Source: Filomicrobium sp. (lineage in GTDB: Bacteria; Pseudomonadota; Alphaproteobacteria; Rhizobiales; Hyphomicrobiaceae). Taken from it: 35,038 nucleotides of DNA. The translations under genes were made by a program, and so were the position numbers. The stretch's first letter is position 1. The number at the start of each line of letters is the position of its first letter. Below the pieces are notes generated by a model, which made no database searches, had not been told where the DNA came from, and worked only from the letters and a program-made list of their open reading frames with translations. Positions 1 to 35,038 of this stretch are shown one piece after another. The stretch covers positions 15,640-50,677 of the forward strand of contig NZGY01000117.1 in the NCBI GenBank assembly GCA_002689605.1, written 5' to 3'.

Positions 1-3000
1 AATTTTCTCGCGAGGATCGTTCCCCAAGAGAAGACTGAGAAGTTTGAAGTAACTGTGGATCTGGTTGCTGACATGGCAGTCATAAATCCGTTTGATTTTT
101 TCATCGAGGACTATGCTGGCGAGTGGCCGTTCACCTATCGCGAGACTGAAAAGGCAGAACTGGCGCCCTACCTCGTATGTGAACCACATGGCCCACGCCT
201 CAAGCAATATCTCAGCGATGTCGCTGCGCTGGAAACTGACAATACACTCGACTTCATTGTTGCTCTCAACCAGAAAGTCGAACAAGACATCGACTACCTT
301 ATCCGCATGGAAGCGGGTGTGCAGGCTCCCGAAACAACACTGGATCTTGGTTCCGGATCGTGTCGAGATAGTAGTTGGTTGCTGGTTCAGATCCTGCGCA
401 ACCTTGGCCTCGCTGCCCGCTTCGTGTCCGGATACCTGATCCAGCTCACACCCGACGTCAAACCGTTGGATGGGCCTGCTGGCACAGATGTCGATTTTAC
501 CGACCTCCACGCATGGGCAGAGGTATATCTGCCGGGTGCTGGATGGGTTGGCCTGGATCCAACCTCTGGTCTCCTAACTGGCGAGGGTCACATTCCACTT
601 GCCGCTGCACCACATTATTCGTCTGCCGCTCCGATTAGCGGCGGCCATGACAAGGCTGAGGTCTCGTTCGATTTTGAGATGAATGTCACGCGCCTGCGCG
701 AAAGCCCACGTGTGACCAAACCCTACACTGATGTCCAGTGGAAAGAAATCCAGGAACTCGGCGAGATTGTCGATCGGCACCTTAAGGATGGCGACGTCCG
801 CCTTACGATGGGTGGTGAGCCGACCTTTGTTTCAGTTGATGATATGGAAGGCGGCGAATGGACCAATGAGGCTGTTGGTCCGACCAAACGCAAGTTTGCC
901 GAGGACTTGGTTCGACGCCTCGCAAAGCGGTACGCCAATGGCGGCCTTATGCATTTCGGACAAGGCAAGTGGTATCCCGGCGAGCAGCTCCCGCGATGGG
1001 CATTTGCCGTTTACTGGCGTGCCGACGGCGAGCCGATCTGGACAGATGACAACCTCGTGGCCGAGGAAGTTCCTACAGAGCCAGCCGGTGTAGAAGACGC
1101 CAACAACCTCGCGAAAGAGCTTTGCCGTCAGCTGGGATTGCCATCAGATAGTGCAATAGAAGCCTATGAAGATGCAGCACACTTCGCGTTGAGCGAGCAG
1201 AAACTACCGATAGGGGTCAATGTTCGCGACAACGAGTTGGAGGATGAGGCAGAGCGCGCGCGACTGATCCGTGCATTTGATCGCGGCTTGACCACGCCGG
1301 CAGGATATGTACTTCCAATTCAGGTCTGGCAAACCAAAGATCGCGGACGTCGCTGGGTCACAGAGCGTTGGAAGACGCGCAGAGACAAACTCTATCTGAT
1401 GCCTGGCGACTCACCGATTGGATTTCGGCTTCCACTTGGTGGCCTGGCCTATCTTAGCCCTGTGCAGTATCCACATGTTCAGCAGCGGGATCCATTGAGC
1501 CAGCATGAACCGCTGCCGACCCGCACCGACATTCTATATCAGCGTCGCACGGTCACACTCGAAGCTCCACAGACTGCGCCGGGCGGCACCAATGAGGTCT
1601 TCGGAAGCGTGCGGACGGCCATGGCGATTGAAGCGCGCGACGGGCAAGTGTGTGTTTTCATGCCACCGCTCTACGATGCTGAAGACTATGCAGCCATGGC
1701 AGGTGCTATCGAGGAAGCTGCAAAGGCGTGTGCCACACCGGTTCGCATTGAAGGCTACGAGCCGCCGAGTGATCCACGATTGAACATCATCAAAGTAACT
1801 CCAGACCCGGGTGTTATCGAGGTCAATGTTCATCCTGCCAAGGACTGGTCAGAAGCTGTCGAGACAACCACGACACTCTACGAGGAAGCATTCCAGTGCC
1901 GGCTTGGAACAGAGAAATTCATGCTGGACGGCCGCCACACAGGCACCGGCGGCGGCAATCATATTGTTCTCGGTGGCGCGACACCGGCCGACAGCCCGTT
2001 TCTCCGGCGTCCAGATCTGTTATCCAGCATCATTGCTTATTGGCAGCACCGTCCATCCCTATCGTATCTCTTCTCCGGGTTGTTCATCGGGCCGACAAGT
2101 CAGGCGCCACGCGTCGACGAAGCGCGGCACGAACAGCTCTATGAGCTAGAGATTGCGATGGCGCAGGTACCAGGACCAGATGATGGTAATCAGTTGCCCC
2201 TCTGGCTCGTCGATCGCCTATTCCGCAACCTGTTGATCGACGTGACGGGCAATACGCACAGAGCTGAGGTTTGCATCGATAAACTGTATTCGCCGGATAG
2301 CTCTACCGGCCGGTTGGGTCTCATCGAGTTCCGCTCATTTGAGATGCCGCCGCATGCCCAAATGAGCCTCGCCCAGCAACTGTTACTTCGCGCGTTAATT
2401 GCAATGTTCTGGGATCGGCCTTACCGCCACTCGCTGGTTCGTTGGGGGACTGATCTACACGACCGCTACATGCTTCCACATTTCGTCTGGCAGGACTTTC
2501 AATCTGTTCTCGACGATATGCGTGCGTTTGGTTTTGCTTTTGATGACAGCTGGTTTGCGCCACACTTTGAATTCAGGTTCCCTAAGTTTGGCGAAGTGAC
2601 CTATGGCGGTGTCAACCTTGAACTTCGACAAGCCTTGGAGCCATGGCATGTGCTTGGTGAAGAGGGTGCGCCGGGAGGTACGGCGCGATACGTTGATAGT
2701 TCACTTGAACGCATACAAGTGAAGGCCAAAGGTCTCGTTCCGGGCCGCCACGCCATTCAATGCGCAGGTGTGCAAGTGCCACTCGCTGCCACTGGCACCA
2801 ACGGCGAAGGCGTTGCCGGTGTCCGCTTCCGGGCCTGGCAACCACCCAGCGCGCTACACCCAACGATCGGCATTCACACGCCGCTTATCCTGGATGTTGT
2901 TGATCTCTGGACCAACCGTTCGCTTGGTGGTTGCCGATATCATGTCTTTCATCCGGGCGGCAAAGCGCCGGATACGTTTCCGATCAATGCCTATGAAGCT

Positions 3001-3120
3001 GAAGGGCGCCGACTGGCGCGCTTCGAAGCCATGGGGCACACCGCTGGGCCGATCGAGACACCACGCAAGCTCGAAAATGCTGACTACCCTTATACTCTGG
3101 ACCTCAGACTAAGCCATTGA
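1..3120 (+). CDS. Transglutaminase-like / DUF2126 protein, 5' end cut by window edge
   Basis: The frame is open from base 1, and the residues before the first possible GTG (55) already read like this family (NFLARIVPQEKTEKF), so the true start lies upstream. Roughly 60 N-terminal residues are probably missing. An N-terminal transglutaminase-like domain shows the papain-like triad: Cys in GSGSCRDSSW (base 361), His in DLHAWAEVY (base 508) and Asp in GLDPTSG (base 556). The long C-terminal part, from about base 770 on (RLTMGGEPTF, GGGNHIVLGG, EVCIDKLYSP), is the DUF2126 domain, which has been proposed to be a glutamine-synthetase-fold amidoligase. The next two genes on the same strand encode an ATP-grasp/alpha-E protein and another transglutaminase, so it probably works with them in making or trimming a peptide product. 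The substrate is unknown. Family assignment is firm; the enzymatic role is inferred. Confidence 0.93.
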   Translation, partial: NFLARIVPQEKTEKFEVTVDLVADMAVINPFDFFIEDYAGEWPFTYRETEKAELAPYLVCEPHGPRLKQYLSDVAALETDNTLDFIVALNQKVEQDIDYLIRMEAGVQAPETTLDLGSGSCRDSSWLLVQILRNLGLAARFVSGYLIQLTPDVKPLDGPAGTDVDFTDLHAWAEVYLPGAGWVGLDPTSGLLTGEGHIPLAAAPHYSSAAPISGGHDKAEVSFDFEMNVTRLRESPRVTKPYTDVQWKEIQELGEIVDRHLKDGDVRLTMGGEPTFVSVDDMEGGEWTNEAVGPTKRKFAEDLVRRLAKRYANGGLMHFGQGKWYPGEQLPRWAFAVYWRADGEPIWTDDNLVAEEVPTEPAGVEDANNLAKELCRQLGLPSDSAIEAYEDAAHFALSEQKLPIGVNVRDNELEDEAERARLIRAFDRGLTTPAGYVLPIQVWQTKDRGRRWVTERWKTRRDKLYLMPGDSPIGFRLPLGGLAYLSPVQYPHVQQRDPLSQHEPLPTRTDILYQRRTVTLEAPQTAPGGTNEVFGSVRTAMAIEARDGQVCVFMPPLYDAEDYAAMAGAIEEAAKACATPVRIEGYEPPSDPRLNIIKVTPDPGVIEVNVHPAKDWSEAVETTTTLYEEAFQCRLGTEKFMLDGRHTGTGGGNHIVLGGATPADSPFLRRPDLLSSIIAYWQHRPSLSYLFSGLFIGPTSQAPRVDEARHEQLYELEIAMAQVPGPDDGNQLPLWLVDRLFRNLLIDVTGNTHRAEVCIDKLYSPDSSTGRLGLIEFRSFEMPPHAQMSLAQQLLLRALIAMFWDRPYRHSLVRWGTDLHDRYMLPHFVWQDFQSVLDDMRAFGFAFDDSWFAPHFEFRFPKFGEVTYGGVNLELRQALEPWHVLGEEGAPGGTARYVDSSLERIQVKAKGLVPGRHAIQCAGVQVPLAATGTNGEGVAGVRFRAWQPPSALHPTIGIHTPLILDVVDLWTNRSLGGCRYHVFHPGGKAPDTFPINAYEAEGRRLARFEAMGHTAGPIETPRKLENADYPYTLDLRLSH

Positions 3121-3200
3121 TTCCAATGTTACTCTGTCTTGTTTCCAAGGCTTGAACCAATCGTAGTTAACTCGGTTTTGGTGATAAAAAGGGCTGCGGC

Positions 3201-5888
3201 GTGACTTCGTTGCTAGCGACATTGCGAGAATTATTGCGTATACGTGGACAACGCGACGTTGCAGCCACGCTGGCGTACGACTCGGCAGACAACAGTCGCT
3301 CCGTTAGCGAGGCGATCGAGGCATTGGATAACAATAATACAGCTGTTGCGACGGCGTCTTCGTCGGGGCTCAGCAACCTCATTTCCGGTTATGGTGCTTC
3401 CGGTTACGATGAAATGATCGCAGCGGACGGCACAGTCCGCCCGCATTGGCAGGCGCTTGTCAGCTTCCTTGAAAAACAGGGCGTTGAGCGAGGCCATGCA
3501 ACGACAGAACGCATCCAGCGGCGCATCGTTGAGAATGGACTGACCCTGGATAGTTTTACCGATCCCGATAACGCTGAGCAGCCCTGGCATCTTGATCTCA
3601 TACCCTTCATTCTCTCTAGCGACGATTTTGCTCTGCTTGAACGCGCTTGTGTCCAACGCGTCCATCTCTACGAAGCACTGCTCGGCGACCTATACGTTGA
3701 GCAGAATTTACTTTCAGGAGATCTGTTGCCATCGGGGCTGGTTTTCAACGACCCGTCCTTTCTGAGGCCGCTTCATGGAATCGAATTTGGCCTGCCAAGA
3801 CTGACTTTCCTGGCGCTTGATTTCGTACGCGATAAAGACGGGCAATGGCATGTTATGGATACACATGCCGAGACACTGGCTGGGCATGGCTATGCCTTGG
3901 CAAACCGCGTCGTGCTGGCAGAGGTTTGCTCTCAACTCTTCCGCGCGTGCAACGCACGCCGGATCTCCGCGTTTTACCAGGAACTCGCGCAGGAGCTGTC
4001 TGGTCGTGCAGGAAGCAATGCTTCGAACATTGCCATCCTAGGACCTTCCCCGGATCATGAAACCTATCTCAGCCACGCCTACGTGGCGCGCTATCTCGGC
4101 TACCTTCTCATCGAGGGGGCGGATCTGAAAGTGGTAGGCGACCAAGTCTTCCACAAGACCCTAGCTGGCCTACAACAGATCGACTTGCTGGTACGAGCGG
4201 TTGAAGGTGGCAAATCTGATCCTCTCGAACTTGATCCTAGTGGCTTTCTGGGTCCCGCGGGATTAGTTGAGTCCATTCGTCAAAACCCTGCGCTCATGGC
4301 CAATACTCTGGGAACGGCAATCGTTGAGAACAGAGGGCTACCCGCTTACCTTGCCGCTTTGTCAGAGCGCATCAATGGCGAGGAACTGATTATCCCAGAC
4401 ACACCGCGCATATGGCTCGGCGAACCAGGCGCTCGCAAACAAGTCATAGCAGAATTGGATTCCTACCTGATCCGATCCGCATACGAAGCCACGGCACGGC
4501 CGGGCCATGCGCAATGTGCTTTGTCACCTGCCGATCTCGAAGATGCTTCACGTGCATCACTTATCAAGGAACTGGAACTCAACGGCGAATCCTACGTAGC
4601 CCAGAAAGCCATGCCGCTGGCCACGGCCCCTGTTTGGTCGGAACAGGGCATGAAGCCGAAGCCGACTGCAATCCGCCTGTTCGCAGCAAATACGGCAAAT
4701 GGTGTTTTTGTGATGCCTGGCGGACTGGCAATGGTGCTAGATCAAAACAACTCTGTCGGACTGGTATCCCAAACCGGTCAATCGAGCGATGTCTGGGTCA
4801 TTAGCAGTGAACCACAGGGACCGCACTACTCGAGGTGGCGGATCTCGGAAGAGGAGTCACAAGTCCAGCGTGTCGGGGCGCGCCTTCCTAGCCGCATTGC
4901 CGATAATCTTTACTGGCTCGGTCGCTATGTCGAACGTGCCGACTGGACCATGCGCGTCATGCGCAATGCGCTGAACCGTGGCGATGAAGATCTTCGGCCA
5001 ATTCGTCGAACAGAAGCTGCCGAGAATGCTATTGGCATTATTGAGTCAAAATGGGCTGAGCACAGCCCAAACGGTTCGACGAATGGAGATGTCACGCTTG
5101 AAGATCGCATTGAGGAGCTATTCTCGGCGGGAGGAAATCCTTACGGCATCCGCACCACATTTCAGAATATCCGACGTCTGGCTCGACAAACGAGAGACCG
5201 CCTTTCATTGGATGCATGGAGGCTTTTGAATGACCTCACGAGCAGGCAGCAAACCTCCTCGTCCAGCGACGCCGCAGCGCAGTTAGTTGATCGCCTGAAC
5301 AGCCGCATTGCACAACTAGCGGCATTCAATGGCCTGATGCACGAGAACATGACCCGGAACTTCGGGTGGCACTTCATGGATCTCGGACGCCGGTTAGAAC
5401 GCGCCTCTCAAATGGCCGAACTTCTGCGCCGTATTCTTGTTGAGAGCTTCGATGAGAGTGAGGAGACCGAGCGTCTCGCGTTCCTGCTTGAGACAGCTGA
5501 TAGCTTTATGACGTATCGATCGCGGTATCGTTTCGCACCAACGTTCCCGCTGGTACTCGATCTGCTTTTGATCGACGAACAGAACCCGCGCAGTCTGGCG
5601 TATCAGTTGCGCGCGGTTTCCGAACACATGACGCGGATGCCGCAAGCCTCGACGGATGCGGTGCGCACACCCGAACAACGTCTCGCACTTGATACGCTGA
5701 CGCAGGTTCGCCTCGCCGATATCGAACAGCTGCGCAATACCGATCCCAGCGGCCAACGCTCTGAACTTGCAGCGTTACTGGATGACCTGCTCGCCAAACT
5801 TCCAGAACTCTCTGATACAATTTCGAGGCGGTACTTCAGCCTCACCGAAGACCAACCGCAGCGGGTTCACACACGGCTATTGCCATGA
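3201..5888 (+). CDS. Circularly permuted ATP-grasp (type 2) / alpha-E fusion protein
   Basis: This 895-residue protein joins two domains that often occur as separate genes. Residues about 75-520 form the circularly permuted ATP-grasp domain (SGYGASGYDEM, HAETLAGHGYALANR, GDQVFHKTLAG, SDPLELDPSGFLGPAGL). From about residue 560 the helical alpha-E (DUF403) domain begins with RLPSRIADNLYWLGRYVERAD. ATP-grasp enzymes form carboxylate-amine bonds through an acyl-phosphate, so a peptide or amide ligase is expected; the acceptor is unknown. The GTG start has an AAAAAGG-like ribosome site about eight bases upstream. About 70 low-similarity residues precede the conserved core, so a later start is possible. 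The stop overlaps the next start as ATGA, so the two genes are probably translationally coupled. Confidence 0.92.
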   Translation: MTSLLATLRELLRIRGQRDVAATLAYDSADNSRSVSEAIEALDNNNTAVATASSSGLSNLISGYGASGYDEMIAADGTVRPHWQALVSFLEKQGVERGHATTERIQRRIVENGLTLDSFTDPDNAEQPWHLDLIPFILSSDDFALLERACVQRVHLYEALLGDLYVEQNLLSGDLLPSGLVFNDPSFLRPLHGIEFGLPRLTFLALDFVRDKDGQWHVMDTHAETLAGHGYALANRVVLAEVCSQLFRACNARRISAFYQELAQELSGRAGSNASNIAILGPSPDHETYLSHAYVARYLGYLLIEGADLKVVGDQVFHKTLAGLQQIDLLVRAVEGGKSDPLELDPSGFLGPAGLVESIRQNPALMANTLGTAIVENRGLPAYLAALSERINGEELIIPDTPRIWLGEPGARKQVIAELDSYLIRSAYEATARPGHAQCALSPADLEDASRASLIKELELNGESYVAQKAMPLATAPVWSEQGMKPKPTAIRLFAANTANGVFVMPGGLAMVLDQNNSVGLVSQTGQSSDVWVISSEPQGPHYSRWRISEEESQVQRVGARLPSRIADNLYWLGRYVERADWTMRVMRNALNRGDEDLRPIRRTEAAENAIGIIESKWAEHSPNGSTNGDVTLEDRIEELFSAGGNPYGIRTTFQNIRRLARQTRDRLSLDAWRLLNDLTSRQQTSSSSDAAAQLVDRLNSRIAQLAAFNGLMHENMTRNFGWHFMDLGRRLERASQMAELLRRILVESFDESEETERLAFLLETADSFMTYRSRYRFAPTFPLVLDLLLIDEQNPRSLAYQLRAVSEHMTRMPQASTDAVRTPEQRLALDTLTQVRLADIEQLRNTDPSGQRSELAALLDDLLAKLPELSDTISRRYFSLTEDQPQRVHTRLLP

Positions 5889-6796
5889 CCGGCTCCAAGA
5901 TCGCAAGATATCGGATCACACACCGGACCTCCTACAATTATGGTGCGGTGGTCAACCAATCATTCCATGTGCTGAGGCTTAGTCCGCGGGTCGTTGATCA
6001 CCAATCGATCATTCGCCATAGGCTGTCTACCGAACCTCGCTTTGAGATAAAGCCTTATCGTTTTGACTTGTTCGGCAACCCCTTCAATCTGCTGCAGATT
6101 GAATCTGATCACAACTTGCTGGTTGTGACTTCCGAGACCGAGATCGACGTTACACCACCACCAACCATTGATCTTGCAGCGACGTCAGATTGGCGAAACT
6201 TGATCGATGGTGGCGGCCCCTTGGGGCAGCTTAACGATGGCGCGAGCGTCTCTCAATACGCAGCCAACTCGCGGCACGGACGCCGCCTCAATCAACTTGC
6301 CGACTACGCTAGGCCTTCGTTTCCAGAAGGTCAGCCAATCTTGCTTGGGGTGCGTGATCTCACCCGACGCATTTTCGAAGACTTTGCTTTTGATCCCACA
6401 GCGACCGATGTCTCAACACCGGTCGAGACTGTGCTGGAATTGAAACGAGGGGTCTGTCAGGATTTTGCTCACTTACAGATTTCGGCCCTTCGTTCACTAG
6501 GCCTGCCTGCTCGCTACGTCAGCGGTTACATCCTTACTCACCCACCTGAGGGGCAAGAGAGATTGCAAGGTGCGGATGCCTCGCATGCTTGGGTATCAGT
6601 ATGGGCGCCTGAGACAGGTTGGGTCGACTTCGACCCTACCAATAATATGGTTCCCCATAACGAACACATCACGTTTGCCTATGGTCGCGACTATGATGAT
6701 GTTGCGCCAATCAGTGGCGTGCTTCTTGGCGGCGGGGCACATTCGGTTGGCGTGTCTGTCGATGTGGCGCCGCAGAAGCTTGATGATCAGACATAG
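5885..6796 (+). CDS. Transglutaminase-like cysteine protease family protein
   Basis: 303 residues. An N-terminal beta-rich domain (YRITHRTSYNYGAVVNQSFH onward) is the bacterial transglutaminase N-terminal module. The core carries the triad Cys191 (GVCQDFAHL), His234 (DASHAWVSVW) and Asp250 (WVDFDPTNN). Bacterial members of this family are thought to act as peptidases or amide-bond cleaving enzymes rather than cross-linkers. No signal peptide is visible, so a cytoplasmic location is likely. It is the third gene of the DUF2126 / ATP-grasp-alpha-E / transglutaminase cluster and overlaps its neighbour by four bases. In other genomes this set is often accompanied by the proteasome-like Anbu peptidase; none follows here, and it could lie to the left of the window. 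Confidence 0.93.
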   Translation: MTGSKIARYRITHRTSYNYGAVVNQSFHVLRLSPRVVDHQSIIRHRLSTEPRFEIKPYRFDLFGNPFNLLQIESDHNLLVVTSETEIDVTPPPTIDLAATSDWRNLIDGGGPLGQLNDGASVSQYAANSRHGRRLNQLADYARPSFPEGQPILLGVRDLTRRIFEDFAFDPTATDVSTPVETVLELKRGVCQDFAHLQISALRSLGLPARYVSGYILTHPPEGQERLQGADASHAWVSVWAPETGWVDFDPTNNMVPHNEHITFAYGRDYDDVAPISGVLLGGGAHSVGVSVDVAPQKLDDQT

Positions 6797-6836
6797 ATGT
6801 AAGAACGATTTAAATTGTTGAATTGGGGAGAGTACC

Positions 6837-7751
6837 TTGGGTACCAAGTTTTCTGCTCGCGTTGGGTACATCGGCCTCGGCGGCATGGGCCGTGGTCTTG
6901 TCAAGAACATGCTGAAACACGGCATTGATGTCACAGTCAACGACCTCAACCAGCAAGCAGTTTCGAATGTGATTGAACTTGGTGCCAAATCTGAAAGCGA
7001 TATTCTTGCGATCGCGGGTGATGTCGATGTTCTCGGTATCTGCATCACGACGGCGGAAGCTGTTCAAAGCTTGATGCTGGGGGAAGATGGTGCGCTCTCC
7101 ATGATGAAGAGCGGCGCCGTTCTTCTAGATAACACAACGACCTCACCAGAGCACGTGGAAACGATGGCGTCCGCATGTGAACGTCTCGGCGTGCGTTACT
7201 GCGAGGCTCCAATGACGCGTACGCCGATGCATGCAGATCGCGGTGAAGTCAACATTCTGTTCGGTGGCGAGGAAGACTTGCTGGCCGAGCTAACGCCCTT
7301 ATTCGAGACATATGCCGAAAACATCTTCCATGTTGGCCCTGCTGGACATGCCATAAGACTCAAGCTGATCCACAACTACATCGCGTTTACCAATGTCTTG
7401 AGTTGGTGCGAGGGCTTTGCCCTCGCGGCCAAGGATGGCCTCGACATGACAAAGGTCATCGGCATCATTTCCGCCGCAGGTGGAAAGTCGGGAATGATGG
7501 ACCTCTACGGCGAGGCTACACTCAATAGAGACTTCGCTCAGCATATATCTTTGGACAATGCCATGAAGGATGTGCGCTACTACGCACGTTGGCTGGAGCA
7601 GGCTGGCCTTCCCGGATTCGTTGCAGATTCAGTCCATCAAATGTACGCGCTGGCATCCAACAAAGGACATGGTGACGAAGGCTGTACCGCGGTCATCAAA
7701 GCTTATGAAGAATTGACAGGGATTGAGGCACGCCTTCCTCCCAAGTCCTGA
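6837..7751 (+). CDS. NAD(P)-dependent beta-hydroxyacid dehydrogenase family protein (variant substrate loop)
   Basis: 304 residues, normal length for the 3-hydroxyisobutyrate dehydrogenase / tartronate semialdehyde reductase superfamily. The Rossmann motif is GYIGLGGMG at residues 10-18, and the catalytic Lys176 lies in RLKLIHN with Asn180 following. The usual substrate-binding loop, DAPVSGG in typical members, reads EAPMTRTP at residues 123-130. The Ser-Gly-Gly is therefore lost and an Arg-Thr pair introduced, so the substrate is probably not a standard hydroxyisobutyrate-like acid. The TTG start is supported by a GGGGAG ribosome site six bases upstream. It follows the transglutaminase gene by 40 bases and could be read with it, although no functional link is obvious. 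Confidence 0.9.
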   Translation: MGTKFSARVGYIGLGGMGRGLVKNMLKHGIDVTVNDLNQQAVSNVIELGAKSESDILAIAGDVDVLGICITTAEAVQSLMLGEDGALSMMKSGAVLLDNTTTSPEHVETMASACERLGVRYCEAPMTRTPMHADRGEVNILFGGEEDLLAELTPLFETYAENIFHVGPAGHAIRLKLIHNYIAFTNVLSWCEGFALAAKDGLDMTKVIGIISAAGGKSGMMDLYGEATLNRDFAQHISLDNAMKDVRYYARWLEQAGLPGFVADSVHQMYALASNKGHGDEGCTAVIKAYEELTGIEARLPPKS

Positions 7752-7834
7752 GAAATCCGCTATTGCTCTTGCCGTTTTGCAATCCTTTCGTGGGAGAAGC
7801 GATCGATGTCTCGTGCTTAGGCCGCACTCAATTT

Positions 7835-7881
7835 CAGGTGTTTTGATCGCTATTTTCGGATTTTGATCGCGGGCACACCTG
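7835..7881. promoter_or_regulatory. Inverted repeat enclosing a phased direct repeat upstream of the peroxiredoxin gene
   Basis: CAGGTGT at 7835-7841 is matched by ACACCTG at 7875-7881. Inside lie two exact copies of TTTTGATCGC, at 7841-7850 and 7861-7870, with start points exactly 20 bases apart, about two helical turns. The arrangement sits in a 180-base gap just before the peroxiredoxin-like gene. It could bind a regulator in tandem on one DNA face. No factor is identified. Confidence 0.35.
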
Positions 7882-7929
7882 ATATTCACTCTGACAGCAC
7901 CAGAAACGATGTTGTCAGGACATACAGAC

Positions 7930-8466
7930 ATGCTGATCCCACGTCAGAAGACGCCTTCTCTAGCAGTTGAGACACTGAAGAACGGAGCATTCGATCTATC
8001 GGCGCAATCCGCGGAGCGCGGTACTGTGATCTGCCTCTATCGTGGACTTCACTGTCCGATCTGCGCCAACTACCTCAGCGAACTTGAGAAGCAAACACCA
8101 GCCTTCAGAGAGCGCGGAGTAGACACCATTGCTATCAGCTCGGATGATCAGGAGCGCACCCAAGCGATGGCTGAAAAGATCAATGCAACAAACCTGAAAT
8201 TTGGTTATGGACTGCCTCTTACGAATGCGAGGGAATGGGGGCTGTATATCTCCACATCGCGCGGCAAAACCTCCATTGGCATTGAAGAACCTGCACTATT
8301 TTCCAAGCCAGGTTTGTTTATGGTGACACCTGAACAAACGCTCTATTATGGCTCTGTTCAAACCATGCCATTCGTCCGCCCACACTTCTCAGAACTTGTA
8401 GCTGCGCTTGATTTCGCGATTGCCAATAGTTATCCAGCGCGCGGTGAATTTACCGGCGCAGTTTAG
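7930..8466 (+). CDS. Peroxiredoxin-like (AhpC/TSA, thioredoxin-fold) protein
   Basis: 178 residues from the chosen start. A CxxC motif, Cys42-Pro-Ile-Cys45 in YRGLHCPICANYL, sits at the thioredoxin-fold active site. The AhpC/TSA-like sequence continues with DTIAISSDDQERTQAMAEK and GLFMVTPEQTLYYGSVQTMPF. The family reduces peroxides or acts as a thiol oxidoreductase; the exact substrate is unknown. ATG 7930 is preferred because AGGA lies nine bases upstream and MLIPRQKTPSL resembles the usual beginning of the family. An in-frame ATG at 7909 lacks a convincing ribosome site. The gene stands alone between a dehydrogenase and a HAD hydrolase. Confidence 0.85.
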   Translation: MLIPRQKTPSLAVETLKNGAFDLSAQSAERGTVICLYRGLHCPICANYLSELEKQTPAFRERGVDTIAISSDDQERTQAMAEKINATNLKFGYGLPLTNAREWGLYISTSRGKTSIGIEEPALFSKPGLFMVTPEQTLYYGSVQTMPFVRPHFSELVAALDFAIANSYPARGEFTGAV

Positions 8467-8588
8467 TCAGTCGGCAGCCAGCAAGCTTAATCTCGCGTCG
8501 TCAGAGATTGCATAAGTGCTTCCGACAGTTGCAGTATGGCGATGTATATTCCACGCCGGCCACTTTGGACTCACTGAAAGGAACTAAG

Positions 8589-9311
8589 ATGAGCTTAAGC
8601 GATGTACGGGCCCTGACTTTTGATACCGGCGGCACGATCCTTGATTGGCATACTGGATTTAAGACGATCCTCTCAGAGACCGGCGCGAAGCATGGCCTTG
8701 AGCGAAACTGGCACGATATTGCGAACGATATTCGTCGAAAAGGTCTCGGCAAAATGCTGAACCTGGGCAAAGACGAACCACCGGGTTACAACTTCGACGG
8801 CGCCCACCGGATGGCATTGGAAGAAGTCATTACGGAAAATGGCCTTGAGGCTTTTACTGAAGAAGAGCGTCATACCATTGCTTACGATGCGCCGCACAAC
8901 TTCGAGTGCTGGTCTGACTTTCCTGCTGTCCTGCCAAAGTTGCGCGAGAAGTATATGTGCGCATCATTCACGATCTTGAGCTTCCGCATCATCATGGATA
9001 CGGCACGGCGTAACGGACTGTCATGGGACGCCGTGTTCTCCTGCGAGGCAATTGGCAAGTACAAGATCTTGCCTGAAGCGTACGATACCGTCGCGCACTA
9101 TCTGCAGCTTGAGCCTTCGCAGATTTGTATGGTTGCCTGCCACAACTTTGATCTCGATGCTGCCAAGAGCCGGGGCTACAACACGGCATTTGTTAAGCGC
9201 CCACGTGAATGGGGCAATGACAGCCCACCAGATCCAGAACCAAACCCGATCCACGATATCATCGTCGATGACTTTCCATCGCTTGCAAACGCACTCGGCG
9301 CAAATCCGTAA
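8589..9311 (+). CDS. HAD-superfamily hydrolase, type II haloacid dehalogenase-like
   Basis: 240 residues. Motif I is LTFDTGGTILDW with the nucleophile Asp12. The second aspartate of phosphatase-type HADs is replaced by glycine, as in dehalogenases, which do not have DxD. Motif II is the Ser of FTILSF, motif III the Lys of IGKYKILPEAY, and motif IV CHNFDLDAAKSRGY, close to the AAHxxDLxAA pattern of L-2-haloacid dehalogenases. Hydrolytic dehalogenation of a small 2-haloacid is plausible, but phosphatase activity cannot be excluded from sequence. ATG 8589 has GAAAGGA six to seven bases upstream. A longer in-frame start at 8508 is not favoured. A GST gene follows after 33 bases, so the two may be co-transcribed. 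Confidence 0.87.
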   Translation: MSLSDVRALTFDTGGTILDWHTGFKTILSETGAKHGLERNWHDIANDIRRKGLGKMLNLGKDEPPGYNFDGAHRMALEEVITENGLEAFTEEERHTIAYDAPHNFECWSDFPAVLPKLREKYMCASFTILSFRIIMDTARRNGLSWDAVFSCEAIGKYKILPEAYDTVAHYLQLEPSQICMVACHNFDLDAAKSRGYNTAFVKRPREWGNDSPPDPEPNPIHDIIVDDFPSLANALGANP

Positions 9312-9344
9312 TCGCGATTACTGATTGAGAAGAAGGAACTTAAT

Positions 9345-10289
9345 GTGTCTGATGCGGCCTCTGAAATAATCCTGCACAATTATCCGCAATCGCCCGTTGC
9401 CGAAAAGGTCAGGGTTGCACTCGGTATTAAGCGCCTCGGTTGGCGGGACGTTGAAATCCCGCGCCTGCCACCAAAGCCAATGCTGACGCCACTGACCGGT
9501 GGTTATCGCCGCACTCCCGTCATGCAAATTGGCGCGGATATCTACTGTGACAGCCAGGAAATTGTCCGCGAGCTTGAACGGCGCCATCCCAACCCAACTT
9601 ATATGCCGACCACGGAAGTCGGCCTGATGTGGGCTCTCAGTCGTTGGACCGATGGCGCATTTTTTGATCTCGCAGTGAAGCTCGTTCTTGGTTCCGCAGG
9701 AGATGCATTGCCTCAAGACTTTGCTGAAGATCGCGGGCGTCTCTATCTGGGTGCAGACTGGGCCGAAGGCCTCAAGAAAGCCAATGCCCAGCTACCCCAT
9801 CTTGTATCGCAGATGCGTGCGCCGCTGTCATGGCTCAACATGCAACTGCGCGATGGCCGTCCCTTCTTGCTCGGCACAGAGCCAGCCGCTATCGATGCCC
9901 AGATCTACTATGTTGTCTGGTTTGTCCGTGGGCGTTGGGATGGTGGCCCTTCCATGCTCTCGGAGTTTACCGATTTGGTCCGATGGGAAACCAACGTCCG
10001 CGAACTTGGCCATGGACCTTACAGTGCGATGAGCCCTGAAGACGCCATTGCCCGTGCTAAGAGCCTCGATCCAGTAACACCAAAAGGTGTGGCCTCGAAT
10101 GATCCGCAAGGCCTAACAGTTGGCGTGCCGGTCACGGTTCACCCTGATGTGGATGGAGGAGAACAACCTGTCGAAGGCACTGTCCGCTATGCGGATGCAG
10201 AACCCCTTGCCGTTGAGAGGACCAGCGAAGAGGCCGGAACGGTTTGCGTTCACTTTCCTCGAGCTGGCTATCGAATAGATATAAGCTGA
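9345..10289 (+). CDS. Glutathione S-transferase family protein
   Basis: 314 residues. The N-terminal thioredoxin-like GST fold is clear: LHNYPQSPVAEKVRVAL supplies the glutathione-activating Ser or Thr region, RRTPVMQIG holds the cis-proline, and IYCDSQEIVRELE is the gamma-glutamyl-binding Ser-Gln turn position. A helical C-terminal domain follows, then an extra 60-residue beta-rich tail (VGVPVTVHPDVDG to the end) that ordinary GSTs lack. Glutathione conjugation or glutathione-dependent dehalogenation is likely. The latter would suit the upstream dehalogenase-like gene, but that is inference. The GTG start has AAGGAAC seven bases upstream. Confidence 0.88.
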   Translation: MSDAASEIILHNYPQSPVAEKVRVALGIKRLGWRDVEIPRLPPKPMLTPLTGGYRRTPVMQIGADIYCDSQEIVRELERRHPNPTYMPTTEVGLMWALSRWTDGAFFDLAVKLVLGSAGDALPQDFAEDRGRLYLGADWAEGLKKANAQLPHLVSQMRAPLSWLNMQLRDGRPFLLGTEPAAIDAQIYYVVWFVRGRWDGGPSMLSEFTDLVRWETNVRELGHGPYSAMSPEDAIARAKSLDPVTPKGVASNDPQGLTVGVPVTVHPDVDGGEQPVEGTVRYADAEPLAVERTSEEAGTVCVHFPRAGYRIDIS

Positions 10290-10300
10290 AAGTAGTTGTG

Positions 10301-10347
10301 GCAGCCAACGGGATGCAGATCAACTTCTCAGAGTTGATGTTGGCTGC
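10301..10347. terminator. Bipartite hairpin between convergent genes
   Basis: The outer stem GCAGCCAAC (10301-10309) pairs perfectly with GTTGGCTGC (10339-10347). The inner stem ATCAACT (10319-10325) pairs with AGTTGAT (10332-10338) around a six-base loop, leaving a nine-base bulge on one side only. It lies in the 78-base gap between the converging GST and glutamine-synthetase-like genes. There is no strong T tract on either side, so it may be a two-way terminator or an RNA-stabilising hairpin. Confidence 0.6.
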
Positions 10348-10367
10348 TGCTTGCCTTTCGTCCAATT

Positions 10368-11552
10368 CTAAAGAAGCGAAAAATACTCGCTTTGTTCCCA
10401 GTCGGAAATTGCAGAAATGTATCGCTCCCATTCGGCGCGTTTGAGTTGCGTGTAGTAATCCACAAACGTCTGTTCCAGCGCCACCCTGTAAAGATCTCTT
10501 GCTGCAAACAAGTTGATGGCTTCGCCGAGATTGGTTGGCAGTTTCGGCGCGCTGTCGTCGTACGGCTCCTCCACCGGCTCCGGTAAAGGCAGTCCGTTTC
10601 TGATCCCGCTCAATCCACTGAAGATCTGACTAGCGAATGCGTAATAGGGATTGGCTGCAGGTTCTGCGACCCGATTTTCGATACGGCTGGCATTGTGTCC
10701 TACTTGGAGCAAGGCGCGTATCATTGCACCGCGATTATCATGCGCCCATTGGATCCGATTGGGAGCAAGTTGATGGGGCTGATAGCGGCGATACCCATTC
10801 ACAGTCGGGGTCGTCAACAGGCATGACTCAGCTGCGTGCTGGAGGAGTCCTGCAATCCACTGCCCTCCCAGCAGTGACAACTTCCCATCTGCCCCAGGTA
10901 CGAAGATATTCTTGCCAGAGCTGGCATCGACAATTGATTGATGTAGATGCCAGCCACTTGCTGCACACGCGTTCAACTTGGGGCGACACATAAAGGTGGC
11001 ATGCAGCCCCTGGCGCGCGCATAACTGTTTCACCATTGAGCGGAACAAAACCATTGTGTCCGCCTGCTCAAGTGGATCACCAGGATCGAACACCACTTCC
11101 AGCTGACTAGGACCGAACTCAGCTTCTATCGCTCTGATGGATAGATTGAGAGCGATACAATGCGCGCGCAATTGATCAACGATGCCCTCGAAAGCATCGT
11201 ACCGCGACTCCCCCAGCAGCTCAAAGTTGCGGGTAATGTAAGAGACGTCTGCGGGCCTTGCCGGCATGCCACTGCTGGCTGGTTCAGCATGTGAGTCTTT
11301 GACCCTGAAGATGTGGAACTCGACCTCAAGTCCCGCAATCATTCGGTAGCCGGTGCTCGCCAACTCACTAACAGCTTTCTTGAGTACAGTGCGCGGCGCG
11401 AATGAGAGTGCTCCACCGTCTCGCGCGGTCTCTTCACCGCCGGTGTGGACATGAGGTGAGAAGGAGCTGTCCGGTGCATACCGTACGATCGAGGTTGCCC
11501 GGGCGACCTCATCGCCCAGACGATCCAACATGCGGCGGTCGACACCCGGCAT
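10368..11552 (-). CDS. Glutamine synthetase family catalytic domain, N-terminus replaced by cupin sequence
   Basis: From about residue 46 the 394-residue frame matches gamma-glutamyl-ligase-type glutamine synthetase homologues: [41 protein letters not shown] and [15 protein letters not shown], ending [10 protein letters not shown]. Such proteins usually have about 110 further residues forming the N-terminal beta-grasp domain, which contributes to the neighbouring subunit's active site. Here that domain is absent. Residues 1-41 ([13 protein letters not shown] through HVHTGGEE) instead belong to a ChrR-type cupin, and the join lies near base 11428. The ATG at 11552 is an internal methionine of the cupin, and an in-frame TGA lies just upstream at 11565-11567. 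The product is probably inactive or strongly altered. The catalytic part itself shows no internal stop. Confidence 0.75.
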
Positions 11553-11624
11553 TGGTGATGCCTTTCAGGGGATTTTGGCAGCATGCATCGCCACCCGCTT
11601 TGAAAAATCTGCATTCAGTTCCAT
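11429..11624 (-). pseudogene. 5' remnant of a ChrR-type cupin gene with in-frame TGA
   Basis: A GGAG ribosome site six bases upstream precedes an ATG at 11624 and the frame MELNADFSKRVAMHAAKIP. A TGA follows at 11565-11567, and the same frame then resumes [17 protein letters not shown] and [20 protein letters not shown]. This is the start of the ChrR-like cupin family, including the HxH...E metal-ligand pattern (HVHTGGEE). In that family tryptophan normally follows the LP/IP, so the TGA replaces a TGG. After GGEE the cupin sequence breaks off and glutamine-synthetase sequence begins in the same frame. The gene is therefore broken twice, by a nonsense mutation and by a deletion that removed its 3' half. 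Confidence 0.75.
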
Positions 11625-11670
11625 CGGTATCTCCAATAACGTAGGGCGACGTCATGCTAATCATCTTGCT

Positions 11671-12291
11671 TTAACCAGCAATGCTCGGACGTGCAGCAAC
11701 CCGCTCATTCCATGCCGTTAAGTTGGCGCAGTCTGCCGGCACGTCAACCTTAGCTGCCGCTGCAAACCGCAATCCCGCGTAAGCCGTAATGTCGGCCACT
11801 GAGAAATCCTCGCCAGCCAGGTAAGGTTGCTTAGACAAAATGCCATCCAGATAACGCATCCCGGCAACCGCACGTTCTTTTTGGTGATTACCCCATTCTG
11901 CACATTGATAACCTTTAATGTCCGGTCCCAATCCTGGTGTCGCATGATGGAAGTAAGTGGCCACGGCATCAAGCAGTCCGGCCTCGGCCCATCGCTGCAT
12001 CATGTGAACAACCGCACGCTCTTTCGGTGTGCGCCCGGTGAGCGTTGGTTCGCCATCGAGATGATCGAGATATTCGGTGATCGCGGAACACTCGGCAATC
12101 GTTGTCCCGTCATCAAGCTCTAAGACAGGCACTGTCGCAGCGGGGTTCTTCGCCAAGAATTCTGGTTTCTTGTGCTCACCTTTGGTAACGTCGACACTCA
12201 CAAACTCAACCTTATCGGATAGCCCCTTTTCAGCAAGAGCGATCCGAACACGCGCAGAGTTAGGGAAGCCCTCGAACTCGTAAACCTGCAT
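11671..12291 (-). CDS. Glutathione S-transferase
   Basis: 206 residues, usual GST length. The N-terminal half has FEGFPNSARVRIALAEKG with the activating Ser, the cis-Pro in AATVPVLELDDG and the glutathione-binding ECSAITEYLD. The C-terminal helical domain includes the conserved N-capping segment LAGEDFSVADITAYAGL. It conjugates or reduces electrophiles with glutathione. It is divergent from the TetR gene, and the intervening DNA carries two matching palindromes, so it is probably repressed by that TetR protein and induced by an electrophile. The ATG start is the first in frame. Confidence 0.93.
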   Translation of the reverse strand: MQVYEFEGFPNSARVRIALAEKGLSDKVEFVSVDVTKGEHKKPEFLAKNPAATVPVLELDDGTTIAECSAITEYLDHLDGEPTLTGRTPKERAVVHMMQRWAEAGLLDAVATYFHHATPGLGPDIKGYQCAEWGNHQKERAVAGMRYLDGILSKQPYLAGEDFSVADITAYAGLRFAAAAKVDVPADCANLTAWNERVAARPSIAG

Positions 12292-12311
12292 CTTCTCAAT
12301 CCATCCATCTA

Positions 12312-12327
12312 TCTATCAGTCGATAGA
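12312..12327. promoter_or_regulatory. Palindromic operator 1 in GST-TetR divergent region
   Basis: TCTATCAGTCGATAGA is a perfect inverted repeat with six-base arms (TCTATC/GATAGA) and a four-base spacer. It lies about 20 bases upstream of the GST start. The same core CTATC-N4-GATAG recurs at 12362-12375. The spacing and symmetry are typical of TetR-family operators, so autorepression and GST repression by the adjacent TetR protein are inferred. Confidence 0.7.
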
Positions 12328-12361
12328 CAAAACTTGCCATCAGCATCAATCTATGTCAAGA

Positions 12362-12375
12362 CTATCTACTGATAG
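12362..12375. promoter_or_regulatory. Palindromic operator 2 in GST-TetR divergent region
   Basis: CTATCTACTGATAG repeats the CTATC-N4-GATAG pattern of the first site. Its centre is 49 bases from that of site 1, and it ends 24 bases before the TetR start codon. The two sites therefore flank both presumed promoters of the divergent pair. Confidence 0.7.
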
Positions 12376-12399
12376 GTTGGTTCACGAGGTGGTGAAGCT

Positions 12400-12948
12400 G
12401 TGTCGAACACGTTGGATACATTGCTTGATGCTGCAGAAAGCAGTATGCGCCTGCGCGGCTATCACGCCGTAAGCTTCCGGGAGTTAGCTGATGAGCTGGG
12501 CATCAAAAGCTCAAGCGTTCACTACTACTTCCGCAAGAAGGAAGACCTGGGGCTTGCGCTGATCGATCGTTACAAGGAGCGCTTCCTTGCAGCCATCGAA
12601 GCTGAGATTGCTGATGCCAAGACCGCAGAGCAGTATGTATTTGCCTTCACCCGAGTTTATCGCCAGGCACTGACAAGCTCTGACAAGATGTGCCTTTGCG
12701 GGTTGCTTGGCGCAGAAAGCAGTGGCCTTCCAGAACCGGTCGCTAGCGCCGTCGCAAGCTTCTTCGAGACGAACATCGACTGGCTCATCGCACACCTCCC
12801 AGCGGAACTACCACCAGCAGAGCGCCGGAAGACTGCACATCACATTGTGGCTACTCTCCAGGGCGCCATGATGCTTGCATCTAGCATGGGGAAACACCGC
12901 GTGTTCGACGGAGCTGTACAAGACCTCATGGCGTCATTGGATTTATGA
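12400..12948 (+). CDS. TetR family transcriptional regulator
   Basis: 182 residues. The N-terminal HTH is clear: RGYHAVSFRELADELGIKSSSVHYYFRKKEDLG. The ligand domain contains KMCLCGLLGAE, a cysteine-bearing motif seen in TetR proteins of the NemR/AcuR-like kind that respond to electrophiles; this sensing role is inferred. GTG 12400 is preceded by GAGGTGG with seven bases spacing. It is divergent from a GST gene, with two CTATC-N4-GATAG palindromes between them. Its stop overlaps the next start as ATGA, so the downstream amine oxidase gene was co-translated with it. Confidence 0.93.
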   Translation: MSNTLDTLLDAAESSMRLRGYHAVSFRELADELGIKSSSVHYYFRKKEDLGLALIDRYKERFLAAIEAEIADAKTAEQYVFAFTRVYRQALTSSDKMCLCGLLGAESSGLPEPVASAVASFFETNIDWLIAHLPAELPPAERRKTAHHIVATLQGAMMLASSMGKHRVFDGAVQDLMASLDL

Positions 12949-14042
12949 GGCTGACCAATATGCCCAGCAATTCCGATATTGACATTGCAGTTATCGGTGC
13001 CGGCCTTAGCGGGCTTGCGGCCGCGAACTTGTTGAAGGATGCCGGACGGCAGGTCCAGCTCTATGAAGCGGCAAGCAAGGTCGGAGGCCGGATTCAATCG
13101 TTCTTTGACCCACTCACTGACCAGCCTCTCGGCGACCGTGGCCCGACATGGGTTTGGCCAGAGTACCAACCGGCGATCAGCAAATGGTTGAAACATCTAA
13201 AAGCAGATGTTTTTGAGCAATACGCCCAAGGTCCATCGGTGGTTGAGACTAGTTTGGATCAGCCCGCTGGGGCGATGCACCTCCCAGCCCAACACGGTAG
13301 TATGCGGATAGCAGGCGGAACCGCGCGCCTGATTGACGAGTTATTATCCAGACTGCCTGCGAATACCATTTACACTGATCGGCCTGTGCAGAAGATCGAA
13401 GATGCGGGCAATCAGATCCTCCTGCATTTTGAGGACGACATCGTCAGAGCGCATCAACTTATCATTGCCGTTCCCCCCCGGATCGCCGCGCACACGATCG
13501 AATGGCAGCCATCCCTGACCGCTCAACTGACACAGTCTCTACACGCACTTGCTACCTCGATGGCTCCACACACAAAGGCTGTCATCGTCTACGCGCGTGC
13601 GTTCTGAAGATCGGCAGGCTTGTCGGGCCGCATTATGAGTCACGTCGTCCCACTCATGGAAGTTCATGATCATTGCAGTATTGACGGCGATACTGCCGCG
13701 TTGTTCGGGTTTGTTGGTTGGCCTTATTCCGTAAGAGCGGAACAACGCAGTCAGTTACAAACAGCTATCGTCGAGCAGCTAGTAAGATGTTTCGGGCAGG
13801 AGGCACTGTCACCTCTTCACGTGCTCGTTGAAGACTGGTCAGCGAATAAGTTCATCGTCCATCCATCAGACCTTGTTGGACCTCAAAGCCACCCAGCAGT
13901 TGGTCCCGAAATTGTACGCGTGCCCATTTGGCAGGGACGCCTCGTATTCGCTGCAGCCGAAACATCCAGACAGAGTCCTGGTTTGATAGACGGTGCTTTC
14001 TTTGCTGCCGAGACGGCGGCGCATTCCTTATTGGCCGGCTAA
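12945..14042 (+). pseudogene. Flavin amine oxidase (NAD(P)/FAD-dependent) split by an in-frame TGA
   Basis: Residues 1-220 begin with the FAD motif AVIGAGLSGLAAANLLKDAG and KVGGRIQSF, and run to VIVYARAF. A TGA then occurs at 13605-13607. The same frame continues without shift as RSAGLSGRIMSHVVPLMEVHDH, then ALFGFVGWP, EDWSANKFI and the FAD-closing FAAAETSRQSPGLIDGAFFAAETAA. In homologues the break position reads F-W-R/K-..-GLSG, so a TGG tryptophan has become TGA. The whole gene would be 365 codons, a normal length. Without readthrough only a non-functional half is made. It overlaps the TetR stop, suggesting it was once part of the same detoxification operon. An ATG at 12960 is an alternative start. 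Confidence 0.85.
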
Positions 14043-14125
14043 GATGCGAGAGGAATTTCCATCAACGCTGATCCCGGTAGTCCAGTTCTAAACCCAGGAC
14101 ACCAACTCGGAGGCTCTACGAAACA

Positions 14126-14175
14126 TTCATATGAAATTTCCCTTGATTTTTTCATGAACATGATATTCCATGAAA
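14126..14175. promoter_or_regulatory. Cluster of TTCATG palindromes upstream of the XRE-cupin regulator
   Basis: A perfect ten-base palindrome TTCATATGAA lies at 14126-14135. It is followed by TTTCATG at 14150-14156 and CATGAAA at 14169-14175, which form an inverted repeat with a 12-base spacer. All share the TTCATG half-site. They sit just before the start of the XRE-family gene, making an autoregulatory operator likely. Confidence 0.5.
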
Positions 14176-14191
14176 TCGATAAATTCCTTGA

Positions 14192-14809
14192 ATGTGGCCA
14201 GTCATGGGTGTTGCTGCACAACAGAGACTTCGTCCAGACGAAGACGTCGCCGGTGAAAACACCGGTTCAGTTGGTGCGGATATTCGGGCACTTCGGAAGA
14301 ATCGTTCCCTTACATTGACTGAGCTTGCAGACCGTCTCGGTCGCTCCGTTGGCTTCATCAGCCAAATCGAACGCGGGATTTCCGAACCCTCAATCAATGA
14401 TTTGCGAAACATCGCTGAAGTGTTCGACGTACCGCTCAGTTTCTTGTTCGGTGAAAACCGAAGTGATCCTGCTGAAGCGAAATATATTGTCCGGGCAAGT
14501 GGGCGCCGCCATCTCGGCAATGCCGAAGGCGGTCTAGTCGAGCAACTCCTGTCGCCAGATCTCAGTGGCTCGTTCGAGATTGTCCGCAGTGAGTTCGCGC
14601 CTAATTCTTCGCTGAAAAAACCAACGCAGCGCAATACGGAAGAGGCCGGATACATCGTCTCCGGAACGCTTGATTTGGAAATCGACGGTCGCTGGCATGC
14701 GCTTGAAGCTGGCGACTCCTTCAGGTTTGCCGGAGAGCCTTACCGCTGGCGCAACCAATCAAACCAACCCGCAATCGTGATCTGGGTGATCGCGCCTCCT
14801 ACTTACTAA
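14192..14809 (+). CDS. XRE-family transcriptional regulator with C-terminal cupin sensor domain
   Basis: 205 residues. A helix-turn-helix spans about residues 28-82 (IRALRKNRSLTLTELADRL, SVGFISQIERG and PSINDLRNIAEVF). A cupin domain follows (NTEEAGYIVSGTLDLEIDG, HALEAGDSFRF, YRWRNQSNQPAIVIWV). This architecture is common among regulators of amine and amino-acid catabolism, with the cupin presumed to bind the inducer. The metal-ligand histidines are mostly absent, so it probably senses rather than catalyses. The next gene starts 20 bases downstream, so it probably controls, and is transcribed with, the two flavoprotein genes. ATG 14192 and ATG 14204 are both possible starts; neither has a strong ribosome site. 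Confidence 0.88.
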   Translation: MWPVMGVAAQQRLRPDEDVAGENTGSVGADIRALRKNRSLTLTELADRLGRSVGFISQIERGISEPSINDLRNIAEVFDVPLSFLFGENRSDPAEAKYIVRASGRRHLGNAEGGLVEQLLSPDLSGSFEIVRSEFAPNSSLKKPTQRNTEEAGYIVSGTLDLEIDGRWHALEAGDSFRFAGEPYRWRNQSNQPAIVIWVIAPPTY

Positions 14810-14829
14810 TTCGAATTTGGAGAACCGCA

Positions 14830-17274
14830 GTGTCAGATTTTCCTTCTACCGCACGCGTCGTCATTATCGGTGGCGGAGCCGTGGGCGTATCTGGCTTGTA
14901 TCACCTGGCTAAATCTGGATGGACCGATTGTGTTCTTTTGGAAAAGAATGAGCTGACGTCAGGCTCAACATGGCATGCCGCAGGTAACTGCCCGAACTTT
15001 AGTGGTTCATGGGCAGTGATGAACATGCAGCGTTATTCGCTGGAGATGTATCGTGGCCTGGCAGACGCTGTCGACTACCCGATGAACTATCATGTCACCG
15101 GTGCAATCCGCATCGCGCACACTAAGGAACGTATGCAGGAGTTCGAGAAGGTCGCCGGTATGGGCCGCTATCAAGGTTTGCAGATGGACATCTGTACGCC
15201 AAAAGAACTGCAAGAGCATTGCCCGTTCATGGAAACGCATGATCTTGCTGGCGGCCTGTGGGATCCGTTGGACGGTGACATTGACCCGGCACAGCTGACC
15301 CAGGCGATGGCCAAGGGCGCACGGGATCTCGGGCAACGAATCATACGCTTTACACCTGCCACTGGTGTTGCGCGCGATGGCAACGAGTGGGTCGTTCAGA
15401 CCGAAAAAGGCGACATCCGCTGTGAGTATGTTGTCAATGCAGCAGGGTACTACGCCCAGCGCGTCGGCGAATGGTTCAAGCCTTATGGTGGGCGCACCGT
15501 CCCGATGGTGGTGATGAGCCACCAGTATTTTCTCACGGAGGAAATACCGGAGATCGAGGCCTGGACGAAAGAGAATGGCAGAAAGCTGCCAATGATCCGC
15601 AACGTCGATATCTCCTACTATCTGCGCCAGGACAAGCACGGCCTCAATCTCGGCCCTTATGAACGGAACTGCAAAGCGCACTGGGTGACGCCGGATGACC
15701 CGATGCCGGATGATTTCTCGTTCCAATTGTATCCGGATGACCTGGAGCGGCTCGAGTTCTATATCGAAGATGCGATTGGCCGAGTTCCTCTACTGGGCAC
15801 ACAAGGTGTTCGCCGTGTGATCAACGGTCCGATCCCTTATGCACCTGATGGATTGCCATTGATCGGTCCAATGCCTGGCGTCCGCAATGCTTTCGAGGCG
15901 CACGCATTCACCTTTGGCATTGTAAAGGCTGGTGGCGCGGGCAAGGTCCTCGCCGAGTGGATTACTGAGGGAACGACCGAATGGGATATGTGGGCGGTCG
16001 ATCCAAGACGCTACACCGACTATACCGATCATGATTATCGCTACCAAAAGGCTATGGAAACCTATGGCCATGAGTACGCAATGCATTTCCCTCACTTCGA
16101 GTGGCCCGCTGGACGAGACAAGAAGCATTCGCCAATCCACGAAAAGCTGAAAGCGCTTGGTGCGCAATTCGGTGCAGTGAATGGCTGGGAGCGTGCCAAT
16201 TGGTTCGCGGTCGAAGGTGATGACACATCACTCGAAACTGCTGAGACATGGGAACGAGATGGCCCATGGGAACCACGCATCCGGGAAGAATGTGAGGCGG
16301 TACGTGACCATGTTGGTGTTCTTGATCTGTGTGGCTTCTCGCGCTTCAAGCTGAGTGGTGATGGCGCTGCAGCTTGGTTGCGCACGCAGATTACCGGCGC
16401 TTTGCCGCGCGTAGGTAGGATCGGTCTTGGCTACTTCTCAGATGATAAAGGACGCATCGTCACTGAAATGTCAGTGATGCGTATCGCCGACGATGAGATC
16501 CTGCTGATCACAGCAGCGGCAGCGCAATGGCATGACTTTGAATTGATCTACAAATCACTGCCAGAAGGTCTGTCTCTGGTAGACCTGACTAAAGATTACA
16601 GCACCCTCGTGGTGACCGGTCCGGAATCTCGGACGCTGTTAGCGGGCATGACCGATGCTGATCTCACCCAACCATGGTTGACACATCAAGAAGCTCCAGT
16701 CGCAGGCCAAAGCGCTCGACTTGTCCGCGTTTCCTTCGCTGGAGAGTTGGGTTGGGAGATTCATGCAGTCAATGCCAATATTCCAGCGATATATGATGCG
16801 TTGATCGCGGGCGGTGCTAAGCCATACGGCATGTTTGCGATGAATGCTCTGCGCTTGGAAAAAGGCTACCGCGCATGGAAGGGTGACCTCTCAACAGACT
16901 ACACAATGCTCGCAGGTGGACTGGACCGCTTCATCAAATGGGATAAGCCCGACTTTGTTGGCAAAGAAGCTTTACAGCTTGAAAAGCAGCGCGGCTCAGC
17001 AAAGAGGTTTGTCACCTGCCTCGTTGATGCGAATGGTTGTGATGCACCCTACATGTCGACCATCTGGCACGGCGCCAAGTCGTCGGTGAGACAACATCCG
17101 GCGGATATGGCTATCGCGTTAACGCATCCATTGCGCTCGGGGTTGTGCGATCGGACCTGTCAGAACCTGGAACTGAACTTGAAGTCGAAATCTTCGGCCA
17201 GCGGTGCAAAGCCGTCGTACAGGAAGATCAACCACTTTGGGACCCTGAGAACGCGAGGTCGAGAGCATGAGTAA
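14830..17274 (+). CDS. Dimethylglycine/sarcosine dehydrogenase-like FAD-GcvT protein, C-terminus frameshifted
   Basis: The FAD-binding DAO domain has VVIIGGGAVGVSGLYHL and SGSTWHAAGN; His49 matches the histidine that holds FAD covalently in dimethylglycine dehydrogenase. A linking FAO_M segment and a GcvT-like folate-binding domain (GVLDLCGFSRFKLSG, VRVSFAGELGWEIH, ALRLEKGYRAWKGDLS) follow. After STIWHG the frame becomes nonsense. The -2/+1 frame from about 17072 reads VVGETTSGGYGYRVNASIAL and continues to PLWDPE, ending in TGA at 17268-17270, which overlaps the next ATG as ATGA. One G appears to be missing in GGCGCC at 17071-17076, where GGCGGCC would restore the family sequence. As written, the last 65 residues of the GcvT C-terminal barrel are scrambled. 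The GTG start has GGAG seven bases upstream. Confidence 0.9.
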   Translation: MSDFPSTARVVIIGGGAVGVSGLYHLAKSGWTDCVLLEKNELTSGSTWHAAGNCPNFSGSWAVMNMQRYSLEMYRGLADAVDYPMNYHVTGAIRIAHTKERMQEFEKVAGMGRYQGLQMDICTPKELQEHCPFMETHDLAGGLWDPLDGDIDPAQLTQAMAKGARDLGQRIIRFTPATGVARDGNEWVVQTEKGDIRCEYVVNAAGYYAQRVGEWFKPYGGRTVPMVVMSHQYFLTEEIPEIEAWTKENGRKLPMIRNVDISYYLRQDKHGLNLGPYERNCKAHWVTPDDPMPDDFSFQLYPDDLERLEFYIEDAIGRVPLLGTQGVRRVINGPIPYAPDGLPLIGPMPGVRNAFEAHAFTFGIVKAGGAGKVLAEWITEGTTEWDMWAVDPRRYTDYTDHDYRYQKAMETYGHEYAMHFPHFEWPAGRDKKHSPIHEKLKALGAQFGAVNGWERANWFAVEGDDTSLETAETWERDGPWEPRIREECEAVRDHVGVLDLCGFSRFKLSGDGAAAWLRTQITGALPRVGRIGLGYFSDDKGRIVTEMSVMRIADDEILLITAAAAQWHDFELIYKSLPEGLSLVDLTKDYSTLVVTGPESRTLLAGMTDADLTQPWLTHQEAPVAGQSARLVRVSFAGELGWEIHAVNANIPAIYDALIAGGAKPYGMFAMNALRLEKGYRAWKGDLSTDYTMLAGGLDRFIKWDKPDFVGKEALQLEKQRGSAKRFVTCLVDANGCDAPYMSTIWHGAKSSVRQHPADMAIALTHPLRSGLCDRTCQNLELNLKSKSSASGAKPSYRKINHFGTLRTRGREHE

Positions 17275-19714
17275 GCAACCCCCATCACACGCACGAGCCG
17301 TTATCATAGGCGGTGGCATCGCAGGCTGCTCGGTTGCATATCATCTCGCCAAGCAAGGCTGGTCCGACGTCGTCCTCCTTGAAGCCAACCAACTTACATG
17401 TGGCACGACTTGGCACGCAGCAGGCCTCATAGCTCAGCTACGTGCGTCAAAGAATATGACCAAGCTGGCCAAATACAGCCAAGAGCTATACGGCGAGTTG
17501 GAGGCTGAAACGGAGGTCGCAACAGGCTTCCGGCGCTGTGGTTCGATTACAGTCGCACTTACAGAGGAGCGCAAAGAGGAGATCTATCGTCAGGCCTCAA
17601 TGGCGCGCGCCTTTGGCGTCGAGGTTGAAGAGATCTCCGCAGCCGAAGTCAAACAACGCTACTCTTACCTCAATACGGACGATGTAACCGGGGCAGTCTA
17701 TCTCCCAAAGGATGGCCAGGGCGACCCAGGCAACATTGCACTCGCTCTTGCGAAGGGGGCCCGCCTCAAGGGCGCTCAGATCATTGAAGGCGTTCGTGTC
17801 ACAAGCATTCAAAAGTCGAATGGCCGTGTCACCGGTGTTTCCTGGTCGAAAGGCGAAGAGCAAGGCGAGATCACAGCTGATTTCGTCGTCAATTGCGGTG
17901 GCATGTGGGGACATCATATTGGACAAATGGCCGGTGTTGCTGTGCCGCTTCATGCCTGTGAGCACTTCTACATTGTTACCGAGGCCATCGAAGGGCTATC
18001 ACAGCTCCCAGTGCTCCGCGTTCCAGATGAATGTGCATACTACAAGGAGGATGCTGGCAAGATACTACTCGGAGCCTTCGAGCCAGTATCAAAGCCCTGG
18101 GGCATGGATGGCATTCCGGACGACTTCTGCTTCGATCAATTGCCGGAAGACTTTGAGCATTTCGAGCCGATCCTGGAGAAGGCCGTAAACCGGTTTCCGA
18201 TGCTGGCAGAAACCGGCATCCATACGTTCTTTAATGGACCAGAGAGTTTCACGCCGGACGACGCCTACCATCTTGGTGAGGCACCTAACCTCCAGAACTT
18301 CTTCGTCTGTGCAGGGTTCAATTCGATTGGCATTCAATCATCCGGCGGTGCAGGCATGGCGCTGGCCTACTGGATGGAACACGGGCACCCGCCGTTTGAT
18401 GTCTCTGATGTGGACATCCGTCGAATGCAGCCGTTCCAAGCTAACAAAACGTACTTGTTTGAGCGATCTAAAGAGACGCTGGGACTGCTTTACGCTGACC
18501 ACTTCCCGTACCGGCAAATGGCAACCGCACGCGGCGTACGCCGCACACCATTCCACGAACACCTCAAGCGGGAAGGTGCTGTGTTCGGTGAGGTCGCCGG
18601 TTGGGAACGTGCCAATTGGTTTGCGAACCCGGACCAAGACCGCGAATACCAGTACTCTTGGAAGCGACAAAACTGGTTTGAGAACAACCGCGCGGAACAC
18701 CTAGCTGTGCGGAACAATGTCGGCATGTATGACATGACATCGTTTGGCAAGATCCGTGTCGAAGGTCCAGAGGCGGAAGCCTTCCTCAACCATGTATGCG
18801 GCAACAACCTGTCAGTTGCCGCCGGAAAGATTGCCTACACGCAATTCCTGAATGCGCGCGGCGGCATTGAAGCTGATGTTACAGTTACAAGACTTTCTGA
18901 GACTGCGTATATCGTGGTGACACCGGCAGCGACCGTACAGCGCGAACTGTCCTGGATGAACCGACACAAGCACGCCAGAAATGTTGTCATCACTGACGTG
19001 ACTTCCGCTGAAGGTGTGTTGGCGGTCATGGGGCCGAACTCACGAAAGCTGTTGGAGAAAGTGTCACCACACGACTGGTCGAACGAAAGCCATCCATTTG
19101 GCACAGCACACGAAATCGAAATCGGTATGGGACTAGCCCGTGCGCATCGCGTAACCTACGTCGGCGAGCTTGGTTGGGAAATCTATATACCGACAGATAT
19201 GGCCGCCCACGTGTTTGAAACGATATGGGAGGCAGGTCAGGACCTGGATCTCAAGTTGTGCGGGATGCACATGATGGATTCAGCCAGAATTGAAAAGGCA
19301 TTCCGTCACTTTGGCCACGACATCACCGATGAAGACCATGTCCTTGAAGCAGGGTTAGGCTTTGCCGTCAAAACTGCGAAGGATGAATTCCTCGGCCGTG
19401 ATGCAGTGCTGCGCAAGAGGGAAGAAGGGCTCAACATGCGGCTCGTACAGTTCCTCTTACAAGATCCGGAGCCCCTCCTGTTCCACCATGAACCAGTCGT
19501 CCGCGATGGTGAAATCGTCTCCTACCTTACCTCGGGCAACTACGGACACCATCTGGGCGGGGCAATCGGTCTGGGATACGTACCATGCAAGGGCGAGAGC
19601 CTGGATCAATTGCTTGCGTCAAGTTACGAGATTGAAATTGCCGGCACCCGCGTGAAAGCTACAGCCTCCACGCGACCACTCTACGATCCAAAATCGGAAC
19701 GCACCAAGGCGTAA
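17267..19714 (+). CDS. Dimethylglycine/sarcosine dehydrogenase-like FAD-GcvT protein
   Basis: 815 residues, intact and of family length. The DAO domain contains AVIIGGGIAGCSVAYHLAK and CGTTWHAAGL (His50, presumed FAD-linking). Residues about 375-440 form the FAO_M bridge. The GcvT barrel has MYDMTSFGKIRVEGPEA and THVTYVGELGWEIY-type sequence, with DSARIEKAFRHFGHDI near its end. The C-terminal GcvT_C domain has EPVVRDGEIVSYLTSGNYGHH. Such enzymes demethylate N-methyl amino acids oxidatively and pass the one-carbon unit to tetrahydrofolate. It is a diverged tandem copy of the preceding gene and starts inside that gene's true stop, so the two products may form a complex or act in sequence. The exact N-methyl substrate cannot be read from sequence. 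Confidence 0.93.
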   Translation: MSKQPPSHARAVIIGGGIAGCSVAYHLAKQGWSDVVLLEANQLTCGTTWHAAGLIAQLRASKNMTKLAKYSQELYGELEAETEVATGFRRCGSITVALTEERKEEIYRQASMARAFGVEVEEISAAEVKQRYSYLNTDDVTGAVYLPKDGQGDPGNIALALAKGARLKGAQIIEGVRVTSIQKSNGRVTGVSWSKGEEQGEITADFVVNCGGMWGHHIGQMAGVAVPLHACEHFYIVTEAIEGLSQLPVLRVPDECAYYKEDAGKILLGAFEPVSKPWGMDGIPDDFCFDQLPEDFEHFEPILEKAVNRFPMLAETGIHTFFNGPESFTPDDAYHLGEAPNLQNFFVCAGFNSIGIQSSGGAGMALAYWMEHGHPPFDVSDVDIRRMQPFQANKTYLFERSKETLGLLYADHFPYRQMATARGVRRTPFHEHLKREGAVFGEVAGWERANWFANPDQDREYQYSWKRQNWFENNRAEHLAVRNNVGMYDMTSFGKIRVEGPEAEAFLNHVCGNNLSVAAGKIAYTQFLNARGGIEADVTVTRLSETAYIVVTPAATVQRELSWMNRHKHARNVVITDVTSAEGVLAVMGPNSRKLLEKVSPHDWSNESHPFGTAHEIEIGMGLARAHRVTYVGELGWEIYIPTDMAAHVFETIWEAGQDLDLKLCGMHMMDSARIEKAFRHFGHDITDEDHVLEAGLGFAVKTAKDEFLGRDAVLRKREEGLNMRLVQFLLQDPEPLLFHHEPVVRDGEIVSYLTSGNYGHHLGGAIGLGYVPCKGESLDQLLASSYEIEIAGTRVKATASTRPLYDPKSERTKA

Positions 19715-19869
19715 CGCCAAGTATCCGAGTTAAGGACAACAACAAATTGGCCTGGGCTTTGAGGTTCCGACTGACTAGTTGATATGTAACGGCATGAGCT
19801 GGGGCGGCGAGAAATGTTTAGACCAAACTCGCCTCCTGGGACTGCTGACGGAGTTGAAAGGAAACGACA

Positions 19870-21009
19870 ATGAGTAATACTGCACCTGCCGTCGATCCCG
19901 ATGGTTTGCTTGAATATTCCGTCGTCTTTACCGATCGATCACTCAATCACATGTCAAAGAAGTTTCAGAATGTGATGCGTGATATCTCATCGACTATGGG
20001 GCAGGTCTACAAAGCGGACGAAGTCGTCGTGGTTCCCGGCGGAGGAACTGCCGGCATGGAGGCTGTCGCTCGTCAGTTCGCAACCGACAAGAATGTGATG
20101 ATCATTCGTAATGGTTGGTTTTCCTTCCGTTGGTCACAAATTCTGGACGCGGGTGACATCGCCAAAGAAGCGTACGTAATGAAAGCTGCGCGCACGGGCG
20201 ACTACCATCAAGCCCCCTTCGCACCGCCCGCGATTGAAGATGTTGTTGCAGAGATCAAGAGCCGCAAACCTGACGTTGTGTTCGCTCCTCACGTCGAGAC
20301 TTCATCGGGCATCATGCTGCCTGATGGCTACTTCAAAGAAGTCGCAGATGCTGTTCACGAAGTTGGTGGCCTGTTTGTCTTGGACTGCATTGCGTCTGGC
20401 GCCATCTGGGTTGATATGTCGGCAACCGGCGTAGACGTCCTGATCAGTGCACCGCAAAAGGGATGGAGTTCCTCTCCATCCAGCGGCCTTATCATGATGA
20501 GCAAGGCGGCAGTAGATGCATTGTCAGAGACGACAAGTTCAAGTTTTGCCTTGGACCTAGCGAAATGGCGCCAGATCATGCAAGCCTATCTTGGCGGTGG
20601 TCATGCCTATCATTCCACGATGCCAACGGATGCGCTCACAGGCTTCCGCGATACTCTCATGGAAACCAAAGACTACGGTTTTGAGAAACTTCGCTCCGAA
20701 CAGGAAGCATTGGGCAAGCGCACGCGTGAGGTGTTGGCGCAGAAGGGCTATGCAAGCGTCGCAGCACGGGGTTTCGAAGCCCCTGGCGTTGTCGTGAGCT
20801 ACACTGACAATCCAGCCATACAGAATGGTAGCGCTTTTGCTGCGCACGGTATGCAGGTGGCAGCTGGCGTTCCACTCCAATGCGATGAGCCTGATGATTA
20901 CTCAACATTCCGTCTCGGATTGTTTGGCCTCGATAAGCTCGACAATGTCAACCGCACTGTTGAACGCTTGGTCAACGTGCTGGATGCCATTGAGAAGGAA
21001 AATCAATAA
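19870..21009 (+). CDS. Class V PLP-dependent aminotransferase (alanine/serine-glyoxylate type)
   Basis: 379 residues. The phosphate-binding turn is PGGGTAGMEAVARQF, Asp172 in FVLDCIASG should hold the pyridine nitrogen, and Lys197 in ISAPQKGWSSSPSSG is the Schiff-base lysine. FRLGLFGLDKL near the C-terminus is typical of the alanine-glyoxylate / serine-pyruvate aminotransferase group. It begins 155 bases after the second flavoprotein with GAAAGGAAAC ahead of ATG, so it may be in the same transcript or have its own promoter. Removing glyoxylate or the amino group released by the demethylating enzymes would fit, but this is inference. Confidence 0.92.
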   Translation: MSNTAPAVDPDGLLEYSVVFTDRSLNHMSKKFQNVMRDISSTMGQVYKADEVVVVPGGGTAGMEAVARQFATDKNVMIIRNGWFSFRWSQILDAGDIAKEAYVMKAARTGDYHQAPFAPPAIEDVVAEIKSRKPDVVFAPHVETSSGIMLPDGYFKEVADAVHEVGGLFVLDCIASGAIWVDMSATGVDVLISAPQKGWSSSPSSGLIMMSKAAVDALSETTSSSFALDLAKWRQIMQAYLGGGHAYHSTMPTDALTGFRDTLMETKDYGFEKLRSEQEALGKRTREVLAQKGYASVAARGFEAPGVVVSYTDNPAIQNGSAFAAHGMQVAAGVPLQCDEPDDYSTFRLGLFGLDKLDNVNRTVERLVNVLDAIEKENQ

Positions 21010-21130
21010 GCCCGGATCGCGAACACCAATCCGGAAACGGATATAGCCATGATTACGGACCAAGTCGTCCGGCAATAAGGCATCGGACAAAGTCTGATCA
21101 TCAGACTGCCGTACTACGCCTGAGCCAATG

Positions 21131-21150
21131 GGGCAGATATTGCCCTTTTT
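21131..21150 (+). terminator. Possible rho-independent terminator downstream of the aminotransferase
   Basis: GGGCA, a five-base loop (GATAT) and TGCCC are followed directly by TTTTT. The stem is short, but the T run begins exactly at its base. It lies about 120 bases after the aminotransferase stop and before the oppositely oriented TenA gene. Confidence 0.4.
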
Positions 21151-21289
21151 GTCGATCAACACATCCATTACCCTGACCTACCAGGATAAGTCAGAAAAGT
21201 CTCGATTGCTTTTGCCCAAAAAGGCATAACCATCCGTCATACGACGTATACGCAGATCTACGCGTTTACAGACTCATCTTTCCGCTGGA

Positions 21290-21967
21290 TCACTCAAAAT
21301 GAGTGGCGCCGACTTTCCAACCCATTTCCCAAAATTCAGCTTCCAAACGTGTCGCCTCGCGGAAGATCGATATGAGTTCGTCCTCTCGTTCCTTGGTCAG
21401 ATAACGCGCAGCCAGATCGTTCAGATGGTCTTTAGCCTTGGCGGCTACGTCTTGGTAGGCCTCGCTCGCGTACTCAGATATCCAGACGGAATAGGGATTC
21501 CTATCAGCAAGCGCTCCGGGATAAGTCGCAAGCCGATTGGCGATCTCTGCGTAGCCAATTACGCAAGGCGATAAAGCAACCTTGAGTGCCAGGAGATCCC
21601 CCCTCATGCCTGCATCCAGCACATAACGTGTGTAGGCAAGGGTTTCAGCCGCAGCGGGCGTTGCTTCGAGCTGTTGCGGTGTTAACCCCCATTCAGCGCA
21701 AAGCTTCACGTGCAACCCCATCTCTCCATCGAGGATGGCTGATATTCCGCCAGCGGCTTCTCTCATGTCAGCAAGCGTTGGCGACTTGTAGACTGCCACC
21801 GCATAAGCACGGGCAAACTCAATTAGGAAAAGATAATCCTGTACAAGGTATTCTTTGAATGCTGCCTGAGGCAATGACCCATCGGCCAGCCCCTCTGTGA
21901 ACTGGTGTTCCGTATACGCCGCCCACTCTTCGCCAGAACTCTGCTTTAGCTTCTTGAAGAATTCCAT
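21290..21967 (-). CDS. tenA: TenA family thiaminase II / aminopyrimidine aminohydrolase
   Basis: 225 residues, the usual TenA length. Asp44 (VQDYLFL) and Cys135 (LSPCVIGYAEI) fall at the same numbers as the catalytic residues of Bacillus subtilis TenA, and Glu211 in EAEFWEMGW matches the C-terminal catalytic glutamate. The family hydrolyses aminopyrimidines to salvage the pyrimidine of thiamin; some members have lost this and act elsewhere. No TPP riboswitch motif (CTGAGA with ACCTGATCTGG) is visible upstream. It is divergent from the GNAT gene. The ATG start is the first in frame. Confidence 0.93.
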   Translation of the reverse strand: MEFFKKLKQSSGEEWAAYTEHQFTEGLADGSLPQAAFKEYLVQDYLFLIEFARAYAVAVYKSPTLADMREAAGGISAILDGEMGLHVKLCAEWGLTPQQLEATPAAAETLAYTRYVLDAGMRGDLLALKVALSPCVIGYAEIANRLATYPGALADRNPYSVWISEYASEAYQDVAAKAKDHLNDLAARYLTKEREDELISIFREATRLEAEFWEMGWKVGATHFE

Positions 21968-22191
21968 GATTGGCTTCTGTTTCCTTTAACAGCCGAGTCG
22001 CGGCGAAAATTACAATGCTTCATTTGCGAGCAAGTCAATATCACATCTTCTGGATGATGAAACTTGATCCTGCTCAACTCGATACCCACACCTCGATAAA
22101 CAGATACGATGCAAAATCTTGTGGCTGGTCATGCTCACTGGCTGACTGCTTTGACGGCGAATGATTTCGATCAATGAAAGGACAATCTGCT

Positions 22192-22239
22192 ATGGAACAA
22201 GAGTTCAGTGTTCTTTTTAAGCTGAAAGAAAACTGCTGA
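22192..22239 (+). CDS. Mini-ORF (15 aa) coupled to the GNAT gene
   Basis: An ATG with AAAGGA nine bases upstream opens a frame of 15 codons (MEQEFSVLFKLKENC). Its TGA overlaps the downstream ATG as TGATG. The GNAT start has only a weak ribosome site of its own, so ribosomes finishing this mini-ORF may restart on the GNAT gene. The product is not recognised. It could be a leader peptide or a chance ORF. Confidence 0.35.
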   Translation: MEQEFSVLFKLKENC

Positions 22240-22769
22240 TGAGTGGCTTCGCAACCCGCCAAACGACGGCTCAGGATATTTCACAGGTGCTGCAGCTTTA
22301 CCCTAAAGCATTTCCCGATGAAGACCTCAGGCCCGTTGTGGCTGCGCTTCTTGAACTCGAGACAGACTTTGACGTGTTATCAATGGCTACCTTTGAAGAT
22401 AGTGAGCTGATTGCACACGTGTTGTTCACCATATGTGGAACAAGAGAGGTGGATAAATCGGGAGCACTACTTGCGCCACTCGGTGTCACACCTTCACACC
22501 AACGGCGCGGTCTTGGAGCTTCGCTTGTACGGGCAGGTCTTGAAACCTTGGAGGCAAGTGGGACCAGACAGGTCTTTGTTCTAGGCGATCCAGCGTACTA
22601 CGGCCGCTTTGGTTTTCGGACAGAAAGTGCGGTACGGCCGCCCTACGCCCTCCCGGAACAGTGGGAAGGTGCGTGGCAATCCATCTTAATCTCTGGACGC
22701 ACTCTGCTAGATGAAGGTCCACTCTTCCTGCCAGAGCCATGGATGGATCCAGCACTCTGGAGGCCATAG
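22239..22769 (+). CDS. GNAT family N-acetyltransferase (YhbS-like)
   Basis: 176 residues. The acetyl-CoA-binding motif A is LGVTPSHQRRGLGASLVRAGLE, followed by VFVLGDPAYYGRFGF, which is typical of the YhbS-like group of putative acetyltransferases. It transfers an acetyl group from acetyl-CoA to an unknown amine. The ATG overlaps the stop of a 15-codon mini-ORF. It is divergent from tenA and has no clear functional partner nearby. Confidence 0.88.
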   Translation: MSGFATRQTTAQDISQVLQLYPKAFPDEDLRPVVAALLELETDFDVLSMATFEDSELIAHVLFTICGTREVDKSGALLAPLGVTPSHQRRGLGASLVRAGLETLEASGTRQVFVLGDPAYYGRFGFRTESAVRPPYALPEQWEGAWQSILISGRTLLDEGPLFLPEPWMDPALWRP

Positions 22770-22852
22770 GAACCCACGATTTCACGTCCCGCTTCAAGAA
22801 AATGCTATTCAATCGCAACCGCGACCCTTAAGACATTTCCTCCGGCAGAAAC

Positions 22853-22900
22853 GTCTCAAATGAGACATCACGATTTCACCAATTGCTGAGGTATCGTGAT
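22853..22900. repeat. Palindrome and adjacent inverted repeat
   Basis: GTCTCAAATGAGAC (22853-22866) has perfect six-base arms around AA. It abuts an inverted repeat, ATCACGAT (22867-22874) with ATCGTGAT (22893-22900). CACGATTTCAC within this second element also occurs at 22775-22785. The elements occupy the gap between the GNAT gene and a small lipoprotein ORF. They may be regulatory sites; no binding protein is known. Confidence 0.4.
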
Positions 22901-23057
22901 TGGCATTGTGGCGCCGGATCGCCAGAATGGACCATGAACTAAACCTCAGTGTAAGTCGCTCGTGTATCCACGCCCACTTAGCGCAGAGTAACTTCGTGGA
23001 CGATAGTCGTGGCACTCAGTGAATTGATACACAGGTGTGACAAAGAAAGGTGTCATT

Positions 23058-23213
23058 ATGGTTTGGGCAACGCTGAAACACGCGCGCTTGCTATTCTTCG
23101 CACTGGCAGCTCTATCGCTCCTGTTCGGAGCCTGTGCACCACCCATCAAACTATCCAATGCTCGCAATAAATCGCCAATTCAGAACGACCAGCTACTCAT
23201 AGAGTCAGCTTAG
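23058..23213 (+). CDS. Small lipoprotein-like protein (51 aa)
   Basis: ATG 23058 is preceded by AAAGG at 23046-23050. The predicted 51 residues start MVWATLKHARLLFF, a short positively charged n-region and then a hydrophobic stretch of about 15 residues (LLFFALAALSLLFGA). Cys26 follows in the lipobox-like FGAC. The remaining 25 residues are polar (APPIKLSNARNKSPIQ). It resembles small bacterial lipoproteins with an exported, lipid-anchored tail. The lipobox is imperfect because Phe occupies -3. No family is recognised. It could also be a truncated lipoprotein. Confidence 0.55.
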   Translation: MVWATLKHARLLFFALAALSLLFGACAPPIKLSNARNKSPIQNDQLLIESA

Positions 23214-23595
23214 GTGAGACATCCGGAACTTTTCAACAAACATTCAAGCCCCATATCCCTCGTCCGGCTAGTTACGCTTTTTGATCTTAGCCGACTTGGT
23301 GCCCGGTCGCTGATTGCGTTGCGCGCTGAGCACCAGCTCACCGACCATCAGTTCAATGCGAATGGAGCTTCTTCCACAAAGCGGAAGTGATGTAAGTTTG
23401 TTCTTCTCGCCCATTCTTGTAATGAGCGCCTGCTGTTGCTGGCGACCTGATGAAATCGCTGAGGCTTGTAGATTTCCCGGAAACATCAGTTGTGTACCAC
23501 ACAAATCGAGGCGGTGATTTCTACCCGGTTGGCAAAGACCCGCGAGCATTGATAGTGTGAAAGAGTGTTCGAGAACGTCAGCTTGGGAGGACACC
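23214..23595. other. 380-base region without a supported gene
   Basis: It lies between the small lipoprotein ORF and the monooxygenase start. A minus-strand open frame ending at 23268 has protein-like composition in its last 60 residues (SSIRIELMVGELVLSAQ). However, its 5' half runs antisense through the monooxygenase, and it matches no family I recognise, so it is not called. The monooxygenase promoter should be here; no clear -35/-10 pair is asserted. Confidence 0.4.
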
Positions 23596-25236
23596 GTGGT
23601 TACATTGCATGCAGACGAGGCAGCAGCCCGGTCGGACGCAAATGTCGATTTCGATGCCATCATAATCGGCGCCGGGGTTGCTGGATTGTACCAACTCTAT
23701 CGGCTGCGCGAATTGGGCTTGCGAGTCCAAGTGTTCGAGACTGGTAGTAGCCTAGGCGGCACTTGGTATTGGAACCGCTATCCGGGCGCGCGTTTTGACT
23801 CGGAGAGTTGGACCTATGGCTACTCCTTCTCGAAAGAACTTCTAGAAGAATGGAACTGGGATGAGCATTTCTCGGCTCAACCCCACACCGAGCAGTATCT
23901 CAATTACGTGGCAGACAAATTCGATTTGCGTCGGAATATTCAGTTCAATAGCCGTGTGATCTCCGCGCACTGGCATGAGGCCGAACGGCATTGGGATGTC
24001 GAATTGGAGAGCGGCGAGCATCACACGGCGAGATTTCTCGTCACTGCCGTTGGCGTTCTGTCAGCCGCCGTCATGCCAAATATTCCTGGGATGGAAAGTT
24101 TCACTGGCATTTCTTGTCATACTCATCGCTGGCCGAAAGAGGATATCAACGTTGTCGGCAAGCGGGTTGGCATTATTGGCACGGGCGCGACTGCAGTACA
24201 GACGATCCAAACGATCGCTAAGTCTGTCGGGCACTTGACCATCTTTCAACGAACACCCAACTGGTGCTTTCCACTAAATAACTCAAAAATCAGTTCGGAG
24301 GAGATGGCCGACATCAAGGCCCGCTATCCCGAGATACTTGCTCGCTGCCTCGAAACTCCGAGCTGCTATGTCCACGGGCCAGACCCTCGCAAGGCAGTTG
24401 AGGTGACGGCGGATGAGCGCGAGGCATTCTGGGAAAAACTTTATCGAACACCGGGGTTTGGTCAGTGGCAGGGCAATTTTAGTGATGTGCTGATAGACCG
24501 AGAGGCCAATAAGCTCGCATCCGAATTCGCCGCACGCAAGATCCGCGAAAGGGTCAAAGATCCCGCAGTCGCTGAGAAGTTAATTCCAAAGAACCACGGG
24601 TTCGGCACGCGCAGGATCCCACTCGAGACAGGGTATTATGAGGTCTACAACCAGTCCAATGTCGAACTCGTTGATATCAACGAAACGCCCATCGAACGCA
24701 TAACGGAGAAGGGCATTCAGACCAGCGACCTGGAGCGCGAGTTCGATGTGATCATCTACGCGACCGGGTTCGACTCGATCACAGGAGCGTTCGAGCGCAT
24801 CGACATCCGTGGCGTGAATGGCGTCAAGCTGAAAGAAGAATGGAAGAATGGCCCGGAAACTTACCTGGGCGTATTTGCCTCCGGCTTTCCAAACATGTTG
24901 ATGGCGATGGGGCCGCACGGCGGTCTCAGCAACTACACGCGGACGGCGGAGTATGGTGTCGAGTGGATTACAGACGTGATCAAGTTCGCGGTCGAACGTG
25001 ATCTGACGCGCATCGATGCCACGCCATCGGCAGTTGCCGAGTGGACAAACCATGTCGATGAACTTGGTCAGGGCCTGCTGATGAACGAGGTTGGTTCCTG
25101 GATGACAGGCGTCAATCGAAATGTCGAGGGCAAACAGGCTCCTCGGATCATGCGATACAGCGGAGGCCATCCCGCGTATCGCGCCCATTGCGATGCCGTA
25201 GCTGCGGAAGGCTATACCAATCTGGCTATGAGTTAA
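23596..25236 (+). CDS. Baeyer-Villiger monooxygenase (cyclohexanone monooxygenase-type flavoprotein)
   Basis: 546 residues from the chosen start. The first FAD motif is IIIGAGVAGLYQLYRLRE, followed by GGTWYWNRYPGARFDSES. The Baeyer-Villiger fingerprint FxGxxxHxxxWP is exactly present as FTGISCHTHRWP at residues 169-180. The second, NADPH-binding motif is RVGIIGTGATAVQTIQ, and ATGFDSITGAF lies near the C-terminal third. These enzymes insert oxygen next to a ketone to give an ester or lactone. GTG 23596 has GGGAGGA five bases upstream, while an earlier in-frame GTG (23557) lacks a ribosome site. Relics of a carboxymuconolactone decarboxylase-like gene and a small barrel-type gene follow, suggesting a former ketone or cyclic-compound pathway. 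Confidence 0.94.
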   Translation: MVTLHADEAAARSDANVDFDAIIIGAGVAGLYQLYRLRELGLRVQVFETGSSLGGTWYWNRYPGARFDSESWTYGYSFSKELLEEWNWDEHFSAQPHTEQYLNYVADKFDLRRNIQFNSRVISAHWHEAERHWDVELESGEHHTARFLVTAVGVLSAAVMPNIPGMESFTGISCHTHRWPKEDINVVGKRVGIIGTGATAVQTIQTIAKSVGHLTIFQRTPNWCFPLNNSKISSEEMADIKARYPEILARCLETPSCYVHGPDPRKAVEVTADEREAFWEKLYRTPGFGQWQGNFSDVLIDREANKLASEFAARKIRERVKDPAVAEKLIPKNHGFGTRRIPLETGYYEVYNQSNVELVDINETPIERITEKGIQTSDLEREFDVIIYATGFDSITGAFERIDIRGVNGVKLKEEWKNGPETYLGVFASGFPNMLMAMGPHGGLSNYTRTAEYGVEWITDVIKFAVERDLTRIDATPSAVAEWTNHVDELGQGLLMNEVGSWMTGVNRNVEGKQAPRIMRYSGGHPAYRAHCDAVAAEGYTNLAMS

Positions 25237-25378
25237 CGGGAGCGGATGCATTCAGGTCTTAAGAACCGTTCGTAATCTCTATTTGATAGGTCGACTAGAA
25301 GCTGCAGCGCTGCCGCGTGCTATATGATCATCCAAGAGCACCCGCCTGGTCACCATTGAGTTCAACAGTTGTTAGCAC

Positions 25379-25747
25379 TCAGTCGATAACCTTGCGAAGG
25401 ATATGACGGCGGTTGGTATAAAAAGGGCGCACTTCACCTGGCCACCGCCCGCGCTCGCCTGCTTCTGCCCATTCAAGGCTTAGCAGGACGTCTGGACTTT
25501 CAATTTCCTAGGTCACGCTGTATCGGGGCTCGTTACCCGGATCCATTTTTCGCCGTTCGCCGGCCAGCATCATAGTAAGCGGCTCGCGAACGGACCTGGT
25601 CGCTGTGATGAGACCGGGAACCGAAGTCAGAAAAGGAACATGTTCTTCGTCGTAGACCTCGTTGAACAACTCCTCTTTGTCACGCTGGATATCCATGCTG
25701 ACGACAAACAGATACCTTGGAGTTTTGGGCATACCGGTCACGCTCAA
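25379..25747 (-). pseudogene. Small ferredoxin-like/dimeric barrel protein gene interrupted by in-frame TAG
   Basis: The frame starts MSVTGMPKTPRYLFVVSMDI and runs DEEHVPFLTSVPGLITATRSV to NEPRYSVT. A TAG follows at 25508-25510. The same frame then continues EIESPDVLLSLEWAEAGERG, WPGEVRPFYTNRRHILRKVI and D, ending with TGA at 25379-25381. Without the TAG it would be a normal-looking 122-codon gene of a small alpha/beta-barrel family whose members carry YLFVVSMDV...EHVP...VPG. The homologous position is expected to be Tyr (RYxxxYEI), so TAC or TAT has become TAG. Function in the family is not established. It lies convergent to the monooxygenase gene. Confidence 0.7.
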
Positions 25748-25782
25748 CTACTTGATCGGAGAGAAAGGCGCAGCCAACATAA

Positions 25783-25953
25783 GCTTGGTTTCCTGGCGGA
25801 CAACTGGACAGACTCATGCAGCGAGCACTTGATAATGGTGTCACGAAAGACGAGCTCAAGGGGTTGATTACCCACATCGCGTTCTACTCGGGCTGGCCGA
25901 CTGCGGTAAACGCTGGGCGTGTTGCTGTTGACGTCTTCGGAGATGAAGACTGA
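25783..25953 (+). pseudogene. C-terminal relic of a carboxymuconolactone decarboxylase family protein
   Basis: About 56 codons ending in TGA at 25951-25953 read RALDNGVTKDELKGLITHIA and FYSGWPTAVNAGRVAVDVFG. This matches the C-terminal helices of the CMD/AhpD-like family. A TAA lies in frame at 25780, and the N-terminal half of the domain, about 60 residues or more, is missing. An ATG at 25816 could start a 45-residue peptide but has no ribosome site. It is taken as a truncated relic left by deletion. Confidence 0.7.
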
Positions 25954-26081
25954 TAGCGCTGCATGCCTTGTGTTTGATCTTAGCCGATATGTTTCTCAGT
26001 CGCTGCATGTGTCATGCTGCAAAAGCTAGGGCTTAGTACATTGACCGTTTAGAGGCGATACCGTATCTCAAGAAATGAGTT

Positions 26082-27074
26082 CTAATTCGTCAAACAATCT
26101 GGTGCGAACAAGGCCTCAATACTGAGCGAGCCGTCAATTAGTCCTTGATTGTCAAGATGCCGGACAAATGCCTCCAGCACATGTCGATTCGGTTCGATAC
26201 CATAATGCCAGAAGTTTGCGCCCATAATTTCTATCGTTGTCTCGATCTCGCTCACTAACCAGGGCAGCATGACATGGAGCGCGTCGCCGTTGTAAAGACA
26301 ATTGAATGAGTGTTGCTTCGCCAGCTGAAACGCATCGAATAATTTCACGGCTAGAGAGGGATCCTGTTCATAGCGCTCTATGCGAATAGTGAGCATGTGC
26401 ATGATCGGAAAAATCCGTGTCCTCTCGAAGTATTCGGTCTCTTCTCGTCTCGGATCCGGAAACAAACGCTTCGTGCCGCCATCACTACGGATAAAGCTCT
26501 CGGGTATCTGAGGTGATACAATGGCATCAATTTCGCCCGTGCAAAGCATGCTATCCAAAGTACGCTGAGCCCCGATATTCTCAATTTGGTATTCTGGCGG
26601 GGTTCGTAATTCGAGGCGCTCCTGGCGCCCTGGTTTGTTCACTCCCCCGGTAAGCCAAGTCACGGATGCTGGCTTCACGCCGTAATCATCCTGCAAAATT
26701 CCGCGCATCCAGACGGCCGCCGTCATCTGATATTCGGGCACACCGATTCTTCGCCCGGTGAGTTGCTGCGGTGACAAAATACCAGAATCGCGCGACACGA
26801 ATATCGAACCATGACGGAACATTCGAGATGTAAAAACTGGTACGCCAACGAATGGGCTCTCACCTCGAGATGTCAGAATTGCATGTGCTGCGAGCGACAT
26901 TTCGGCGATGTCGAAATCACCTTCTTTTAGTGCGCGCCAGAATATTTCGTTTGGTTCAGCCTGAGCGAAATCAAGAATGTATCCCTCCAGCGAAACATCA
27001 CCGTTGAGCAGCGGGAGCATGCGATCGTTGCGGGCTAGCCCGACCTGCAGAACTGTTTTGAGATCTGGTCGCAT
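26082..27074 (-). CDS. 4,5-dihydroxyphthalate decarboxylase (Pht5)-like, periplasmic-binding-protein fold
   Basis: 330 residues. Characteristic stretches are EGDFDIAEMSLAAHAI, SPFVGVPVFTSRMFRHGSIF, GRRIGVPEYQMTAAVWMRGI, IFPIMHMLTIRIERYE and LPWLVSEIETTIEIMG. These match the family named after Pseudomonas Pht5, which shares the fold of ABC-transporter solute-binding proteins. Many family members have unproven substrates, and decarboxylation of a phthalate-like compound is only one option. There is no signal peptide, so it acts in the cytoplasm or has lost export. The ATG lies 17 bases from the window's membrane-protein relic region. It may have belonged to the nearby hydantoinase/enolase catabolic cluster. 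Confidence 0.85.
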   Translation of the reverse strand: MRPDLKTVLQVGLARNDRMLPLLNGDVSLEGYILDFAQAEPNEIFWRALKEGDFDIAEMSLAAHAILTSRGESPFVGVPVFTSRMFRHGSIFVSRDSGILSPQQLTGRRIGVPEYQMTAAVWMRGILQDDYGVKPASVTWLTGGVNKPGRQERLELRTPPEYQIENIGAQRTLDSMLCTGEIDAIVSPQIPESFIRSDGGTKRLFPDPRREETEYFERTRIFPIMHMLTIRIERYEQDPSLAVKLFDAFQLAKQHSFNCLYNGDALHVMLPWLVSEIETTIEIMGANFWHYGIEPNRHVLEAFVRHLDNQGLIDGSLSIEALFAPDCLTN

Positions 27075-27174
27075 TGTTTATCCTGACAAGGGCTCAACGG
27101 ATGCTGGTCCGGCCAGCATTCGAAAACTTCAATAGAGTTTATCCCAACAGCTTGAGCAATCCCTCTGCTGTGAA

Positions 27175-27351
27175 TTACTCAAGCTCGTTCAGCTAATCAT
27201 CGATTGAGTCAACGCCGAAGTCAGCGCTACCTATCAGCAAGGTGAAGATTGTAGCGCCGATCGCTTAGACGAACATGCCCGGCTCCAGAAGCCTTTCAGG
27301 CAGGATCTTCTTGAGACCCTAATACTTCGGTCTCAGTCTCTTCACCCTATC
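27175..27351 (-). pseudogene. Degraded C-terminal tail of an unidentified membrane protein
   Basis: Directly downstream of the enolase stop, one minus-strand frame reads ATDRVKRLRPKY, stop, GLKKILPERLLEPGMFV, stop, AIGATIFTLLIGSADFGVD, SIDD, stop, LNELE, and then a terminal TAA at 27175-27177. The composition is consistent: a basic loop, a hydrophobic helix and an acidic tail. At least two of the three internal stops (TAG after KY and after DD) could derive from TGG. It looks like the 3' end of a transporter permease gene that once followed the enolase. The family is not identified, and coordinates of the left boundary are approximate. Confidence 0.45.
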
Positions 27352-27384
27352 AGTTGCGGCGATCGTCCGGTGTCACCGGGCTCG

Positions 27385-28524
27385 TTACACATATCCTGGA
27401 CCATCGATCACTGGGAACTTAGAGAGCAGGCTCTCATCAATCTCTACACCAAGCCCCGGTTCCTCTGGGGGGCGGACCGTTCCATTGGGTGCAACCACTG
27501 CATTCCAACTGCAAAGATCATCACGCAGTGGGTTATAGCGTGACAGATCAGCCTCGAAGTAGCCGGCGTTGTCGATGCTCATTAGGAGATGGATACTTGC
27601 TGCAACATTAAGGCCGGTCAGCGAGGTGTGCGGATTAAGTGAGTACTTCCAACCTGACACCATCGCGGCAATCCGCATGCCCTCTGTAATGCCTCCCGTC
27701 TTTGACAGGTCAGGTTGAATAATGGTTATGCTGCGATCCTCGACGACCCGCTGGAATTCAAACCGTGTATAATGGTTTTCACCCGCAGCCAGCGGCGTTC
27801 GACCAAAGGTTCGCGCCTCGCGGTATTGGGCATGATCGTGAGGCGGGAAAGGCTCTTCCAGCCATCCGACGCTTGCAGCGTCGAGCGCCGGCATTACACG
27901 CCGGGCGTCACTCAAGGTGTAGGCCGTATTGGCGTCGGTCAGAATATCGACCTCAGAACCCAACGCATTGCGAACAGCCTCAACACGGGTAATATCATCG
28001 TGTGGACTGTCGCCGAGCCTAAGCTTCAGCGCCTTGTAACCTTGCTCAACGACCAAACGCGCTTCATTGACAAGCTCTTCCGGTGGTTGGTATCCGAGCG
28101 AGATTCCTCCCGCGTATGCTGGGACCGGTCGGGCACTCCCGCCGAGCAGTTTGTAAACTGGCCAGCCAACTGCCTTCCCCCGAATGTCCCAGAGCGCCAT
28201 GTCTATACTGCTCATGGCAATGGCACATGCTGCGCCCATGCCATGGCTGGCAAGTTGCATAGTATAAATCTTCTTCCAAACACCTACGACATCATATGCG
28301 TCCATACCGACAACCAGGGCCTTGAGCGTCGTGTTTGCTAGGTGGGCGACTGTGCCAGGAGCACGACCAGCATGGGCTTCTCCCCAGCCGACCAGTCCTT
28401 CGTTGGTTTCTACTTTGACCAGGACGCAGTCGCGTTTGATAGCGCTCCCAATGCCGAGGGTGACGCGGAACTGTTCGGGAATTTCGAATGACAGAGGATA
28501 TGCTGTGATATTCGCGATCTTCAT
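27385..28524 (-). CDS. Mandelate racemase / muconate lactonizing enzyme family protein (enolase superfamily)
   Basis: 379 residues. The capping domain is followed by the (beta/alpha)7-beta barrel. Metal ligands are Asp197 (LTDANTAY), Glu223 (WLEEPFPP) and Glu249 (AAGENHY). The His299-Asp272 dyad is NPHTSLTG with QPDLSKTGG. The usual second-strand KxK base motif reads K167-L-R169, so one of the two lysine positions is arginine. The enzyme abstracts a proton alpha to a carboxylate, giving racemisation or dehydration of an acid sugar or hydroxy acid; the substrate is unknown. ATG 28524 is chosen because GGAGGA lies five bases upstream. The longer TTG start at 28536 sits within that ribosome site. 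Confidence 0.92.
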   Translation of the reverse strand: MKIANITAYPLSFEIPEQFRVTLGIGSAIKRDCVLVKVETNEGLVGWGEAHAGRAPGTVAHLANTTLKALVVGMDAYDVVGVWKKIYTMQLASHGMGAACAIAMSSIDMALWDIRGKAVGWPVYKLLGGSARPVPAYAGGISLGYQPPEELVNEARLVVEQGYKALKLRLGDSPHDDITRVEAVRNALGSEVDILTDANTAYTLSDARRVMPALDAASVGWLEEPFPPHDHAQYREARTFGRTPLAAGENHYTRFEFQRVVEDRSITIIQPDLSKTGGITEGMRIAAMVSGWKYSLNPHTSLTGLNVAASIHLLMSIDNAGYFEADLSRYNPLRDDLCSWNAVVAPNGTVRPPEEPGLGVEIDESLLSKFPVIDGPGYV

Positions 28525-28962
28525 TGCTTCCTCCAATCAAAGCGCTTGGCATAGGTATTCGGGTATAGGTCCCCTGTTCGATGAATCAGGTATCTATTTC
28601 TACTGACTCTTCAATGAAAAGATCAAAAGCTTCAATCACGTGCAGAATGAAGTAGCAGTAGTTGAGGTGTGCCTGTTCAAGACTGAGTTAGCCGATAACT
28701 TTGTGAATCGTAGCATGATGTATGACTCAATCGTCAATGTTGATCCAACACAGAAGGGCCGGAATAAATCTACCAGCTGTTGGGTCTTTGCGTCATATCA
28801 CGGCGCAAGCCATACAAATTGATGACTGTCCGTGATCTGGTAGATCAGAAAACTTTCTACCGATGTCTGTAAAGCCATCATACACTTGAAGAGTTCATAC
28901 AAAGCAGGACAACCTCTGTGTGATCGGCATACCCTTAGCCGAACGTGAAAGAGAGGTTCACA
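28525..28962. other. Divergent intergenic region between enolase and HyuA genes
   Basis: This 438-base stretch must hold promoters for both divergent genes. The only clear structure is the palindrome at 28833-28847, listed separately. A 60-codon plus-strand frame (28640-28822) has no ribosome site and matches nothing I know, so it is not called. Confidence 0.5.
28833..28847. promoter_or_regulatory. Palindromic candidate operator upstream of HyuA
   Basis: TGATCTGGTAGATCA has perfect six-base arms around GGT. It lies about 115 bases upstream of the HyuA start in the divergent region shared with the enolase gene. Size and symmetry suit a GntR-type or similar dimeric regulator. No such regulator gene is in the window. 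Confidence 0.45.
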
Positions 28963-31041
28963 ATGATCGCGGTCGCATTCGACATTGGCGGCACTTTTAC
29001 CGATTTCGTTCTGCATGACTCTGCGGCCGGTCACACTCAAGCACTCAAGGTGCCGACCACACCGACTGACCCGAGCATCGCAGTTATTTATGGATTGGAA
29101 AAGATTCGATCCCAGTCTGGGATTGCAGCGGAGAATGTTGCTTCGATGCTGCATGCAACAACGATTGCAACTAATGCTGTTCTGGAACGAAAGGGAGCGC
29201 CAACAGGCCTCATAACTACGGCAGGTTTCCGTGATGTCCTGATTATAGGACGTCAAAAGAGATACGAAACATATGATCTCTACATTTCCAAACCCAAACC
29301 ACTTGTACAGCGTCGTCACATTGTGGAGGTGCAGGAGCGTGTTGCCGCCGATGGTTCAGTTGTGGCCGAACTCGATATGGAAAGCGTAGATAGTGCCATA
29401 GATGCGATCGTTGCATCCGGGCGCGAGACTGTAGCAGTGTCACTTCTTCATGCCTACGCTAACGCTTCCCACGAGGGGTCGATACGCGATCGTATCAGCA
29501 AGCGCGCGCCGGAGCTTTCAGTTTCAATCTCCAGCGAAGTCTCTCCGAAGTTCCGCGAATACGAGCGCACCAATACGACAGTTACGAACGCCTATGTACG
29601 TCCGGTGGTCGACCGTTACATTGGCCATCTCGAGGCCGCGCTCGATAAACAGGGCTTCAGAGATGATCTGCTGATTATGCAATCGAACGGCGGCTTGGTT
29701 TCTCCTGCGATTGCCCGCGATTTTCCTGTTCGAATTATCGAGTCCGGGCCTGCAGCCGGCATTCTAATGTGTGCGGAGGCGGGACGTGCTGCAGGGTTTA
29801 GCGAAATTCTAACTTTCGACATGGGGGGGACCACGGCCAAGCTTGGTGCGATCGACGGTGGAACGCCTGCTATCATGCCGACTCTGGAAGTTGACCTGGT
29901 CCGCCACAAGCGCGGTAGCGGCCTACCAATTAATGTGCCGGCAATCGAGATGCTTGAGATTGGGTCCGGGGGCGGGTCGATTGCTCGCGTCGATCGCGGC
30001 ATGATTGCGGTTGGCCCTGATAGCGCTGGAGCTGATCCCGGTCCCATGTGCTACGGCCGCTGCGGAACGCAGCCAACCATCACCGACGCAAATGTCGTAC
30101 TTGGTTATATCTCGCCGGAAGGGTTCAACGCTGGCGCTATGCAGCTCGATAAAGGAGCTGCCGTTGATGGCATTGCGCGGAACATTGCCGATCCACTCGG
30201 CCTGGACGTTGAAGCTGCTGCGTGGGGGGTGCACCTGATTGCAACAACCAACATGCAGAATGCACTTCGCCTTGTCTCGATTGAGCGTGGACGTGATCCT
30301 CGTAAGTACGCCATGGTCGCATTTGGTGGAGCTGGCCCGCTTCATGCTGCTCGTCTTGCCCGCGCTGTTGGTATTCCAACAGTGTTGGTGCCGCATGGTG
30401 CGGGTGTCGGATCGGCAATTGGCCTTCTACAGGCAGAACCGCGCCTTGATGTTACTGCAACGCGGGTCTTGCGCCTTGATGATCCAGGCGCAGCAGACAA
30501 CATCGCGGCGGTGTATAGCACGCTCGAAGAGCAGGCCGAGAAGGAGGTCGAGCGCGTGTCACACGATGCCGACGTCACGTGGAGTCGGTATGCTGAAATG
30601 CGACACGCAGGCCAAGGCTTTGAGATCCGTGTCACCTTGCCCGACGGGCCCATCAACGAGAGCTACATAGACAAAGTCGCTGCCGCGTTCGATGAAGCCT
30701 ATCGCCAGCGCAATAAGTTCCTGGACACGGAAGGTGTGGTTGAGGGCGTGGATTGGAGTCTTGTGGCCCGACTACCTTCGGAGCCTATGGGCTCCATAAA
30801 GCCAGAGGCTGCTGCTGAGAATGCAGTGCAGCGGGTCCGGCAATGCTGGTTCCCTGAAACGAATGGTTTTGTTGAAACGCGCATCTTGCAGCGATCTAAC
30901 TTGACAGACGGTGTGAGCGTACCAGGTCCAGCAATCGTTGAAGACCAGGATTGTACGACTGTTGTGCCACCGGGTGATCGTGTCAGGGTTAATCAAGACG
31001 GCCACCTGATGATTGAAATCGACCAGGAGGCAGTTGCATGA
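28963..31041 (+). CDS. hyuA: Hydantoinase/oxoprolinase subunit A (HyuA family)
   Basis: 692 residues, normal for the family. It starts MIAVAFDIGGTFTDFVLHD, the actin-like ATPase nucleotide motif. Further signatures are LHATTIATNAVLERKGA, IMQSNGGLVSPAIARDFPV, SGPAAGILMCAEAGRAAGF, LTFDMGGTTAKLGAIDGG and VAFGGAGPLHAARLARAVGI. The subunit couples ATP hydrolysis to opening of a cyclic amide (hydantoin, 5-oxoproline) or to carboxylation in relatives, so the ring substrate is uncertain. ATG 28963 is chosen because GAGAGG lies six bases upstream; GTG 28945 is the longer alternative. Its stop overlaps the subunit B start as ATGA. Confidence 0.94.
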   Translation: MIAVAFDIGGTFTDFVLHDSAAGHTQALKVPTTPTDPSIAVIYGLEKIRSQSGIAAENVASMLHATTIATNAVLERKGAPTGLITTAGFRDVLIIGRQKRYETYDLYISKPKPLVQRRHIVEVQERVAADGSVVAELDMESVDSAIDAIVASGRETVAVSLLHAYANASHEGSIRDRISKRAPELSVSISSEVSPKFREYERTNTTVTNAYVRPVVDRYIGHLEAALDKQGFRDDLLIMQSNGGLVSPAIARDFPVRIIESGPAAGILMCAEAGRAAGFSEILTFDMGGTTAKLGAIDGGTPAIMPTLEVDLVRHKRGSGLPINVPAIEMLEIGSGGGSIARVDRGMIAVGPDSAGADPGPMCYGRCGTQPTITDANVVLGYISPEGFNAGAMQLDKGAAVDGIARNIADPLGLDVEAAAWGVHLIATTNMQNALRLVSIERGRDPRKYAMVAFGGAGPLHAARLARAVGIPTVLVPHGAGVGSAIGLLQAEPRLDVTATRVLRLDDPGAADNIAAVYSTLEEQAEKEVERVSHDADVTWSRYAEMRHAGQGFEIRVTLPDGPINESYIDKVAAAFDEAYRQRNKFLDTEGVVEGVDWSLVARLPSEPMGSIKPEAAAENAVQRVRQCWFPETNGFVETRILQRSNLTDGVSVPGPAIVEDQDCTTVVPPGDRVRVNQDGHLMIEIDQEAVA

Positions 31042-32726
31042 CTGAACAATCCACTGTCAGTGAAGACGTCGATGCAATCACGCTAACAGTCATCTGGAAT
31101 ACACTGATCTCAATCGCAGAAGAGCTAGGTGTGACGCTGAGGCATACGGCTTTTTCTGAAGGTGTCAGAGAAGGCGACGATTTTGCTACAGCATTGTTCG
31201 ATCGTCATGGACAGATGATTGCTCAGGGCAACTTCAGCCCCGGTCATCTTGGTTCGATGCCTTACATGGCAAAGCATGTGCTGAATTACTTTCCTGACGG
31301 CACGCTGAAACCTGGGGACTCTGTACTCGTCAACGATTCCTACATCGGTGCCGGCCACTTCCCTGACACCTATCAACTCATGCCCGTCTTTCTTGATGGT
31401 GACCAACTCGTTGGCTACGTCTGCTGTTCTGCGCATCAGGTGGACATGGGAGGTGCCGCACCTGGATCGCAGAAAGTGCACGGAATTACCGAGTCGTTCC
31501 AGGAAGGCTTGCGCATTCTTCCTGTGAGATTTGCGCGCCAAGGTCAGATCGATGAAGACATTATGCGGATTGTACTTGGCAACGTGCGGATGCCCGACAA
31601 AGTAAGAGGCGATCTCCTTGCCCAGCATACCGCAAACTTGACCGCCGCCGACCGCCTTCGCGTTCTGTTTGCTGATTATGGTGTTGCGACTGTCGATGCA
31701 GCTTTTGCGCAAATTCTGGATCGTTCCGAAGCAACGATGCGGGAGCTGCTCGCTGAGGTACCTGCCGGCACGTACAGCTTTGAAGATAAGATGGATGACT
31801 ATGGTCCGGGCACTGATCCCATCATCATGGCAGTCGATATTACGTTTGATGGTCAAGGCAATGTCGAGTTTGACTTCTCCCGCTCCTCTGACACCGTACC
31901 AGCAGCCATCAACTCCTACATCAATTACACGCGTGCCTATGCGGTTTTTGCGGTCAAGACGTTCTGCAATGCGCTTGACCCACAGACCGAGGGCAGCATG
32001 CGGCCAATCAAATTGAAAGTCCGTGAGGGGTCGTTTTTCAATCCGAAGTTTCCGGCACCCTCAGGTGGTCGCCCGATCCTGCAGATTCGTATTTTCGATA
32101 CCATCAATGGCGCACTAGCCAAGGCTTTGCCGGAGCGTGCCATGGGTGCCTTTTCTCATTGGTCGAATCCCAACATTGGCGGGATCGACGATCGCACCGG
32201 TCGTCCATTCGTCATGTATGACGTTTCACTGGCCGGTTACGGAGGCAAATATGGCAGCGACGGCGAAGAGGCTATGACGCCTGTCATGAACTGTTCGAAC
32301 ATTCCCGTCGAAGTGCACGAGACCCATAATCCCGTACGCATTCACTGTCTTGAACTTATCCCGGACACAGGTGGAGCTGGCAAGTGGCGCGGCGGTTGCG
32401 GTTTGCGCAAGGACATAGAACTTCTCAACTCAACCGCCGTACTCTCCCATCTTGGTGACCGTCACAAGTTTGCACCATACGGCATTTTTGGAGGCCATGC
32501 CGGTGCATTGGCTGAGTCTTTACTGAACCCGGATGGCAATGCGGAGCCGTTGCATTCAAAAGAAACGCGCGAGATTAAGAAGGGTGACGTCTTAAGCTTC
32601 AGGCTTTCGGGTGCAGGGGGGTATGGTCCGCCCGAAGAGCGCGATCCAGCAGCGATAAAGGAAGACATTGCTGATGGCTACGTCACTGAAGAGTTCGCCA
32701 GGAGAGTCTATGAACGGCCTGAGTGA
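31038..32726 (+). CDS. hyuB: Hydantoinase/oxoprolinase subunit B (HyuB family)
   Basis: 562 residues. Family signatures include DAITLTVIWNTLISIAEELG, EGDDFATALFDRHGQMIAQG, PGDSVLVNDSYIGAGHFPDT, FSRSSDTVPAAINSY, FNPKFPAPSGGRPILQIRIF and GGAGKWRGGCGLRKDIEL. It is the partner of HyuA in an ATP-dependent hydantoinase/oxoprolinase-type enzyme, and the four-base overlap suggests equal production of both. The downstream dehydrogenase may handle a breakdown product. It looks complete and undamaged. Confidence 0.94.
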   Translation: MTEQSTVSEDVDAITLTVIWNTLISIAEELGVTLRHTAFSEGVREGDDFATALFDRHGQMIAQGNFSPGHLGSMPYMAKHVLNYFPDGTLKPGDSVLVNDSYIGAGHFPDTYQLMPVFLDGDQLVGYVCCSAHQVDMGGAAPGSQKVHGITESFQEGLRILPVRFARQGQIDEDIMRIVLGNVRMPDKVRGDLLAQHTANLTAADRLRVLFADYGVATVDAAFAQILDRSEATMRELLAEVPAGTYSFEDKMDDYGPGTDPIIMAVDITFDGQGNVEFDFSRSSDTVPAAINSYINYTRAYAVFAVKTFCNALDPQTEGSMRPIKLKVREGSFFNPKFPAPSGGRPILQIRIFDTINGALAKALPERAMGAFSHWSNPNIGGIDDRTGRPFVMYDVSLAGYGGKYGSDGEEAMTPVMNCSNIPVEVHETHNPVRIHCLELIPDTGGAGKWRGGCGLRKDIELLNSTAVLSHLGDRHKFAPYGIFGGHAGALAESLLNPDGNAEPLHSKETREIKKGDVLSFRLSGAGGYGPPEERDPAAIKEDIADGYVTEEFARRVYERPE

Positions 32727-32819
32727 GCAAAGTCCCTCGACATGCAATCCTGCAAAGATTGGGATCTTTTGCCGGTACGGGGCTGTAGCGATCACAAGTT
32801 TAGTTGGGGAGATAGCCAC

Positions 32820-33710
32820 ATGAAACTCGGTTTTGTCGGTGTTGGAAACATGGGCTTGCCGATGGCCGGCAAGTTCCTGGATGATGGTCATGAAGTCACT
32901 GTGTTTGATCTACGCAGTGAGAACATGACACCTTTGCTTGAACGTCAAGCTCGCCCAGGCACAAGTGCTCGAGCCATGGCCGATCAACTCGAAACGATAT
33001 TCGTGTCACTGCCTGACCTTGAGTCACTTCGCACCGTGTGTCTGGGTCACGAGGGAATCATCAACGGAAGTGAAATTAAGACGCTGGTGAACACCTGCAC
33101 CGTCGGCGCACCGCTAGTTGAAGAAATTGCCGAAGAAGCAGGCAAACACGGCATCACCGTAATCGACTGCCCGATCAGCGGTGGGCCTCCGGGTGCAAGA
33201 GCAGGTACACTTTCAGTCATGGTTTCCGGTGATCCCGCTACCATCGATACCTTGATGCCAGTGATCTCCCTCTGGGGTCCCGTTACGAAAGCTGGGCCAA
33301 AACCAGGGCTCGCGCAAGTTTTGAAGTTGACCAACAACATTCTCTCAGCTGTTGCTTTTGCTGCTACCAGCGAAGCTTATGTTATGGGCGCTAAAGGTGG
33401 TGTTGATCCTGAGGTTCTGACTGAGGCAATCAATAATGGTTCGGGCCGGAACAGCGCAACGCTCGACAAGTTTCCCCAAGCAGTCTTGAGCCGCTCGTTC
33501 GATTACGGCGCTGAAATGCATATTTTGATGAAGGATATTGATCTTGCTATCGCCCACGGCGAAAGGCTTGGCGTTCCGATGTGGGTTTGCCAGGCGGCAC
33601 GGCTCATTTATAAGCATGCCGTCTTCAGTGCTGGCGACAAACCGGACATCACAACTATTGTCAAACACGTCGAGAAAGCCGCTTCTTTCGAGCTGCCCAA
33701 AACACGCTAG
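32820..33710 (+). CDS. NAD(P)-dependent beta-hydroxyacid dehydrogenase (3-hydroxyisobutyrate dehydrogenase family)
   Basis: 296 residues. The Rossmann motif GFVGVGNMGLPMAGKFL is at residues 4-20. The substrate loop DCPISGG at 116-122 is close to the canonical DAPVSGG, and the catalytic Lys169 with Asn173 lies in VLKLTNN. It oxidises or reduces a beta-hydroxy acid with NAD(P). The position after hyuAB suggests use in the same degradation route. ATG 32820 has GGGGAGA about seven bases upstream; the longer in-frame start at 32742 is less likely because the Rossmann strand begins right after 32820. Unlike the dehydrogenase at 6837, its loop is normal. Confidence 0.93.
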   Translation: MKLGFVGVGNMGLPMAGKFLDDGHEVTVFDLRSENMTPLLERQARPGTSARAMADQLETIFVSLPDLESLRTVCLGHEGIINGSEIKTLVNTCTVGAPLVEEIAEEAGKHGITVIDCPISGGPPGARAGTLSVMVSGDPATIDTLMPVISLWGPVTKAGPKPGLAQVLKLTNNILSAVAFAATSEAYVMGAKGGVDPEVLTEAINNGSGRNSATLDKFPQAVLSRSFDYGAEMHILMKDIDLAIAHGERLGVPMWVCQAARLIYKHAVFSAGDKPDITTIVKHVEKAASFELPKTR

Positions 33711-33939
33711 TGTCTTGCTGCTATTGCAGTGGGCAGCGATATCACACATGCTCAGGACGGGTTCGGTTCATAACCGACTAGTTTTCTGGTGAGCATATCG
33801 CTTCCGCTTGCGTACAAGCTTCAAGCCTAATTATTGCAAAATGAAGATGCTAAGCGATGGTACCATTGCGGTCGTCAGGTGTGAGTTAAACTAACAACGC
33901 CAAGACCGCATGGTAGTTTAGCCGTGCCTGCCGCCTCCC

Positions 33940-34305
33940 TTAAATCTTAAAAAAGTTCGCAATATCGGGTGCTGGTGCCTTGACCTCGATCATCACCGAA
34001 TGATCGATCGCCTCAACACTATGCATCACACCGGCCGGATGCCGGGCAACATCTCCGGGCTCAAGCACTTGCTCATCTTGGCCCTCGACATTGGTTTTAA
34101 CCTTACCCTTGACGACATAGACCAGGGACTCGTGCGTATGCTTGTGGATCGGCACTCCGACGCCTGGCGTGTAGTGGATTTCCATGATTGTCATCTCATC
34201 ACCCTTCAGCATAGGCTTGACCATCAATTCTCCGCCATAAACGGTCTCGCCTTCGATCGCCTTGACGCTGACCGCTGCAATATCCGGGTTCCTTGACAGT
34301 AACAT
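33940..34305 (-). CDS. Small single-domain cupin protein
   Basis: 121 residues. Cupin motif 1 is GVPIHKHTHESLVYVVKGK, with the metal ligands His-x-His and Glu, and motif 2 is PGDVARHPAGVMHSVEA, with the last His ligand. The fold is a metal-binding beta barrel. Functions in this family vary (isomerases, oxygenases, binding proteins) and none is indicated here. The start has GAGGAGA a few bases upstream. The 3' end of a broken frame lies about 25 bases upstream on the same strand, so the gene was probably the last of an operon with the truncated transporter. Confidence 0.88.
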   Translation of the reverse strand: MLLSRNPDIAAVSVKAIEGETVYGGELMVKPMLKGDEMTIMEIHYTPGVGVPIHKHTHESLVYVVKGKVKTNVEGQDEQVLEPGDVARHPAGVMHSVEAIDHSVMIEVKAPAPDIANFFKI

Positions 34306-34329
34306 ATCTATCTCCTCTTCCGCAGGTTT

Positions 34330-34671
34330 TCACCAAGTTCGATTATGCATCCAACCCAGCCTCGAGTCTTCGGATAAGACATGCTCAAACACGGATAGAG
34401 AAGCGCTGACATCAGCATGCCACGGCGAACCGAACCACCGAGCGCTGCCCGCTGGAAATCAGAGGCAGATGATGCGATCCGTCAAGGTAACAAGAATAGG
34501 AACTAACACTATGTAGGCGCCATAGAACATCGCTGTTATCCAACCAGCCTCGCTGTTGGAAAGCCCCCATAACTCAATCATTTCCGGCAAGAGCGCCGGC
34601 CAGACAAAAGCCCCGACCTGGACGAGAACCTGAGCAAGACAGACAATGATGACTAGAGTTCGTGGGGACAT
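34330..34671 (-). pseudogene. Truncated MFS transporter fused to an unidentified reading-frame tail
   Basis: The first 66 residues are the beginning of a major facilitator protein: a first membrane helix (TLVIIVCLAQVLVQVGAFVW), GLSNSEAGWITAMFYGAYIV covering helix 2, and VLVPILVTLTDRI, the conserved loop 2-3 region. A complete transporter would need about 330 more residues. After DRIICL a TGA occurs at 34459-34461. The same frame then continues for 42 codons (FPAGSARWFGSPWHADVSAS to NRTW) and ends at 34330-34332. That tail is not MFS-like, so a deletion probably joined the 5' end of the transporter gene to the 3' end of another gene. No ribosome site is evident before the ATG. Confidence 0.65.
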
Positions 34672-34728
34672 GTTTTAGTGCTGATCAGTTCTCTAGCCCG
34701 TGCGAAAGATCCAAACCATGAAGGGCAT

Positions 34729-34905
34729 GTGGACCTGATTGAAGTGGTTCTCATATTACGTGATGCAGTCTGCCATAACCACTCTACGATCTCGAAGGCT
34801 CAATCTTGCTGCAGATATCTTAGTCATGTCTCGAAAGTTCTCGAAGTTAGTTGCGCAGATTCGTCTGACCACCACTGGGCCAAGGTTGCTAAATGGAATC
34901 AGCGT
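34729..34905 (+). pseudogene. Probable relic of a LysR-type regulator HTH domain
   Basis: One frame reads DLIEVVLILRDAVCHN, then HSTISKAQSCCRYLSHVSKV and LE. A different frame then reads IRLTTTGPRLLNG. Together these resemble the N-terminal winged helix of LysR regulators (a SISKAAxxL...SHVSxxLExLE...LFxRTTTGxRLT layout), but with shifted frames and lost residues. The divergent position relative to the truncated transporter is where a LysR gene would be expected. The assignment rests on weak similarity read by eye. Confidence 0.35.
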
Positions 34906-35006
34906 GGTTAAACAGAATGAACCTTGGCAGGCTTTCGCATTGGCTCTGTTCTGCCTAAATGTTGTGAGACCTTGCTGACTGACGGTTTGTCACTAGCGAG
35001 GATACC

Positions 35007-35038
35007 ATGAAGGCTCAGGATTTTCAGGCACTTGTCGA
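35007..35038 (+). CDS. Start of a gene cut by the right window edge
   Basis: ATG 35007 follows GCGAGGA with six bases spacing and opens MKAQDFQALV before the window ends. Only ten codons are visible, so no family can be named. Confidence 0.5.
   Translation, partial: MKAQDFQALV

Follow-up and report, generated by a model that had tools for sequence, protein, structure and literature searches.

The window analysed here, a stretch of 35,038 nucleotides from Filomicrobium sp., opens with a trio of genes encoding transglutaminase, DUF2126, ATP-grasp and alpha-E domains, and the question that it raises is which of these proteins could form an amide bond. A bacterial system combining ATP-grasp, glutamine synthetase (GS)-like ligase, alpha-E, transglutaminase and Anbu proteins was predicted by Iyer et al. 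(2009), as summarized in passages of two later reports (PMC5666114; PMC6376114). The trio is a system of this known kind, with which it shares a circularly permuted ATP-grasp, an alpha-E domain with the ER motif, a transglutaminase and the GS-like ligase DUF2126, but from which it differs in that no Anbu is found in the window genome, the ATP-grasp and alpha-E are fused and the fused ATP-grasp is without most catalytic residues. The GS-like ligase, DUF2126, is reportedly among the members of the predicted system, in which the Anbu peptidase is said to be frequent but not universal.

Architecture and Conservation of the Gene Trio

All three genes of the trio are intact and lie on the + strand, as indicated by the open-frame list and by Pfam, whereas an NCBIfam search gave no name for any of the three proteins. 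The first gene (positions 1..3120) is an open frame containing the Pfam domains Bact_transglu_N, Transglut_core and DUF2126 (E = 0); its true start is located 180 bases left of the window and the full protein is 1099 aa long (12461-15760 in locus L004). The second gene (3201..5888, + strand) encodes an 895 aa fusion of a circularly permuted ATP-grasp, which is degenerate, with alpha-E, recognized in Pfam as CP_ATPgrasp_2/_1 and Alpha-E (E = 2.4e-95 for CP_ATPgrasp_2 and 2.4e-73 for Alpha-E). Within this fused protein, the ATP-grasp-fold domain, delimited by phmmer to 3n6x, comprises residues 68-534 (3402..4802, + strand), and the alpha-E domain, where the ER motif E578-R579 is retained, comprises residues 562-879 (4884..5837, + strand). 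The third gene (5885..6796, + strand) encodes a transglutaminase-like protein of 303 aa (Bact_transglu_N and Transglut_core).

A preliminary description of this DNA had reported ATGA coupling. Such an overlap is observed between the fused-gene stop and the transglutaminase start (5885..5888, + strand), but the first and second genes are separated by a gap of 80 bases. Among the relatives compared, 90 of 116 fused genes have a stop/start overlap of the ATGA type. A transglutaminase gene is found directly downstream of the fused gene in 38/38 loci and in 76/80 loci (the best 80 of at least 587), and the fused gene is normally located downstream of DUF2126 on the same strand (27/36 and 63/64 loci carrying both). 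The complete architecture was found again in 80 named loci from several phyla (the best 80 of at least 587), a recurrence that places the gene set far beyond chance and bears out the earlier view of it as a conserved, peptide-ligase-type set. Based upon spacing and conserved order, the trio is probably co-transcribed; a terminator and promoter scan of positions 2900-7000 was uninformative. Intact Cys-His-Asp triads had likewise been ascribed to both transglutaminases. The triad of the DUF2126 protein is indeed invariant (20/20 sequences in alignment A3 and 38/38 in alignment A5), and, in a single sequence read by eye, the product of the third gene has C, H, and D within GVCQD, SHAW, and DFDPT.

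Loss of Most of the Nucleotide and Metal Site in the Fused Proteins

The catalytic sites were compared in an alignment of ATP-grasp proteins, of which 119 were fused and 81 free-standing. Of the fused proteins, 39 represent 39 of the 49 genomes with a fused copy, the copies from 10 genomes being left out, and the other 80 were the best 80 of at least 587 confirmed stretches, picked by their similarity to the window's fused protein. All eight diagnostic nucleotide and metal-site residues were present in 80 of the 81 free-standing proteins, the sole exception being truncated at the end of its locus. The fused proteins have only 0-3 of these eight residues each in all 119 cases (80 of them the best 80 of at least 587): E156, N158, and K317 are each retained in one and K364 in 45, and a GGxG is present in the loop stretch of 1/119 fused proteins versus 80/81 free-standing ones. 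The diagnostic sites match E330, N332, K498, and K533 of E. coli Gss by motif (letters checked), of which we take the first two to be the Mg-site Glu and Asn and the last two to be the ATP lysines.

The window's fused copy has one of the eight diagnostic residues. D220 replaces the Mg-site Glu, H222 replaces the Asn, R378 and R425 replace the two ATP lysines, and the equivalents of D424 and N455 are missing. The Gly-rich loop is also absent, the site of the ATP-binding Lys/Gly-rich loop (4473..4529, + strand) reading IRSAYEATARPGHAQCALSP versus VKEVHGSGGYGMLIGP in the intact copy on C52. Among the 119 fused proteins (80 of them the best 80 of at least 587), D143 (110/119), R271 (118/119), and R426 (119/119) are still conserved, and the pocket therefore probably binds something, perhaps a nucleotide. 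In the fused copies the old ATP pocket carries a new conserved motif, typically [GAS]-D-R-T-Q-A-P-S-G-x-G-Y-A-L-E-N-R.

The predicted structure of the fused protein matches the fold of 3n6x, a free-standing ATP-grasp from M. flagellatus, with a Z score of 41.6, and those of Gss and YgiC with Z scores of about 20-23. Thus, the fold is the same as that of 3n6x and of the E. coli Gss/YgiC group, but the Mg-site Glu and Asn, the two ATP lysines and the Gly-rich loop, which are kept in 3n6x and, by motif, in Gss, are replaced in the fused copy. The fused and free-standing proteins are separated by one split in the tree (SH-aLRT 100), and the former occur in seven or more bacterial phyla, as judged by record titles. 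Of the 23 positions at which free-standing alpha-E is conserved, 14 are retained by 80% or more of the fused alpha-E domains. As judged from alignment and modelling, the fused ATP-grasp proteins are a subfamily that has kept the fold and lost most of the nucleotide and metal site. Of six sites chosen solely on the basis of E. coli Gss, two were kept, and the loss was no greater than the general loss of conserved positions by the fused proteins (P = 0.47); a nine-site test gave P = 0.005, but its sites were chosen after the alignment was seen. No description of an inactive fused copy was found in the collection of papers searched.

The preliminary description had regarded the ATP-grasp as a probable amide-forming enzyme and its fusion as an argument for alpha-E being at work in the ligase step. 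In such a scheme the fused ATP-grasp would be an active ligase which alpha-E serves in cis, and its Asp, His, Arg, and Arg would still bind Mg-ATP. The fully kept ATP-grasp fold of the model and the retention of D207, R332, and R492 in the window's domain are consistent with this, as are the four substitutions, which are conservative in the window's clade. This clade (L004, L089, and L090), which has an acid at E156 and Arg/Lys at K317 and K364, accounts for only 3 of the 119 fused proteins (80 of them the best 80 of at least 587), and due to these similar residues residual ATP binding is least improbable there. However, the Gly-rich loop and the equivalents of D424 and N455 are lost, 116 of the 119 fused proteins (with the same best 80 of at least 587) are without even similar residues, and the source genome also carries an intact paralogue. 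An active fused ligase is hence, in our judgement, decidedly unlikely. With 1/8 diagnostic residues in the window and 0-3/8 across the fused subfamily, neither the amide-forming role nor, the fused ATP-grasp being degenerate, the argument from the fusion is upheld; the loss of catalytic residues that the same description had named as evidence to the contrary is largely what the alignment reveals, for the window's copy and for the whole fused subfamily. A link of alpha-E to a ligase is plausible on other grounds, as the free-standing ATP-grasp genes in which these residues are kept adjoin a free-standing alpha-E gene.

DUF2126 as the Candidate Ligase

The DUF2126 domain (649..3108, + strand), as delimited by Pfam and characterized by its predicted structure and residue conservation, is a glutamine-synthetase-like putative ligase, and it looks to be the intact ligase of this cluster. 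Its model (pLDDT 78.4) aligns over 253-279 residues with the glutamine synthetase/YbdK/Dop superfamily, viz. glutamine synthetase (Z 16.6, rmsd 4.1, 279 residues), YbdK (Z 13.8) and Dop (Z 12.7). It differs from this superfamily in that the identity is about 10%, a profile-level match is lacking and a transglutaminase is fused to its N-terminus. The candidate metal or substrate ligands E273, E607, N609, H654, E776, and R778 (numbering of window 1-3117) are invariant in 38/38 sequences, and short motifs match those of E. coli GlnA in the same order, although by eye only. Neither the DUF2126/GlnA pair nor the pair of free-standing ATP-grasp and E. coli Gss gave a significant match in profile comparison, and both correspondences therefore rest on folds and motifs. 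The mean column identity is 57% for the DUF2126 protein versus 43% for the fused protein. In Pfam, the fused protein carries the label ATP-grasp, and DUF2126 is listed as a domain whose function is unknown, a role as a ligase being putative (description "Putative amidoligase," E = 0). The earlier picture of two amidases flanking a ligase is correct in that both transglutaminases are present, but it leaves out one ligase, since DUF2126, the larger part of the first gene, is itself a putative ligase.

Co-occurrence with Free-standing Sets and the Role of the Fused Protein

Of the 87 genomes that carry a fused copy, 85 also have a free-standing alpha-E (49/49 and 36 of 38 further genomes). The exceptions, in which only the fused copy was seen, are two MAGs among the 38 (G161 and G169). 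In the source genome, the second set is located on C52, where an intact ATP-grasp and a free-standing alpha-E adjoin urease genes. The fused and free-standing sets occur in the same locus in 21/38 and 17/80 cases (the latter from the best 80 of at least 587). The fused protein could accordingly be a regulatory or structural pseudo-subunit forming a heteromer with the free-standing ATP-grasp/alpha-E, in the manner of an inactive subunit by which activity or specificity is set, with DUF2126 carrying out a separate step, as the near-obligatory co-occurrence and frequent linkage would suggest. However, the fused alpha-E tracks DUF2126, which is present in 46 of the 49 genomes with it, and this, together with the downstream, same-strand position noted above (27/36 and 63/64 loci with both), favours DUF2126 as its partner, making the pseudo-subunit rather unlikely. 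DUF2126 is not strictly dependent on the fused alpha-E, as 5 of 51 DUF2126 genomes are without it.

The explanation that we consider probable, with some reservation, is that the trio constitutes the DUF2126 module of the bacterial ATP-grasp/alpha-E/transglutaminase amidoligase system. DUF2126 would be the ATP-dependent amide-bond-forming enzyme of the cluster, and amides of the same substrate would be cleaved or transferred by two transglutaminases, the domain joined to DUF2126 and the separate protein. The fused protein would have no catalytic activity and would act as a partner, its degenerate ATP-grasp pocket and its alpha-E domain either binding the substrate or docking the intact ATP-grasp/alpha-E proteins encoded elsewhere. 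A more speculative possibility is that the fused subfamily is a repurposed pseudo-ligase, a docking platform at which a peptide is handed over between the intact ATP-grasp and DUF2126 in a two-ligase assembly line operating under nitrogen stress. If the DUF2126 explanation is true, experiments on this orphan pathway would start from DUF2126 and the free-standing ATP-grasp, failure of the fused protein in an assay would be no sign of a dead pathway, and the long-standing question of the system's product would become testable by means of the residues named here.

Sections of one report describe the release of phosphate from ATP by a free-standing homologue of Yersinia bercovieri and state that, with Anbu as bait, no specific interaction was seen among the proteins of the operon (PMC6376114). 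The Pseudomonas rlo and rim operons, as portrayed in parts of another report (PMC12239564), are similar in being amidoligase/protease sets, in one of which the partner is a dead enzyme (RloB), but there the ATP-grasp is likened to RimK and it is the transglutaminase, not the ligase, that is inactive.

Sigma54-like Sites and Genomic Neighborhood

Sigma54-like sites were found upstream of 29/82 free-standing sets, versus a mean of 3.5 and a maximum of 8 in 40 shuffles, this group including one misfiled fused protein (L045) whose alpha-E was missed by BLAST. The corresponding numbers are 2/117 for the fused genes and 9/95 for the DUF2126 genes (shuffle mean 3.4, maximum 7). As neither set of the window genome has a sigma54-like site in the 400 bases preceding it, sigma54 control of this cluster was rejected. 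Control of related genes by nitrogen limitation is indicated in the portion of an earlier report that includes its Table 1 (PMC5491218). These observations bear on a degradative, nitrogen-scavenging role of the module, in which the transglutaminase-type amidases would free ammonia or glutamate from peptides and DUF2126 would be a hydrolase, as is Dop. The resemblance of DUF2126 to this depupylase (Z 12.7), the nitrogen-limitation control and the sites upstream of free-standing sets are in accordance with it, but DUF2126 is closer to glutamine synthetase (Z 16.6) than to Dop and neither set of the window genome has such a site; we regard this role as very unlikely.

Linkage to urease as a general rule was also rejected, as a urease match was detected, within the flanks covered, in only L005 itself and L070 of the 162 loci. 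An Anbu gene or a small substrate-peptide gene had been suggested to lie left of base 1. No Anbu was found there or in the genome (97.4% complete), and no peptide gene was noticed by eye in the sequence read. The only proteasome-family gene in the genome is HslV, which lies beside HslU, and the region left of the window is occupied by a divergent imelysin/di-haem oxidoreductase/DUF1513 cluster.

Organization of the Gene Cluster and its Surroundings

The cluster of three genes on the + strand (window 1–6796) is an ordinary carrier of an already known predicted system (Iyer et al., 2009). Its first gene (positions 12461–15760 of L004, the genomic locus containing the cluster) encodes a 1099 aa transglutaminase-DUF2126 protein with the Pfam domains Bact_transglu_N, Transglut_core, and DUF2126. 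The left edge of the window lies 180 bases inside this gene, and the full gene was taken from the genome, where its exact start codon is uncertain because of Ns in and ahead of its 5′ part (L004 11900–12700); the window itself contains no undetermined bases. After a spacing of 80 bases this gene is followed by that for the fused protein (3201–5888, + strand, 895 aa), in which CP_ATPgrasp_2/_1 and Alpha-E domains are part of a single polypeptide, and then, with an ATGA overlap, by a transglutaminase gene (5885–6796, + strand, 303 aa). Left of the window, a divergent cluster for DUF1513, imelysin (Peptidase_M75), and di-haem oxidoreductase proteins was observed (L004 8251–11931). On the 3′ side, the same strand (window 6837–10289) carries genes for a NAD-binding dehydrogenase, which begins 40 bases from the transglutaminase, an AhpC/TSA-like (peroxiredoxin-like) protein, a HAD-hydrolase match that is weak and under its Pfam cut-off, and a GST-like protein.

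Residues of the Fused and Free-Standing ATP-Grasp Proteins

The ATP-grasp sequences compared were from 119 fused and 81 free-standing proteins, including the two from this genome; 39 of the fused proteins came from the window's phylum (39 of its 49 genomes with a fused copy) and the remaining 80 were the best 80 of at least 587 matches. Eight diagnostic residues (E156, N158, K317, K364, G371, G373, D424, and N455, numbered as in the free-standing protein from contig C52 of the same genome) were all present in 80 of the 81 free-standing proteins, the exception (L129_S1) being truncated by the end of its locus. The first four correspond by motif to E330, N332, K498, and K533 of E. coli Gss, whose letters were checked and which we take to be Mg and ATP ligands. 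Among the 119 fused proteins, 35 retained none of the eight residues, 61 retained one, 22 two, and a single protein three, and the GGxG loop was found in one of them vs. 80 of the 81 free-standing proteins. The window protein retains one of the eight, and these counts argue against the preliminary description, in which the fused protein was a probable amide-forming ligase.

Other pocket residues were retained in most fused proteins (D143 in 110, R271 in 118, and R426 in all 119). At the old Mg motif D157 was kept in 111, while N158 was replaced by Arg in 100, R160 by Gln in 94, and S166 by Gly in all 119; with such subfamily-specific residues, the fused ATP-grasp domain looks to have been repurposed rather than to have decayed.

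At the sites of E156, N158, K317, and K364, the window protein carries Asp, His, Arg, and Arg, respectively. An acid at E156 together with Lys/Arg at both K317 and K364 was observed in only 3/119 fused proteins, viz. that of the window and its nearest relatives, from loci L089 and L090. Because of these similar residues, weak nucleotide binding would be less excluded for the window copy than for other fused copies. When six sites were fixed from Gss alone, two were kept, a rate no worse than that for conserved positions generally (P = 0.47); overall, 63 of the 145 positions conserved in free-standing proteins were kept.

Structural Models and the Likely Ligase

The model of the DUF2126 protein (window 1–3117; pLDDT 78.4, pTM 0.70) was similar to glutamine synthetases (Z up to 16.6, rmsd 4.1, 279 residues), and also to YbdK (Z 13.8), the depupylase Dop (Z 12.7), and plant glutamate-cysteine ligase (Z 12.4); a plain Foldseek search gave only weak matches to the glutamine synthetase fold. 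Six residues (E273, E607, N609, H654, E776, and R778) were invariant in 38/38 DUF2126 sequences, and the motifs containing them follow the motif order of E. coli GlnA, as judged by eye and unconfirmed by profile comparison. Mean column identity was 57% for the DUF2126 protein vs. 43% for the fused protein. The model of the latter (pLDDT 82.7, pTM 0.81) matched 3n6x, the free-standing ATP-grasp structure from M. flagellatus, with a Z of 41.6. Structure comparison of its alpha-E part gave no convincing match. In fused proteins, 14 of the 23 conserved alpha-E positions, including the ER motif, are kept. The ligase of this cluster is likely to be DUF2126, and not, as earlier assigned, the fused ATP-grasp/alpha-E protein, which is likely a non-catalytic partner.

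Phylogeny and Co-Occurrence

In a quick IQ-TREE analysis, whose tree has several long branches, the fused and free-standing ATP-grasp domains were separated by one branch (SH-aLRT 100, length 1.4). Within 160 genomes of the phylum, alpha-E was present in 90 and DUF2126 in 51. When rows were sorted by our own reading, fused alpha-E was found in 49 genomes, every one of which also had free-standing alpha-E; DUF2126 accompanied the fused copy in 46 of the 49 (absent from G024, G114, and G124) and occurred without it in five (G036, G049, G064, G076, and G081). Loci L046 and L047 carry DUF2126 with free-standing ATP-grasp, alpha-E, and transglutaminase genes and no fused copy, and DUF2126 can therefore do without a fused partner. 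Another 38 genomes (among them Acidobacteria, Planctomycetes, Verrucomicrobia, Algoriphagus, a Fibrobacteres MAG, and Desulfuromonas) were reached via named loci and chosen, non-randomly, for having a fused copy; 36 contained both forms, and the fused copy alone was seen in two MAGs (G161 and G169). A free-standing ATP-grasp gene was present within the same locus in 21/38 loci, and in 17 of the best 80 of at least 587 matches. An Acidobacterial (Bryobacterales) locus (L142 1538–13575) combines, over ~12 kb, the fused set, the free-standing set, a DUF2126 gene, and four separate genes for transglutaminases alone.

The Second Set and Nitrogen Limitation

Contig C52 of the same genome carries consecutive genes for a free-standing ATP-grasp protein (470 aa), alpha-E (309 aa), and a transglutaminase (278 aa). 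This set is unlinked to the window cluster, the residues of its ATP-grasp are intact, and urease genes directly adjoin it (L005 1306–8072; ureF and ureG-like genes from Pfam, the rest assigned by look). The Anbu gene, which the preliminary description had proposed to look for, was absent from the genome search; the sole proteasome-family match adjoins HslU and was assigned as HslV from its length and this neighbor.

According to one report, four adjoining genes of a Burkholderia cenocepacia ntrC mutant, for DUF404/407, DUF403, a transglutaminase, and a large transglutaminase-like protein, were down by log2 8.2, 9.4, 9.4, and 6.0, respectively, under nitrogen limitation (PMC5491218); the last might, at a guess, be a DUF2126 protein. 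DUF403/404/407 have also been tied to urea metabolism in marine metagenomes, in another study (PMC3597751). Sigma54-like sites no more than 300 bases from the start, which was called mechanically, were found for 29 of 82 free-standing sets (one misfiled fused row included) vs. a shuffle mean of 3.5 and maximum of 8 in 40 shuffles; a stricter criterion gave 14 vs. 0.4. Such sites were found for 9/95 DUF2126 genes and 2/117 fused genes, and none was seen upstream of the sets in the window genome. Their occurrence at the free-standing sets suggests that control by nitrogen limitation is widespread for free-standing ATP-grasp genes.
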